DNA of 64,000 bases, taken from contig JAEKKX010000006.1 of NCBI GenBank assembly GCA_019510125.1, positions 496,001 to 560,000 on the forward strand, written 5' to 3'. A program made the position numbers and the translations under genes. This stretch comes from Lysobacterales bacterium. Its GTDB lineage: Bacteria > Pseudomonadota > Gammaproteobacteria > Xanthomonadales > Xanthomonadaceae. The notes under the pieces were generated by a model. The model was not told where the DNA came from. It saw only the letters and a list, made by a program, of their open reading frames with translations, and ran no database searches. Positions 1 to 64,000 of the stretch are shown piece by piece (the first letter of the stretch is position 1; every line of letters begins with the position of its first letter).

Positions 1-1
1 C

Positions 2-490
2 GACGGCCGGCCGTCGGCGCGCATGGCGCTGCTGAAGGCGCACGGTCCCGACGGCTTCGTGTTCTACACCCACCTCGACGGCCGCAAGGGCCGCGAACTG
101 CAGGCGAACCCGCAGTGCGCGCTGCTGTTCTTCTGGAAGGCGCTGGGCGAGGACGGCGTGCAGGTACGGATCGAGGGCGACGTCGAGATCGTCGCGGACG
201 CCGAGGCCGACGCCTATTTCGCCCGCCGTCCCCGCGACAGCCAGCTCGGCGCCTGGGCCTCGCACCAGTCCGAGACGCTGGACAGCCGCGAGACCTTCGA
301 GCAGCGCTTCGCCGAGGCGAAGGCGCGCTACGCCGGCGGCGACGTCCCGCGCCCGCCGCGCTGGGGCGGCTTCCGCGTGAAGCCCACGACCATCGAGTTC
401 TGGTACGGCGCGCAGTTCCGCCTGCACGAGCGGCATGTGTACGAACGCGGCGCGGACGGCGCGTGGACGAAGCGGATGCTCTATCCGTGA
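2..490 (+). CDS. pdxH: Pyridoxine/pyridoxamine 5'-phosphate oxidase, 5' end cut by window edge
   Basis: PdxH is the FMN enzyme that oxidises pyridoxine or pyridoxamine 5'-phosphate to pyridoxal phosphate, in the cytosol. The reading frame is open from base 2, giving DGRPSARM before the first ATG at 23, so the true start lies upstream of the window. The visible 162 residues hold the FMN-binding core typical of the family: [16 protein letters not shown], then a run ending in CALLFFW, and QVRIEGDVE. The C-terminal PdxH dimerisation part ends in RLHERHVY and KRMLYP, the usual type of ending. The 3' end overlaps the convergent gene on the minus strand by 10 bases. Identification is firm; only the N-terminal quarter is missing. 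Confidence 0.95.
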
Positions 491-927
491 GTTGAATCTG
501 GCATCGGATTCTTCAGCGCCCGATAAGCTATTCCGATTGGGATTTGCAGAAATACATAAAAAATGGTGAAAACAAAGCAGTTCGAGTAGTACTTTTCAAA
601 GTCTCCACCTTTCCACATGGTGTATGACAAGACCATGGCTTGAATTACCAAGCCGTAGGAAAAACCAACGACCATCGAGAGGCTGGTGCTCCTGTCGTTT
701 ATTGGCTTCCTTTTTTTTGCCAAAGAAAGTGCCGAGATAATTGACAGTAATGTGCCAATCGTGGCTCCGAGGGATGCGCAGGCAAAAATATTGGATGTTA
801 GCTCTGATGCCGATAGTCGCCCTCGCTCCAGGATGAACATGGCGCAATAAGAGGGCGCGATTGACGCCACGATTATGGAAAGGTACGCAAAACCTCGCTT
901 TCCTTCGTAATCTTTTAGCCATTCCAT
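481..927 (-). CDS. Hypothetical four-helix membrane protein in an AT-rich island
   Basis: No family was recognised. The 148-aa product has four hydrophobic segments at roughly residues 12-33, 43-69, 81-105 and 113-138, so it is probably an inner-membrane protein, with a charged KKRKPINDR loop between helices 2 and 3. Its DNA is visibly richer in A and T than everything around it (runs such as TTTTTTTT near 712 and many AAA/ATT codons), and codon use is unlike the neighbours, which suggests recent transfer. It ends inside the last codons of pdxH on the opposite strand, so the stop codon is supplied by pdxH sequence. Start is the ATG at 927. It could be an orphan cargo gene or a decaying fragment; nothing in the neighbourhood tells its job. 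Confidence 0.6.
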
Positions 928-968
928 TCGGCTATTTCCCTGGTGGATTGTTGCTCGTGCCGTGCATT

Positions 969-1784
969 ATGTCGTATTTTCGCCACATGGGCCCGCAACG
1001 CATCGTCTGCCTGACCGAGGAGCCGACCGAAGTGCTGTACGCACTCGGCGAGCAGCACCGCATCGTCGGCATCAGCGGCTTCACCGTGCGGCCGGCGCGG
1101 GCGCGCAAGGAGAAACCGAAGGTCAGCGCCTTCACCTCGGCGAAGATCGACGAGATCCTGCGGCTGGAGCCGGATTTCGTGGTCGGCTTCTCCGACATCC
1201 AGGCCGATATCGCGTCGGCGTTGATCAAACACGGTGTCGAGGTGTGGATCAGCAACCACCGCGGCGTCGAAGGCATCCTTGACTACGTCCGCCGGCTCGG
1301 CGCGCTGGTCGGCGTCGCCGGGCGCGCGAACGCCTACGCCGACGACCTGCGCCGCGGGCTCGACGCCGTCGCCGCGCAGGCGGCGACGCTGCCGCGGCGG
1401 CCGAAGGTGTATTTCGAGGAATGGGACGCACCGCAGATCACCGGTATCCGCTGGGTGTCGGAACTGGTCGCGATCGCCGGCGGCGACGACGTGTTCCCGG
1501 AGCGCGCGGCCTCGTCGCTGGCGAAGGGCCGCATCCTCGAGGATCCCGGCGAGGTGATCCGGCGCGCGCCCGACCTGATCCTCGGCTCGTGGTGCGGCAA
1601 GAAGTTCCGCCCGGAGAAGGTCGCCGCGCGGCCCGGCTGGGACGCCATACCCGCGGTCCGCGACGGCGCGCTGCACGAGATCAAGTCCCCGATCATCCTC
1701 CAGCCCGGCCCCGCCGCGCTCACCGACGGCGTGCGCGAGATCGCGCGGATCGTGCAGGCGTGGGCGGCGCGCGCGGGGCTCTGA
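969..1784 (+). CDS. Cobalamin-binding-type protein (periplasmic-binding-protein fold 2, BtuF-like)
   Basis: The 271-aa product has the layout of the BtuF/FhuD-type substrate-binding fold: an N-terminal lobe beginning RIVCLTEEPTEVLYALG, then LRLEPDFVVGFSD, a helical linker, and a C-terminal lobe with WVSELVAIAGGDDVF, IRRAPDLILGSWCGKK and a final helix. Family members bind corrinoids or ferric siderophores. There is no signal peptide from either possible start (ATG 969 or ATG 987), so it may be cytoplasmic, as in the cobalamin-binding proteins annotated without a transporter; no ABC permease is adjacent. A longer reading back to 861 runs into the AT-rich gene on the other strand and is unlikely. 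The 3' end is partly repeated just downstream, near 1865. Confidence 0.75.
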   Translation: MSYFRHMGPQRIVCLTEEPTEVLYALGEQHRIVGISGFTVRPARARKEKPKVSAFTSAKIDEILRLEPDFVVGFSDIQADIASALIKHGVEVWISNHRGVEGILDYVRRLGALVGVAGRANAYADDLRRGLDAVAAQAATLPRRPKVYFEEWDAPQITGIRWVSELVAIAGGDDVFPERAASSLAKGRILEDPGEVIRRAPDLILGSWCGKKFRPEKVAARPGWDAIPAVRDGALHEIKSPIILQPGPAALTDGVREIARIVQAWAARAGL

Positions 1785-1806
1785 TCCCCGCGAGCCCCGC
1801 TTTTTC

Positions 1807-2029
1807 GTAGGAGCGACGTCAGTCGCGACCCGGCTCGGCCAGAGGGGCGACGGCCATGTTTCCGCCCGGTCCGGCCGCGCTCACCGACGGCGTGGACGGG
1901 ATCGCGCGGATCGCTGATTCCCGCGAGCACCCGCTTTTGTAGGAGCGACGTCAGTCGCGACCCGGCAACGCACGACGTCGCAACGCATGGAATCGCAACG
2001 CACGGGGTCGCGACTGACGTCGCTCCTAC
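1807..2029. repeat. Three copies of a REP-like palindromic element
   Basis: The 24-base element starting GTAGGAGCGACGTCAGTCGC occurs at 1807-1830 and 1939-1962 in direct orientation and at 2006-2029 inverted. It has an internal GCGACGTCAGTCGC palindrome. The same element recurs at 38923-39131. The arrangement is that of REP/BIME elements between genes; no REP-associated transposase is in the window. Confidence 0.85.
1865..1969 (+). repeat. Partial duplication of the upstream gene's 3' end plus repeat element
   Basis: Bases 1865-1969 repeat, with a few changes and a deletion, the segment at about 1704-1837. Both contain GCGCTCACCGACGGCGTG, ATCGCGCGGATCG, the stop-codon region TGAT(T/C)CCCGCGAGC and then the palindromic element. 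This looks like a tandem duplication of the tail of the cobalamin-binding-type gene together with its repeat. Confidence 0.7.
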
Positions 2030-2052
2030 GAAAAGCGGGGGCGCGGCGCGCC

Positions 2053-2547
2053 TCACTCCTTCGCGAAATCCCGCACCAGTTTCAGGTCGGTGAGCGACCT
2101 GCCGTCGCGCTTGACCGCGATGTCGAAGGTCAGCGTGTCCGGCCGCACCACCTTGGCGATGCCGACGTGGTCGACGAGGTCGCCGGTCCGCACTTCGCGC
2201 AGGGCGATGGGCGCGCGCTGGCCCTGCAGCGTCGTGGCGGTGGCCGCGACCTCGGCCGGCACCGCCCGGTCCTGGCCGTCGGGGCCCTGGCGGACGGCGA
2301 CGACCAGCAGCACGGTGTCGTCGGCGATGTCGATGCCGTAGGCCTTGGCCGTCGCCGGATTGAGCTGCGCGGTCGGGATCGCATTGGCGCGGACGCTGAC
2401 GTCGCCGACGCGGGTGACGGCTTCCTGCGGCTGGTCCAGCACTCGCGCCGGTTTGGGCTTGTCGCCGCCGCAGGCGGAGAGCGCCAGGCACAGCGCGGCC
2501 AGGCAGAGCGGGGCGAGACGGGACAGGGCGAGGGCGGTCGGGCGCAT
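2053..2547 (-). CDS. DUF4426-type lipoprotein
   Basis: The 164-aa product begins with a lipoprotein signal ending in the lipobox LSAC (Cys26), followed by a small periplasmic beta-rich domain with PTAQLNPATAKAYGI and a C-terminal VRPDTLTFDIAVKR. The pattern matches the DUF4426 family, whose members are typically encoded beside proC and yggS in gammaproteobacteria. Function is unknown. It lies 9 bases downstream of proC on the same strand and is probably cotranscribed with yggS and proC. A palindromic repeat sits close to its 3' end. Confidence 0.75.
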   Translation of the reverse strand: MRPTALALSRLAPLCLAALCLALSACGGDKPKPARVLDQPQEAVTRVGDVSVRANAIPTAQLNPATAKAYGIDIADDTVLLVVAVRQGPDGQDRAVPAEVAATATTLQGQRAPIALREVRTGDLVDHVGIAKVVRPDTLTFDIAVKRDGRSLTDLKLVRDFAKE

Positions 2548-2556
2548 GGCGGGGAC

Positions 2557-3381
2557 TCAGTCGTTGGCGGCGGACAACTGGCGTCCGCGTTCGGTGGCGT
2601 TGCGGATGGCCGCGGCGACCAGCGTGCGCAGGCCGCCGGCCTCGAAGGTCTCGACCGCGGCCTGGGTGGTGCCGCCCGGCGAGGTGACGCGACGGCGCAG
2701 TTCGGCGGCCGGCTCGCCCGATTCGGTGAGCATCCGTGCGGCGCCGAGCACCGTTTCCAGCACCAGCGTGCGCGCGGCCTCCGCCGGCAGGCCCTCGGCC
2801 TCGGCGGCGGCCTGCATCGCCTCGGCCAGCAGGAAGACGTAGGCCGGGCCGCTGCCGGAAGTGGCGGTGACGGCGTCCATCTTCGCCTCGTCGTCGATCC
2901 AGACGGTCTTGCCGGCGCTGGCCAGCAGCTCGGCGGCCCGGGTGCGGCCGGCGGCGTCCACCTCGCGGCTGGCGAACAGGCCGGTGACCCCGGCGCCGAG
3001 CAGGGCGGGCGTGTTCGGCATGGTCCGGACCACGGCGACGCCGCCGCCCAGCCAGCGCTGCAGTTGCGCGGCGGTGATGCCCGCGGCGATCGACACCACC
3101 AGCGGACGCGCCTGCTGCGCCAGCGGCGCCAGCGCCGCGCAGACCGCGCGCATCACCTGCGGCTTGACCGCCAGCACCCACAAGCCGGCGGGCGCCGCGG
3201 CCTCGGCGTTGTCGGCGGTGGTGGCGACGCCAAAGTCGCGCGCCAATCCCTCGCGCAGGGCGTCGACGGGCTCGGAGACGCGGATCGCGCCAGGCGCGAC
3301 GCCGCGGGCGATCAGGCCGCCGATCAGGCTGCGGGCCATGTTGCCGCCGCCGATGAAGGCGATCTGGGAAGCGGAAGTCAT
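2557..3381 (-). CDS. proC: Pyrroline-5-carboxylate reductase
   Basis: This is the last enzyme of proline synthesis, reducing pyrroline-5-carboxylate to L-proline with NAD(P)H in the cytosol. The 274-aa protein has the N-terminal Rossmann motif IAFIGGGNMA (residues 7-16) and AVKPQVM. The conserved C-terminal dimer region carries TATSGSGPAYVF and VTSPGGTTQAA. The start chosen (ATG at 3381) overlaps the yggS stop by four bases (ATGA), implying translational coupling. The open frame continues upstream but there it is antisense-like sequence inside yggS. Confidence 0.97.
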   Translation of the reverse strand: MTSASQIAFIGGGNMARSLIGGLIARGVAPGAIRVSEPVDALREGLARDFGVATTADNAEAAAPAGLWVLAVKPQVMRAVCAALAPLAQQARPLVVSIAAGITAAQLQRWLGGGVAVVRTMPNTPALLGAGVTGLFASREVDAAGRTRAAELLASAGKTVWIDDEAKMDAVTATSGSGPAYVFLLAEAMQAAAEAEGLPAEAARTLVLETVLGAARMLTESGEPAAELRRRVTSPGGTTQAAVETFEAGGLRTLVAAAIRNATERGRQLSAAND

Positions 3382-4124
3382 GCGGGCTCCGGGGCTGTGG
3401 CGGTGGGGGATTTGGGCGGGCGGGCGCCGAACAGGGCGCTGCCGACGCGGACCAGGGTCGCGCCCTCGGCGATGGCGAGGGCGTAGTCCTCGCTCATCCC
3501 CATCGACAGGGTGTCGATGCCGGGGTGGCGGGCGGCGAGGGCGTCGAACAGGCCGCGCATGCGCCGGAACGCCGCGCGCCGGCGGTCCATGTCGGGATCG
3601 GGGGCGGGGATCGCCATCAGCCCGCGCAGCGCGAGCTGCGGCCGCGCGACGATGGCGTTGGCCAGGGCGTCCACGTCCTCCGGCCGGCAGCCGTGCTTGC
3701 TGGCCTCGTCGTCGATGTTCACTTGGATCAGCACGTTCAGCGGCCGCTGCCCGGGCGCGCGGTGCCTGGCCAGCGCCTCGACCAGCTTCTCGCGGTCGAC
3801 CGTCTGCACCCAGTCGAACGCGGCCGCGGCGTCCTTCGCCTTGTTCGACTGGAGGTGGCCGATGAGATGCCACTCGATGCCCAGCCCGGCCAGCGCCGGC
3901 TGCTTCTCCAGCGCCTCCTGCACGTAGTTCTCGCCGAACGCCAGCGGCCCCGCGGACGGGCGCGCGCGCAGGGCGGCGGCCACCCGCGCGACCGCGTCGG
4001 CCGGCTGGGTCTTGCTGACCGCGAGCAGCCGCGCGGGCGGACCGCCGGCGGCGGCCGCGGCCATGCCGGCGAGGAGGGCGTCGAGTGCGGGAACGATCGA
4101 GGGAGACAGGGGCGGTGCGGACAT
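3378..4124 (-). CDS. yggS: YggS/PLPBP family pyridoxal-phosphate homeostasis protein
   Basis: This 248-aa protein is a single-domain alanine-racemase-fold protein that binds PLP and helps balance vitamin B6 and amino-acid pools. The PLP lysine is in LLAVSKTQP (Lys38). Other family signatures are FGENYVQEA, WHLIGHLQSNKAK, QVNIDDEASKHG and LSMGMSEDYALAIAEG. The start is ATG 4124; a longer frame to 4286 runs through the pilT promoter region and lacks family similarity. It is divergent from pilT and coupled to proC. This arrangement (yggS next to pilT and proC) is common in Pseudomonas and Xanthomonas. Confidence 0.95.
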   Translation of the reverse strand: MSAPPLSPSIVPALDALLAGMAAAAAGGPPARLLAVSKTQPADAVARVAAALRARPSAGPLAFGENYVQEALEKQPALAGLGIEWHLIGHLQSNKAKDAAAAFDWVQTVDREKLVEALARHRAPGQRPLNVLIQVNIDDEASKHGCRPEDVDALANAIVARPQLALRGLMAIPAPDPDMDRRRAAFRRMRGLFDALAARHPGIDTLSMGMSEDYALAIAEGATLVRVGSALFGARPPKSPTATAPEPA

Positions 4125-4249
4125 GGCGAGGGCGGGTGTGGCGGGGTCTTGCGCGGCGGTGCGACGGGCGTCGCGGAACGATGCGGACGCCGTGCAGTGT
4201 ACGGCCTGGGCGCCGCCGCGGCCCCCGGTGCAAATCCGGAGTGCGGGGC

Positions 4250-4255
4250 TATACT
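4250..4255 (+). promoter_or_regulatory. Probable -10 element of the pilT promoter
   Basis: TATACT stands 55 bases before the pilT ATG in the short gap between the divergent yggS and pilT. No good -35 box is visible at the usual distance, so this is a suggestion only. Confidence 0.4.
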
Positions 4256-4310
4256 CGGCCGCATCCCGGGTCCACGCGACCCGCACGACATCGCACCGCG
4301 GGGAGCACGC

Positions 4311-5348
4311 ATGGATATCGCCGAACTATTGGCATTCTCGGTCAAGAACAAGGCCTCGGACCTGCACCTGTCCGCCGGCCTGCCGCCGATGATCCGGGTC
4401 GACGGCGACGTGCGCCGGATCAACATCCCGGCGCTGGACCACAAGCAGGTCCATTCGCTGGTCTACGACATCATGTCGGACAAGCAGCGCCGCGACTACG
4501 AGGAATTCCTCGAGTGCGACTTCTCGTTCGAGATCCCGGGCCTCGCCCGCTTCCGCGTCAACGCCTTCAACCAGAACCGCGGCGCCGGCGCCGTGTTCCG
4601 GACGATTCCCTCGGAAGTGCTGACCCTGGAGGACCTGGCCACGCCGCCGATCTTCCGCGAGCTGATGGACCAGCCGCAGGGCCTGATCCTGGTCACCGGC
4701 CCGACCGGCTCGGGCAAGTCGACCACGCTGGCGGCGATGATCGACCACATCAACAAGAGCGAATACGCGCACATCCTCACCGTCGAGGACCCGATCGAAT
4801 TCGTCCACACCTCGCAGAAGTGCCTGATCAACCAGCGCGAGGTCCACCGCGACACCCACGGCTTCAACGAGGCGCTGCGCTCGGCGCTGCGCGAAGACCC
4901 CGACTACATCCTCGTCGGCGAGTTGCGCGACCTCGAGACCATCCGCCTGGCGCTGACCGCCGCGGAGACCGGCCACCTGGTGTTCGGCACCCTGCACACC
5001 AGCTCGGCCGCGAAGACCATCGACCGCATCATCGACGTGTTCCCCGCCGGCGAGAAGCCGATGGTGCGCTCGATGCTGTCCGAATCGCTGCGCGCGGTGA
5101 TCTCGCAGGCGCTGCTGAAGAAGGTCGGCGGCGGCCGCACCGCGGCGTGGGAGATCATGGTCGGCACCCCCGCCATCCGCAACCTGATCCGCGAGGACAA
5201 GGTCGCGCAGATGTATTCGTCGATCCAGACCGGCCAGAACTTCGGCATGATGACCCTCGACCAGCATCTGCAGGACCTGGTCAAGCGCAGCCTCATCACC
5301 CGCCAGCAGGCCAAGAGCTACGCCAAGGACAAGCGCCTGTTCGAGTGA
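4311..5348 (+). CDS. pilT: Type IV pilus retraction ATPase PilT
   Basis: PilT is the hexameric cytoplasmic ATPase that powers type IV pilus retraction and twitching motility. The 345-aa length matches the family. Visible motifs are the Walker A GPTGSGKST (residues 130-138), an Asp box region LTVEDPIEF, Walker B around DYILVGELRD, the His box HLVFGTLHT, and the PilT hallmark AIRNLIRE (288-295) in the C-terminal domain. A GGGGAG Shine-Dalgarno sequence precedes the ATG. It is followed 52 bases later by pilU. Confidence 0.98.
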   Translation: MDIAELLAFSVKNKASDLHLSAGLPPMIRVDGDVRRINIPALDHKQVHSLVYDIMSDKQRRDYEEFLECDFSFEIPGLARFRVNAFNQNRGAGAVFRTIPSEVLTLEDLATPPIFRELMDQPQGLILVTGPTGSGKSTTLAAMIDHINKSEYAHILTVEDPIEFVHTSQKCLINQREVHRDTHGFNEALRSALREDPDYILVGELRDLETIRLALTAAETGHLVFGTLHTSSAAKTIDRIIDVFPAGEKPMVRSMLSESLRAVISQALLKKVGGGRTAAWEIMVGTPAIRNLIREDKVAQMYSSIQTGQNFGMMTLDQHLQDLVKRSLITRQQAKSYAKDKRLFE

Positions 5349-5400
5349 CGTCCGCCCCCGCGCGACGCCGAACGACGAGTCCACGCCCCGGAGCACCGCA

Positions 5401-6530
5401 TGAGCACCATCGACTTCACCTCCTTCCTCAAGCTGATGGCGCACCAGAAGGCGTCGGACCTGTTCATCACCGCGGGCATGCCGCCGGCGATGAAGGTCCA
5501 CGGCAAGATCCAGCCGATCACCCAGAACGCGCTGACCCCGCAGCAGAGCCGCGACCTGGTGCTGAACGTGATGACCCCGGCGCAGCGCGAGGAGTTCGAG
5601 AAGACCCACGAGTGCAACTTCGCGATCGGCGTGTCCGGCGTCGGCCGTTTCCGCGTGAGCTGCTTCTACCAGCGCAACCAGGTCGGCATGGTGCTGCGCC
5701 GGATCGAGTCGAAGATCCCGACGGTCGAGGAGCTGGCGCTGCCGCCGATCATCAAGACCCTGGCGATGACCAAGCGCGGCATCATCATCTTCGTCGGCGC
5801 CACGGGCACCGGCAAGTCGACCTCGCTGGCGGCGATGATCGGCTACCGCAACCAGAATTCGACCGGCCACATCATCACGATCGAGGACCCGATCGAATTC
5901 GTGCACAAGCATGAGGGCTGCATCATCACCCAGCGCGAGATCGGCATCGACACCGACAGTTGGGAGAACGCGCTGAAGAACACCCTGCGCCAGGCGCCGG
6001 ACGTGATCATGATCGGCGAGGTGCGCACCCGCGAGGGCATGGACTACGCCATCGCCTTCGCGGAAACCGGCCACCTGGTGCTGTGCACGCTGCACGCGAA
6101 CAACGCCAACCAGGCGATGGACCGCATCATCAACTTCTTCCCCGAGGATCGCCGCAGCCAGTTGCTGATGGACCTCTCGCTGAACATGAAGGGCGTGGTC
6201 GCGCAGCAGCTCATCCCGACCCCGGACGGCAAGGGCCGCAAGGTCGCGATGGAGATCCTGCTCGGCACCCCGCTGGTGCAGGACTACATCCGCGACGGCG
6301 AGATCCACAAGCTGAAGGAAGTGATGAAGGAATCCACCAACCTCGGCATGAAGACCTTCGACCAGGCCCTGTTCGAGCTGTACCAGGCCGGCGAGATCAC
6401 CTACGAGGACGCGCTGCGCTACGCCGACTCGCAGAACGAGGTGCGGCTGAAGATCAAGCTCGCTCAGGGCGGCGACGCCCGCACCCTGGCCGCGGGTCTG
6501 GACGGGGTGGAGGTCGCCGAGGTGCGCTGA
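5401..6530 (+). CDS. pilU: Type IV pilus accessory retraction ATPase PilU
   Basis: PilU is a PilT paralogue that works with PilT to raise retraction force. The 376-aa product has the PilT/PilU N-terminal domain, the Walker A GATGTGKST (133-141), ITIEDPIEF, VIMIGEVRTREGM and HLVLCTLHANN. It lacks AIRNLIRE, having instead LVQDYIRDGE, and carries the longer C-terminal tail expected of PilU. It is in tandem with pilT and probably in the same transcript. A GC-rich inverted repeat (around 6535-6559) follows the stop, without a clear T tract. Confidence 0.97.
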
Positions 6531-6971
6531 ACGCGCGGCCGGCCCCGGCGGCCGGCCCTGCGAGCTGCGCCGTTCGTCGGGACCGCTGGTGCGCCGGCGG
6601 ACCGATGTGTTAAACATTGCGCCACGTCACAGTGCCTCCGGGCGCGCGTGACGCCTACAACTTGATCGATCGTATCCATTCGGGTGTTGCATGGCTGATA
6701 CGAGACTGCGGGCAGTGGCCACTGCCGATCCATGTCCTTGGACATGTACATGCCGGGCGGCTTCGTCTCCCGGCCCGACCGACCTCCCGGCGTCAGCACG
6801 CCCCGGAGCGCCGTGTCCGTCCTCCTGTCGCGTCGCGGCCGCTTCCGGCCGACGCCCTTCGATATCTGCCCCCGGATTCCGTCGATGGCGCACCGCGTCC
6901 GGCGGCTGGCGTTTTGTCATGCGCCGACAGATGCTCACGCTTCCTTGCCCTCATGGAAGCCGTCTCCCGTC
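6531..6971. other. Intergenic region without a supported gene
   Basis: About 440 bases separate pilU from the lipoprotein gene. The open frame of the lipoprotein extends back to 6732, but that extension has no signal peptide and no family-like sequence. A locally AT-richer stretch at about 6608-6700 may hold the promoter of the lipoprotein/effector pair; no convincing -35/-10 pair was found. Confidence 0.5.
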
Positions 6972-7832
6972 ATGAATACCCCGATCCGATACCGTCTCGT
7001 CGCATGCGTGCTGGCGCTGGCCAGCGTCGTCACGCTGCCCGGTTGCCGCCAGGAACCGGCGCCCGCGGCGCAGCCGGCATCCGGGCCCGCCGCGCAGTCG
7101 GCGGCGCAACCGCCTGCAGCCTCCGCGCAAGCGCCGCAGCCGTCGGCGCAGCCGGCACTCGCGCCGGCGGACCTCGAGCGCATCGTCACCGAAGTCATGG
7201 ACCAGGCATACCCCGGCGCCCGCGATGCCGAGCACGGGTGCTGGACGTATGCGTTCGAAACGCAACAGGACGAACTCGCCTACTGCATGCGGCCGCATCC
7301 TGCCCGGGAAGTGGCGACCGCGTCGGGCCCGACGGTCTATTTCCATGCCTCCAACGCGACGGACATCCGCGGCAACCCGGACTATGCGTATGCCGCGCCG
7401 GATCCGGGGCTGATGGCGGCGTTCCGGCTGTCGGTGTCCCCCGACGGCCGCTGGACCCTGCTCGGATCGGAGAAGGGCATGCCCTTCGGCACCGCGGGCG
7501 GCTGCGGCTGCGAGGATGCGACGTTCGTGCGGCTGGGCAGGGAAACCTACGGCTGGACCTTCACCAGCGGCGGCATGTGGCAGGGCGTCATCGTCTCGGA
7601 CCACGAGATCGTCGCGCCCAGCGGCCAGGGCTTCAAGGACATCAGCGACATTCCGGACATCCGCGAGGATGCCCAGGACGTCGAATACAGGATCGCGGTG
7701 ATCTCCGACGACCCGCAACGCGACGCGTACCCGCTGCGGGTCGAGAAATACCGGGGCGACCGCAAGGTCGGGGAACGCACCGTCGAATTCGACCGCGCCA
7801 AGGGGATGTACGCGGGCATCGGCGATTTCTGA
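6972..7832 (+). CDS. Lipoprotein, candidate immunity protein for the adjacent XVIPCD effector
   Basis: The 286-aa product starts with a clear lipoprotein signal ending LPGC (Cys25), then a low-complexity Ala/Gln/Pro linker to about residue 65, then a globular periplasmic domain. That domain contains GGCGCEDATFV and YGWTFTSGGMWQG. No named family was recognised. In Xanthomonadales, genes for XVIPCD-type T4SS effectors are usually paired with a lipoprotein that protects the producer; the position 39 bases upstream of such an effector fits. The start is the ATG giving the signal peptide; the longer frame from 6732 would bury it. Function as immunity protein is inferred from context only. Confidence 0.7.
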   Translation: MNTPIRYRLVACVLALASVVTLPGCRQEPAPAAQPASGPAAQSAAQPPAASAQAPQPSAQPALAPADLERIVTEVMDQAYPGARDAEHGCWTYAFETQQDELAYCMRPHPAREVATASGPTVYFHASNATDIRGNPDYAYAAPDPGLMAAFRLSVSPDGRWTLLGSEKGMPFGTAGGCGCEDATFVRLGRETYGWTFTSGGMWQGVIVSDHEIVAPSGQGFKDISDIPDIREDAQDVEYRIAVISDDPQRDAYPLRVEKYRGDRKVGERTVEFDRAKGMYAGIGDF

Positions 7833-7871
7833 TTCCGCAATCAACGCACTTCAACGGGAAAGGGGCATTTC

Positions 7872-10049
7872 ATGGCTGGCAGCAAGATCGACGAACGCTG
7901 GGACGCATCGAAGCAGATTCTGGTGGACGCCGCGAAAAGGGCGGGCGTCGATCCCGAGATCATGGTGAAGATCGCGGGGTTCGAATCGAAGTACAACTCC
8001 CACGCCCAGCCGATCGCGGTCACCAAGCCGGAAAACAACACGGTGCGCCAGTGGGACGGGAAGATGGCGATCTCGTCCGCCTACGGGTACGGCCAGTTCC
8101 TGGACGACACCTGGAACAGGATGATCCACAAGTACGGCGAGAAATACGGCGTCCCCGATGCCGACAAACTGTCCATCGCCCAGACCAATGCGCCGGCCAT
8201 CCGCGACAACCCGCGATTGCAGGCGGCGATGCTGGCGGAGTTCACGCGCGAGAACGTCGAGAAGGGCGCTCGCCTGGGCGGCCGCGATCCGGACGCCAAT
8301 GTCTATGCCCTGCACAACCTCGGCGACAAGGACGGCACCGCGTTCCTGACGGCGTTGAAGAACAATCCGAACCAGCGCGTCGATGCGATCCTGTCCTCGA
8401 AGGTCATCCACGGCAACGCGTCGCTCTACGGCAACGGCAGCGTGACGCTGGCCGAAGCCTATGCCCGGATGGGCAATTTCATGGACGACTACCAGAAATA
8501 CGCCACCGAGGCCCGCGGCATGACCGGGCAGGCGCAGACGCCGAACCCGGCGAAGACGACCGACACGCCCGAACCCGCCCGCAATGGCGTCAACTGGCCG
8601 GCGCCGGGCAACCACAACATCAACAAGGCCGACAAGCCCGGCGAGGGCCGCGGCGAGTTCGGCACGCCCCGCGGCGACCACAGGCACGGCGGCGTCGACA
8701 TCCAGGGCAAGGTCGGCGATCCGATCGAATCGTTCATGCCGGGCCGGGTGATCGCGGTCAAGCCCAACAACGGCGACGCCGGCAACATGATCGTGATCGA
8801 TCACGGCAACGGCCTGACTTCGACCTACATGCACCTCGACAAGATGTACGCCAAGGTCGGCCAGAAGGTGCCGGAGGACGTGGAGGTGATCGGCACGATG
8901 GGCCGCTCCGGCAACACGCCGCGCGCGGGCGACACCCACCTGCACTTCGAGATCAGGAAGGACGGCGTGCGCGTCGATCCCATGCCCTACCTCAACGGCG
9001 CGAAGCAGGTGGATGCGCCGGCGGCGAATCCGCAGGCCCGCAGCGAGTTGAAGCTGCACGACAAGGGCGCCGACGTGGAGCACCTGCAGAAGCGGCTGAA
9101 CGACCTCGGCTACACCGATGCGGCCGGGAAGAAACTCGCGACCGACCGCGATTTCGGCAACCACACCCGCGAGGCGGTGGAACAGTTCCAGCGCGAGAAC
9201 GGGCTGAAGGCCACCGGCGTCGCCGACAAGGAGACGCTGCGCCTGGTCGAGAAGGGCATGACCCGCCACGCGGCGGCGGACGGCCAGCTCCAGCCGGGCG
9301 AGAAGGGCCCCGACGTCCGCGGCCTCCAGGAAAACCTCAACCAGCTCGGCCTGACCGGAAGCAACGGCAAGCCGCTGAAGGTCGATGGCGACTACGGCGA
9401 CAACACCCGGGAGGCGGTGCGCAAGTTCCAGACGTCCCACGGCCTGCCGCAGACCGGGACGGCCGACCGGGCGACGCTGGAGAAGCTCGGCGAGGCGGTG
9501 AAGTTCGACCCGAAGATCACCGCGGACGGCCGGGTCACCGGCCCGGTCGTCGACGGCGCTTCGCGGACCCCGTCGGCCGAGCAGCCGTCGTCGACGACGC
9601 CACCGCCGTCGACCAGCGGCCAGACCCAGCCGCCGCAGCCGTCGCAGGCCGACAAGCCGTCGATGGCCGACCCCCGGCATCCGGACAACGCGATGTATCG
9701 CCAGGCGCTGGCGAACCTCGAGCAGCTCGGCCCGGGCGGCGGGTTCAAGTCGCGCGAGGAGATGGAGCGCGCGGCGGCTGCGGTCACCGCGGACGCGCGC
9801 GCGAGCGGGCTGAGCGCGATCGACCACATCGCCAGGACCAACGCCGCGAGCGGCAACCAGACGCTGCTGGTGGCGGTGCAGGGCGACCCGACCAGCCCGG
9901 CCTCGAAGAACGCCTACATCGACTACACCCAGGCGACGACGCAGACGCTGGACCAGAGTTCGCGGATGGCCGAGGCGACGCGGACCCGGGAGGCGACGGC
10001 GCCGGACGCGCCGCAGCCGGAGAGCCGGATGGTGATCGGGGCGCGCTGA
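7872..10049 (+). CDS. Multidomain peptidoglycan hydrolase with C-terminal XVIPCD (T4SS effector candidate)
   Basis: The 725-aa protein has, in order: a lysozyme/transglycosylase-like domain (about 1-215) with IAGFESKYN (candidate catalytic Glu38) and SSAYGYGQFLDDTW; an M23 LytM-type endopeptidase domain (about 240-375) with zinc motifs HGGVD (His272, Asp276) and HLHFE (His356, His358); two PG_binding_1 domains (about 390-460 and 470-540); a Ser/Pro/Gln linker; and a C-terminal region (about 596-705) beginning DPRHPDNAMYRQAL and including GLSAIDHIA and LLVAVQGDP. That last region matches the XVIPCD secretion signal recognised by VirD4 of the Xanthomonadales bacterial-killing T4SS. There is no N-terminal signal peptide, as expected for a T4SS substrate. 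The predicted role is cleavage of competitor cell walls. Confidence 0.88.
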   Translation: MAGSKIDERWDASKQILVDAAKRAGVDPEIMVKIAGFESKYNSHAQPIAVTKPENNTVRQWDGKMAISSAYGYGQFLDDTWNRMIHKYGEKYGVPDADKLSIAQTNAPAIRDNPRLQAAMLAEFTRENVEKGARLGGRDPDANVYALHNLGDKDGTAFLTALKNNPNQRVDAILSSKVIHGNASLYGNGSVTLAEAYARMGNFMDDYQKYATEARGMTGQAQTPNPAKTTDTPEPARNGVNWPAPGNHNINKADKPGEGRGEFGTPRGDHRHGGVDIQGKVGDPIESFMPGRVIAVKPNNGDAGNMIVIDHGNGLTSTYMHLDKMYAKVGQKVPEDVEVIGTMGRSGNTPRAGDTHLHFEIRKDGVRVDPMPYLNGAKQVDAPAANPQARSELKLHDKGADVEHLQKRLNDLGYTDAAGKKLATDRDFGNHTREAVEQFQRENGLKATGVADKETLRLVEKGMTRHAAADGQLQPGEKGPDVRGLQENLNQLGLTGSNGKPLKVDGDYGDNTREAVRKFQTSHGLPQTGTADRATLEKLGEAVKFDPKITADGRVTGPVVDGASRTPSAEQPSSTTPPPSTSGQTQPPQPSQADKPSMADPRHPDNAMYRQALANLEQLGPGGGFKSREEMERAAAAVTADARASGLSAIDHIARTNAASGNQTLLVAVQGDPTSPASKNAYIDYTQATTQTLDQSSRMAEATRTREATAPDAPQPESRMVIGAR

Positions 10050-10148
10050 GCGCCGGGCCGGGGCCGTCGCCGGGTCGGGAACTTCCCCGCGGACGGGCGG
10101 TCCCAATGGCCGGACCCGACGGAACGGGTCCTGGGATGGAACAGCGAA

Positions 10149-10170
10149 CGCGCCGCCCTCGGGCGGCGCG
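10149..10170 (+). terminator. Terminator-like GC hairpin after the effector gene
   Basis: CGCGCCGCCC and GGGCGGCGCG form a perfect 10-bp inverted repeat around a TC, about 100 bases after the effector stop and before gspE. Only a weak T-rich tail (CTTCGTTTCC) follows, so termination efficiency is uncertain. Confidence 0.5.
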
Positions 10171-10240
10171 CTTCGTTTCCGGCGACGGGTTACAGTAACG
10201 CCCCGCGCCAGCCCACCGATGTTGGCCAGAACGGAGGACG

Positions 10241-11977
10241 ATGCAGGTGAACGCTGCCGTGGTGGATCCGACCGACGCTCCCGCGCCGCCCCCGCTGGCC
10301 GACGGCGACCGCGTGGTCGCGGCGCTGGTCGAGAAGGGCCGGCTGAAGGAGGCCGACCTGGCCCGCGCCCAGCGCGTCCAGGAGGACACCGGCGGCGAAC
10401 TGCTGGCGCTGATCGCCCGCCTCGGCCTGGTGTCCGAACGCGACCACGCCGAAACCTGCGCCGAGGTGCTGGGGCTGCCGCTGCTGGCGGTCAAGGAACT
10501 GCCCGACCTGCCACCGGAGGGCATCGATCTCAGCCTCAAGTTCATGAAGCAGTTCGCCGCGGTGCCGGTGGCCGAAGCGCCCGGCCGGGTGGACGTGCTG
10601 ATGGCGGACCCGCAGGATCCGTACGTGCGCGACGCGATCCGGCTCGCCAGCCAGCGCGAGGTCCGGCCGCTGGTCGGGTTGCGCTCGGAGATCGGCGACC
10701 TGATCGAGCGCTGGCACGGCCAGGGCCGCAGCGCGATGGGCGCGATCGTGGAGACCGCCGAGGGCGAGTCCGGCGACGTCGACGACGTCGAACACCTGCG
10801 CGACCTCGCCTCCGAGGCGCCGGTCATCCGCCTGGTCAACCTGATCATCCAGCGCGCGGTCGAACTGCGCGCGTCGGACATCCACATCGAGCCGTTCGAG
10901 AACCGGCTGAAGGTGCGCTACCGCATCGACGGCGTGCTGGAGGAGGGCGAGAGCCCGCCGGCCAACCTCACCGCCGCGGTCATCTCGCGCGTGAAGATCA
11001 TGGCCAAGCTCAACATCGCCGAGCGCCGCCTGCCGCAGGACGGCCGGATCATGCTGCGGGTGCAGGGCAAGGAGCTGGACCTGCGCGTGAGCACGGTGCC
11101 GACCGCGCACGGCGAATCGGTGGTGATGCGCCTGCTCGACCGCGAGACCGTGGTCTTCGATTTCCACAAGCTCGGCTTCACCGACGAATTCCTGCCGCAG
11201 TTCCAGAAGGTGCTGGACCAGCCGCACGGCATCCTGCTGGTCACCGGCCCGACCGGCTCGGGCAAGACCACCACCCTGTACACCGCGCTGAGCAAGCTCA
11301 ACACGCCCGACGTGAAGATCATCACCGTCGAGGACCCGGTCGAATACCAGATCGAGGGCATCAACCAGATCCAGGCCAAGCCGCAGATCGGCCTGGATTT
11401 CTCGCACGCCCTGCGCAGCATCGTCCGCCAGGATCCGGACATCATCATGATCGGCGAGATGCGCGACCTGGAGACGTGCCGGATCGCGATCCAGTCCGCG
11501 CTCACCGGCCACCTGGTGCTCAGCACCCTGCACACCAACAACGCCGCCGGCGGCATCACCCGCCTGCTCGACATGGGCGTCGAGGACTACCTGCTGACCT
11601 CGACCATCAACGGCATCCTCGCCCAGCGTCTGGTGCGCCGGCTGGAGCCGACCCACGCCGAGCGCTACGAGGCCACGCCGGAGGAGATCGAGAAATTCGG
11701 CCTGCGCCGCTACCAGCCGCAGGGCACCATCCACCTGTACCACGCGCGCGGGTCGGCGATCGCGCCCAGCGGCTATCTCGGCCGGACCACCATCATGGAG
11801 TTCCTGGTGATGAACGACGAGATCCGGCGCGCGGTGATGCGCCATGCCGGCATGGGCGAACTGGAGCAACTGGCCAGCGCCGCCGGGATGCGGACCATGT
11901 ACGAGGACGGCATCGTCAAGGCGATGGCCGGGCTGACCACGATCGAAGAGGTCCTGCGGGTCACCGAGGATGCCTGA
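10241..11977 (+). CDS. gspE: Type II secretion ATPase GspE (XpsE)
   Basis: GspE is the cytoplasmic hexameric ATPase that drives pseudopilus assembly in type II secretion; its N-terminal domain docks on GspL. The 578-aa product has an N1/N2 region (to about 190), ASDIHIEPFENRLKVRYRIDG, Walker A GPTGSGKTT (336-344), ITVEDPVEYQ, DIIMIGEMRD and HLVLSTLHTNN. The segment between about residues 463 and 515, where GspE proteins such as Vibrio EpsE carry a CxxC...CxxC zinc site, contains no cysteine here (LVRRLEPTHAERYEA ... APSGYLGRTT). It is the first gene of the T2SS operon; a weak -10-like TACAGT lies near 10191. Confidence 0.96.
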   Translation: MQVNAAVVDPTDAPAPPPLADGDRVVAALVEKGRLKEADLARAQRVQEDTGGELLALIARLGLVSERDHAETCAEVLGLPLLAVKELPDLPPEGIDLSLKFMKQFAAVPVAEAPGRVDVLMADPQDPYVRDAIRLASQREVRPLVGLRSEIGDLIERWHGQGRSAMGAIVETAEGESGDVDDVEHLRDLASEAPVIRLVNLIIQRAVELRASDIHIEPFENRLKVRYRIDGVLEEGESPPANLTAAVISRVKIMAKLNIAERRLPQDGRIMLRVQGKELDLRVSTVPTAHGESVVMRLLDRETVVFDFHKLGFTDEFLPQFQKVLDQPHGILLVTGPTGSGKTTTLYTALSKLNTPDVKIITVEDPVEYQIEGINQIQAKPQIGLDFSHALRSIVRQDPDIIMIGEMRDLETCRIAIQSALTGHLVLSTLHTNNAAGGITRLLDMGVEDYLLTSTINGILAQRLVRRLEPTHAERYEATPEEIEKFGLRRYQPQGTIHLYHARGSAIAPSGYLGRTTIMEFLVMNDEIRRAVMRHAGMGELEQLASAAGMRTMYEDGIVKAMAGLTTIEEVLRVTEDA

Positions 11978-12094
11978 CCCGGGTCGCGGCGCGCCGTCGT
12001 CGACCGCCGGCGACCCCGGCATCCGTGGCATGATCGCCGCCGGCAGAGCGGCACCGCGCGGGGGGCGCCCGCGGACATTCACCGAGGTGGGGGC

Positions 12095-13072
12095 ATGAAG
12101 AAGGGAATCCTGGCCGTGATCGCGGTCGTCGTCGTCGTCGGGCTGCTCGGGATCGGCTGGTGGCTGATCCGGGATCGGGACGAGGCCGGCACCGACGATG
12201 TGCAGCCGGTCCAGCATTCGAAGAAGCTGACGCCGGAACAGCGCGCCGAAGCGGTGCGGGCCGCGGTCGAGAAGAATCGCCACTGGTGGCGCGAGGCCAG
12301 CTACGTGGAGATCCGGCAGGCGGCGATCGACGGCGACCCGGTCGCGCAGCGCCGGCTCTCGGAGGTCTACGAGGACTGCCTGGCCTTCCGGGGGCCGCTC
12401 AGCAACAACATGAAGATGCTGGCGCGGCTCAGCAGCGCGGACCTGCATTCCAAGGCCGCGATCCGGGGCGTGTTCGACGATTTCCGCCGCATGTGCGTGC
12501 AGGCCGACGCCGACCTCGGCAAGAACCCGCAGGCGGCCGTCTACTGGCTGCACAGCAGCGCCAAGGCCGGCGACCTGACCGCGCAGATGCGCTACATCAA
12601 TCGCACCTCCGCGCGGATCAGCGAGGCGCGGATGCGCTATTTCATCGAGGAGATCGCCAACACCGGCGATCCGGACGCATTGTTCGAGATGGTGTCGCTG
12701 CTGCCGCGGATGCGCGACACCTGGTCGCAGCCTGAGGAGGCGATGGCCTTCGACAACGTGATCGGATCGCAGGCGTGGATGCTCGTCGCCTGCACCTCCG
12801 GGTACGACTGCGCGCGTGGTTCGCGGATGATGAAGGTGATGTGCGTCGGCCTGTTCGCCTGCAACCAGCCCGATTTCATCAGCTATTACCGGGCCAACCG
12901 CAACAAGGCGATCGATCCGGCCAAGGTCGACGCGACCGTCGCAGTCATCCGCAATTCGCTGCTGCAGTGGGCGCCGCCGCCCACGCAGGATCCGGCGCAG
13001 CCGGCCGCCGCCGGGACGCCCCAGGGCGGGACGCCGGCCGCGCCTGCGAAGAGCGCCGCATCCGGCGGCTGA
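12095..13072 (+). CDS. Conserved-looking membrane-anchored protein of unknown function inside the T2SS operon
   Basis: Not recognised as a T2SS component. The 325-aa product has one N-terminal membrane anchor (about residues 5-24, IC side MKKG) and a helical periplasmic domain. Two stretches, IRQAAIDGDPVAQRRLSEVYEDC and AVYWLHSSAKAGDLTAQMRY, resemble Sel1/TPR-type repeats. Cys residues occur in pairs (EDC ... RRMC; ACTSGYDC; MCVGLFAC). The C-terminus is Pro/Ala-rich. It lies between gspE and gspF on the same strand with normal GC content. It may be an accessory factor or an inserted cargo gene; context is the only hint. Confidence 0.75.
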   Translation: MKKGILAVIAVVVVVGLLGIGWWLIRDRDEAGTDDVQPVQHSKKLTPEQRAEAVRAAVEKNRHWWREASYVEIRQAAIDGDPVAQRRLSEVYEDCLAFRGPLSNNMKMLARLSSADLHSKAAIRGVFDDFRRMCVQADADLGKNPQAAVYWLHSSAKAGDLTAQMRYINRTSARISEARMRYFIEEIANTGDPDALFEMVSLLPRMRDTWSQPEEAMAFDNVIGSQAWMLVACTSGYDCARGSRMMKVMCVGLFACNQPDFISYYRANRNKAIDPAKVDATVAVIRNSLLQWAPPPTQDPAQPAAAGTPQGGTPAAPAKSAASGG

Positions 13073-13187
13073 GGCCCGCGCAGGGAACCTTCGCCGCCGC
13101 GGAGGCTCCCATTCGGGGACGGCGGCCGATATGCTGCCGGACCCCGTCGTTCGCCGACGGGGCCCATTCCACGGCCGATCGGACGCC

Positions 13188-14399
13188 ATGCCCCTGTACC
13201 GCTACAAAGCCCTGAACGCCCGCGGCGAGGTCCTGGACGGCCAGATGGAAGCCGCCAGCGACGCCGAGGTCGTGCTGCGCTTGCAGGAGCAGGGCCACCT
13301 GCCGATGGAGGCCCGGCCCGCGGGCGGCGGCGACGGCCTGGCGCTGCGCAGCCTGTTCAAGCCCAAGCCGTTCGCCGGCGCGCGCCTGGTCCAGTTCACC
13401 CAGCAACTGGCGACCCTGCTCGGCGCCGGCCAGCCGCTGGATCGCGCCCTGACGATCCTGCTGGAGCTGCCGGAGGACGAGGGCGCCCGGCGCACCATTT
13501 CCGACATCCGCGACGCGGTCCGCGGCGGCACCTCGCTGTCGGTGGCGCTGGAGCGGCAGCACGGCGCGTTCTCGCGCCTGTACGTGAACATGATCCGCGC
13601 CGGCGAGGCCGGCGGCAGCCTGCACGACACCCTGCAGCGGCTGGCCGAGTACCTCGAACGCAGCCGCGCGCTGCGCGGACGGGTGATCAACGCGCTGATC
13701 TATCCGGCGATCCTGATGACGATGGTCGGGTTCTCGCTGCTGTTCCTGCTCGGCTACGTGGTGCCGCAGTTCTCGGCGATGTACGAGAACCTGGACACCG
13801 AGCTGCCGCTGTTCTCGCGGATGGTGCTGGCGCTCGGCCAGGTCGTGCACGACTGGTGGTGGCTGCTGGTGGCGCTGCCGGCCGCCGGCGCCTGGCTGTT
13901 CTTCCGCAAGCTCCGCGAACCGGCGTTCCGGGCGAAGTTCGACGAATGGCTGCTGCAGCGCAAGCTCGCCGGCTCGATCGTGGCCCGGATGGAGACCGCG
14001 CGGCTGGCGCGGACCATGGGCACCCTGCTGCGCAACGGCGTGCCGCTGCTGACCGCGCTGGGCATCGGCGGGCGCATTCTCGGGAACCAGGCGCTGATCG
14101 CCGATGTCGAAGCTGCTGCCGGGGACGTCAAGAACGGCATCGGCCTGTCGGCCGCGCTGGGCAAGGGCAAACGGTTCCCGCGCCTGGCGCTGCAGATGAT
14201 CCAGGTCGGCGAGGAATCCGGCGCGCTCGACACGATGCTGCTGAAGACCGCCGACACCTTCGAGGCCGAGACCGGGCAGGCGCTGGACCGCATGCTCGCG
14301 CTGATGGTGCCGGTCATCACCATCGTCCTCGCGCTGGTGATCGGTTTCGTGATCATGGCCGTGCTGCTGCCGATGTACCAGTTGACCGGCTCGCTGTGA
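13188..14399 (+). CDS. gspF: Type II secretion inner-membrane platform protein GspF
   Basis: GspF (PilC family) is the polytopic inner-membrane protein that, with GspE, L and M, forms the assembly platform. The 403-aa product starts MPLYRYKALNARGEVLDGQ, typical of the family, and contains the two T2SSF cytoplasmic repeats (about 70-190 and 270-395) with FTQQLATLLGAGQPLDRAL and ARTMGTLLRNGVPLLTAL. Membrane segments lie near 170-190, 222-240 and 375-398. The start at 13188 was preferred over an upstream ATG in the same frame because of this conserved N-terminus. Confidence 0.97.
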   Translation: MPLYRYKALNARGEVLDGQMEAASDAEVVLRLQEQGHLPMEARPAGGGDGLALRSLFKPKPFAGARLVQFTQQLATLLGAGQPLDRALTILLELPEDEGARRTISDIRDAVRGGTSLSVALERQHGAFSRLYVNMIRAGEAGGSLHDTLQRLAEYLERSRALRGRVINALIYPAILMTMVGFSLLFLLGYVVPQFSAMYENLDTELPLFSRMVLALGQVVHDWWWLLVALPAAGAWLFFRKLREPAFRAKFDEWLLQRKLAGSIVARMETARLARTMGTLLRNGVPLLTALGIGGRILGNQALIADVEAAAGDVKNGIGLSAALGKGKRFPRLALQMIQVGEESGALDTMLLKTADTFEAETGQALDRMLALMVPVITIVLALVIGFVIMAVLLPMYQLTGSL

Positions 14400-14422
14400 C
14401 CGACCCCGCCGTGGCCCCGGCC

Positions 14423-14428
14423 TATAAT
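14423..14428 (+). promoter_or_regulatory. Possible gspG promoter -10 box
   Basis: A perfect TATAAT lies 35 bases before the gspG ATG, in the gap after gspF. No matching -35 is obvious. A separate promoter would make sense, since the major pseudopilin is needed in greater amount than the other components. Confidence 0.45.
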
Positions 14429-14463
14429 CCGGTGGCTTTCGCGACTCCACCTTACTGAATGGA

Positions 14464-14907
14464 ATGAACGCCATGCGCCATGCCCGCCCCTTCCGCCGCC
14501 CCGCCCCGCGCCGCTCGCAGGCCGGCATGACCCTGATCGAGATCATCATCGTGATCGTGCTGATCGGCGCGGTGATGGCGGTGATCGGCGGCACCATCTT
14601 CAGCAACAGCGACAAGGCCAAGTACAAGCTGGCGAAGACCCAGCTCAACCAGGTCGCCGCGCAGATCGAGCAGTACAACTCGGACGTCGGCGATTACCCG
14701 CGCTCGCTGGAGGATCTGGTCACCGACCCGCAGGCCAGCGGCTGGCTGGGTCCGTACGTGAAGAAGGAACAGCTCAAGGACCCGTTCAACCATCCGCTGC
14801 AGTACGCCGCGCCCGGGCAGGACGGTCCGTTCGACCTGATCAGCTACGGCAAGGACGGCAAGGCCGGCGGCACCAGCGTCGACGCCGACCTGCACTACGA
14901 GCAGTAA
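14464..14907 (+). CDS. gspG: Major pseudopilin GspG
   Basis: GspG is the main subunit of the T2SS pseudopilus. The 147-aa precursor has a basic leader, a prepilin-peptidase site AG|MTLIE (cleavage after Gly21, Glu5 of the mature chain = Glu26), a hydrophobic helix, and the GspG C-terminal domain with YNSDVGDYPRSLEDLV, WLGPYVKKEQLKDPF and SYGKDG. Mature residue 1 is Met rather than the more usual Phe. Two in-frame ATGs (14464 and 14473) are possible starts; both leave the leader intact. Confidence 0.96.
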   Translation: MNAMRHARPFRRPAPRRSQAGMTLIEIIIVIVLIGAVMAVIGGTIFSNSDKAKYKLAKTQLNQVAAQIEQYNSDVGDYPRSLEDLVTDPQASGWLGPYVKKEQLKDPFNHPLQYAAPGQDGPFDLISYGKDGKAGGTSVDADLHYEQ

Positions 14908-14937
14908 GCGCGGGGCGTTCGCTCCGGGCGTCGACGC

Positions 14938-15423
14938 ATGCGCTCCCGTCGCTTCCGACGCCCCTCACGGCCGCCCGCCGCGGCGGCCTTCACGCTGGTC
15001 GAGATGCTGGTGGTGCTGACGCTGATCGCGGCGCTGACGCTGCTGACGGTCGGCGCCATGAACGGCGGCATCGACGGCCTCCGCATGCGCTCGGCGGCCA
15101 AGCAGATCGCTTCCGAACTGCGCTTCGCCCGCGCGCAGGCGATCGCCACCGGCACCGTGCAGCGCTTCACCGTCACTCCCGACAAGCGCGCCTGGACCGG
15201 CGCGAAGAACCACGACGGCGAGCTGCCGTCGTCGCTGGAGGTGAAGTTCATCGGCGTGCGCCAGGTGCAGGAGAAGCGCGGCGAAGGCGTGATCCTGTTC
15301 TTCGAGGACGGCGCCTCCACCGGCGGCCGCATCCAGCTCCGGCACGATCGCGCGGTGTGGAACGTGGACGTGGCCTGGCTGACCGGCGAAGTGTCCCTGC
15401 ACCGCGGCGAGGCCGGGCGATGA
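14938..15423 (+). CDS. gspH: Minor pseudopilin GspH
   Basis: A 161-aa minor pseudopilin with the class-III signal FTLVEMLVVLTLI and the GspH-type domain (AKQIASELRFARAQAIATG, RFTVTPDKRAW). The residue before the cleavage site is Ala17 (AAAA|FTLVE) instead of the nearly invariant Gly. Either the prepilin peptidase accepts Ala or processing is inefficient. Its stop overlaps the gspI start (ATGA). Confidence 0.92.
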   Translation: MRSRRFRRPSRPPAAAAFTLVEMLVVLTLIAALTLLTVGAMNGGIDGLRMRSAAKQIASELRFARAQAIATGTVQRFTVTPDKRAWTGAKNHDGELPSSLEVKFIGVRQVQEKRGEGVILFFEDGASTGGRIQLRHDRAVWNVDVAWLTGEVSLHRGEAGR

Positions 15424-15905
15424 GCCCGCGCCCATCCCCGCGCCCCGTGCGTCCCTTGCCTCGCGCGCCCCTGCGCGGCGGTCCCGCGCGCGGCTATACG
15501 CTGATCGAAGTCGTGGTGGCGTTCGCGCTGCTCGCGCTGGCGCTGAGCCTGCTGCTCGGCGCGATGACCAACGCCAGCAAACAGGTCCGGCTGTCCGACG
15601 AATACGGCCGCGCCGCGCTGCACGCCCAGTCGCTGCTGGACCAGGCCGGCGTCGGCGAAGCGCTGACCCCCGGGCACAGGCAGGGGCAGCTCGAGGACGG
15701 GCGCTATCGCTGGGAACTCGACGTCTCGCCGTGGCGCGATCCCACCGCGCCGCCGAAGCAGGAGCAGCTCCTGGGCGCGCCGCAGCTCATGCAACTGGAC
15801 CTGGTGCTGCGCTGGGGCGACGGCGGGCCGCGGCAGACGCTGGCGATCCACTCGCTGCGGCTGGTCACGCCCACCGATCTCAACGCCGCGGGGGTGGTGC
15901 CGTGA
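15420..15905 (+). CDS. gspI: Minor pseudopilin GspI
   Basis: The 161-aa product has a long basic, Pro-rich leader, the cleavage site [19 protein letters not shown] (after Gly25) and a short GspI globular domain. It starts at ATG 15420, overlapping gspH by four bases, and ends overlapping the GTG of gspJ. GspI nucleates the tip complex with J and K. Confidence 0.93.
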
Positions 15906-16561
15906 ATCGCCGCCGCCTCGCCGCGCGCGGTTTCACCCTGATCGAACTGCTGGTCGCGACCGTGCTGCTGGCCGCGGCCATGACTCTCGCCTTCGCCACC
16001 CTGCGCGCCGCCTCCGCCGCCGCGACCCGGGGCGAACAGCGGGCGCAGCGCAACGAGCGCATGCGCGCGGTCGAGGGCTTCCTGCGCAAGCGCATCGCCT
16101 CCGCGCTGCCGGTGGGCTACGACATGGATGCGGCCAGCGGCATGCCGTCGCGGTTCCTCGGCGAACCCGACCGCCTGCGTTTCGTCGCCGACCTGCCGGC
16201 CTACCTCGGCCGCGGCGGACCGCACCTGCACGACATCGCGGTCGTCCGCGATCCGGGCGGGCAGGGCCTGCGCCTGGAGGTGCAGTTCTCGACCGTGCTG
16301 GCGAACAAGGTCGTCGAGGAGACCAACCCGCGGCCGCCGGAAGCGCTGGTCGGCGGCCTGCGCGAGGTCAGGATCCGCTACCGCGCGCTGGATACCCAAC
16401 TGCGCATGGCCGAGTGGACCGACCGCTGGGAGCAGAGCGACCGCCTGCCGCTGCAGGTGAAGGTCGAGATCGTCGACGGCGACGGCGCGCGCTGGCCGCC
16501 GATCGTGGTCTCGCTGCCGCAGGCCGCCAGCTACGGCGGCTTCTCGCAGGTGCCCTACTGA
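15902..16561 (+). CDS. gspJ: Minor pseudopilin GspJ (GTG start)
   Basis: The 219-aa product begins with GTG in a GTGA overlap with gspI. It has a short leader ending [19 protein letters not shown] (cleavage after Gly10) and a GspJ domain with [16 protein letters not shown] and [12 protein letters not shown]. The ATG at 15731 in the same frame lies inside gspI and would hide the leader. It forms the pseudopilus tip with GspI and GspK. Confidence 0.93.
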
Positions 16562-17478
16562 TGGCCGCGCAGATGGCCGCGCCGCGCCGCCGCGGGTCAT
16601 GCCGCCATGGGGCATGCCGTCGCCGCCGCACCGCGTCCGGCGCGGCGCTGCTGCTGGTGATCTGGCTGATCGCGCTGCTGACCGCGGTGGTCGGCGCGTT
16701 CGCGATGGCCGCGCGGGTCGAATACCTGCAGGGGCGGACGCTGAGCGACGGCGTGGTCGCCGACGAAGCCGCCCGCGCCGGCCTCGAATACGCGATGACC
16801 CGCGTGGTCGACCTCGACCAGACCCGGCAGTGGCTGCCCGACGGCCGCGACTACGACTGGCGCTACGGCGACGCCGAGGTGAAGGTGAAGATCACCGACG
16901 AGTCCGGGAAGATCGATCTCAACGCCACCGATCTCGACCTGCTGGCGGGGCTGATGCAGGCGGAGGGCGTCGAGCGCACGCCCGCGCGCAAGCTGGCGGC
17001 GGCGATCATCGACTGGCGCGATCCGGACAGCCTCACCCAGGCCGAGGGCGGCGCCGAGGACAGCGACTACGCCGGCGCCGGGCTGCCCTACGGCGCCAAG
17101 GACGCGCCGTTCGAGACCGTGGCCGAGGTCCAGTTGGTGCTGGGGATGACCCCGGAACTGTTCGAGAAGCTGGCCCCGCACCTCACCGTCTACAGCGGCC
17201 AGGGGCGGCCGAACGAGCAGTACGCCGACGCCAAGGTGCTGCAGGCGATGGGCGTCGATGCGGATCGCGCCCTCGCCGAGCGCCTGCGTCCGCGCCAGCC
17301 CGGCGAGGCGGCGGCGCTCGTCGGTGCGGGCACGGGCACGTATAGTATCGACAGCCGGGCGCGGTTGCGTGGCGGTCGCGTCTCGGTGCTTCGCGCCGTG
17401 GTGCGCGCCGGCAACAGCGGGCTCCCGGGCTCGGCCTACACGCCGCTGCGCTGGGAAGAAGGCGCCATCGTGCGATGA
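16561..17478 (+). CDS. gspK: Minor pseudopilin GspK
   Basis: The 305-aa product is the large tip pseudopilin. The leader is unusually rich in Arg and has two Cys; the cleavage site is [19 protein letters not shown] (after Gly27), lacking Glu5 as GspK proteins do. The helical and alpha/beta domains include [59 protein letters not shown] and [13 protein letters not shown] 16561 overlaps the gspJ stop by one base. It is followed by a 145-base gap before gspL, the longest within the back half of the operon. Confidence 0.94.
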
Positions 17479-17623
17479 GCCCGGGACCGCGCCGCCGTGG
17501 CCAGGGTCCGTCGCGGGCCCGCACCGTATCCGAACCGGGGGCCCGAACCTTTCGGGACCCGCGGGGTCTTGTGTGCGTGAGGCGCCCCGCGGGCGCCGCG
17601 CGTCGATCGAACGAGGACAGGTT

Positions 17624-18835
17624 CTGAGCACTCCCGCCGACAATGCGACGCCCGCCCGGGCGCTCCCCCGACTGCCGCAGGCCGGTCTCGGTCGCGCCTG
17701 GCCGGGGCTGCGCGGGTTCTGGAGCTGGTGGCTGAACGCCCTCGGGAGCTGGCTGCCGCCGCGGATGCGCGCGGTCTTCGGCCTGGCCCAGCAGCGCCTG
17801 CTGCTGGAGGCCCGCGGCGACACCGTCGCGCTGTCGCTCACCCTCCCGGCCCAGCCCGGCGAGGCGCCGGTGCGTCCGCTGGCCGAACTGCCGCAGGAAG
17901 CGGTCGCCGGGGCGCCGGTCGATCCGCTGGCGCGGATGCTGTCGCCGCGCATCGCCGGCCTGCCGCGCTGGCTGGTCCTGCCCGCCGCCGCCGGCCTGCG
18001 CCGCCGGCTCACCCTCCCGGCCGCCGCCGCGGACCGCCTGCACGACGTGCTCGGGTTCGAGATCGACCGGCAGACGCCCTTCTCGGCCGAGGACGTGCAT
18101 CACGACGCGCGCCTGGTCGGGCGTCGCGGCGACGGCCAGGTCGACGCCGAACTGGTGGTGGTCCCGCGCACGGCCCTGGAGGCGGCGCTGGCCGCGCTGG
18201 GCGAACCGCTGGCCGCGACCCTCGCCGGGGTCGACATCGCCGGCGCCGACGGCCTGCCGCTGGGCGTGAACCTGCTGCCGGGCGCGCGCCGCCGCCACCG
18301 CCGCGACCCGCGCGCGGCCTGGAACGCCGGCCTGGTCGTGATCGCCCTCGCCGCCGCGGCCGCGGGGCTGTGGCAGATCCGCGCCAACCGCGAACAGGCC
18401 GCCGACGCCCTCGAGCTCGAGGCGAAGCAGCGCGGCCAGCAGGCGCGCAAGGTGTCCGCCGAGAAGAAGCAACTGGTCGATCTGGTCGAGGGCCTGCGCT
18501 TCCTGCAGCAGACCCGCAACGGCCGTCCGACCACGGTCGAGGTGCTGGACGAGCTGACCCGCCGCCTGCCCGACGACACCTACGTCGAGAAGGTCTCGAT
18601 CGAAGGCGATCACCTGATGATCATCGGCCTCAGCTCGCAGGCGCCGCAGTTGGTCGAACGGCTGCAGTCCTCCAAGCTGTGGCACGCGATGAACCTCACC
18701 GGCGCGCTGATGCCCGATCCGGGCAAGGGCAAGGATCGCTTCACGCTGGTCGCCGACCTCACCATCGCCGGGGCGCCGAAGAAGGGCGCCAGGCCCGCGG
18801 GCGCCGCCGGCGCGGAGACGGAGGGCGCGCCATGA
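17624..18835 (+). CDS. gspL: T2SS inner-membrane protein GspL/PilN-like (XpsL), probable CTG start
   Basis: The 403-aa product has an N-terminal cytoplasmic domain (to about 230), one membrane helix (AAWNAGLVVIALAAAAAGLW, about 231-252) and a periplasmic PilN-type domain with TTVEVLDELTRRLPDDTYVEKVSIEGDHLMIIGLSS. GspL links the ATPase GspE to the membrane. No ATG or GTG fits before the conserved-looking N-terminus: the first ATG in frame (17765) would remove about 47 residues including GLRGFWSWWLNALGSWLPP. A CTG at 17624 has a GAGG about seven bases upstream and gives LSTPADN..., so I take it as start. It ends overlapping gspM (ATGA). Confidence 0.82.
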   Translation: MSTPADNATPARALPRLPQAGLGRAWPGLRGFWSWWLNALGSWLPPRMRAVFGLAQQRLLLEARGDTVALSLTLPAQPGEAPVRPLAELPQEAVAGAPVDPLARMLSPRIAGLPRWLVLPAAAGLRRRLTLPAAAADRLHDVLGFEIDRQTPFSAEDVHHDARLVGRRGDGQVDAELVVVPRTALEAALAALGEPLAATLAGVDIAGADGLPLGVNLLPGARRRHRRDPRAAWNAGLVVIALAAAAAGLWQIRANREQAADALELEAKQRGQQARKVSAEKKQLVDLVEGLRFLQQTRNGRPTTVEVLDELTRRLPDDTYVEKVSIEGDHLMIIGLSSQAPQLVERLQSSKLWHAMNLTGALMPDPGKGKDRFTLVADLTIAGAPKKGARPAGAAGAETEGAP

Positions 18836-19494
18836 CCGCGACCGCGACTTCGAGGACCGCGAGTTCGAGCGCGACTTCGACCGCGACCGTCCCGCCGCGC
18901 GAGCGCTGGATCGCGCTCGGCCTGCTCGCCGGCGTGGTGCTGGTGGCGTACTTCGCGCTGATCCATCCGTGGTGGACGGTGCCGATGCTGGACCTGCAGG
19001 AACGCATCGACGATCTGAAGGAGCGCGACGCCCGCGCCCGCGCGACGCTGGCGCAGGCGCCGGAGATCCGCAAGCGTCTGGGCGATGTCCGCGAACAGGC
19101 CGCGCGCCTGCCCGGATTCATGGCCGAGGGCAGCACCGAACTTGCGACCGCGGCGCTGATCCAGCGCCTGGAGACCGCGGTCCAGGAGGCCAGTCCCAAG
19201 AACCGGAGCTGCGCGATCCAGAACCGTTCGCCGCTGACCGACCCGCGCAAGGAGCGCTTCCAGCGCGCGGTGGTGCAGGTCCGGCTGCAGTGCGGCACCC
19301 CGGAACTGGCGGCGGTGCTGCATTCGCTGGAAAGCGGTTCGCCGCGGCTGTTCGTGGACAACCTCAACGTCACCGCGCAGCGCTTCTTCTTCTCCCCCGA
19401 CCAGGCGCCCGTCGGCGGCGGCCTGGACGTGGCGTTCGATCTCTACGGTTATGTCGCGCCCGCCGCGGGAGGCACCAGCGATGCGGCTCGATAG
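18832..19494 (+). CDS. gspM: T2SS inner-membrane protein GspM (XpsM)
   Basis: The 220-aa product has a Thr/Ser-rich cytoplasmic N-terminus, one membrane helix (about 27-45, IALGLLAGVVLVAYFALIHPWW), a coiled-coil-prone stretch LQERIDDLKERDARARATLAQ, and a periplasmic ferredoxin-like domain. It has the size and layout of GspM, which binds GspL and stabilises the platform. Start ATG 18832 is coupled to gspL; the next gene starts inside its last codons. Confidence 0.88.
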   Translation: MTATATSRTASSSATSTATVPPRERWIALGLLAGVVLVAYFALIHPWWTVPMLDLQERIDDLKERDARARATLAQAPEIRKRLGDVREQAARLPGFMAEGSTELATAALIQRLETAVQEASPKNRSCAIQNRSPLTDPRKERFQRAVVQVRLQCGTPELAAVLHSLESGSPRLFVDNLNVTAQRFFFSPDQAPVGGGLDVAFDLYGYVAPAAGGTSDAAR

Positions 19495-20290
19495 CCTCAG
19501 TCCCCGCACCTGGCTGCTGGCCGGCGTCGCCGGCTGGGCGGTCTGCCTGTGGGTGTTCGCGCTGGTCGGCCTCGGCGGCCGCCTGGGCAAGCTGCCGGAC
19601 GATGTCGAACCGCAGCGCCTGCCGGCGACCAAACTGCCCGCCGCCGAGCGTCCCGGCCCGCCGGCGCAATACCTCGCGATCGCCGACCGCCCGATCTTCT
19701 CCGAGAACCGGCGGCCGCAGAAATTCGTGATCGGCGGCACCGCCGACGAGGCCAAGGCCAACACTTTCGACTTCACCCTGACCAGCGTGCTGATCGCCGG
19801 CGACACCCGGATCGCGATCCTGCGTCCGACCGCGGACGGCGCCGCGCCGGTGCGGGTGAAGCTCAACGAAGCGGTCGACAGCGCGCCGCAGTGGACGCTG
19901 GCCGCGCTGCAGCCGCGCCAGGCGACCTTCCGCGGGCCCGACGGCGATCGCGTGCTCGACCTGCGCGTGTTCGACGGCGTCGGCGGCGACGCCCCGCCGC
20001 CGATCGCCTCCGCGTCGCCGCCGCCGGCGAGCGGCGCCGCGGGCCCGGGCGGCACCGTCGGCCCGGTGCCGCCGCCCCCGGGCGCGGCCGGGCCGCAGCC
20101 GGGCGTGGTGCAGGTGCAGCCGCCGGCGCCGCCGAGCGTGCCCGCGCCCGGCCCGGCGTCGGCGCCGGTATCCACCGAGGCCCAGCTCGAGGCCATTCGC
20201 AAGCGGATCGAGGCGCGGCGCGCCCAACTCCGCCAACAAGCCGCGCAAGCCGGCCAGACGCCCGGCGGCGAGCCGGGCCAAACTCCCTGA
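19481..20290 (+). CDS. gspN: T2SS protein XpsN (GspN/GspC-like)
   Basis: The 269-aa product has one N-terminal membrane helix (about 11-31), a periplasmic domain like the GspC homology region (YLAIADRPIFSENRRP, FDFTLTSVLIAGDTRIAILRP) and a long Pro/Ala/Gly-rich tail ending in a charged helix. In Xanthomonas XpsN takes the place of GspC as the link to the secretin. The start at ATG 19481 lies 14 bases inside gspM and gives a typical anchor; an ATG at 19451 in the same frame adds ten residues of gspM shadow. It is followed by gspD after 6 bases. Confidence 0.88.
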   Translation: MRLDSLSPRTWLLAGVAGWAVCLWVFALVGLGGRLGKLPDDVEPQRLPATKLPAAERPGPPAQYLAIADRPIFSENRRPQKFVIGGTADEAKANTFDFTLTSVLIAGDTRIAILRPTADGAAPVRVKLNEAVDSAPQWTLAALQPRQATFRGPDGDRVLDLRVFDGVGGDAPPPIASASPPPASGAAGPGGTVGPVPPPPGAAGPQPGVVQVQPPAPPSVPAPGPASAPVSTEAQLEAIRKRIEARRAQLRQQAAQAGQTPGGEPGQTP

Positions 20291-20296
20291 GATCCG

Positions 20297-22585
20297 ATGA
20301 TGACCCTGCGATTCTTCCGGCGCACGTCCTGCCAAGCCTTCTTCGCCGCCGCGCTCGCCGCGATGCTCGCGGCCTGCGCCGCCTCGCCGCAGCCGCGCAT
20401 CGAGCGCAACGAAGCGCGCGTCTCCGGCGTCGCGGGCGAAGCCACGGCAGGTGACGCGGCCGGCGCCGCGACCGACCCGGCCGAGGCGCGCGACGACGGC
20501 CGCCCGCAGCCGCGCATCCGCCGCGGCAGCGGCCGGGTCATCGACAGCGTCGCCGCCAGCGCGCCGCTGCCGGACATCGGCGCCACCAGCGGCGAAGCGC
20601 GCTTCAACTTCGAGGGCGAATCGCTGCACGCGGTGGTCAAGGCGATCCTCGGCGACATGCTCGGCCAGAACTACACCATCGCCCCGGGCGTGCAGGGCAC
20701 CGTCACCTACGCCACGCCCAAGCCGGTGAGCGCGGCCCAGGCGCTGTCGGTGCTGGAGATGATCCTCGGCTGGAACAACGCGCGGATGATCTACAGCGAC
20801 GGCCGCTACAGCATCGTGCCCGCCGACCAGGCGCTGGCCAACGGCGTGGTCACGCCGCGGGTCGGCTCGCCGGCCAACGCCCGCGGCTTCGAGTCGCGGG
20901 TGGTGCCGCTGCGCTACATCTCGGCCACCGAGATGGAGAAGCTGCTCAAGCCCTTCGCCCGTCCCAACGCCATCGTCAACGTCGATTCGGGCCGCAACGT
21001 GATCACCGTCGCCGGCACCCGCGCCGAGCTTGAGAACTACCTGCGCACGATCCAGATCTTCGACGTCGACTGGATGTCGAGCATGTCGGTCGGCGTCTAT
21101 CCGCTGCAGTCGAGCAAGGCGCAGAAGGTGGTCTCCGACCTCGAAAAGGTCTTCGGCGAGCAGAGCAAGTCGCCGGTCGCCGGCATGTTCCGCTTCATGC
21201 CGCTGGAAGGCGCCAACGCGGTGCTGGCGATCACCTCGCAGCCGGCGTACCTCGACGACATCCAGGAATGGATCGAGCGCATCGACGGCGCCGGCGAGGG
21301 CGTGCGCCTGTATTCCTACGAACTGAAGTACGTCACCGCCAAGGAACTGGCGCTGCGCCTGAGCGAAGTGTTCGGCGGCGGTGGCGGTCGCGGCGGCGGC
21401 GACAGCGACGGCGGCGGCGGGTATTCGCTGATCCCCGGCGGCCAGGCCAGCGTCATCGGCGGCGGCATGGACAGCAAGGACGGCGGTGGCGGCTACGACG
21501 GCAGTGGGATCAATCCCGGCGGCGGCCTCGGCAACGGCTCCTCCGGCGGCGTCGGCGGCGGCCTCGGCGGCGGCAGCCTGTCGCTGGGCCAGTCCCAGGG
21601 CGGCAGCGGCAGCGTGGTGCTGGAGGTCGGCGGCGACAAGGTCGCGGTCTCGGCGATCCAGGAGAACAACACGCTGCTGGTCCGCGCCACGGCCTCGGCG
21701 TGGCGCTCGATCCTCGACGTGATCGAGAAGCTCGACGTGATGCCGCTGCAGGTCCACATCGAATCGCAGGTGGTGGAAGTCACGCTCAGCGGCGAACTGT
21801 CCTACGGCGTGAGCTGGTTCCTCGAGAACGCCGCGACCGAGAACAACCTGCCCGACGTGACCAGCGGCCTCGACATCCCGCGCAAGTGGAGCACGCTGGG
21901 CGCGAGCATCGGCGGCGCGTCCGGTCCCGGCCTGGCGTGGACCCTGATCCAGAACGACGCCGCGGCGATCATCAACGCGCTCGACAAGGTCACCGACGTG
22001 CGCCTGCTGCAGACCGGCTCGGTGCTCACCCGCAACAACTCCGAGGCGACCCTCAACGTCGGCAGCCGGATCCCGGTGACCTCGGTGTCGGTCAACCCGG
22101 TGCTCGGCAACAGCAGCACGGTCAGCCAGGTGCAGTACCTCGACACCGGCGTGATCCTCAAGGTGCGGCCGCGCGTCACCAAGGACGGCACCGTGTTCCT
22201 CGACATCGTGCAGGAAGTCAGCTCGCCCGGTTCGCAGGCCGACGCCAACGGCAACGTGCGCATCAACACCCGCCGGCTGAAGACCGAGGCGGTGACCAGC
22301 AGCGGCGACACCGTGCTGCTGGCCGGCCTGATCCAGGACAGCACCACCCGCGGCGCCACCGGCCTGCCGGGACTGAGCCGCATCCCGATCATCGGCGGCC
22401 TGTTCGGCCAGCAGACCAACAGCCAGGACCGCACCGAGGTGGTGGTGCTGCTGACCGCGACCATCATGCGCAACCAGGAGGAGCTGCGCACGATGACCGA
22501 CGAGTACTCGCGGCGCTTCCGCGCGATGGAACCGCTGCCCGCGCCCAAGGGCCTGCGCGCGATCCCACCGCAGCCGCATCGCTGA
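20297..22585 (+). CDS. gspD: T2SS outer-membrane secretin GspD (XpsD), lipoprotein type
   Basis: GspD forms the outer-membrane channel of the T2SS. The 762-aa product has a lipoprotein signal (lipobox LAAC, Cys27), N-domains (FNFEGESLHAVVKAILGDMLGQNY; VVPLRYISATEMEKLLKPFA), and a very Gly-rich segment at about 358-434 inserted between N-domains. The C-terminal secretin core follows (VHIESQVVEVTLSGELSYGVSWF, TGSVLTRNNSEATLNVGSRIPV, VQYLDTGVILKVRPRV, GLPGLSRIPIIGGLFG). Lipidation matches XpsD of Xanthomonas, which needs no separate pilotin. It is the last gene of the xps order. Confidence 0.97.
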   Translation: MMTLRFFRRTSCQAFFAAALAAMLAACAASPQPRIERNEARVSGVAGEATAGDAAGAATDPAEARDDGRPQPRIRRGSGRVIDSVAASAPLPDIGATSGEARFNFEGESLHAVVKAILGDMLGQNYTIAPGVQGTVTYATPKPVSAAQALSVLEMILGWNNARMIYSDGRYSIVPADQALANGVVTPRVGSPANARGFESRVVPLRYISATEMEKLLKPFARPNAIVNVDSGRNVITVAGTRAELENYLRTIQIFDVDWMSSMSVGVYPLQSSKAQKVVSDLEKVFGEQSKSPVAGMFRFMPLEGANAVLAITSQPAYLDDIQEWIERIDGAGEGVRLYSYELKYVTAKELALRLSEVFGGGGGRGGGDSDGGGGYSLIPGGQASVIGGGMDSKDGGGGYDGSGINPGGGLGNGSSGGVGGGLGGGSLSLGQSQGGSGSVVLEVGGDKVAVSAIQENNTLLVRATASAWRSILDVIEKLDVMPLQVHIESQVVEVTLSGELSYGVSWFLENAATENNLPDVTSGLDIPRKWSTLGASIGGASGPGLAWTLIQNDAAAIINALDKVTDVRLLQTGSVLTRNNSEATLNVGSRIPVTSVSVNPVLGNSSTVSQVQYLDTGVILKVRPRVTKDGTVFLDIVQEVSSPGSQADANGNVRINTRRLKTEAVTSSGDTVLLAGLIQDSTTRGATGLPGLSRIPIIGGLFGQQTNSQDRTEVVVLLTATIMRNQEELRTMTDEYSRRFRAMEPLPAPKGLRAIPPQPHR

Positions 22586-22607
22586 GGCCGGGCGTCCGCG
22601 CACGGGG

Positions 22608-23474
22608 ATGAGCGGACTGCCGACCGGACTGCCGATCGTGCTGGTGCCGGTGGGCGTCGACGACGACGCCCTCGACGCCTGCCTCGCCGCGCTGGACGCC
22701 GGCACGCCGGCGGGCACGCGGGTGTGGCTGGCCGACGACGCCCAGGCCGGCCCGCGCGGACAGGCGGTGATCGCGCACTGGCTCGCGCACACGCCGCTGC
22801 AGGCCGACTGCACCCGCCGACCGCGATCGATCGGCCAGGCCGCGCACCTCGACGAAATGCTGCGCGCCTGCGGCGACGCCGACGTGCTGGTGCTCGCCGG
22901 CGACGCGGTGCCGCTGCCGGGCTGGGCCGAACGCCTGGTCGAATGCGCCGCCCGCGATCCCGCCATCGCCACCGCCACGCCCTGGTGCAACGCCGGCGAG
23001 ACCGCGGCCTGGCCGCGGGTCGGCGAGGTCGGCCCGGTGCCCGACGAACCCGCGCGGCTGGCGCGCGCCGCCGCGTCGCTGCCCGCGCACCATCCCGAAC
23101 TGCCGTCCGCGGTCGATCACGCGCTGTTCCTGCGCGGCCGCGCGCGGGCGAAGGCCGGCGGCCTCGACGCCGCCAGCTACGCCTCCGCCTACGCGGCGCT
23201 GGTCGATCTGTCGCTGCGCATGGCCGGCCTCGGCTGGCGCAACGTGCTGTGCGAAACCGCGTTCGTCGCCCGCCGCGGCGAGGGCGCGCCGCTGGACGAC
23301 GACGTGGAGACGCTGGGCGCGCGCTGGCCCGGCTGGCATGCGCGGCTGGCGCAGTTCCTGATGCGCGATCCGCTGCATGCGCTGCGCGCGGCGCTGGCGC
23401 AGGCCAACGCGGACCTCGCGCTGCGCACCCAGCCCGACCTGTTCGCCGGCGAGGCCGCGGAGCGCGCGCCGTGA
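22608..23474 (+). CDS. Divergent glycosyltransferase family 2-like protein
   Basis: The 288-aa product resembles a GT-A fold transferase in outline (IVLVPVGVDDDALDACLAALD at the start, ADVLVLAGDAVPLPGW where the DxD-like segment would be). It lacks a clear DxD and may be inactive or act on an unusual substrate. It follows gspD by 22 bases and ends in a GTGA overlap with the next, clearer glycosyltransferase, so the two are translated together. Identification as GT2-like is tentative. Confidence 0.6.
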   Translation: MSGLPTGLPIVLVPVGVDDDALDACLAALDAGTPAGTRVWLADDAQAGPRGQAVIAHWLAHTPLQADCTRRPRSIGQAAHLDEMLRACGDADVLVLAGDAVPLPGWAERLVECAARDPAIATATPWCNAGETAAWPRVGEVGPVPDEPARLARAAASLPAHHPELPSAVDHALFLRGRARAKAGGLDAASYASAYAALVDLSLRMAGLGWRNVLCETAFVARRGEGAPLDDDVETLGARWPGWHARLAQFLMRDPLHALRAALAQANADLALRTQPDLFAGEAAERAP

Positions 23475-24397
23475 CCGCGGCCGGCGGCATCGCCGCGATC
23501 GTGGTGACCCACCGCAGCGCCGAGACCATCGACGCCTGCCTGACGCGGCTGCGCGCCGCGGACGGCGTCGCCTGCGTGCGGGTGGTCGACAACGCCTCGG
23601 ACGACGGCACGCTCGACATCGTGCAGCGCCACGCGCTGGCCGACCCGCGGGTGCGTTTCATCGCCAACCCGGACAACCCCGGCTTCGGCGCCGCCTGCAA
23701 CCAGGGCGTGGCGGACCTGGGGGCGGCGAGCCCCGATGCAGCGAGCCCCGGTGAGGCCGGCCCCGATGCGAAGGGCCCCGACGCGACGGCCGCGGGCGCC
23801 GAGGCCGGCTGGCTGGCGTTCGTCAATCCCGACGCCCTGCTCGACGCCGACGCGCTCGCCCGGTTGCGCGCGCACGCGCAGCACTGCGCGCGCGAGGCGC
23901 TGCTCGGCGCCGATCTCGTCGACGAGTCCGGCGTGCGCGACGAGGCCGCGCGCCGGCGCGATCCCGACTTCGCCGCGATGCTGCTGCGGCCGTCGGCGCG
24001 CAGGCTCGGCGTGCCGGTGGACGCGTCCGCCGTCCTGCAGCCGGTGCAGGCGATCTCCGGTGCGCTGATGCTGATGCCGTGGCACCTGTTCGCGCGGCTG
24101 GGCGGCTTCGACGCCGGGTATCGCCTGCATGCCGAGGATCTCGACCTGTGCCGGCGCGCGCGCGACGCCGGCGCGTTCGTCGCGGTCGCCAACGACGTGC
24201 GCGTGGTCCACGTGCGCGGCGTGTCCAGCCGCAGCCGGCCGCTGTTCGTCGAGTGGCACAAGCACCGCGGCCTCGCGCGCTATTTCCGCCGCTTCGAGGC
24301 GCCGCGGCGCCATGCCCTGGTCTGCGCCGCGGTGTACGCGATGATCTGGGCGCGCTTCCCCGTCGCCGCGCTGCGCGCGCGGGTGCTGGCGCGGTGA
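23471..24397 (+). CDS. Glycosyltransferase family 2 (rhamnosyltransferase-like), GTG start
   Basis: The 308-aa product has the GT2 features IAAIVVTHRSAETIDACL, VRVVDNASDDGTLDIV, NPDNPGFGAACNQG, FVNPDA (the metal-binding position), a C-terminal GGFDAGYRLHAEDLDLCRRARDAG and VVHVRGVSS. It would transfer a sugar from a nucleotide donor to an envelope or exopolysaccharide acceptor. A 20-residue insert coded by four 15-bp repeats lies between ACNQG and FVNPDA. The start is GTG in a GTGA overlap with the gene before; the stop overlaps the GTG of the next. Confidence 0.88.
   Translation: MTAAGGIAAIVVTHRSAETIDACLTRLRAADGVACVRVVDNASDDGTLDIVQRHALADPRVRFIANPDNPGFGAACNQGVADLGAASPDAASPGEAGPDAKGPDATAAGAEAGWLAFVNPDALLDADALARLRAHAQHCAREALLGADLVDESGVRDEAARRRDPDFAAMLLRPSARRLGVPVDASAVLQPVQAISGALMLMPWHLFARLGGFDAGYRLHAEDLDLCRRARDAGAFVAVANDVRVVHVRGVSSRSRPLFVEWHKHRGLARYFRRFEAPRRHALVCAAVYAMIWARFPVAALRARVLAR
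23730..23789 (+). repeat. Four 15-bp tandem repeats inside the glycosyltransferase gene
   Basis: Units at 23730, 23745, 23760 and 23775 each begin GCCCCG and encode pentapeptides SPDAA, SPGEA, GPDAK and GPDAT. The array is in frame and adds about 20 residues at a position where family members normally have only a short turn. Confidence 0.85.
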
Positions 24398-25578
24398 GCT
24401 GGCGCGCCCGCCTCGGCGCGCTGCTGCTGGCGCTGTCGCCGTGCGCGTCGCTGCAGGCTGCGAGTCCGCCGGCCGACGACGGCTTTTCGCGCGCGGATCG
24501 CGCCGAGATCGCGCGCGCCGTCCGCGACGTCTGCCGCCGCGACGTGGTGGTGCTGGGCGACGACGCCAACCACGGCGCCGCGGCGTCGACCCGGGTGCGG
24601 GCCGCGATCGTGCGGCGGCTGGTCGAACGCTGCGGCTTCCGGGCGGTGCTGTTCGAGAGCCAGGTGTACGACGTGCTCGACTACGCGCGCGCCGCCGCCG
24701 AAGGCCGCGCCAACGTCGGCCAGCTCGCCGATGCGGTCGGTCCGCTGTGGGCGCGGATGCCCGGATCGCGGGCGCTGCTCGACTGGGTGCATGGCGAAGT
24801 CGTCGCCGGCCGATTGCAGGTGGGCGGGATCGATCCGCAGGTCGGCGGCCGCACCGGCCGCTACGCGCAGCAACGGCTCGGCGCGGCGCTGGCCTCGGTG
24901 CTGGCGCCGCCGCAGCGCGCCGCCTGCACCGCCGAGTTCGATCGCCACGATCGTTGGGCCTACGACGACGAGACGCAGCCGTTCGACGATGCCGCGCGCG
25001 CACGGCTGCGCGCCTGCGCCGACGCCGTGCGCGCTGCGGTCGCCGCGCAGGGACTGGACCCACGGTCGGACCTCGCCGGCATGGCCGCCGCCTACGGCCG
25101 CTACCTCGAGATGGCGCTGGACGGCGACGGCGACCGCCGCGACCTCGGCATGGCCGAGCTGGTGCAGTGGCACCGCGCGCGCTGGCCGCGCGGCACGCGC
25201 ACGGTGGTGCTGTGCGCGACCGTGCATGCGGCCCGGCGCACGCACGGGATCGCGCCGGCGATGGTGCCGATGGGCGCGCACCTGGCGGCGGCGCTGGGCG
25301 ATCGCTACGCGGTGATCGGCTTCACCGCCGCGGGCGGCACGTTCGGCGACCTGTCCGGTGCGGTGCATGCGCTGAAGCCGGCGGGCGACGCGGCGCTGGA
25401 AACCGTGGCGCTGGCCGGGGCCAAGGGCGACCTGCGCTACCTCGACCGACGCTGGCTGCGCCGCCACGGCGTGATCCCGGCGCGCCCGATCAACGGCCGC
25501 ATCGTCCACGCCGCGGCGTGGGCCGAAGTGCTCGACGGCCTGATGGTGCTGCGCGAGGAGCGGGCGCCCGGGCGATGA
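24394..25578 (+). CDS. Exported erythromycin-esterase-family-like protein, GTG start
   Basis: The 394-aa product starts with a Sec signal peptide ending LQAAS and then shows the start of the erythromycin esterase fold: VVVLGDDANHGAAASTRVRAAIVRRLVERCGFRAVLFESQ, with candidate catalytic His60 and Glu88. The later part contains VGGIDPQVGG and RTVVLCATVHAARR. EreA/B-type enzymes are cytoplasmic macrolide esterases, while exported relatives have unknown substrates, so antibiotic hydrolysis should not be assumed. The start is GTG overlapping the previous stop; an ATG within the previous gene is a shadow. It ends the overlapping three-gene set after gspD. Confidence 0.75.
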   Translation: MSWRARLGALLLALSPCASLQAASPPADDGFSRADRAEIARAVRDVCRRDVVVLGDDANHGAAASTRVRAAIVRRLVERCGFRAVLFESQVYDVLDYARAAAEGRANVGQLADAVGPLWARMPGSRALLDWVHGEVVAGRLQVGGIDPQVGGRTGRYAQQRLGAALASVLAPPQRAACTAEFDRHDRWAYDDETQPFDDAARARLRACADAVRAAVAAQGLDPRSDLAGMAAAYGRYLEMALDGDGDRRDLGMAELVQWHRARWPRGTRTVVLCATVHAARRTHGIAPAMVPMGAHLAAALGDRYAVIGFTAAGGTFGDLSGAVHALKPAGDAALETVALAGAKGDLRYLDRRWLRRHGVIPARPINGRIVHAAAWAEVLDGLMVLREERAPGR

Positions 25579-25592
25579 CCGCGGCCCGTCTC

Positions 25593-25690
25593 CGGTAGAG
25601 CGGCCTGACCAGCCTCTGGCTGTTGAAGGCCAGGCCGCTGACTTCCGCACTCGCCAGGGGAACATCAGCGGCCTGAAGGCCGCTCTACCG
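25593..25690. repeat. Imperfect long inverted repeat of the GGTAGAGCGGCCT family
   Basis: CGGTAGAGCGGCCTGA at the left end pairs with the AGCGGCCTGAAGGCCGCTCTACCG-type right end (67-98). The same element, in tighter form, is at 35999-36069. It lies between the convergent erythromycin-esterase-like gene and pyrF and could act as a bidirectional terminator. Confidence 0.75.
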
Positions 25691-25727
25691 AGCGACATGG
25701 GCGGGACGGCCGCCGCGCCCGGACCGA

Positions 25728-26573
25728 TCAGCGGTGCCGGTTGATCTCGTCGCGGAGGGCGCGCGCGGCGTTGGCCGCGGCCTCGGCGTAATCGTCGCCG
25801 GACGAGGCGTAGAGGATCGCGCGCGATGAGCTCACGACCAGGCCGGCGCCGTCGCGGGTGCGGGCGTTGGTCACCACCGCCGCCACGTCGCCGCCCTGCG
25901 CGCCGACGCCGGGCACCAGGAACGGCACGTCGCCGACGATCGCGCGCACTTCGCGCAGTTGCTCCGGCCAGGTCGCGCCGACCACCAGCGCGCAGTTGTC
26001 GTTCTCGTTCCAGTCGCGAGCGATCTTCTCGGCCACGTGCTGGTACAGCGGGCGGCCGCTGCCGCACTTGTCGTACAGGACCATGTCCTGCAGGTCGCCG
26101 GCGCCCGGGTTGGAGGTGCGGCACAGGATCACCACGCCCTTGTCGGCGCGGTCGAGGAACGGCTGCACCGAGTCGCGGCCGAGGTAGGGATTCACCGTCA
26201 CCGCGTCGGCGCCGTAGCGGTCGAACGCCTCGCTGGCGTAGTGCTGCGCGGTGCTGCCGATGTCGCCGCGCTTGCTGTCGAGGATCACCGGGATGTCCGG
26301 GTAGCGGAAGCCGATGTGCAGGATCAGCATCCGCAGCGCTTCCTCCGCGTGCGCCGCCGCGAAGTGCGCGATCTGCGGCTTGAACGCGCAGACGTAGGGC
26401 GCGGTGGCGTCGACGATGTCGCGGCAGAAATGGAAGATCGCGTCGGGGTCGTGGGCGAACTTCGCCGGGAACTTCGCCGGTTCCGGGTCGAGGCCGACGC
26501 ACACCAGCGTGTCGGCGTGCGCCCAGCGATCCCGCAGGCGGTCCATGAAGCTGCGCATCGGTTCGGTCGTCAT
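25728..26573 (-). CDS. pyrF: Orotidine 5'-phosphate decarboxylase
   Basis: This is the last step of UMP synthesis, OMP to UMP plus CO2. The 281-aa product is of the longer type-2 subfamily: VCVGLDPEPAKFP at the N-terminus, FKPQIAHFA, the catalytic DSKRGDIGSTAQHYA, VTVNPYLGRDSVQPF, CRTSNPGAGDLQ and PGVGAQGGD near the C-terminus, SSSRAILYAS at the phosphate site. Start ATG 26573 has GGGGACC upstream on the minus strand; a longer frame lacks similarity. Confidence 0.97.
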   Translation of the reverse strand: MTTEPMRSFMDRLRDRWAHADTLVCVGLDPEPAKFPAKFAHDPDAIFHFCRDIVDATAPYVCAFKPQIAHFAAAHAEEALRMLILHIGFRYPDIPVILDSKRGDIGSTAQHYASEAFDRYGADAVTVNPYLGRDSVQPFLDRADKGVVILCRTSNPGAGDLQDMVLYDKCGSGRPLYQHVAEKIARDWNENDNCALVVGATWPEQLREVRAIVGDVPFLVPGVGAQGGDVAAVVTNARTRDGAGLVVSSSRAILYASSGDDYAEAAANAARALRDEINRHR

Positions 26574-26746
26574 GTGGTCCCCGGAAGGCTCATCTTTCCA
26601 AAGTCGGATGTCGGGCGGTAGCGCGCGGCGGCAGGTCGGCGGCGGCGATGGCGCGAATTGTGTGGACGGTCGCGTTCGGGATGCGATGCGTTCCGCGGTC
26701 GCGGTGTCACGGAGCGGTCGCACCCTGCGCACGCCGACTTTCCTTC

Positions 26747-26820
26747 GTCATCCCGGCGCAGGCCGGGATCCCGCTTCCCGCGCCTTCCCGACGCGAGATC
26801 CCCGCGTGCGCGGGGATGAC
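26747..26820. repeat. Pair of palindromic intergenic repeats (GTCATCCC...GGGATC type)
   Basis: GTCATCCCGGCGCAGGCCGG at 26747 and its inverted relative ending CGCGGGGATGAC at 26820 flank about 25 bases. This is a widespread proteobacterial intergenic palindrome. It lies between pyrF and ettA, in the roughly 290-base gap that otherwise holds nothing recognisable. Confidence 0.75.
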
Positions 26821-26864
26821 GGCTCGGCAAGCGCGCCCGCGCGATGCGCGGGCGCGCCGATCCG

Positions 26865-28526
<1,662 letters not shown>

Positions 28527-28703
28527 GGGGGGCTCCGGGCGTTCGCGGCGCCGGCCGGGTCGGCAGGCGGCGTCGCCCTGCGCGGGGGCAGGGCGGGGAT
28601 GGGAGGATCGGAATCGCGGAATTATCGCCGGAATCGGCCCCGCGCCGCCAGTTTCCGGGGCCGGCCGCGCCGGGCTTCGGTGGCCCGGGGGGCGGGCGGG
28701 GGC

Positions 28704-28709
28704 TACAAT
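28704..28709 (+). promoter_or_regulatory. Probable glyA -10 element
   Basis: TACAAT lies 31 bases before the glyA ATG in the roughly 215-base gap shared with the divergent ettA. The -35 region is G/C-only, so the assignment rests on the -10 alone. The same GGCTACAAT context precedes ribH. Confidence 0.4.
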
Positions 28710-28740
28710 TCCGCTTCCCCACGCCGCCCCTGGAGCGCCG

Positions 28741-29991
28741 ATGTTCCCGCGCGATGCCCGCATCGAAGGTTTCGACCCTGAACTGGCCGCTGCGATCGCG
28801 GCGGAGAACCGCCGCCAGGAGGATCACGTCGAGCTGATCGCCTCCGAGAACTACGCCAGCCCGCGGGTGATGGAGGCCCAGGGCAGCCAGCTCACCAACA
28901 AGTACGCCGAAGGCTACCCGGGCAAGCGCTACTACGGCGGCTGCGAGTACGTCGACATCGCCGAGCGGCTGGCGATCGAGCGCTGCAAGCAGTTGTTCGG
29001 TGCCGACTATGCCAACGTGCAGCCGCATTCGGGCTCGCAGGCCAACCAGGCCGTGTATTTCGCGCTGCTGCAGCCGGGCGACACCATCCTCGGCATGTCG
29101 CTGGCGCACGGCGGCCACCTCACCCACGGCGCCAAGGTCAACGCGTCGGGCAAGCTGTTCAACGCCGTGCAGTACGGCGTGGACGACCAGGGCCTGATCG
29201 ACTACGACGAAGTCGAGCGCCTGGCGCTGGAGCACAAGCCGAAGATGGTCGTCGCCGGCTTCTCCGCCTACTCGCAGGTCGTCGACTGGGCGCGCTTCCG
29301 CGCCATCGCCGACAAGGTCGGCGCCTACCTGTTCGTCGACATGGCGCACGTCGCCGGCCTCGTCGCCGCGGGCGTGTATCCGAACCCGGTGCCGTACGCC
29401 GATGTCGTCACCTCGACCACCCACAAGACCCTGCGCGGCCCGCGCGGCGGGATCATCGTCGCGAAGGCCAACGAAGAGCTCGAGAAGAAGCTGCAGTCGA
29501 TCGTCTTCCCGGGCATCCAGGGCGGCCCGCTGATGCACGTCATCGCCGCCAAGGCCGTGGCCTTCAAGGAGGCGCTGCAGCCGGAGTTCAAGACCTACCA
29601 GCAGCAGGTCGTGAAGAACGCGCAGGCGATGGCGAACACGATCATCCAGCGCGGCTACAAGATCGTCTCCGGCGGCACCCGGAACCACCTGATGCTGGTC
29701 GACATGATCGGCAAGGGCATCACCGGCAAGGACGCGGAAGCCGCGCTCGGCCGCGCCCACATCACCGTGAACAAGAACGCGGTGCCGAACGACCCGCAGA
29801 AGCCGTTCGTGACCTCGGGCCTGCGCCTGGGCACCCCGGCGGTGACCACCCGCGGCTACGGCGAGCAGGACTGCATCGACCTGGCGAACTGGATCTGCGA
29901 CGTGCTCGACGCCCCGAACGACGAGGCGGTGATCGCCCGCGTGAAGGCGAACGTCGAGGCGCAGTGCCGGAAGTACCCGGTCTACGGCTGA
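28741..29991 (+). CDS. glyA: Serine hydroxymethyltransferase
   Basis: GlyA interconverts serine and glycine with tetrahydrofolate, the main source of one-carbon units. The 416-aa product contains [64 protein letters not shown] and the PLP lysine in [12 protein letters not shown] (Lys229). The frame is open further upstream, but only ATG 28741 gives the family N-terminus. It is followed by nrdR after a repeat-containing gap, the usual glyA-nrdR-ribD order. Confidence 0.98.
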
Positions 29992-30006
29992 TTCCCCACG
30001 CGTCGC

Positions 30007-30124
30007 AGGGTGGGCGCTGGCCCACCATCGCGACACCGCCGGTCATGGATGCGATGACCGGACCGGTTCCGACCATCGCATTCCCGACCGGACGCATTGC
30101 AACGGTGGGCCAGAGCCCACCCTA
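30007..30124. repeat. Inverted pair of GGTGGGC...GCCCACC palindromes
   Basis: AGGGTGGGCGCTGGCCCACC (30007-30026) and GGTGGGCCAGAGCCCACCCT (from 30104) are each palindromic and together form an inverted pair in the gap between glyA and nrdR. They belong to another REP-like family and could fold into one long stem. Confidence 0.75.
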
Positions 30125-30143
30125 CGGATCCACGAACGAGGCT

Positions 30144-30698
30144 ATGCACTGCCCCTTCTGCCAGCACGAGAACACCCGCGTCATCGATTCGCGCGTCAGC
30201 GAAGACGGCGCGACGATCCGTCGCCGGCGCGAGTGCGAGGCCTGCGGCGAGCGGTTCTCGACCCTGGAAACGATCGAACTCAAGCTGCCGGCGATCATCA
30301 AGTCCGACGGCCGCCGCGAGCATTTCGACGCGCGCAAGCTGCGCCACGGCTTCGACCGCGCGCTGCACAAGCGGCCGGTGTCTGAAGAGCAGATCGAGGC
30401 GGCGGTGCGCGCGGTGGTGCACCAGTTGCGCATGACCACCGAGCGTGAACTGCCGTCGCGCCGGGTCGGCGAGTTCGTGATGGGCGAGCTGCGCAAGCTC
30501 GACCACGTCGCCTTCGTCCGCTTCGCCTCGGTCTACCGCGCGTTCGAGGACGTGGCCGACTTCCGCGAGGAACTCGACCGGCTCGAACGCGACATCCCCG
30601 GCGAGGGCCAGTTGCCGCTGCTGGCCGGCGGCGATGTGGTGCCCTTCGACCGCAATGCGGACCGTCGCGGCGGCGACAAGGACAAAAAGAAGAAGTGA
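30144..30698 (+). CDS. nrdR: Transcriptional repressor NrdR
   Basis: NrdR senses ATP/dATP and represses ribonucleotide reductase genes. The 184-aa product has the zinc ribbon CPFC...CEAC (Cys3, 6, 31, 34), the [10 protein letters not shown] segment and an ATP-cone domain (about 49-139; [29 protein letters not shown]). The lysine-rich tail GGDKDKKKK extends it beyond the usual 150-175 residues. Start MHCPFCQ is the family start; the upstream frame crosses the repeat. Confidence 0.97.
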
Positions 30699-30788
30699 GC
30701 GCGACCCTGCGCTGCGTGACGGCCGCGGCATTCGCCGCGCCGGGCGCGATGCCGGACGCAGTGATGCCGAACGTCCAGCGAGGTGACG

Positions 30789-31910
30789 ATGTCCGTGAAT
30801 GAAGGCACGCCGGCGTTCACCGCCGTCGACCACGCGATGATGGCGCAGGCGCTGCGGCTGGCCGAGCGCGGCGCGTACACCACCAAACCCAACCCGATGG
30901 TCGGCTGCGTGATCGCGCAGGGCGACAGCGTCGTCGGCGAAGGCTGGCACCGGCGCGCCGGCGGCCCGCACGCCGAGGTGTTCGCGCTGGAGGCCGCCGG
31001 CGAACGCGCCCGTGGCGCCACCGCCTACGTCACCCTGGAACCCTGCGCGCACACCGGCCGCACCGGCCCGTGCGCCGACGCGCTGATCGCCGCCGGCGTC
31101 GCGCGCGTGGTCGCGGCGATGCGCGACCCGTTCCCGCAGGTCGACGGCGCCGGTTTCGACCGGCTCCGCGCCGCCGGCATCGCGGTCGAGCACGGACTGA
31201 TGGCCGGCCCCGCGCGGCGGCTCAACCACGGCTTCCTGTCGCGCGTCGAGCGCCGGCGTCCGTGGGTGCGGGTGAAGCTCGCGACCAGTCTCGACGGCCG
31301 CACCGCGCTCGCGAACGGCGATTCCAAGTGGATCAGCGGCGAGGCCTCGCGGCGCGACGTGATGCACTGGCGCGCCCGCGCCGGCGCCCTGCTGACCGGC
31401 GCCGGCACCGTGCTGGCCGACGACCCGCGCCTCACCGTGCGTTTCGACCAGGGCGACCCGCCCGATTTCGTGCCGCCGCTGCGGGTGGTGCTCGATCCGG
31501 GGCTGGCGACCGTCGCGCGCAGCCGCATCCGCGAGGGCGACGCGCCGACGCTGTATTTCCACGCCCCCGACGCCAAGCCGCCGCGCGGCGTGGACATCGC
31601 CCGCGCGGCCGTGCCGATCCGCGCCGGTATGCTCGACCTGGCCGCCGTGCTGCAGGCGCTGGCCGCGCGCGAGGTGAACGAGGTCCAGGTCGAGGCCGGC
31701 GCCACGCTGGCCGGGGCGCTGCTGCGCGCGGACCTGGTCGACGAAGTGCTGTTGTACGTCGCGCCGGTCCTGCTCGGCGGCGACGCCCGGCCGCTGTTCG
31801 ACGGGCTGCACATCGAGGACATGCGCCAGCGGCTGTCGCTGCGCGTGGTCGAAACGCGCCGCCTGGGCGACGACCTGCGCCTGCTGCTGCGCCCGGAGCG
31901 CGGCGCATGA
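30789..31910 (+). CDS. ribD: Bifunctional diaminohydroxyphosphoribosylaminopyrimidine deaminase / 5-amino-6-(5-phosphoribosylamino)uracil reductase
   Basis: RibD carries out two consecutive steps of riboflavin synthesis. The 373-aa protein has an N-terminal zinc deaminase domain with HAEVFAL (His61, Glu63) and EPCAHTGRTGPC (Cys86, Cys95), and a C-terminal RibD_C reductase domain (from about 155; VRVKLATSLDGRTALANGDSKWISG). ATG 30789 follows GCGAGG at good spacing; a GTG two codons upstream is also possible. The stop overlaps the methyltransferase start (ATGA). Confidence 0.97.
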   Translation: MSVNEGTPAFTAVDHAMMAQALRLAERGAYTTKPNPMVGCVIAQGDSVVGEGWHRRAGGPHAEVFALEAAGERARGATAYVTLEPCAHTGRTGPCADALIAAGVARVVAAMRDPFPQVDGAGFDRLRAAGIAVEHGLMAGPARRLNHGFLSRVERRRPWVRVKLATSLDGRTALANGDSKWISGEASRRDVMHWRARAGALLTGAGTVLADDPRLTVRFDQGDPPDFVPPLRVVLDPGLATVARSRIREGDAPTLYFHAPDAKPPRGVDIARAAVPIRAGMLDLAAVLQALAAREVNEVQVEAGATLAGALLRADLVDEVLLYVAPVLLGGDARPLFDGLHIEDMRQRLSLRVVETRRLGDDLRLLLRPERGA

Positions 31911-32695
31911 GCGACGCCGGGTTCGCCGACCATTTTTCCACGGTGGCGTCGCGCTACGCCGCCGCGCGCCCGAGCTATCCGCCGGCGCTGTTCGAGTGGA
32001 TCGCCGCGCTCGCGCCCGCCCGCGACCGCGCGTGGGAGGCCGGCTGCGGCAGCGGCCAGGCCACCCAGGGACTGGCGTCGGTGTTCGCCGCGGTGCATGC
32101 GACCGACCCCAGCGCCGCGCAGATCGCGCAGGCGCCGGCGCTGGCCAACGTGCGCTTCGCGACCGAGCCCGGCGAGCGCTGCAGCCTGGCGGACGCCAGC
32201 GTCGACGCCGTCTGCGTCGCCCAGGCGCTGCACTGGTTCGATCGCCCGGCCTTCTTCGCCGAGGCCGCCCGCGTGCTGCGCCCCGGCGGCGTGGTGGTGG
32301 CCTGGGGCTACCAGGACATCGACGTCGGCGATGCGCTGCACGAGGCGGTCGGCGCGTTCTCCGCGCGCATCCGCGATGCGTGGCCGGCGGAGCGCTTCCT
32401 GGTCGATCGCGCCTACGTGGATTTCGCGCCGAGCTTCGCGAAGCCGCCGTTCGCGCCGATCGATCCGCTGAACGACGCCCCGGCGCTGCCCGTGCGCGAG
32501 ATCACGGTCGATTGGCCGCTGGTGCGCCTGCTCGACTATTTCTCCAGCTATTCCGCGGTCAAGCGCTATCGCGAGGCGCACGGCGTCGATCCGGTCGCGC
32601 TGCACGGCTGGGCCATCGCCGCGGCCTGGGGCGATGCGCCGACCCGCCGCCTGCGCTGGCCGCTGTTCGCGCGCGCGGCGCGCCGCGCTGCCTGA
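31907..32695 (+). CDS. Class I SAM-dependent methyltransferase
   Basis: The 262-aa product has the Rossmann SAM motif AWEAGCGSGQATQGL, an acidic post-motif ATDPS, and the Methyltransf_11-type VCVAQALHWFDRPAFFAEAARVLRPGG. Similar proteins are annotated as class I methyltransferases of unknown substrate. It is translationally coupled to ribD but need not serve riboflavin synthesis; the riboswitch lies after it, not before. Confidence 0.85.
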   Translation: MSDAGFADHFSTVASRYAAARPSYPPALFEWIAALAPARDRAWEAGCGSGQATQGLASVFAAVHATDPSAAQIAQAPALANVRFATEPGERCSLADASVDAVCVAQALHWFDRPAFFAEAARVLRPGGVVVAWGYQDIDVGDALHEAVGAFSARIRDAWPAERFLVDRAYVDFAPSFAKPPFAPIDPLNDAPALPVREITVDWPLVRLLDYFSSYSAVKRYREAHGVDPVALHGWAIAAAWGDAPTRRLRWPLFARAARRAA

Positions 32696-32863
32696 CGCCT
32701 CGCCGGGCCCGTTGCAAGCCCGGGTGCACGCCCGCTTTCGCGCCTGTCCCGGCCGGTTCGCCAGCGATGTCGGCGGCGATCCTGCAGGCGGTTGCGGCCC
32801 CGCGCGGCGGGGCGTTCCCCCTGCGGGACACCGCATTCCGCGGGCCCCGGCGGCGCCGGCTGC

Positions 32864-32869
32864 TAGAAT
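32864..32869 (+). promoter_or_regulatory. Possible -10 box of the riboswitch-controlled rib transcript
   Basis: TAGAAT stands about 10 bases before the first conserved riboswitch base, a suitable spacing for transcription to start at the aptamer. The -35 area is G/C-rich and unconvincing. Confidence 0.4.
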
Positions 32870-32875
32870 CGCCGC

Positions 32876-33019
32876 ATCTTCAGGGCGGGGTGGAAGTCCC
32901 CACCGGCGGTAGGCGCGGCGTGGTCCGCGCGAGCCCGCGAGCGCTCCCGGCCCCATCGGGAGGTCAGCAGACCCGGTCGAACGCCGGGGCCGACGGTCAC
33001 AGTCCGGATGCAAGAAGAC
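32876..33019 (+). ncRNA. FMN riboswitch (RFN element)
   Basis: The leader of ribE contains the conserved FMN aptamer blocks in order: AGGGCGGGGTGGAAGTCCCC, ACCGGCGGTA, AGCCCGCGAGC, GGTCAGCAGACC in the variable arm, GGGGCCGACGGT and AGTCCGGATGCAAGAAGA. FMN binding would shut off ribE, ribBA and ribH, most likely by hiding the ribosome site, since the ribE ATG follows at 33088. ribD lies upstream of the element and would escape this control unless it has its own. Confidence 0.96.
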
Positions 33020-33087
33020 GACACGCAGCCGCGCCCGCGCGGTGACTGCGTCGTTCCGCCTTGGACCCACGCAACCCGAGGCGATCC

Positions 33088-33690
33088 ATGTTCACAGGTT
33101 TGATCCAGGCGGTCGGCACGCTGTCGCACCGCGAATCCCGCAGCGGCGACGCGCGGCTGCGCATCGGCGTCGGCGGCCTGCCGTTCGGCGACGTCGCGCT
33201 CGGCGAAAGCATCGCGGTCAACGGCGTCTGCCTCACCGTGATCGAGTTCGACGCGTCCTCGTTCGGCGTCGATGCGTCCACCGAAACGCTGGCGCTGACC
33301 ACCCTGGGCGGCCTCGCGATCGGCGCGCCGGTGAACCTCGAACGCGCGATGCTGCCCACCGACCGCCTCGGCGGGCACCTGGTCAGCGGCCACGTCGACG
33401 GCGTCGGCCGGGTCCTCGACGTGCAGCCGGACGCGCGCGCGCAGCGCTGGCGCTTCTCCGCCCCGGCGGCGCTGTCGAAGTACATCGCGACCAAGGGCTC
33501 GATCTGCGTCGACGGCGTCAGCCTGACCGTGAACGCGGTCGACGCCGCCGGCTTCGAGGTCGCGCTGATCCCGCACACGGTGGCGCACACCGCGTTCTCC
33601 GGGACGCAGGTCGGCGACGCGGTGAACCTGGAAGTCGACCTGGTCGCGCGCTACGTCGAGCGCCTGCTGGCGGCGAGGGACGCGGCATGA
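33088..33690 (+). CDS. ribE: Riboflavin synthase alpha chain
   Basis: RibE dismutates two 6,7-dimethyl-8-ribityllumazines to riboflavin. The 200-aa product has two lumazine-binding repeats (1-95 and 96-195): [38 protein letters not shown] and [25 protein letters not shown]. Start MFTGLIQ is the family start. Its stop overlaps ribBA (ATGA). Confidence 0.97.
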
Positions 33691-34781
33691 GCTTCGCCAC
33701 GATTCCCGAACTGCTGGACGAACTGCGCGCCGGCCGCATGGTGGTCATCGTCGACGACGAGGACCGCGAGAACGAAGGCGACCTGATCATGGCCGCCGAG
33801 CTGGTGCGGCCGCAGGACATCAACTTCATGGTCACCCACGCGCGCGGGCTGGTGTGCCTGTCGCTGACCCGCGAGCGCTGCCGCCAGCTCGGCCTGCCGC
33901 CGATGGTGCGCGACAACACCTCGCCGCACCACACCAACTTCACCGTGAGCATCGAGGCCGCGGAAGGCGTGACCACCGGCATCAGCGCCTACGACCGCGC
34001 CCACACCGTGCGCACCGCGGTGCGCCCCGACGCCCGGCCGCACGACCTGTCGCAGCCGGGCCACATCTTCCCGCTGATGGCGCAGCCCGGCGGCGTGCTC
34101 ACCCGCGCCGGCCACACCGAGGCGGCCAGCGACCTGTCGCTGCTGGCCGGCTTCGAGCCCGCCGGCGTGCTGGTCGAGATCCTCAACGCCGACGGCACCA
34201 TGGCGCGGCGGCCGGAGCTGGAGGTGTTCGCCCGCGAGCACGGGCTGAAGATGGGCTCGATCGAGGCGCTGATCCGCCATCGCCTCGCCACCGAGCACAC
34301 GGTCGAGCGGGTCGACGTGCGCGAGATCGAGACCGAGCACGGCCCGTTCCGCCTGCACACCTACCGCGACCGCATCGGCCACGGCCTGCATTTCGCGCTG
34401 CTGCGCGGCGACCCCGACGCGGCGACCCCGACCCTGGTCCGCGTCCACATGCAGAACCCGCTGGCCGACGCGCTGCACTGGCGCCGCCCCGACTTCGGCC
34501 CGGCGGTGGGCGACGTGCTGGCGCGGATCGCCGCCGAGGGCCGCGGCGCGCTGGTGCTGCTGGGCGAGCCGCAGGGCGCGGACGCGCTGCTGGCGCGGAT
34601 CCGCGAGCAGCCGGAGCCCGCCGCCCGCGGCGGCGCGACCGCCGAATGGCGCCGCAACGGCGCCGGCAGCCAGATCCTGGCCGACCTCGGCCTCGGCCGG
34701 CTGCGGGTCCTGGGCACCCCGCGCAAGCAGATCGGCCTGGCCGGCTTCGGGCTGGAAGTCGTGGAGTACGTCGCGCTCTGA
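33687..34781 (+). CDS. ribBA: 3,4-dihydroxy-2-butanone-4-phosphate synthase with degenerate GTP cyclohydrolase II domain
   Basis: The 364-aa product has a complete RibB domain (1-205: [70 protein letters not shown]) that makes the four-carbon unit of lumazine. The C-terminal half (about 210-364) has the GTP cyclohydrolase II fold ([10 protein letters not shown]). The zinc-cysteine segment usually HSECLTGDVFGS..CDCG reads [20 protein letters not shown], with no Cys, and the catalytic RQEGRGIGL-type stretch is missing. The second activity is therefore probably lost, as in other proteins with a RibB plus inactive RibA domain, and another RibA should exist elsewhere. Confidence 0.94.
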
Positions 34782-34826
34782 GCGGGGCAGGCTGGCGTCC
34801 GCTGCGGGCGCCGACCGCCGTCCGGC

Positions 34827-34832
34827 TACAAT
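34827..34832 (+). promoter_or_regulatory. Possible ribH -10 box
   Basis: TACAAT, in the same GGCTACAAT context as before glyA, lies 33 bases before the ribH ATG, suggesting a secondary promoter downstream of the riboswitch-controlled genes. Confidence 0.35.
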
Positions 34833-34864
34833 GGCCGGCCCCGACCGCGCGTCCGAGTCCCCGC

Positions 34865-35332
34865 ATGCCCCATTTCGAAGGCGATCTGCGCGCCCCCGCC
34901 GGCGCCCGCTTCGCGATCCTCGCCAGCCGCTGGAACCCGCGCGTGACCGAGCAACTGGTCGCCGGCGCCCGGCAGGCGTTCGTCGCCAACGGCGTCGCCG
35001 AGGACGCGCTGGACGTGATCCGCGTGCCCGGCGCGTGGGAACTGCCGATCACCGCCGCGCGCCTCGCCGCCGCCGGCGGCCACGCCGGCATCGTCGCCCT
35101 CGGCTGCGTCGTCCGTGGCGACACCCGCCACTACGAACAGGTCGCCGACGGCTGTTCCGAGGCGCTGATGCGCGTCGCCCTCGACTTCGGCCTGCCGGTC
35201 GCCAACGGCGTGCTCGCCGTGGACCGCTACGAGGACGCCGAGGCCCGCGCCGGCGGCAGCCACGGCAACAAGGGCGAGGAAGCGGCGCTGGTCGCGATCG
35301 AGATGGCGAACCTGCTGGAGAAGCTGGCATGA
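34865..35332 (+). CDS. ribH: 6,7-dimethyl-8-ribityllumazine synthase
   Basis: RibH condenses the butanone phosphate with the ribitylaminouracil to lumazine. The 155-aa product has [54 protein letters not shown] (catalytic His region) and [28 protein letters not shown]. The stop codon overlaps an ATG that opens a duplicated nusB-like leader. Confidence 0.97.
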
Positions 35333-35439
35333 GCAAGCATCATCGCCGTCAGGACGGCGTCGATCCCGCGGTTCCGCGACCGTGCGGCGCACGGCCGCGT
35401 GCGAGCCGTCCCTGGCCCACCACGGAGGTTTCGCCATGA
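35329..35439 (+). CDS. 36-codon ORF from duplication of the nusB 5' end
   Basis: ATG 35329 (overlapping the ribH stop as ATGA) opens [15 protein letters not shown], nearly the same as the nusB N-terminus [16 protein letters not shown]. The reading frame then diverges and stops at 35439, overlapping the true nusB ATG (again ATGA). It appears to be a remnant of an old nusB start after tandem duplication of about 45 bases; it may still couple translation of nusB to ribH. Confidence 0.6.
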
Positions 35440-35906
35440 GCAAGCCGCATCATCGCCGTCAGGACGGCGTCGACCCGGTGCTGCGCACCCGCGCCCGCCG
35501 CCGCGCGCTGCAGGCCGTCTACGCCTGGCAGATCTCCGGCGCCAGCGCCCGCGACATCGTCACCCAGTTCGCCCACGAGCAGGCGCGCGAGATCGCCGAT
35601 CTCGCGTACTTCGAGGACCTCGTCCACGGCGTCGAAACCCACCTCGAAAGCCTCGACGCCGCGCTCGCGCCGCACCTCGACCGCGGCATCGACGAGGTCG
35701 ATCCGATCGAACGCGCCGCGCTGCGCATCGCCGCCTACGAATTCGCCCGCCGCCAGGACGTGCCGTACCGCGTCGTCATCAACGAGGCGCTGGAGTCGGT
35801 CAAGCGCTTCGGCTCCGAGCACGGCCACACCTACGTCAACGGCGTGCTGGATCATCTCGCCGCCGAGCTGCGCGCGGTGGAGATGCGGTCGACGAAAGGC
35901 AAGTAA
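35436..35906 (+). CDS. nusB: Transcription antitermination factor NusB
   Basis: NusB binds boxA RNA with S10 and supports rRNA antitermination. The 156-aa all-helical product contains RARRRALQAVYAWQISG, LDRGIDEVDPIERAALRIAAYEFA, VPYRVVINEALESVKRFGSEHGHTYVNGVLDHLA. ATG 35436 follows CACGGAGG. nusB after ribH is the common order; thiL comes later, after the RiPP locus. Confidence 0.97.
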   Translation: MSKPHHRRQDGVDPVLRTRARRRALQAVYAWQISGASARDIVTQFAHEQAREIADLAYFEDLVHGVETHLESLDAALAPHLDRGIDEVDPIERAALRIAAYEFARRQDVPYRVVINEALESVKRFGSEHGHTYVNGVLDHLAAELRAVEMRSTKGK

Positions 35907-35998
35907 GCCGCGCGCGCGGCGCGATGCGGGTTCGGCCGGCACGCCCTGCCTTCCGGCCGCCGGCGCCGAACCGCGCGACGTCCGAGCGCGCCATGCCT

Positions 35999-36069
35999 CG
36001 GTAGAGCGGCCTTCAGGCCGCTGCCTGGCGGGTGACGACAGGAGCAGCGGCCTGAAGGCCGCTCTACCG
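35999..36069. repeat. Inverted pair of the GGTAGAGCGGCCTTCAGGCC element
   Basis: CGGTAGAGCGGCCTTCAGGCC at 35999 and its reverse complement ending at 36069 enclose about 25 bases. It is the same family as 25593-25690. It sits between convergent nusB and the ATP-grasp gene and can form a strong hairpin for both strands. The rest of the 249-base gap shows nothing else. Confidence 0.8.
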
Positions 36070-36155
36070 GAGGGTTCGGGGATTTCGGGCAGAGCAGGGT
36101 GGCTGCGGCGCGCCCTAGCCGCCGCCTGGACGGGCCGCCATCGGGCGGCCGGACG

Positions 36156-37301
36156 TCACTCCTCGCTGACCCCCGGGATGCGCCCGTCCGCGCCGCGGAT
36201 GCCCGGCGCGACGCTGTCCCACCACGCCTGCTGCTCGGGATCTTCGAGGAACTGGGCGTAGGACAGGTCGGCGACGCTGTCCAGCGCGTAGTCGGGGCGG
36301 GCCTCGGCGAGCATCGCGGCCATCGCGCGCAGCAGCGGCAGTCCGGGCACGTCGTATTCGACGAACAGGAACTGCCCCGCCTGGTTGATCTCGATGAAAT
36401 GCAGGCCGCCGTCGGCGTCGCCGACCAGATCGACGCAGCCGAACGCCAGCCCCAGCGCGTCCATCAGCCGGCGCAGGCCGGCGGCCCAGTCGTCGGGCAG
36501 CGCGAACGGCCGGCTGCGGGTGCGATCGCCGATCGACGCCGCGCGCCAATCGACCACGCCGTCGCCGTCGTCGGGCGCATCCAGCCGCACCGCGAACTGG
36601 CGATGGCCGATGATCGTCACCCGCACGTCGAACGTCTTGTCGACGCAGGCCTGATAGATGCCCGGGCACAGCCGCAGGCTGGCGTCGTCGCGCAGCGCCT
36701 CGGCATCGACGGTGCGGGCGTAGGTGCTGAACATGCGGCCGGCGCCGTCGCGCCAACTGTGGGTCGCGAACGGCTTGTAGACGATGCGCCCGTGGACGTC
36801 GCGGAAGCGGCGGATGGCGTCGGGATCCGACGACAGCAGGGTCGCCGGGAAGCGCAGCCCGCAGCGCTGCGCGACCTGCAACTGGCGCAGCTTGTTCTCG
36901 GCGTCGCGCGCGCGCTCGGGCAGGTTCGCCCAGAACACGTCGCCCGCGGCCGCGGCGGTGGCGTGCGCGTTCTCGACGAAGCGCTTCCACTCGTCCTGCA
37001 CGAACGCGCGGTCGGCGTCCTCCACGTGCGCGAAGTCGTGCGGCAGCCGCGGTCGGCGGAACCACACGCTCGAGGTCGAAGCCGGGTCGATGCCGCCCGC
37101 GAAGCGCAGCCCGTGCGCGTCGTCGGCGTGCAGCGACAGCGGCGTCATCGCCGGGTCGGCCAGGGTCCGCGCCCAGACCGGACGCAGGCCGCTGCGGCGC
37201 AGCACCCAGCAGACCGCGGCGGCATGCACGTCGTGGGCGAATCCCGAGAGGATCAGCGGCTGCTTCGCGCCGGCGGCGCGGTCGGAACGGGATGTCGGCA
37301 T
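36156..37301 (-). CDS. MvdC/MvdD-like ATP-grasp ligase (graspetide maturase)
   Basis: The 381-aa product has the ATP-grasp fold as in microviridin-type peptide ligases. Features are WVLRRSGLRPVWARTL near the start, SVWFRRPRLP, ENKLRQLQVAQRCGLRFPATLLSSDP, the nucleotide lysine in GRIVYKPF, QACVDKTFDVRVTIIGHRQFAVRL, and the metal/ATP site LAFGCVDLVGD...LHFIEINQAGQFLFVE. Such enzymes form ester or amide links between side chains of a precursor peptide. ATG 37301 has GGAG five bases upstream; the longer frame crosses the hairpin and the precursor gene. The 57-aa precursor-like gene lies just upstream on the same strand, which fits the function. No transporter or protease is adjacent. Confidence 0.88.
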   Translation of the reverse strand: MPTSRSDRAAGAKQPLILSGFAHDVHAAAVCWVLRRSGLRPVWARTLADPAMTPLSLHADDAHGLRFAGGIDPASTSSVWFRRPRLPHDFAHVEDADRAFVQDEWKRFVENAHATAAAAGDVFWANLPERARDAENKLRQLQVAQRCGLRFPATLLSSDPDAIRRFRDVHGRIVYKPFATHSWRDGAGRMFSTYARTVDAEALRDDASLRLCPGIYQACVDKTFDVRVTIIGHRQFAVRLDAPDDGDGVVDWRAASIGDRTRSRPFALPDDWAAGLRRLMDALGLAFGCVDLVGDADGGLHFIEINQAGQFLFVEYDVPGLPLLRAMAAMLAEARPDYALDSVADLSYAQFLEDPEQQAWWDSVAPGIRGADGRIPGVSEE

Positions 37302-37346
37302 GCGCACTCCATCGCGGCGGGCAGGCGGCATTGAACGGAACACGAA

Positions 37347-37377
37347 AACGCCGCGCCCCTCGCGGCGGCGCGGCGTT
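37347..37377 (-). terminator. Attenuator-like hairpin between RiPP precursor and ligase
   Basis: On the minus strand AACGCCGCGCC and GGCGCGGCGTT form a perfect 11-bp stem with a 9-base loop, followed by TTCGTG so that the RNA reads GUUUUCG after the stem. Placed between precursor and enzyme, a leaky terminator would give more precursor mRNA than ligase mRNA, a common RiPP arrangement. Confidence 0.7.
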
Positions 37378-37416
37378 GCGGCGACGGCGCGCAGCGCGCG
37401 CCGCTCCGCGGACGGA

Positions 37417-37590
37417 TCAGACGGCGGAGCCCGGATCGGCCGGATCGTCGCCGTTCGGGCCGGTGGCGTGGGTGGTGATCGGAATGCGTCCGCCGGCGAT
37501 CTTCTCGATCTCCTGCGGCGACAGCTCGCGAGCGACGTTGCGGCCCAGCGGACGGGCGCGATCCTGGGACTGATCCTCGAACTTCGACAT
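37417..37590 (-). CDS. Graspetide-like RiPP precursor peptide
   Basis: The 57-residue peptide starts MSKFEDQSQDRARP. It has a leader resembling double-glycine leaders, ELSPQEIEKIAGG (residues 22-34), and a 23-residue core in which TTHAT (39-43) is mirrored by DDPAD (48-52) across GPNG. Thr and Asp are the residues that ATP-grasp maturases join, so up to three ester links (TT..T to DD..D) are possible. AAGGAG lies eight bases before the ATG. The gene sits 115 bases upstream of the ATP-grasp ligase on the same strand with a hairpin between. Codon use and GC match the neighbours. The role as precursor is inferred from context and composition; I recall a Lysobacter graspetide with a THAT-containing core (thatisin), not checked here. 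Confidence 0.82.
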   Translation of the reverse strand: MSKFEDQSQDRARPLGRNVARELSPQEIEKIAGGRIPITTHATGPNGDDPADPGSAV

Positions 37591-37679
37591 TGCGGTACTC
37601 CTTCGATCTTCCTGAGAAGGGCGGCGGCAGCGGGGCCGCGGCCGGTGGCGGTGCGCATCTTGCCTGTCTCGGCACCGGC

Positions 37680-37701
37680 GCCGGATGCGGGCGCATCCGG
37701 C
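37680..37701. promoter_or_regulatory. Perfect inverted repeat in the leader of the precursor gene
   Basis: GCCGGATGCG and CGCATCCGGC form a 10-bp inverted repeat with a two-base centre, about 90 bases upstream of the precursor ATG. It could be an operator or an RNA hairpin. Confidence 0.45.
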
Positions 37702-37713
37702 ACGCTGCGAGTC

Positions 37714-37742
37714 TAGTCAATCGCTCGCCGGCGCGGTGTTAA
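37714..37742 (-). promoter_or_regulatory. Possible promoter of the RiPP locus
   Basis: On the minus strand TTAACA and TGACTA are 17 bases apart, upstream of the inverted repeat. Both hexamers are imperfect. The rest of the roughly 350-base gap to thiL shows no other gene. Confidence 0.35.
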
Positions 37743-37938
37743 CTTCCCGTGATCCGTTGCCGGCGGCGTCCGCCGCGGTCGGCTGCCGTTCCGGAACATG
37801 AGCGGCGTCCGCCGCCGGCGACCGCGATCGCACGCGCGCACCACGCGGTCGCAGCGCGAACGACGCCGCGGCTGTGTCACCATGCGCGCTTTCCCGACGC
37901 TCCTCCGGGCCGCTCTCCTGCCGCGCCACGCACATCGC

Positions 37939-38904
37939 ATGTCCGCATCGCCGTCCGAATTCGATCTCATCGCCCGCCTGCGCCGACGTGTCGCCGCGCG
38001 CGCGGATGTCGTGCTCGGCATCGGCGACGATGCGGCGATCCTGCGCCTGCCGCCCGGCCGCGACCTGGTGGTGGCGATGGACACGCTCAACGCCGGCGTG
38101 CATTTCCCCGAGGACACCGCGCCGGCCGACCTGGGCTGGAAGGCGCTGGCGGTGAACCTCTCCGATCTCGCGGCGATGGCCGCGACGCCGGCGTGGTGCA
38201 CGCTGTCGCTGTCGCTGCCCGCGGCGGATGCGGCGTGGCTCGACGGCTTCCTCGACGGCTTCCTCGACCTCGCCATGCGGCACGAGGTCGCGCTGGTCGG
38301 CGGCGACACCACGCGCGGGCCGCTGTCGGTGTGCGTGACCGCGCACGGCCTCGTCGCCCCGCGCGGCGCGCTGTCTCGCGCCGCCGCGCGCGCCGGCGAC
38401 GACGTCTGGATCACCGGCACACTGGGCGACGCCGCCGGCGCGCTGCGGCAATGGCGCACCGGCGAGCCGATCGACCCCGCGCTGCGCATGCGCCTCGACC
38501 GGCCGACGCCGCGCGTCGCCGCCGGCCGCGCGCTGGCCGGCATCGCCCATGCCTGCATCGACGTCTCCGACGGCCTGCTCGCCGATCTCGCGCACGTATG
38601 CCGCGCCAGCCGCGTCGGCGCGCGCGTGGACGTGGACGCGCTGCCCGCATCGGTCGCGCTGCGCGCCGCGTTCGAGGGCGACGCGCGGCGCGCCCTACAG
38701 GCCGCCGGCGGCGACGACTACGAGCTGTGCTTCACCGCGCCGAAGACCGCGCGCCTCGCGATCGAGGCCGCGATGCTCGACTGCGACGTGCCGGCGACGC
38801 GGGTCGGCGCGATCACCGACGACGATGGCAGGATCGCCGTCGTCACCTCCGACGGCGCCGCCTGGACCCCGCCGCACGGCGGCTACGTGCATTTCGCCGC
38901 CTGA
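37939..38904 (+). CDS. thiL: Thiamine-monophosphate kinase
   Basis: ThiL phosphorylates thiamine monophosphate to the diphosphate cofactor. The 321-aa product has the AIRS/PurM fold with EFDLIARLRR at the start, GIGDDAAILRLP, VVAMDTLNAGVHFP, LGWKALAVNLSDLAAMAATP, VGGDTTRGPLSVCVTAHG and IDVSDGLLADLAHV. The chosen ATG gives the family N-terminus; the frame extends upstream without similarity. It is divergent from the RiPP locus, which separates it from nusB. Confidence 0.96.
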   Translation: MSASPSEFDLIARLRRRVAARADVVLGIGDDAAILRLPPGRDLVVAMDTLNAGVHFPEDTAPADLGWKALAVNLSDLAAMAATPAWCTLSLSLPAADAAWLDGFLDGFLDLAMRHEVALVGGDTTRGPLSVCVTAHGLVAPRGALSRAAARAGDDVWITGTLGDAAGALRQWRTGEPIDPALRMRLDRPTPRVAAGRALAGIAHACIDVSDGLLADLAHVCRASRVGARVDVDALPASVALRAAFEGDARRALQAAGGDDYELCFTAPKTARLAIEAAMLDCDVPATRVGAITDDDGRIAVVTSDGAAWTPPHGGYVHFAA

Positions 38905-38922
38905 TCGCCCCGGTTTTTTTTT

Positions 38923-39131
38923 GTAGGAGCGACGTCAGTCGCGACCCAATGCCGCCCAATGCTGCACAGCGTCGCGACTGACGTCGCTCCTACAACGGCG
39001 GGATCACCGCTTTCGCTGCGCGCGAACCCGACCGGCTATGCGCGCCTGCGCTTTCGCAGGGACGACATTCGTAGGAGCGACGTCAGTCGCGACGCCGTGC
39101 CGCACAGGGTCGCGACTGACGTCGCTCCTAC
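38923..39131. repeat. Four REP-like elements as two inverted pairs
   Basis: GTAGGAGCGACGTCAGTCGC occurs at 38923 and 39071, each followed by an inverted copy (38971-38993 and 39108-39131). It is the same element as at 1807-2029. The two pairs form long stem-loops between convergent thiL and the uracil-DNA-glycosylase-family gene, which is the arrangement of BIME elements. Confidence 0.9.
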
Positions 39132-39147
39132 GCAGACAGGTCGAGGG

Positions 39148-39735
39148 TCATTCCGCGAACGTCGCGCGCACGCGTTCGCGCAGCGCCGGCACCACTTCGG
39201 CCTCGAACCACGGGTTCGCCTTGAACCAGCCGACGTTGCGCGGGCTGGGGTGGGGCATCGGCAGCAGCGTGGGACCGTACTCGCGCCAGGCGCGCACCGT
39301 TTCGGTGAGCGTGGCCTTGCGCCGGTCGCCGAGGAAGTATGCGTGCGCGTACTGGCCGAACAGCAGCGTCAGCCGCACCGCCTTCAACTGCGGCAACAGC
39401 CGCGGATGCCAGGTCGCGCGGCATTCCGGTCGCGGCGGCGCATCGCCGCTGCCCTGCCGGCCGGGGTAGCAGAAGCCCATCGGCACGATCGCGATGTCCG
39501 CCTCGTCGTAGAACTGCGCCGGGGTCATGTCCAGCCACGCGCGCAGGCGCTGGCCGCTGGCGTCGTTCCACGGGATGCCGGTGGCGTGGACCTTCGTGCC
39601 CGGGGCCTGGCCGACGATCAGCAGGCGCGCGGTCGCGCTGGCGCGCAGCACCGGCCGCGGGCCGAGCGGAAGCTGCGCCTCGCACAGGGTGCAGGCGCGG
39701 ATCTCGCGCAGCAGCGGCGCCAGTCCCCGGCTCAT
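39148..39735 (-). CDS. Uracil-DNA glycosylase family protein
   Basis: The 195-aa product has the UDG superfamily marks IRACTLCEAQLP (start of the family-4/5-like region), LLIVGQAPGTKVHATGIPWNDASG and MPHPSPRN. It may remove uracil or act in another way, since this subgroup is poorly studied; only one CxxC is present, so an iron-sulfur cluster like that of family 4 is doubtful. It starts in an ATGA overlap with the stop of the FAD-oxidase gene upstream. Confidence 0.85.
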   Translation of the reverse strand: MSRGLAPLLREIRACTLCEAQLPLGPRPVLRASATARLLIVGQAPGTKVHATGIPWNDASGQRLRAWLDMTPAQFYDEADIAIVPMGFCYPGRQGSGDAPPRPECRATWHPRLLPQLKAVRLTLLFGQYAHAYFLGDRRKATLTETVRAWREYGPTLLPMPHPSPRNVGWFKANPWFEAEVVPALRERVRATFAE

Positions 39736-41135
39736 GGCAGCAGCTTGCCCGGGTTGAGGATGCCGTCGGGGTCGAACGTCGCCTTGACCGCGCGCATCAG
39801 CGCCAGCGTCGGCGCGTCCACGGCCTGCGGCATGAAGTCGCGCTTGGCCAGGCCGATGCCGTGCTCGCCGGAAAGCGTGCCGCCGAGCGAGAGCGTCAGC
39901 GCGAACACCTCGCCCATGGCGGCCTGCGCGCGCGCGGCCTGCGCGGCGTCCGCCGGGTCGTACATCAGGTTGACGTGCAGGTTGCCGTTGCCGGCGTGGC
40001 CGAAGCAGACGATCGGCAGCGCATGCCTGCGCGCGAGCGTCCGCACCCCGGCGACCAGCGCGGGAATCCGCGACACCGGCACCACCACGTCCTCGTTGAT
40101 CTTGCCCGGCGCCAGCGCGCGCAGCGCGGGCGAGAGCGCCTTGCGCGCGGCCCACAGCCGTTCGCGCGACGCCTCGTCGGGCGCGAGCGTCACCCCGAGG
40201 CAGCCGTCGCCGTCGGCGGCCGCGCGCAGCGCGTCCAGCGCCGCCGGCAGCGTCGCCGCGTCGCCGTCGGCCTCGATCATCAGCAGCGCGCCGGCGTCCG
40301 CGGGCAGGTCGTCCGCATCGGCCTGGCGGGGCTGCGCGCGCAGGTGCCCGCGGGCGAGGTCGAGCGCGCGATCGTCCATGAACTCCAGCATCGACGGCGT
40401 CGCCGGCTGCGCCATCAGGCGCGCGACCGCGTCGGCGGCGGCCTCGACATCGCGGTAGGTCGCGCGCAGCGCAGCGCGCGCGGCCGGCAGCGGGGTGAGT
40501 TTCAGCGTGGCTTCGACGATCAGCGCCAGGGTGCCCTCGCTGCCGACCAGCAGGCGCTGCAGGTCGTAGCCGGTCGCGCCCTTGGTCGTCGCGCTGCCGC
40601 AGTGGATCAGCTCGCCGGCGCCGGTGACCGCGGTCAGCGCCAGCACGTTGTCGCGGCTCGCGCCGTACTTCACCGCGCGCGGGCCGCCGGCGTTGCAGGC
40701 GAGATTGCCGCCGATGCTTGAGAAGTCGGCGCTGGTCGGGTCGGGCGGCCAGAACAGCCCGTGCGGCCGCAGCGCGCGCTGCAGGTCGCCGTTGAGCACG
40801 CCAGGCTCGACCACCGCGCAGCGGTCGCCCGGGCGGATGTCGACGATCCGCGCCATCCGCTCGAACGACACCACCACGCCACCGTCGACCGGTACCGACG
40901 CGCCGGTGGTGTTGGTGCCGCGGCCGCGCGCGATCACCGGCACCCGCCGCGTGCGGCACGCGCGCACCAGCGCGACCACCTGGTCGACCGTCGTCGGCAG
41001 CGCCACCGCGTCCGGCATCGCCTGTCGTCGCGAGTTGTCGTAGCCGTAGGTCAGCCGCTCGCCGGGATCGGTGCGCAGCCCGTCGCCGAGCAGTTCGGCG
41101 AGCGCGCGGAGGAGGTCGGAGGGCAGGGCGGCCAT
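39732..41135 (-). CDS. FAD-linked oxidase (glycolate oxidase GlcD / D-lactate dehydrogenase family)
   Basis: The 467-aa product has a PCMH-type FAD domain (about 40-215: VIARGRGTNTTGASVPVDGGVVVSFERM, WPPDPTSADFSSIGGNLACNAGGPRAVKYG, GYDLQRLLVGSEGTLALI) and a FAD-oxidase C domain (FGHAGNGNLHVNLMYD, SGEHGIGLAKRDFM, FDPDGILNPGKLLP). It oxidises a 2-hydroxy acid such as D-lactate or glycolate; the substrate cannot be settled from sequence. No iron-sulfur partner gene (glcF) is next to it. It is coupled to the downstream UDG-family gene. Confidence 0.92.
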   Translation of the reverse strand: MAALPSDLLRALAELLGDGLRTDPGERLTYGYDNSRRQAMPDAVALPTTVDQVVALVRACRTRRVPVIARGRGTNTTGASVPVDGGVVVSFERMARIVDIRPGDRCAVVEPGVLNGDLQRALRPHGLFWPPDPTSADFSSIGGNLACNAGGPRAVKYGASRDNVLALTAVTGAGELIHCGSATTKGATGYDLQRLLVGSEGTLALIVEATLKLTPLPAARAALRATYRDVEAAADAVARLMAQPATPSMLEFMDDRALDLARGHLRAQPRQADADDLPADAGALLMIEADGDAATLPAALDALRAAADGDGCLGVTLAPDEASRERLWAARKALSPALRALAPGKINEDVVVPVSRIPALVAGVRTLARRHALPIVCFGHAGNGNLHVNLMYDPADAAQAARAQAAMGEVFALTLSLGGTLSGEHGIGLAKRDFMPQAVDAPTLALMRAVKATFDPDGILNPGKLLP

Positions 41136-41491
41136 GGCCCGATTGTAGGGCCATGCACCGGCGGATCGCCCGGATCGCCCGCGGTGGCGCCTGGCCGCGT
41201 CGGCGCGCAGGTGCGCTGCGAGCCCGTGTCGCTCCGACGGCAGCGGCTTGCGCTGGATCGCGTTGCGCCCGTCCGCCGCGCCATCGCCTCACGGGCGTCT
41301 GCGCGGCGAACGACGGCACGGATCGGAGCCATGCCTGCGTCGATCGGAACATGGCTTGCCATAGGCCACCGCGAAACAAAACGAAATGTTGTATGGTGTT
41401 GAAAGTGTTTATTCGAGGACGGATCGTGCCTATTTCCCGTGCGTTTTGCGGCATACTCGACGGTGTCATGGAACAGCAGGGAAGCGCCGGG

Positions 41492-42484
41492 ATGCGCAGG
41501 ATCGGATCCTCACCTCCGTCGGGACACCCTTGCGGCAGGGAACGTCGGCGGGCCCGGCAGGCCGCGCAGGCGCATGCCGCCGTCCGGCCCGCGATCGCGC
41601 CGAGGGCCCTGTCCGCAGTCCTGTGCGTCGCCGTGCTGCTCGGCGCGGGCATCGCCGCCTGCGCGAGTCCGCCCCGTGGCGTGCCCCCGCCCGCCGCCGC
41701 GACGCTCGCCCGGTCCGAGGGACACTGGCCGCGGACGACCGTCGCCGAGCGCACCTTCCCGAGCGCGGATGTCGCGATCGGGGACGTCGCGATCAAGCAC
41801 GGCGCGATCAAGGGCGGCGCGATCGACGACATCGTGATCGAAGACCGCGGCCGTCCCTGGAAGCTCTGGCTGATGGCCGCGCCTGCGGGCGGTGCCACCC
41901 AGGCGCTGGAGTTCTTTTCCGGTGAACGCGTGGCCGATGTGCAGGCGGCGCCGATCGACGCCGCCGCCCCCGACGGCAGGATGGCCTACAGCTTCACCGA
42001 CCGCAGCGGGCGTCGCCACGTGTCCGTGCGCGGCACCGCCTCAACCGTCGACCCCGACCGGCCCGCCGCGTACGGCGGTTGGCAGGATCGCGAGGGCCGC
42101 GGACATGACGTCGTGCTGGGCGGCGTGCTGTTCGATGCGAAGATCGTGACCGGGCCGGACGGCGTGGCCGAAAGCGTCAACACGCCGATCGACGTGCGCC
42201 GGTGGTTCGGCGGGCAACCGATCTGCGAGACCGCCGCCTACGTCGCCCGCACGCGGGCCCCGCTGCGCCAGGAAACGGCGCCGGGCTTCCGGCCGCTGAC
42301 GAAGATCATCGCCGACTACGTCCCGGCGCAGCGCTGCTGGACCACGCGTCCGAGCCATGCGGTGAATCTCGACGACAACACCCTGCTCATCGTCGTCGGC
42401 CGCAAGGCGGTGCGTCTGAACGCCAGGGATCTTTCGCCGGCCGGCCGCGCGCCCGGCATCCGGATCGTCGACATCCGGGAATAG
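41492..42484 (+). CDS. Lipoprotein, candidate immunity protein for the second XVIPCD effector
   Basis: The 330-aa product has a long basic N-terminus, a hydrophobic stretch and a lipobox IAAC (Cys57). The periplasmic part contains five 15-bp-encoded pentapeptide repeats (about residues 95-119, AIGDV, AIKHG, AIKGG and relatives). A beta-rich domain follows (YSFTDRSGRRHVSVRGTAST, GGWQDREGRGHDVVLGGVLFDAKIV). ATG 41492 follows AGGGAAG at seven bases; the open frame reaches back to 41153 but has no ribosome site there. No family was recognised. Placement 75 bases upstream of an XVIPCD protein matches the first lipoprotein/effector pair at 6972-10049; immunity is inferred. Confidence 0.68.
   Translation: MRRIGSSPPSGHPCGRERRRARQAAQAHAAVRPAIAPRALSAVLCVAVLLGAGIAACASPPRGVPPPAAATLARSEGHWPRTTVAERTFPSADVAIGDVAIKHGAIKGGAIDDIVIEDRGRPWKLWLMAAPAGGATQALEFFSGERVADVQAAPIDAAAPDGRMAYSFTDRSGRRHVSVRGTASTVDPDRPAAYGGWQDREGRGHDVVLGGVLFDAKIVTGPDGVAESVNTPIDVRRWFGGQPICETAAYVARTRAPLRQETAPGFRPLTKIIADYVPAQRCWTTRPSHAVNLDDNTLLIVVGRKAVRLNARDLSPAGRAPGIRIVDIRE
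41774..41848 (+). repeat. Five 15-bp tandem repeats inside the lipoprotein gene
   Basis: Units start at 41774, 41789, 41804, 41819 and 41834, each beginning GCGATC (last GTGATC). They encode AIGDV, AIKHG, AIKGG, AIDDI and VIEDR, and the beta-strand-like alternation could form a short repeat sheet. Confidence 0.85.
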
Positions 42485-42505
42485 CGGGGTCAGGGAACGG
42501 CCGCA

Positions 42506-42553
42506 TCAGGAAATCGCGACATCAGGGAATCGCGGCATCGCACGCCAGGGAGG
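42506..42553 (+). repeat. Short 16-bp direct repeats between immunity-like and effector genes
   Basis: ATCAGGAAATCGCGAC and ATCAGGGAATCGCGGC follow each other in the 75-base gap, with a partial third unit upstream (GTCAGGGAACGGCCGC). They carry no obvious coding role. Confidence 0.6.
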
Positions 42554-42559
42554 CACACC

Positions 42560-44362
42560 ATGAACGCACAGCCGGGACCGGCGACACTGTCGGACGACGA
42601 ACTCAGGGCCACGCTCTACTTCGCGGTCGGCGTCGCATCGGAAGGCAGCCTGCGCGGGCGCAACGTGGCCTACGACCTGGCGTTCGCCGGCTACATCCAT
42701 CGCGAGGGCGACACCGCGAGGCGCGAGCCGCGCGAAGCGGGCGTCTTCCGCGAGGGCCAGCTCGAACCGATCTACAACAGCGGCTATTCCATCGGCACGC
42801 TGCAGACCGACTTCGGCCAGCAGCGCGACGACGCCAACCGCAACGCCGACCAGTTGCTCAACGCCTACCAGACATGGGCCCGTGCGCCGGGGCAGCCGGC
42901 CCACCTGGCGCTGACGGCGGCCGAATACGGCCAGGCCAGCGATGCGCTGCGCCGCCAGGGCAACGAAATCCGCGGCGATCGCCAGACCGTCGCCGACAAC
43001 GGCTACGACCTGCCGGCCGGCATCAAGGACCGGCTCAACACGTTCCTGCGTTCGGACGCGGGCATCACCTTCGTCCACGACCAGGACGTGAGGCAGGTCG
43101 GTCATCTGCTGCGGGAAGACGGCGCGGTGCGGCGACTGGAGGACACCGCGCTCTATCGCAACGCGACCGCGGACGATCAGCTCCGGATGGCCACCGTCGT
43201 CGCCAAACTCGACAACCAGGACGGCGAACGGAACTGGCCGCGGGTGTTGCGGCGGGTGGAGAACGGCGCCATCGACTCGCTGGAAGACCTCAAGGCCGCG
43301 GTCCCGCAGCACCTGCAGGGCGACCGCGACAACGCGCTGCGCGGCGCGGAGCTGGTGATCGCCCTGCGCGGTGCGGCCGCGGACAACCCGCTGCGCGACG
43401 CGTGGCGGGACGTGATGGCCGACCCGCTGGTCAACCCGACCCGGCTGGACCAGGACCCGGCCCGTCCGCACCTGGACGCCGAGTATTCGACCGTCAAGAA
43501 CCTGTTCCTCGCGCCGGTGCAGGGCCGGGCCTTCGTCGAGGCGCTGGACGCCGGCGGCGCGCGCGCGCAGGACGTCCGCTTCCAGGGCGCGCCGGCCGGC
43601 CACACCGCCGGCCTGTACGTGTCCGGCCACGATTTCGTGCAGTGGAACCGCGACGGTCACGGGCACGCGAACATCGGCGGGCGCTGGCAGGCGATCGAAC
43701 GCGACCAGGTCACCCGGGTCGATCGCGGCAACGGCGTGGTCGATCTGGACCTGACCCGCGACGGCGTGGCGACGCCGCTGCTGCACGTCGATCCGCGCGC
43801 GCCCGGCCTGCGGCCCGCGCCGCCGCTGGAGCCGCATCCGGCGGCGCCGCGCGCACCGGGTCCGGGGCGCCGCGCGGAGGCGTCCGACCCGGACGCGCCG
43901 GCGCCGGGGGCGGACCGGCGCGAGGCGTCGCCGCGACCTGCCGCCCTGATGCTCGACGACCCGGCGCACGAGCACCACGGCATGTTCGCCGCCGCCCTGC
44001 GCGCGGTGAACGAGCGCGACGCCCGGATGGGCCGGCCACCGGACGAGATGAGCCGGCAACTGGCCGGCGGGCTGGTCGAGAAGGCGCGCGAACGCGGGCT
44101 GGACACCATCGGCGCGGCCCGGTTCACGCCGGACGGCGCGAGGGTCGGCATGACCGACACCGCGGATCTGTCTGCGCCGTGGGCGAAGACCGCGGTCGCG
44201 GACGTGGGCGCGCTGGCGGGCCAGAGTCTGGCGCAGAGCAGCGAGCACGTCGCGCGGATCGATCAGCAGCAGGCCATCGCGCAGGCCCGGAACGCCCCCG
44301 CGCAGGCGCAGGCGATGCCGGGGCCGGACGATCCGGCGCCCAGGGGGCCGCGACTGGCGTGA
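42560..44362 (+). CDS. XVIPCD protein, candidate T4SS antibacterial effector
   Basis: The 600-aa product lacks a signal peptide. Its N-terminal third (about 15-250) contains FAVGVASEGSLRGRNVAYDLAF and NSGYSIGTLQTDFGQQ, which look like a lysozyme-fold hydrolase (Glu28 a candidate catalytic acid), but no family could be named. The middle (about 250-410) is unassigned and is followed by a Pro/Ala linker. The C-terminal 464-570 is a typical XVIPCD: LDDPAHEHHGMFAAALRAVNERDARMGRPPDE, LAGGLVEKARERGLDTIGA, LAQSSEHVARIDQQQA, then a Gln-rich tail. XVIPCDs target proteins to the Xanthomonadales T4SS. The adjacent lipoprotein would be the immunity partner. Confidence 0.85.
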   Translation: MNAQPGPATLSDDELRATLYFAVGVASEGSLRGRNVAYDLAFAGYIHREGDTARREPREAGVFREGQLEPIYNSGYSIGTLQTDFGQQRDDANRNADQLLNAYQTWARAPGQPAHLALTAAEYGQASDALRRQGNEIRGDRQTVADNGYDLPAGIKDRLNTFLRSDAGITFVHDQDVRQVGHLLREDGAVRRLEDTALYRNATADDQLRMATVVAKLDNQDGERNWPRVLRRVENGAIDSLEDLKAAVPQHLQGDRDNALRGAELVIALRGAAADNPLRDAWRDVMADPLVNPTRLDQDPARPHLDAEYSTVKNLFLAPVQGRAFVEALDAGGARAQDVRFQGAPAGHTAGLYVSGHDFVQWNRDGHGHANIGGRWQAIERDQVTRVDRGNGVVDLDLTRDGVATPLLHVDPRAPGLRPAPPLEPHPAAPRAPGPGRRAEASDPDAPAPGADRREASPRPAALMLDDPAHEHHGMFAAALRAVNERDARMGRPPDEMSRQLAGGLVEKARERGLDTIGAARFTPDGARVGMTDTADLSAPWAKTAVADVGALAGQSLAQSSEHVARIDQQQAIAQARNAPAQAQAMPGPDDPAPRGPRLA

Positions 44363-44413
44363 CGGGTCGCTCGCCCTGCCGACGCGCGCGCCTGCGCGGA
44401 AGTCCGTGCGCCG

Positions 44414-44587
44414 TCAGCGGGGCGGCGTTTCGTCCGACGGCGCGGGCAGGGGCGGGGGCGTGCGTCGACCGATGGCGGGTGGCGGCGGACGGCGCTGCCG
44501 GGTCACGAAAATCGCGATCACCACCGCTGCCGGCACGGACAGGACGGCGAGCAGGATGAGCCAGTGCAAGATCGAAAATCCGCCCAT
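44414..44587 (-). CDS. Small membrane protein with TatA-like N-terminus
   Basis: The 57-aa product begins MGGFSILHWLILLAVLSVP, close to the start of TatA proteins (M-G-x-x-S-I-W-H-W-L-I-V-L), continues with one membrane helix and ends in a Pro-rich cytoplasmic tail (RQRRPPPPAIGRRTPPPLP). It lacks the FGTKKL hinge and amphipathic helix of TatA, so it is not a normal Tat component. It is convergent with the effector gene. Function unknown. Confidence 0.6.
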   Translation of the reverse strand: MGGFSILHWLILLAVLSVPAAVVIAIFVTRQRRPPPPAIGRRTPPPLPAPSDETPPR

Positions 44588-44682
44588 GCACGATTCCCCG
44601 GATGCGATCGCGCGAGTATGCCGCCTCGCTTGCTTCGATGCGCTTGCTTCGATGCGTTTGCTTCGACGCGTGCAGCGTCCCG

Positions 44683-45216
44683 CTACCGCCGCCCGGCGAG
44701 ATGCTTCCGGATCGCCATCCACGGCAGCGCCGCGAGCGCGAGCGGCAGCACCACCCAGCGCAGTTCCGACCACAGCACCGCCGCGCCGCGCGCGCTGAAG
44801 AAGCCCGCGCCGATCGGCGACACCGCGATCGGTCGCCACGGCGCGAAGAAGCGCGTCTGCGACCACGGCCACAGCAGGGCGACGCCGAGGCCGCCGTTGG
44901 TCAGCGCGTCGAGCAGCGGATGCGAGAGCGCGCACAGCGCGACGAACGCGAACGCGCGCCGGCGTCCGCTGCGCAGCCACGGCGCGCACGCGGCGGCGAG
45001 CAGGCCCAGGGCGAACGCGAACACGATCGAATGGCTGGCGCCGCGATGCCCGAACGGCGCGGCGTAGTCGATCCCGAGCTTGAACGCGATGGTGTCGAAG
45101 TCGGGCGCCATCGCCGCGACCACGCCGGCGGCGACCAGCCGCGGCGGCAGCGCGGTGCGGCCCAGCGCCAGGCCCGCCGCCAGCGGCACCACCGCATGGG
45201 TGAAGATCGTCGGCAC
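44683..45216 (-). CDS. DUF457/YdjM-type membrane-bound metal-dependent hydrolase
   Basis: The 177-aa product has MPTIFTHAVVPLAAGL at the start, APDFDTIAFKLG, HRGASHSIVFAFALGLL and ALSHPLLDALTNGG, the His/Asp pattern of the YdjM (DUF457) family of inner-membrane hydrolases. Four to five membrane segments are seen. Start is GTG 45216. It follows yraN closely on the same strand. Confidence 0.87.
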   Translation of the reverse strand: MPTIFTHAVVPLAAGLALGRTALPPRLVAAGVVAAMAPDFDTIAFKLGIDYAAPFGHRGASHSIVFAFALGLLAAACAPWLRSGRRRAFAFVALCALSHPLLDALTNGGLGVALLWPWSQTRFFAPWRPIAVSPIGAGFFSARGAAVLWSELRWVVLPLALAALPWMAIRKHLAGRR

Positions 45217-45228
45217 GCTGCGGCGGCC

Positions 45229-45618
45229 TCAGGCGTCGTCGGCGCGGAAGGCGTCGCGCAGCCAGACCACATCGGGCGCGGCGGGATCGCCGCTGGCGTC
45301 GATCACGTCGAAGCGGCAGGGCAGGCGGGCGAAGCCGCGACGGGCGGCGAGGAACTGTTCCGCGGCGAGCACGATGCGCCGGCGCTTGCCGGCGTCGATC
45401 GAGGCCGCGCCGCCGCCGAAGCGCGCATCGCGGCGGTAGCGCACTTCGATGAACACCAGCGTCTCGCCGTCGCGCATCACCAGGTCGAGCTCGCCGCCGC
45501 GGGCGCTGGCGTTCGCGGCGACCGGGACCAGCCCGCGTTCGCGCAGGAACGCGGCGGCCAGCGCTTCGATGTGCGCGCCGCGGGCGCGTCTGGAGTCCCC
45601 TGCGGGGTCAGTCGCCAC
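45229..45618 (-). CDS. yraN: UPF0102 family protein YraN (predicted endonuclease-like)
   Basis: The 129-aa product has the restriction-enzyme-like core [31 protein letters not shown], with the E-x-D ... E-V-(K/R) arrangement of the family, and the usual C-terminal RFDVI. The role is not established. It starts 11 bases inside the end of lpoA, the usual lpoA-yraN neighbourhood. Confidence 0.93.
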
Positions 45619-47005
45619 GCTTGCCCAGCGCGACGATCTCGCCGCCGGAGAAGTTCGACCACGCCGGCACCCGCACGACGTTGCCGAACCCGTCCAGCCG
45701 CAGTTGGCCGGTGGCGCCGGGCACCGAGCGGTCGGCGTGGTGGGCGATGGCGTCGAGATAGCCGGTGAGCAGCCAGGCGTCGTGGCCGAAGGCGAACAGC
45801 TTCGCCGCCGGGCCGCGCGCGGAAATCAGGGCCGCGCCGGTGCTTTCCGCCGGCGGCAGGCCGGGCAGGCCCTGCACGGTCCAGGTCTCGCCCGGGAACA
45901 CGATGCCGTCCAGTGCGCGATCCTGATCGGGCTTGCCGGTGCCCGACAGCAATTGCGCCGTCGCCACCCGCGGCTTGTCGCCGAGCCCGGCGAGGGTCAG
46001 TTGCGGGGCCACCGCGCGCGCCTGCGCGCCCTTGAGCGCGAGGAACACCGCGTCCACGCCGCCCTCCTTCTGCGCCGCCGCCTGCAGCGCCGCGGTGCCG
46101 TCGGCCGGCTTGTCGGCGATGGTCAGGGTGTCGACGATGGTGCCGCCGCGGCTGCTCCACTGCTCGCGGAACGCGGCGACGCTGCGGCGCAGACCGTCGT
46201 CGGCGCCCACCAGCACCAGCACCCGGCGCACGTTGCGCGACAGCAGGTATTCGGCGGCGGCGATGCCGTCGTCCTCCGGCGCCAGCGCGAAGCTGGCGCT
46301 GCCGCTGGGCGGGGCCTCGGGGCCGCGGTTCAGCGCCAGCACCGGCACCTTCAGATCGGCTTCCTTGAACAGCCCGGCGACCTGGTCGCGTCCCAGCGGG
46401 CCGAGCACGAAGTCGGCGCCGTCCTCGACCGCCTTGCGGTAGGCGGCGACCGCGCCGGCCGGCGTGCTGCCGGTGTCGTAGAACCCGACCTCCGGCCGCT
46501 GGCGGTGCTCGCCGTAGTAGCCGGCCAGCAGCCCGTCGCGCACCGGGACCGAGGCGGCCGCCATGTCGCCGGTCAGCGGCAGCAGCACCGCGAGCTTGCG
46601 CGGCGGGCGGTAGCCGTCGCGATCGGCGGGCGCGCGGTCGGCGGCGTCGAAGCGCCAGCCGCCCTCGCGATCGAACGGCCGCGGCAGCGGCTGCCCGCGA
46701 CGGACCAGTTCGCGTCCGGCGAAGTTGTACAGCGGGTCGCCCTCGGCCATCCGCGAGGCCTCGGTCGCGAGGGTCGCGTTGTCGAGGCCGGAGAGCAGGC
46801 GCTCGATCTCGCGCGCGGCGTCGGCGCGGGCCTGGCCGCTCATCGAGGCGTGGTTGCGGGCCAGCGCGGACGCCTGCGCGATCGCCGGGTTGACGTGGTA
46901 GGTCCCGGGCTTGTCGGGCCTGGTCTGCGGAGGCGTGCAGGCGGTGAGCCCCAGCCCCATCAGGCCGGCGCACAGCCAGGCCAGTCCCTTCCTGTTCATC
47001 GACAT
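45608..47005 (-). CDS. lpoA: Penicillin-binding protein activator LpoA family lipoprotein
   Basis: LpoA is an outer-membrane lipoprotein that stimulates PBP1A. This 465-aa version has the lipobox LTAC (Cys23), a short N-terminal helical region (about 40-100, shorter than in E. coli LpoA) and a periplasmic-binding-protein-like C-terminal domain ([56 protein letters not shown]). ATG 47005 or a second ATG two codons later are possible. It is divergent from rsmI, as in many gammaproteobacteria. Confidence 0.9.
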
Positions 47006-47070
47006 CGACGCAACCCCGTGGCGGAATCGTTAGGATTCTAACCGCCCACGCCGCCCAGCGAGCCGATCCG

Positions 47071-47901
47071 ATGTCCTCTTCCGCCGCTGCCGGCACCCTC
47101 CACGTCGTCGCCACGCCGATCGGCAACCTCGCCGACCTCTCGCCGCGGGCGCTGGCGACGCTGCGCGCGGTCGCCGCGATCTGCGCCGAGGACACCCGCC
47201 ACACCCGGCAACTGCTGGCCCACCACGGCGTCGAACAGTCGCTGGTCGCCCTGCACGAGCACAACGAGGCCGGCGTGGCCGAACGCCTGGTCGCGCGGCT
47301 GCTCGCCGGCGAATCGCTGGCGCTGGTGTCCGACGCCGGCACCCCGCTGGTCAGCGATCCCGGGTTCCGGCTGGTCGCCGCGGCGCGCGCCGCGGGCGTG
47401 AAGGTCAGCCCGGTGCCCGGGCCGAGCGCGCTGATCGCCGCCCTCAGCGTGGCCGGGCTGCCCAGCGACCGGTTCGCGTTCGAGGGCTTCCTGCCCGCCA
47501 AGTCCGGCGCCCGCCGCGAACGCCTGTCGCGGCTGGCGGGAGAAAGCCGCACCCTGATCTTCTACGAGGCCTCGCACCGGATCGAGGAGACCCTGGCCGA
47601 CGCCGCCGCGGTGTTCGGCGCCGAGCGCCCGGCCGCGGTCGCCCGCGAGCTCACCAAACTGTTCGAGACCGTGCTCGACGGCACCCTCGCCGAGCTGCAC
47701 GCCCGCGTCGCCGCCGACCCCGACCAGCGCAAGGGCGAATTCGTGCTGCTGGTGCAGGGCGTCGCCGACGAGGAGGCGACGAAGGTCGCCGAAGGCCGGC
47801 GCGTCTACGCGAAGCTCGCCGACCACCTGCCGCCCTCGACCGCCGCGAAACTCGCCGCGGAGCTGACCGGCGCGCCGCGCAAGGCGCTGTACGGCGGGTG
47901 A
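47071..47901 (+). CDS. rsmI: 16S rRNA (cytidine(1402)-2'-O)-methyltransferase
   Basis: RsmI methylates the 2'-OH of C1402 in 16S rRNA. The 276-aa tetrapyrrole-methylase-fold product has LHVVATPIGNLADLSPRA, AEDTRHTRQLL, LVSDAGTPLVSDPGFRLV, PVPGPSALIAALSVAGLP, FYEASHRIEETL and the C-terminal extension of RsmI. Confidence 0.97.
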   Translation: MSSSAAAGTLHVVATPIGNLADLSPRALATLRAVAAICAEDTRHTRQLLAHHGVEQSLVALHEHNEAGVAERLVARLLAGESLALVSDAGTPLVSDPGFRLVAAARAAGVKVSPVPGPSALIAALSVAGLPSDRFAFEGFLPAKSGARRERLSRLAGESRTLIFYEASHRIEETLADAAAVFGAERPAAVARELTKLFETVLDGTLAELHARVAADPDQRKGEFVLLVQGVADEEATKVAEGRRVYAKLADHLPPSTAAKLAAELTGAPRKALYGG

Positions 47902-47937
47902 GAGTGGCGGCCGGGGCGACGCCGGGTGCGGCGGCGC

Positions 47938-48291
47938 TCAGTCCCGCGCCGCGGTGAACTCGTCGTAGGCCCGCACCGCTTCGGCGGCGTACATCAACGT
48001 CGGACCGCCGCCCATGTAGGTGCAGACCGCCAGCGTTTCCATCAGTTGTTCGCGGGTGACGCCGAGGCGGATCAGCGCCTTCACGTGGAAGCCGATGCAG
48101 GCGTCGCAGCGCGAGGACACGCCGATCGCCAGTGCGATGAGTTCCTTGTGGAGGGCGTCGATGGCGCCGCCCTTCAGTGCGGCCTGGGCCATCGCGCTGA
48201 AGCCTTTCATGGTGTCCGGCACCTCGCTGCGCATCGCGGCGAGGGCGCTGGACACATCGTCGGTGATGCGGGCGAACGATTTCCCGGTCAT
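47938..48291 (-). CDS. Carboxymuconolactone decarboxylase/AhpD-like protein
   Basis: The 117-aa helical product has the AhpD-type active-site motif ELIALAIGVSSRCDACIGFHVKALIRLG (Cys62, Cys65, His69), so an alkyl-hydroperoxidase-like redox role is likely rather than decarboxylation. Start ATG 48291 gives MTGKSF; a longer frame adds nine residues without support. It is convergent with rsmI. Confidence 0.9.
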   Translation of the reverse strand: MTGKSFARITDDVSSALAAMRSEVPDTMKGFSAMAQAALKGGAIDALHKELIALAIGVSSRCDACIGFHVKALIRLGVTREQLMETLAVCTYMGGGPTLMYAAEAVRAYDEFTAARD

Positions 48292-48351
48292 GTGCGGTCT
48301 CCGTGCGTGGAGCCGCACTGTCGCAGACCGGCGCCGGCGCCGACTTGCGCC

Positions 48352-48407
48352 CGATCAAGCCGGCGCGATCAAGTCGGCCCGATCACGTCGGCCCGATCAC
48401 GCCGGCG
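48352..48407. repeat. Four 14-bp tandem repeats beside the GGDEF gene end
   Basis: Units CGATCAAGCCGGCG, CGATCAAGTCGGCC, CGATCACGTCGGCC and CGATCACGCCGGCG follow each other without gaps and include the stop codon of the diguanylate cyclase gene. The unit length is not a multiple of three, which fits a mostly noncoding site. Confidence 0.85.
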
Positions 48408-50331
48408 CCGCGGGCGCCTCGTCCGCCTCGGCCATCACCACCCGGTCGCGGCCCGCTTCCTTGGCCCGGTACAGCGCGCGATCGGCGCGGATCAGCACCT
48501 GGTCGAAATGGGTGTCGTCCGCGCGCAGGCAGGCGACGCCGACCGAGGCGGTGGGCGTGATCGTCTGGTCGCCCGCCCGCACCGCCACCCGCGCGACCGC
48601 CTCGCGCAGGCGCTCGGCGGCGGCGAACGCATGCGCAGGCGGGATGCCCCGCAGCAGCACCGCGAACTCCTCGCCGCCGTAGCGGCCGAGCAGGTCGCTG
48701 TCGCGGCAGACCGCGCGCATCGCGGTGGCCACCGCCTTGAGCACTTCGTCGCCGACCGCATGGCCGAAGCGGTCGTTGATGCGCTTGAAATGATCGACGT
48801 CGACCACCGCCACCGCGAGGCTGCGCTCGGCGCCGCCGCGCGCGTCCGCGACCGCGGCGTGGCCCGCTTCGGTGAGGTGGCGGCGGCTGTGGACCGAGGT
48901 CAGGAAGTCGGTGGCGACCGCGTGTTCCAGTTCGCGCCCGCGGTCGCGCAGCGCGGTGGCGTGCCGGCGCTGCTGCGCGTACAGCGCGACCGCGACCGCC
49001 AGCGTGCACAGCGCCAGCACGCCGGCGATCAGGGTGTAGCGGAAGCGGTTCTCGACGACTTCGGTCCGCAGTTGCGCGTTCTCTTCGGCGGCGCGGGCCG
49101 TCGCCAGCGCGGCTTCGCTCTGCGCATAGCGCAGCCGCTCCTCGAAATCGGCCGCGGACGAGTCGCGTTCGATCCGCGTTACCTCGTCGTTGAGCCGGGT
49201 CAGCCGCGCCACCGACTGCGGCAGGCGATCGGCCCGCACCCCGGCCAGTTGCAGATCGACGATCTGGCGGACCGCGCGCAGTTCGTCGCGATACAGGTGC
49301 AGCGCGGCGAACGCGTCGCGGGCCTGCGCGTAGGCGTCGTACGCGGCCTCGTGCCGCCCGCGCATGCGCTGCGCGTGGCCGATCGTTTCGAAGCTGAGGC
49401 CGCGCAACTGGGTGTTCTTCAACTCGTCGCCGATCGCGCCGATCCGCCGGCCGCGGTCCTCGACCGCGTCGGCGTCGCCCAGCGCCTTCGCCGCATTCGC
49501 CTGTTCGAGCAGGACCTCGGCGCTCAGCTTGGGATCCTGCATGGCGACCAGCAGCGGCTCGGCTTCGCCCAGCAGCGCCTGCGCCTCGCGCGCCCGCCCG
49601 GTGCCGGACGCGGCCTGCGCCATGTTGCGCAGCAGGCGGATGCGCATTTCCGGCTGGGTGGCGGCGGGCGCGTGCGCCAGGCCTTCGCTCGCGTAGCGGT
49701 AGGACTCGTCGAGCTTGCCCAGGCGCGCGCTGAGCGACGAGTAGGCCAGCAGGATGTCGGCCTGCAGCGCGTCGTCGCCGTTCGGCCCCAGCCGCCGCCG
49801 CGCCTCGGTGATCAGCTTCGAGGCATTGGCGAAGTCGCCCAGCCGCGACAGCGCCCGGCCCAGCGCGATGCGGGCGCGGACCTGCAGGTAGACGCTGTTG
49901 GTGCGGTCGGCGTGTTCCATGGCGATGGAGCCGGCCATCCGCTGGCAGTGCCAGTCGGCGATCACCCGGCAGGCATTGGCCTGGGCCAGGGCGAGGCGTG
50001 CGGCGCCGGCATGGTCGCCCTTCGCGAGCGCCGCGCGCGCCGCGGGCAGTGCGCGCAGGACCTCGTGCGGCGCGGTCAGGGCGCGGATCTCCAGCGGATG
50101 GCGCTGGTCGGGCGTGGCCGGCGGCGATGCCCGGGACGCCTGGGGGGCCGAGGATGGCGGCGGCGCGGCGGCGGCGGTGCCGGACGCCAGCAGGCCGAAA
50201 ACCAGGAGGCTGAAAACAAGGAGGCCGGAAGCCGCGATGCCCGAAAGCGCGAACAGCAGCCCGCGGAGGGCAGTCCACGGCGCGCGTCGCGTGGAGATGC
50301 CTCTCGGGATGACGCCACAGCCTCGAACCAT
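48397..50331 (-). CDS. Diguanylate cyclase with TPR-type sensor and one membrane helix
   Basis: The 644-aa product has an N-terminal signal or anchor (about 20-55), a helical TPR-like region (about 75-400: ARIALGRALSRLGDFANASKLITEA, HEAAYDAYAQARDAFAAL), a membrane helix (about 425-447) and a GGDEF domain (about 475-635) with DVDHFKRINDRFGHAVGDEVL and the active-site RYGGEEF (550-556). It should make cyclic di-GMP in response to a periplasmic signal. The inhibitory-site RxxD is not visible just before the active site. The start is preceded by GAGG. Confidence 0.9.
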   Translation of the reverse strand: MVRGCGVIPRGISTRRAPWTALRGLLFALSGIAASGLLVFSLLVFGLLASGTAAAAPPPSSAPQASRASPPATPDQRHPLEIRALTAPHEVLRALPAARAALAKGDHAGAARLALAQANACRVIADWHCQRMAGSIAMEHADRTNSVYLQVRARIALGRALSRLGDFANASKLITEARRRLGPNGDDALQADILLAYSSLSARLGKLDESYRYASEGLAHAPAATQPEMRIRLLRNMAQAASGTGRAREAQALLGEAEPLLVAMQDPKLSAEVLLEQANAAKALGDADAVEDRGRRIGAIGDELKNTQLRGLSFETIGHAQRMRGRHEAAYDAYAQARDAFAALHLYRDELRAVRQIVDLQLAGVRADRLPQSVARLTRLNDEVTRIERDSSAADFEERLRYAQSEAALATARAAEENAQLRTEVVENRFRYTLIAGVLALCTLAVAVALYAQQRRHATALRDRGRELEHAVATDFLTSVHSRRHLTEAGHAAVADARGGAERSLAVAVVDVDHFKRINDRFGHAVGDEVLKAVATAMRAVCRDSDLLGRYGGEEFAVLLRGIPPAHAFAAAERLREAVARVAVRAGDQTITPTASVGVACLRADDTHFDQVLIRADRALYRAKEAGRDRVVMAEADEAPAAPA

Positions 50332-50462
50332 GCCGTTGCCTCGTTCCGGACCGGCCTTGCCCGACGAGAGTAGCGCAGCGGGGCGGTGAACGCGTGCGCC
50401 CGGCGTCGCCGTTCAGGTCGCGCGCCGGCGGCGGCCCGGCGGCCGTGCGACAATCCGCCCCG

Positions 50463-50898
50463 GCAGAGCCGGCCAGACAGTCGCGTCGTCCCTTCGGGGG
50501 CGCCGAGGAAAGTCCGGGCTCCGCAGGGCACGGTGCCAGGTAACGCCTGGGCGGCGCGAGCCGACGGAAAGTGCAACAGAAAGATACCGCCGATGGCCCT
50601 CGCCACCCCATTGCGGCCCGACGTCGCGCTCGACGATGCGAAGCATCGGCCGAGTCGGTGACGGGGAAGGCCGCAATGGGGTGGCGAGGGATCAGGCAAG
50701 GGTGAAATGGTGCGGTAAGAGCGCACCGCGAGTCCGGCAACGGACCGGCACGGCAAACCCCACCGGGAGCAAGGCCAAATAGGGAGACGATGTCGTGGCC
50801 CGCGACGTCTCCGGGTAGGCTGCTCGAGCGTATCGGCGACGATGCGCCTAGAGGAATGACTGTCCACGACAGAACCCGGCTTATCGGCCGGCTCTGCC
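50463..50898 (+). ncRNA. rnpB: RNase P RNA, bacterial type A
   Basis: The ends pair (CAGAGCCGGCC near 50464 with GGCCGGCTCTG near 50886). Conserved pieces are present in order: GAGGAAAGTCCGGGCTCC, GGCACGGTGCCAGGTAACGCC, CGACGGAAAGTGCAACAGAAA, GGGTGAAATGGTGCGGTAAGAGC, GCACCGCGAGTCC, ACGGCAAACCCCACCGGGAGC, CAAATAGGGA, and CGAGCGTATCGGCGACGATGCGCCTAGA...AATGACTGTCCACGACAGAACCC (given in parts). It is the catalytic RNA for tRNA 5' processing. Short ORFs across this stretch are not genes. Confidence 0.97.
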
Positions 50899-50902
50899 TT
50901 TT

Positions 50903-50929
50903 ATTGATCCGGGCCGTGCCCGGATCAAT
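50903..50929 (+). terminator. Hairpin just after rnpB
   Basis: ATTGATCCGGG and CCCGGATCAAT form a perfect 11-bp stem with a CCGTG loop, five bases after rnpB. No T tract follows, so it may be a processing-protecting stem or a relative of the CCGGATCAAG palindromic repeat rather than a true intrinsic terminator. Confidence 0.5.
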
Positions 50930-50932
50930 CCC

Positions 50933-51166
50933 AAAGTTCGCTGCGCGAACTTCGGGCCCCGCCGCGCACGTCCAGACCCCCGCTCGCGCTGCGCGCGAGC
51001 CGCCCCCTGACTCAGGGGGCTTTGGGTGAGGGCGTGGCTCTGGGGAGGGCGCGGGCTCGGGCGGAGCACGCGAAAAGCGCCCACGATTCGCAGGGCGAAT
51101 CGCGGGCCCCACCGTTCATCTCCAGATACCCGTTCGCGCTGCGCGCGCCGCCCCTGACTCGGGGGG
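50933..51166. repeat. Diverged direct duplication between rnpB and mraZ
   Basis: Segment 50933-51020 is similar to 51083-51166. Both carry an inverted (G/A)TTCGC...GCGAA(C/T) stem, CGGGCCCC, TCCAGA, TCGCGCTGCGCGCG and CCCCTGACTC followed by a G run. The remainder of the roughly 550-base gap from rnpB to the mraZ promoter shows no gene. Confidence 0.6.
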
Positions 51167-51455
51167 TGGAGGGCATCCGTGTCGGCGATCCGGGGGAACG
51201 GGGCGATGCCCACTGGCCCGGGCGCCGTGGCGCCGGGGTGGGGCGCGGTTTGCATGCCGAGGACGTCTCTCGCCGGCGGGTCTGCACCGGAATGGTGCGT
51301 CGCACCGTTTGCGGGGCCTGTTCAGGAAGCCGCTTCAGGTGGCTCAAGTCTCAAAATTTGAGACTAAACAGGGGCTTGTGGATAAACCTTGAACTGTTCT
51401 CTGAACATTGGCGCAAGTCCTTGACGCGCTTGGTGAAATGCGTCGCAGAAAGTTG

Positions 51456-51484
51456 TTGACAACCCTGTGTGCCACTCCTAATGT
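51456..51484 (+). promoter_or_regulatory. Sigma70-type promoter of the dcw cluster
   Basis: TTGACA and TAATGT are separated by 17 bases, the best promoter match in the window. Transcription would begin near 51491, directly at the MraZ-box repeats. Confidence 0.8.
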
Positions 51485-51492
51485 GGCGGCCT

Positions 51493-51528
51493 GTGGGAAA
51501 ACCGGGTGAATCGTGGTTTTCCGTGTTG
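51493..51528 (+). promoter_or_regulatory. MraZ operator: four 10-bp-spaced repeats
   Basis: Hexamers GTGGGA, CGGGTG, GTGGTT and GTGTTG begin at 51493, 51503, 51513 and 51523. MraZ proteins bind TGGG-type repeats with 10-bp periodicity upstream of their own gene; only the first here is canonical. Position right after the promoter suits autorepression. Confidence 0.65.
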
Positions 51529-51569
51529 ACCAAGCCCGCCGCAGACGGGCACGACCGGGCCGAAGCGTT

Positions 51570-52016
51570 GTGTTCCAGGGTGAGACCGCCATCACGATCG
51601 ATGACAAAGGCCGACTGGCGATCCCGACCGCCTACCGGGACGTCATCGCGCAGGCCTGCGAGGGCCGGCTGGTGCTCACCTACAACCCCTTCGAGTCCGG
51701 TTCGCTCTACCTCTACCCCCGTCCGGTCTGGGAACAGGTCCGCGACCAGGTCAACGCATTGCCGCGCACCAAGAGCGTCAGCCGCACGCTGCAGCTGAAG
51801 CTGGTGGGCGCCGCCACCTTCGTCGAGCCCGACGGCAACGGCCGCATCGGCATCCCCGCCAGCCATCGCAGCGCCGTCGGCATCGACAAGCGCGCGGTGC
51901 TGCTGGGCATGGGCGACAAGTTCGAACTGTGGAGCGAGCAGGCGCACCACGCCCAGATACGCATGACGCTGAGCGATGCGGACCTGGGCGAAGCGATGCT
52001 CGATCTGCAGCTGTGA
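51570..52016 (+). CDS. mraZ: Transcriptional regulator MraZ (GTG start)
   Basis: MraZ is an AbrB-fold DNA-binding ring that regulates the dcw cluster. The 148-aa product, started at GTG 51570, reads [24 protein letters not shown], has the second AbrB-like repeat [16 protein letters not shown] and ends in [17 protein letters not shown]. Length and start match the family; an upstream start in the same frame overlaps the operator. Its stop overlaps the GTG of rsmH. Confidence 0.96.
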
Positions 52017-52975
52017 CCGCGGGTGGCGCGGGTTCCGTGCCCGCCCACCTTCCGGTGCTGCACTTGCCGGTGATGTTCGGGCAGGTCATGGACGGGCTGC
52101 GGGTTCGGAAGGACGGAACGTATCTGGATGGCACCTTCGGGCGTGGCGGACACGCCCGTGGCGTGCTCGAGCGCCTGGGTGACGGAGGTCGGCTGCTGCT
52201 GATGGACAAGGATCCCGAAGCGATCCGCGTCGCCGAACAGGCGTTCGGTGCGGACCCGCGCGTCGCCATCCGCCGCGGCAGCTTCGCCGCGCTCGGCGAC
52301 TGGGATCGCGTCCGCGACGGCCTCGACGGCGTGCTGCTCGACCTCGGCGTGTCCTCGCCGCAGCTCGACGTGGCCGAACGCGGCTTCAGCTTCGGCAAGG
52401 ACGGTCCGCTCGACATGCGCATGGACCCCGAGTCCGGCGAAAGCGCGGCGGCCTGGCTAGCGCGCGCCGACGAGCGCGAGATCGCCGACGTGCTGTGGAC
52501 CTTCGGCGAGGAGAAGCAGAGCCGCCGCATCGCCCGCGCGATCGTCGCCCGCCGCGCCGCCGAACCGCTGCTGCGCACCGCGCAGCTCGCCGACCTGATC
52601 GCCTCCGTGGTCCCGCGCGGCGCGCAGAAGATCCATCCGGCCACCCGCAACTTCCAGGCGATCCGGATCTTCGTGAACCGCGAGCTGGAAGACCTCGAGC
52701 GCGGCCTCGACGCCGCGGTCGCCGCGCTCAGGCCCGGCGGCCGGCTCGCGGTGATCAGCTTCCACTCGCTGGAAGACCGCATCGTCAAGCAGTTCATCGC
52801 CCGCCTCGCCAAGGCGCCGCCGGCCAACCGGCGCATGCCGGTGGCGGTCGCGTTCGTGCCGACCCTGCGTATCGTCGCCGACGCGCAGAAGGCCGACGCC
52901 GCCGAGACCGACGCCAACCCGCGCGCCCGCAGCGCGGTGCTGCGCGTGGCCGAAAAGCTCGCGGAGGCCGCATGA
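52013..52975 (+). CDS. rsmH: 16S rRNA (cytosine(1402)-N4)-methyltransferase (GTG start)
   Basis: RsmH methylates N4 of C1402, the same base that RsmI (encoded at 47071) modifies on the ribose. The 320-aa product has [18 protein letters not shown], the SAM site [43 protein letters not shown] and [16 protein letters not shown]. The GTG start overlaps mraZ (GTGA); the end overlaps ftsL. Confidence 0.97.
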
Positions 52976-53238
52976 ACGTGCGCGTCGTCCTCGCGGTGCT
53001 GGCCCTGGCGAACGTGCTGACCGCGATCGGCGTGGTCGACGCCCGCCATCGCCACCGCCAGTTGTTCTTCGACCTGACCCGGCTGGAAAAGGCCCGCGAC
53101 GCGCTCGACATCGAGTTCAGCCGGCTGCAGCTCGAGCAGGCGACCTGGGCGGAAAGCAACCGCATCGACAAGGTCGCGCGCGAGCGCCTGGGCATGCGTA
53201 CGCCGGAGCCGGCGGAAACGGTGGTGCTGCGCCCATGA
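52972..53238 (+). CDS. ftsL: Cell division protein FtsL
   Basis: The 88-aa bitopic protein has one membrane helix (about 4-21) and a periplasmic coiled coil with [31 protein letters not shown], ending in the short conserved (V/I)...A(R)ERLGM. It forms a complex with FtsB and FtsQ and regulates FtsWI. It overlaps both neighbours by four bases. Confidence 0.95.
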
Positions 53239-55177
53239 GCTCGCGCGCGCCCTCCTGGATCGACGCCCTGCGCACGCGCCTGGGCGAGGGCCTGTCGCGT
53301 CGCGGCCCGGCGCCGCGCGGCCGCGCCCGGTTCGACCTGCGCGGGCGGCTGCTGCTGGTCGGCGCCGCGCTCGGCGTGTGCGCGCTGGCGCTGGTCGGCC
53401 GCGCCGCCTACCTGCAGTTGATCAGCAACGAGTTCTACCGCAAGCAGGGCGACGAACGCTTCATGCGCAAGGTGCCGATCGCGACCTCGCGCGGCATGAT
53501 CACCGACCGCAACGGCGAGCCGCTGGCGGTGTCCACCCCGGTGGAGTCGATCTGGGCGGTGCCGCAGGAAGCGCTGAAGGCGCAGGGCCGGCTGCCGGCG
53601 CTGGCGGCCGCGCTCGGGATCGACGCCGAGGCCCTCAACGACCGCCTGATCCAGCGCAGGAACAAGGACTTCGTCTACCTCAAGCGCCGGATCGGCCCGG
53701 CCGAGGCGCGCCGGATCCTCGCCCTCGGCATCCCCGGGGTGTATTCGCAGCGCGAGTACCGCCGCTTCTACCCGCAGGGCGAGGCGATCGCGCACGTGCT
53801 CGGCTTCACCGGCATCGACGACCACGGCCAGGAAGGCCTGGAATACGCCTTCGACCACACCCTGTCCGGCCGCCCGGGGCTCAAGCGCGTGATCCGCGAC
53901 CTGCACGGCCGCACGGTGGAGGAGGTCGACCTGCTGCGTCCGGCCGAACCGGGCCAGAACCTCACCCTCACCATCGATCGCCGCATCCAGTTCCTCGCCT
54001 ATCGCGAACTGAAGCAGGCGCTCGCCGACACCCACGCGGTGAGCGGTTCGGCGGTGGTGCTGGACGTGGCCACCGGCGAAGTGCTGGCGATGGCCAACCT
54101 GCCGTCGTTCAACCCGAACGCGGTCGGCGCCGCGTCGCGCGACGCGCATCGCAACCGCGCCGTGACCGACGTGATCGAGCCGGGCTCGACCATGAAGCCG
54201 CTGACCGTGGCCGCGGCGCTGGAGGCGGGGGTGATCACCCCGAACACCGTGTTCGACACGAATCCGGGCTGGATCCCGAACGGCCGCTGGAAGACCACCG
54301 ACACCCACAACTACGGCGTGCTCGACGTCACCGGCGTGATCCGCAAGAGCTCGAACGTCGGCTCGGCGAAGATCGCGATGCGGCTGACCAAGGAGCAGAT
54401 GTACGACTTCTACAGCCGCTTCGGCTACGGCCACGTGCCGGGCAGCGGTTTCCCCGGCGAGAGCCCGGGCAACCTGCCGAAGCCGGACGGCTGGAGCGGC
54501 ACCACCAAGCAGACGATGTCCTACGGCTACGGCGTGAGCGTGACCCCGCTGCAGATCGCGCGCGCCTACGCCGCGATCGGCAACGGCGGGCGTTCGGTGG
54601 TGCCGACCTTCATCAAGGGCCAGACCGGCGAGAGCGAGCAGATCCTCGATCCGAAGATCGCCGCCGAGGTGCTGCGCATGATGCAGACCGTCACCGAGCC
54701 CGGCGGCACCGCCACCCAGGCCGCGATCCTCGGCTACCACGTCGCCGGCAAGACCGGCACCGCGTGGATTTCGAGCAACGGCGGCTATTCGCGCCGCTAC
54801 AACGCGTTCTTCGCCGGGCTGGTGCCGGTCGATCGCCCGCGCTTCGCGATGGTGGTCGTGCTCAAGGACCCGGAACCGACGCTCGGCTACACCGGCGGCC
54901 TGGTCTCCGCGCCGGTGTTCCGCAACGTGATGGAAGGCGCGCTGCGGCTGATGGACGTGCCGCCGGACGACATCGACACCTGGCTCGCCGTGCAGGCGTC
55001 GGCGGATGCGAAGCGCGCGCGCGTCGCGGGCCGGCCCGGTGCGGCCGTCGCGCCGGCACCGGCGCTGCCCGTGGTCGCGCCGCCTGCCGCCACGCCGCCT
55101 GTCGTCATGCAGCGCCCGGTGTCCGCCGCGGCGATGCCGCCGGCGCTCGATGCGCTGCCGTCGGCGGGAGGCGCGCG

Positions 55178-55181
<4 letters not shown>
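53235..55181 (+). CDS. ftsI: Septal peptidoglycan transpeptidase FtsI (PBP3)
   Basis: FtsI crosslinks septal peptidoglycan with FtsW. The 648-aa product has one membrane helix (about 35-60), a pedestal domain ([23 protein letters not shown]) and a transpeptidase domain with active-site motifs STMK (Ser318-Lys321), SSN (372-374) and KTG (506-508). The C-terminal tail of about 50 residues is rich in Ala and Pro, longer than usual. Confidence 0.97.
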
Positions 55182-56673
<1,492 letters not shown>

Positions 56674-56677
<4 letters not shown>

Positions 56678-58089
56678 CGCCGATGACGCTCTCCCGCATC
56701 GCGCAGGCCGTCGGCGGCCGGCTGGTCGGCGGCGACCGCACGGTCGACGCGCTGGTCACCGACACCCGCCGCCTCGACGGCGCCGACATGCGGCAGCCGA
56801 TGTTCGTCGCGCTGCGCGGCGAGCACTTCGACGGCAACGACTACGTCGCGCAGGCCGCCGAGCGCGGCGCGGCGGCGGCGCTGGTCTCGCGCGAGGGCGC
56901 GGTCGCGATCCCGCAGGTCGTCGTGGCCGACACCGAGCGCGCGCTGGCGGCGCTGGCCGCGTCGGTGCAGCGCGGCCGGGCGACCAAGGTCGTCGCGGTC
57001 ACCGGCAGCAACGGCAAGACCAGCGTCAAGGCGCTGGTGACGGCGATCCTCGAAGCCGCCGCGACCGGTCGCGCGTACAGCACGCCGGGCAACCGCAACA
57101 ACGAGATCGGCCTGCCGCTGGCGGTGCTCGACGCGCCCGACGACGCGCTGTTCGCGGTCTACGAGATGGGCGCCGGCAAGCCGGGCGACATCGCCTATCT
57201 CACCGACATCGTGCGCCCGGACGCGGCGCTGGTGAACAACATCGCGCCGGCGCACCTCGAACGCATGGGCAGCCTGCTCGGCATCGCCGACACCAAGGCC
57301 GCGATCTACGACGCGCTGCCGGCCGGCGGGGTCGCGGCGATCAACGCCGACGATGCGTTCGCGCCGTATTTCGAACAGCGCGTCCTCGCCGAACGCGCGC
57401 ACGGCCGTCGCCTGCTGCGCTTCGCGCTCGACGCCGACGCCGACCTCACCGCGCGCGACATCGCGCTCGACGCCGAGGGCGCGCGCTTCGTGCTGGCGAC
57501 GCCGGAAGGCGAGGCCGACATCGCGCTGGCGATGCCGGGCCGCCACAACGTGCTCAACGCGCTGGCCGCGGCCGCGCTGGCGATGGGCGTGGGCATCGGG
57601 CTGCCGGCGATCGCCGCCGGCCTCAACGCCGCGCGCCCGGTCGGCGGCCGCCTCAACGTGCATCGGCTGCCCGGCGGCGCGGTGCTGATCGACGACAGCT
57701 ACAACGCGAATCCCGGTTCGCTGCAGGCGGCGATCGACACCCTGGCGGCGGCCGGCGGCGAGCGCTGGCTGGTGATCGGCGACATGCGCGAACTCGGCGC
57801 CGACAGCGCCGCGCTGCACGCCGGCGTCGGGCGTCGCGCGAAGGCGTCCGGCGTGTCCCGGCTGTACGCGCTGGGGCCGCTGAGCGCCGGCGCCGCCGAG
57901 GCCTTCGGCGAGGGCGCGCGGGTGTTCGAGGACCACGCCGCGCTGGCGGCGGCGCTGCGCGCCGATCTTGCGGCGGCGGGCGACGCGCCGCGGGTGCTGG
58001 TGAAGGGGTCGCGCGGCAGCGCGATGGACAGAATCGTGAACGACATCCTCGCCGACGGCGTGGATCGGGGAGAGAGCCATGCTGCTTGA
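56674..58089 (+). CDS. murF: UDP-MurNAc-tripeptide:D-Ala-D-Ala ligase
   Basis: MurF adds D-Ala-D-Ala to complete the UDP-MurNAc-pentapeptide. The 471-aa product has [37 protein letters not shown] (111-117), [25 protein letters not shown] and [17 protein letters not shown]. It overlaps murE at its start (ATGA) and mraY by 11 bases at its end. Confidence 0.97.
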
Positions 58090-59176
58090 ACTGTCGCGCT
58101 GGCTGGAGCAGATGCAGCACCACTTCGGCCTGTTCGGTTACCTGACCTTCCGCGGCATCCTCGCCGCGCTGACCTCGCTCGGCCTCTCTCTGTGGTGGGG
58201 CCCGGCGGTGATCGCGCGGCTGGCGAAGCTCAAGGGCGGCCAGCCGATCCGCAAGGACGGCCCGCAGTCGCACTTCTCCAAGGCCGGCACGCCGACCATG
58301 GGCGGCGCGTTGATCCTGCTGACCATCACCGCCTCGGTGCTGCTGTGGGGCGACCTGCGCAACCGCTACGTGTGGGTGGTGCTGGCGACGATGATCGCCT
58401 TCGGCTGGATCGGCTGGTGGGACGACTGGATCAAGATCGTCAAGCGCGATCCCAACGGCATGCGCTCGCGCACCAAGTACGCGCTGCAGTCGCTGTTCGG
58501 CCTCGCCGCCGGCCTGTTCCTGTTCTACACCGCGGACGTGCAGTCGGCGACCACGCTGTACATCCCGTTCTTCAAGAACGTGGCGCTGCCGCTGGTCGGC
58601 ATCGGCGGCATGGCGTTCTTCGTGTTCGTCGCCTACTTCTGGACGGTCGGCTTCTCCAACGCGGTGAACCTGACCGACGGCCTCGACGGCCTCGCGATCA
58701 TGCCCACGGTGCTGGTCGCCTGCGCGCTGGGCGTGTTCGCCTACGCCTCCGGCAATGCGGTGTTCTCCGAGTACCTGAAGATCCCGAGCGTCCCCGGCGC
58801 GGGCGAACTGGTGATCATCTGCGCCGCGATCGCCGGCGCGGGCCTGGGCTTCCTGTGGTTCAACACCTATCCAGCGATGGTGTTCATGGGCGACATCGGC
58901 GCGCTCGCGCTCGGCGCGGTTCTCGGCCTGATCGCGGTGATCGTGCGCCAGGAACTCATCCTCGTGGTGATGGGCGGGATCTTCGTGATCGAGACCCTGT
59001 CGGTGATGATCCAGGTCGCCTCGTTCAAGCTCACCGGCAAGCGGGTCTTCCGGATGGCGCCGATCCACCACCACTTCGAGCTGAAGGGCTGGCCGGAGCC
59101 GCGCGTGATCGTCCGCTTCTGGATCATCTCGGTGATCCTGGTCCTCGTCGGCCTCGCCACGCTGAAGGTGCGCTGA
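58079..59176 (+). CDS. mraY: Phospho-MurNAc-pentapeptide transferase MraY
   Basis: MraY transfers phospho-MurNAc-pentapeptide to undecaprenyl phosphate, giving lipid I. The 365-aa protein has ten membrane segments and the motifs [55 protein letters not shown] and [11 protein letters not shown]. The next gene is ftsW with a one-base overlap (TGATG), with no murD between, unlike E. coli. Confidence 0.98.
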
Positions 59177-60531
59177 TGGCGAACGCCTCGATGCTCCCGC
59201 GGTTCGGATTCGGCCAGCAGGCGACGCGCCTCGACGCGCTGCCCGGCCGCTACGACCCGTGGCTGCTCGGCGCCACGCTGACCCTGGTCTGCCTCGGCGT
59301 GGTGATGGTCGCCTCCAGTTCGATCGCGATCGGCATGAGCAACCATGTCGGCCCGTACTACTTCCTGGTCAAGCACCTGGTGTTCCTGGCGATGGGCATG
59401 GTCGTCGCCGGCTGGGTGATGCGTACCGAGCTCAAGAGCATCGAACAGCGCGACCACCTGCTGCTGGTGCTGTGCTTCGTGCTGCTGATCGCGGTGTTCC
59501 TGCCCGGCGTGGGCCGAACCCTCAACGGCGCGCGGCGCTGGCTCAACCTCGGGGTCACCACCTTCCAGGCGGTCGAAGCGGTGAAGCCGATGTTCATCGT
59601 CTGGCTCGCCAGCTACCTCGTACGCTTCCGCGACGAGGTGAACGCGACCTGGGGCGCGATGCTCAAGCCGCTGGGCGTGGCGGCGGCGCTGGTGGCGCTG
59701 CTGCTGCTGCAGCCGGACTTCGGCTCGTCGTCGCTGATCCTCGCGATCACCGCGGGGATGCTGGTGCTCGGCGGCGTGCACCTGCCGCGGATGTTCGGCC
59801 CGGTGGTGGTCGGCCTGACCGCGCTGGCCGCGATCGCCGTCGCCGAGCCGTACCGGCTGCAGCGCCTGGTCACCTTCCTCAATCCGTGGGCCGACCCGCT
59901 CAAGAGCGGTTACCAGCTCACCAATTCGCTGATGGCGGTGGGCCGCGGCGAACTGTTCGGCGTCGGCCTCGGCGCCTCGATCCAGAAGCTCGACTTCCTG
60001 CCGATGGCCAACAGCGACTTCATCCTCGCGGTGATCGCCGAGGAGCTCGGCTTCGTCGGCGTGTGCTGCGTCATCGCGCTGTACGCGCTGCTGGTCGGCC
60101 GCGCGTTCTGGGTCGGGCTGAAGTGCGTGGAGATGCGCCGCCACTTCGCCGGCTACTGCGCCTTCGGCGTCGGCCTGTGGCTGGGCCTGCAGAGCTTCGT
60201 CTCGATCGGCGTCAACCTGGGCCTGCTGCCGACCAAGGGCCTGACCCTGCCGCTGATTTCCTACGGCGGCTCCAGCGTGCTCGGCACCTGCGCCGCGCTC
60301 GGCCTGCTGCTGCGCGTGTCGTACGAACTCGACCGCGCCGAGCGCCAGGTCGCGCGCCTGCGCGGTGAAGCGGCGCAGGGCCAGCCCGGGCCGATGCCCG
60401 CCACCGCGCAGCCCTTGCCTGCCGCGGTGTCCCCGGCGGCGATGTCCATGGCCGGCGCGCACGCCGGCGCGGTGCGCGGCACCAGCCGCCTGCGCGACCG
60501 GGTCGAGCCGACCTTCGGGAGGGGCGCATGA
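59176..60531 (+). CDS. ftsW: Lipid II glycosyltransferase FtsW
   Basis: FtsW is the SEDS-family peptidoglycan polymerase of the septum and partner of FtsI. The 451-aa product has ten membrane segments and the SEDS marks [59 protein letters not shown] and PLISYGGSS. The C-terminal tail of about 60 residues is Ala/Pro-rich. Confidence 0.97.
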
Positions 60532-61603
60532 CCGCCGCTTCCGCACCCGTGCTGATCCTCGCCGGCGGCACCGGCGGCCACATCTTCCCCGGCCTCGCGG
60601 TCGCCGACGCGCTGCGCGCGCGCGGCGTGCCGGTGCTGTGGCTGGGCGCCGACGGCGGCATGGAGACGCGGCTGGTCCCGCAGCACGGCATCCCGATCGA
60701 GACCATCGCCATCTCCGGCGTGCGCGGCAAGGGCGTCGGCACGCTGCTGCGCGCGCCGTTCCGCGTGCTGTCGGCGATCCGCGCCGCCGGTCGCGTGCTC
60801 AAGGCGCACCGGCCGCGCGCGGTGATCAGCTTCGGCGGATTCGCCGCCGGTCCCGGCGGCATCGCCGCGGTCCTCGCCCGCGTGCCGCTGCTGGTCCACG
60901 AACAGAACCGCGCGCCGGGCCTGACCAACCGCGTCCTCGCCCGGTTCGCCCGGCGCGTGCTGTGCGGCTTCCCGGATGCGTTCCCGGGCCGGGAAACCGT
61001 GGTCGGCAATCCGGTGCGCAGCGCGATCGCCGACCTGCCGCCGCCGAACGAGCGCTTCATCGGCCGCAGCGACCCGATGCGGGTGCTGGTGCTCGGCGGC
61101 AGCCAGGGCGCGCGCGCGCTCAACGCGGCGGTGCCGCAGGCGATCGCGCAGGTCCAGGGCGCCGGGATCGACGTGCGCCACCAGTGCGGCGAGAAGCTGC
61201 GCGACGACACCGCGCGCGCCTACGAGGCCGCCGGCGTGCGGGCCTCGATCGAACCGTTCATCGCCGACATGGCCGCGGCCTACGCCTGGGCCGACGTCGT
61301 GGTCTGCCGCGCCGGTGCGCTGACCCTCGCCGAACTGTGCGCGGCCGGCGTCGGCGGCCTGCTGGTGCCGCTGCCGACAGCGGTCGACGACCACCAGACC
61401 AAGAACGCCCAGTACATCGCCCAGCGCCGCGCCGCGGTGGTGCTCAGGCAGGACGGCGAACTGGTCCCGAAGCTCGCCATGGAACTGCGCAACCTGGTGC
61501 TCGAGCCGGAGCTCCGCAGCTTCATGGCCGAGGCCGCGCGTTCGCTGGCGAAGGTCGACGCCGCCGAGCGCGTCGCCGATGCCGTGCTCGAGGAGGCCCG
61601 CGC

Positions 61604-61607
<4 letters not shown>
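60528..61607 (+). CDS. murG: UDP-GlcNAc transferase MurG
   Basis: MurG adds GlcNAc to lipid I, giving lipid II, on the inner face of the membrane. The 359-aa GT28 product has [71 protein letters not shown] and [11 protein letters not shown]. It overlaps ftsW and murC by four bases each. Confidence 0.97.
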
Positions 61608-63120
<1,513 letters not shown>

Positions 63121-63124
<4 letters not shown>

Positions 63125-64000
63125 GCGCCGTGCCGTCCGCCCGCCATTCCGATCCCGCCGTGTTCGGCCGCGTCGCCGTGCTCATGGGCGGCACCAGCGC
63201 CGAGCGCGAGGTGTCGCTGGACTCGGGCCGCAACGTGCTCGAGGCGCTGCGCGCCCGCGGCATCGACGCGCACGCGGTCGACGGCATTCCGGCGCTGATC
63301 GAGGCGCTGGTCGGCAAGCGGTTCGATCGCGTGTTCAACATCCTCCACGGCAATCGCGGCGGCGGCGAGGACGGTGTGCTGCAGGGCGCGCTGGAGGCAC
63401 TCGGCGTGCCGTACACCGGTTCGGGCGTGCTCGGCTCGGCGCTGACGATGGACAAGATCCGCACCAAGCAGGTGTGGCTCAGCGAAGGCCTGCCGACGCC
63501 GAAGTTCGTGCGCATCGGCCGGGGCGACCCCGGATCAAGTCCGGGGCAGGCGATACGCGATGCCGTGCGTGAACTGGGCTTCCCCGTGTTCGTGAAGCCC
63601 TCGAGCGAAGGCTCCAGCGTCGGCGTGTTCCGCATCCTCGCCGAGGACGATCTCGCGGCGGCCGAGGCCTTCGCCGCGACCTACGCCGGCGAGCTGCTGA
63701 TGGAGCAGATGGTGCAGGGCGAGGAATTCACGGTCGGCATCTTCGGCGACATCGCGCTGCCGTCGATCCGCATCGTGCCGGCGGGCGAGTGGTACGACTA
63801 CCACGCCAAATACGTCGCCGACGACACCCAGTACCTGTGCCCCGGGCTCGACGGCGACGACGAGGCGGCGATCCGCGACCTCGCGCTGCGCGCGTTCCGC
63901 GCGGCCGCGTGCAGCGGCTGGGGCCGCGTCGACGTGATGCGCGACCGCCGCCTGGGCTTCCAGTTGATCGAAGTGAACACCGCGCCGGGCATGACCAGCC
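63121..64000 (+). CDS. ddlB: D-alanine:D-alanine ligase, 3' end beyond the window
   Basis: Ddl makes the D-Ala-D-Ala dipeptide used by MurF. GTG 63121 in a GTGA overlap with murC opens the frame, which is still open at 64000 (293 residues seen). Motifs include [72 protein letters not shown] and [13 protein letters not shown]. An insert coded by a palindromic repeat (63528-63546) gives DPGSSPGQ between KFVRIG and the FVKP strand. A longer-than-usual [10 protein letters not shown] replaces HGxxGEDG. Confidence 0.96.
63528..63546. repeat. CCGGATCAAG-type palindrome inside ddlB
   Basis: CCCCGGATCAAGTCCGGGG is a 7-bp inverted repeat of a kind commonly seen between proteobacterial genes. Here it is in frame within ddlB and codes for part of DPGSSPGQ. 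Confidence 0.8.

Follow-up and report, generated by a model that had tools for sequence, protein, structure and literature searches.

A probable thatisin-type graspetide gene pair, predicted to form two macrolactones, at a locus without its own exporter genes

Introduction

The described graspetides closest to the locus reported here are thatisin and iso-thatisin, whose source we take to be Lysobacter antibioticus; thatisin is said to contain two interlocking macrolactones. Microviridins have the leader motif PFFARFL, and plesiocin contains Thr-to-acid esters. According to PMC13097080, thatisin and iso-thatisin are group 16 graspetides, in which NHLM-type transporters co-occur highly and cis/trans Pro isomers are found, and plesiocin has repeated cores with ring-within-ring links. 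Gra-8 of Lysobacter capsici belongs to group 19, with up to three dehydrations and four conserved acceptors (excerpt of PMC9576775), and the Cluster 859 precursors also come from Lysobacter (excerpt of PMC8939145).

Here, we analyzed a 64,000-nucleotide stretch of DNA (the window) from a Lysobacterales bacterium, which carries a small gene followed by an ATP-grasp gene. We read this pair, with a probability of roughly 0.78, as a thatisin-type (group 16) graspetide locus whose peptide would contain two macrolactones, formed from Thr40 and Thr43, with residue 39 not cross-linked.

Precursor and ligase genes

The pair comprises the following features.

37417-37590, minus strand: putative graspetide precursor gene, 57 aa (translation; homologue beside the ligase in relatives)
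37598-37603, minus strand: ribosome-binding site AAGGAG, 7 nt before the precursor ATG (sequence)
36156-37301, minus strand: 381-aa ATP-grasp ligase of the graspetide type, predicted to link Thr and Asp side chains (NCBIfam, solved structures, ortholog tree, dN/dS)

The initial annotation had pointed to a 57-aa minus-strand ORF with an AAGGAG ribosome site, and both were confirmed: the ORF at 37417-37590 starts with ATG and translates to MSKFEDQSQDRARPLGRNVARELSPQEIEKIAGGRIPITTHATGPNGDDPADPGSAV, and AAGGAG, read from 37603 to 37598, is kept in 7/7 aligned same-genus upstream sequences. The leader spans residues 1 to 34, ending in AGG, and the core spans residues 35 to 57, RIPITTHATGPNGDDPADPGSAV, with Thr39, Thr40, and Thr43 and Asp48, Asp49, and Asp52 located as claimed. 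No Pfam model matched the precursor, and its three NCBIfam matches, all of bacteriocin type, were sub-threshold.

The next gene downstream had been described as an ATP-grasp gene with MvdC/MvdD-type motifs, which also holds. It starts with ATG, with GGAG 5 nt upstream, contains KPF and EINQAGQF, and matches the MvdC/MvdD-type models TIGR04187 (188.6 bits, 1.5e-55), TIGR04185 (138.5 bits), and TIGR04184 (135.4 bits), each score lying below the curated cut-off of its named subfamily (350 for TIGR04187). Six solved ATP-grasp ligase sequences were matched as well, the best being 5ig8 (3.7e-28), with 5ig9 (4.3e-25) and 7mgv CdnC (1e-22) among the others. The matches to TIGR04187 and to the solved ligases, against a weak RimK match of 27 bits, place the protein in the graspetide synthetase family; Pfam gave one sub-threshold match. 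The frame is open further upstream (515 codons); the 381-aa start was selected on account of its ribosome site. A predicted structure, built from seven close orthologs, was poor (mean pLDDT of 50) and was not used.

Structures 5ig8 and 5ig9 are the microviridin ligases MdnB and MdnC, to which the window ligase is homologous, and the window leader, with PL.R..AREL, resembles the microviridin motif. In contrast to microviridins, which combine two ligases, one for the lactone and one for the lactam, with a core Lys, the window locus has one ligase gene and a different core; because this core has no Lys, no lactam is expected. The window locus shares a single ligase with plesiocin, whose ligase PsnB, which we assume to be 7drm, is a distant homologue (E of 4.8e-11), but the window precursor has one core, with Asp as the only acceptors. 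Gra-8 is a graspetide of the same bacterial family but of a different group. The Cluster 859 precursors, likened to the window precursor by the description in the accessible text rather than by sequence, share leader features with it and also come from Lysobacter.

Two ligase paralogs are present elsewhere in the genome. Small proteins also lie beside a distant ligase paralog (31-33% identity) at L107 7770-8072 and 8270-8608 and at L105 9122-9403 and 9545-9871. They have GA-type leaders (VLGR.LAVEE...GA), and those of L107 carry tandem GTTADSG/GTTSDSG repeats; by sequence they are possible multi-core graspetide precursors.

Conservation of the gene pair

Among 395 genomes of the family, presumed to be the Lysobacteraceae on the strength of six named records, 61 have a ligase match at E <= 1e-20 and 26, from four genera, have a close ortholog (at least 51% identity over at least 309 residues). 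A motif scan of the ligase loci found a small HATG...G[DE][DE]P gene, with conserved donor and acceptor residues, adjoining the ortholog in 25 of these 26 genomes; in the remaining one, G216, the contig ends inside the ligase. The co-occurrence in relatives that had been proposed as a check of the pair was thus found, and the pairing is more than chance. A precursor-profile search of the 395 genomes gave 28 strong matches (E <= 1.2e-27) in 25 genomes, exactly those whose ligase ortholog has readable upstream sequence, three of them with two precursors. Because the profile was built from 22 precursor sequences of those same 25 genomes, the independent evidence for linkage is the motif scan.

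In a class-wide search with the profile, 3 of 369 genomes matched: the window's own and two weak ones (model positions 8-36 and 7-41 of 57), so that no other genome matched over the core. Among the genomes listed for that sample, only four, the window's own (G000) included, belong to its family, and both searches scored at most 16 or 17 first-look candidates in each genome, a limit that may have hidden weak relatives. The family search matched 41 of 395 genomes in all, 16 of them weakly only and mostly on leader positions, and these 16 were left out of the core counts. Cores were read for three of them, G374 (L129 ~7604), G302 (L090 ~1554), and G391 (L035 ~1271), whose small genes encode an AREL[TS]..E/D..xGG-like leader with quite different cores; from their sequences, it looks like the leader is shared and the core replaced.

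Core residues and ring number

In all 28 precursors, T40, H41, A42, T43, G44, G47, D48, D49, P50, D52, and P53 are invariant, P45 is present in 27 and N46 in 26, giving the family pattern THATG[PA][NG]GDDPxDP. The collecting scan required HATG and G[DE][DE]P, i.e., H41-G44 and G47-P50, so these columns are partly fixed by choice; T40 and D52, which the scan did not ask for, are the cleanest evidence of conservation. The motif match was present in every one of the 25 readable ligase loci. Residue 39, on the other hand, is Thr in 19 precursors; 7 others have His there, one has Asn, and one has Ser. All three Asp residues stay in each of the nine non-Thr precursors, and in eight of these the His or Asn means that no ester is possible at that position. 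For the label "only Thr39 forms", the ligase tree requires 7 changes, at least 5 of them forced by well-supported branches, about the same as for shuffled labels (mean of 7.6). Tandem precursor pairs occur in G144, G065, and G159 (loci L017, L018, and L020), and each of these two-precursor genomes (3/3) pairs one Thr39 form with one His39 or Asn39 form.

The initial annotation had taken the mirrored TT..T/DD..D arrangement to mean a hairpin that turns at GPNG and is held by up to three Thr-Asp esters. With all three, the hairpin would be symmetrical, pairing Thr39 with Asp52, Thr40 with Asp49, and Thr43 with Asp48, or in a similar way. The three Thr and three Asp are indeed present with mirrored spacing, and most precursors have Thr at residue 39. 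However, 9/28 precursors carry His, Asn, or Ser at residue 39 and retain every Asp, the other five positions being invariant; this residue switches repeatedly on the tree and differs within each tandem pair. Residue 39 therefore behaves as a free or specificity position rather than as a cross-link site, and the three-ester hairpin appears improbable. The two interlocking macrolactones reported for thatisin also speak against a nested hairpin and agree with two esters. The two invariant donor positions favor a prediction of two esters, one each from Thr40 and Thr43, and two rings would fit group 16 as far as sequence can indicate. The window's precursor could nevertheless be cross-linked at a position that is variable among its relatives. 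The graspetide interpretation itself is supported in its precursor/ligase pair, double-glycine leader, likely Thr-to-Asp linkage, and link to thatisin, but not in its symmetrical three-ester pattern. Of the two options offered, a new member of the thatisin kind is favored over a new topology, the core being kept across four genera.

Leader motif and exporter genes

Every one of the 28 leaders ends in GG (-1/-2) and carries Ile or Val at both -4 and -7 and Leu at -12, which are the positions recognized by C39 peptidase-transporters (excerpt of PMC10885120). An orthologous C39 transporter (at least 63% identity to that of G137) lies directly upstream of the precursor in 22 of the 25 genomes, the gene in G373 having an internal TGA. 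The G137 protein contains the Pfam C39, ABC membrane, and ABC ATPase domains, and its best NCBIfam model is NHLM_micro_ABC1, at 467.5 bits, below the cut-off of 853.3. In a long-stretch comparison of the window and 19 others among the 25 genomes (G116, G156, G189, G251, and G316 were left out), an HlyD-type adaptor and the C39 transporter were found upstream in 18/20 loci, with a partial adaptor match in G292 and G065. Neither is present at the window locus or at that of G204, and a search for the transporter within the window yielded, besides weak short matches, only ABC-ATPase-like ones at 27033-28469 (26-28% identity). In G189, the 386 bases upstream on the contig held no convincing transporter end, in a check that recovered 3/4 controls; as this assembly is fragmented and 86% complete, it is weaker evidence of absence than the window and G204. 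This absence of exporter genes, which the initial annotation did not mention, is unexpected. On the ligase tree, G000, G204, G189, and G216 form one clade (support of 99/98), so a single loss suffices, the G216 contig ending before the point in question.

Elsewhere in the G000 and G204 genomes, the best matches to the G137 transporter reach only 49-50% identity. In G000 (97.7% complete), the Peptidase_C39 model finds one copy, at C44:372315-372692, about 160 kb from the window locus. This domain sits in a transporter (C44:370659-372692, 49% identity) whose best model is again NHLM_micro_ABC1, within a second, complete graspetide-like locus, C44:370301-375162 (L102 8301-13162), that comprises a precursor, the transporter, a ligase, and an HlyD adaptor. 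The transporter lies next to the ligase (C44:372831-373772), the adaptor, and the small precursor gene. The product of this small gene has a leader ending in ELEAVTGG, with V at -4 and L at -7 and -12, and a different core containing TVTVTPNGDGGDDGCDDDWAW. G204 has the corresponding locus and three further C39 domains. G228 has a similar second transporter (52%) yet keeps its own at the precursor locus, so a second copy alone does not explain the loss.

Genomic context

The surrounding genes and noncoding elements are listed below.

35436-35906, plus strand: nusB, flanking gene outside the cassette (PF01029, 7.8e-32; synteny)
37349-37367, minus strand: terminator-like hairpin with a TTTTCGTGTT tail in the precursor-ligase gap (1 found versus 0.3 expected from shuffles)
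37710-37746, minus strand: GAAGTTAACAC..TAGACT, a promoter-like element preceding the precursor gene (same-genus conservation)
37939-38904, plus strand: AIR-synthase-related gene, read as thiL, the other flank, outside the cassette (PF00586/PF02769; synteny)

Six same-genus genomes offer enough context for comparison (G000, G204, G137, G013, G061, and G228); in all of them the cassette sits between nusB and the thiL-like gene with the ligase toward nusB. Same-genus relatives have the HlyD adaptor and C39 transporter between the thiL-like gene and the precursor. In the cassette-less same-genus genomes G172, G089, and G115, nusB and the thiL-like gene are ~60 to 500 bases apart, and the gap holds other sequence in two of them. 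Loci in other genera have different neighbors. Together, the differing neighbors and cassette-less genomes indicate that the cassette moved, or was gained and lost.

Upstream of the precursor, TTAACAC and TAGACT are spaced 19 bases apart (20 in the window) in 7/7 same-genus loci, and this element, present in one copy in the window, is kept although the sequence beyond it differs among these loci. A promoter scan gave no sigma-70 match, and a looser form of the pattern was unmatched upstream of 21/21 precursors from other genera. The hairpin at 37349-37367 may be an attenuator giving more precursor than ligase; folding of the precursor-ligase gap was not clearly more stable than that of shuffles (z of -1.6). 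In the ligase-nusB gap, a long palindrome (GTAGAGCGGCCTTCAGGCCGC...) was observed at 36000-36070, with a 23-base piece occurring 6 times in the genome (0 for the backward control); it could be a REP-like element or a shared terminator. A large inverted repeat (GTAGGAGCGACGTCAGTCGCGAC and its complement) lies at 38920-39000, just after the thiL-like gene and beside an A run on the minus strand.

Discussion

By analogy, the locus appears to belong with thatisin in group 16, as a new family member of a kind already known. It resembles thatisin in the THAT of the core and in the Lysobacter family, and also in the probably NHLM-type transporter beside the locus in the window's relatives and in prolines that could isomerize (Pro50 and Pro53 in 28/28 precursors, Pro45 in 27/28). 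It differs in having no adjacent transporter or adaptor, the transporter being a mark of group 16. The accessible portions of the literature searched mention thatisin in passing, with neither its sequence nor its structure, so the link to group 16 relies on the THAT name, the host family, the prolines, and the transporter type. Within the precursor family, the window core begins with RIPIT, where relatives of g15, a genus with large genomes that may be Lysobacter proper, have KGDT or KGDS.

In the proposed mechanism, the leader, with its conserved RPLxRxxAREL followed by a segment ending in GG, would deliver the precursor of 57 aa to the ATP-grasp ligase, which would phosphorylate core Asp side chains and join them to Thr40 and Thr43. 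The resulting two macrolactones would use two of Asp48, Asp49, and Asp52, with an expected mass change of -36 Da, and residue 39 would be a variable position without a cross-link. A cut after Gly34 would then remove the leader, and the core would be exported. As dedicated genes for cutting and export are absent from the window locus, these steps, if they happen in this clade, would have to be done by machinery encoded elsewhere. As no more than a default guess at function, the peptide might inhibit proteases, as microviridins and plesiocin do.

The missing exporter can be explained in several ways. Processing of the window precursor in trans is plausible, and we tentatively suggest, at slightly less than even odds, that the clade dropped its own HlyD adaptor and C39 transporter and that the second locus now cuts and exports the peptide through the GG motif. 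Somewhat doubtful is the idea that another protease cuts and releases the peptide while GG persists as a ligase-binding part of the leader. The AREL segment may overlap both possible recognition sites, and some other RiPPs are known to rely on proteases that their clusters do not encode (excerpt of PMC10885120), but the full C39 pattern is kept in three transporter-less genomes, and a C39 transporter with the same best model is still present in the genome.

We give little credence to a decaying remnant, in which precursor and ligase went out of use in the window's clade once the export genes were gone. This would suit the loss of adaptor and transporter at the window and G204 loci and the low identity of the best transporters elsewhere. 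However, both genes are intact in G000, G204, and G189, and leader, core, and upstream element are all kept. Ligase dN/dS within the clade is 0.167 (G000-G204), 0.124 (G000-G189), and 0.164 (G204-G189), values near that of the transporter-bearing pair G137-G061 (0.189) and above those of the closest pairs, G013-G061 (0.093) and G138-G316 (0.059). Pairs with G216 gave 0.113 (G000) and 0.136 (G189), and G000 gave 0.303 with G137 and 0.334 with G228. The ligase of the exporter-less clade is still under purifying selection, though perhaps somewhat less strongly than that of the closest pairs.

With the set of 28 sequences, what was a guess at ring number becomes a direct prediction of two rings, from T40 and T43, with residue 39 free, and the paired Thr39 and His/Asn39 precursors point to residue 39 as a possible determinant of specificity. 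The transporter-less clade offers a natural test of whether RiPP clusters share exporters, with one candidate detected in the genome. If export in trans through the second locus holds, two graspetides with different cores would share one exit, with the GG leader motif as the interface.

Elsewhere in the window, 42560-44362 (plus strand) encodes a protein of 600 aa whose C terminus carries an X-Tfes XVIPCD domain (PF20410, 1.7e-12). This protein resembles the effectors that a Xanthomonadales-type type IV secretion system delivers to competing bacteria.
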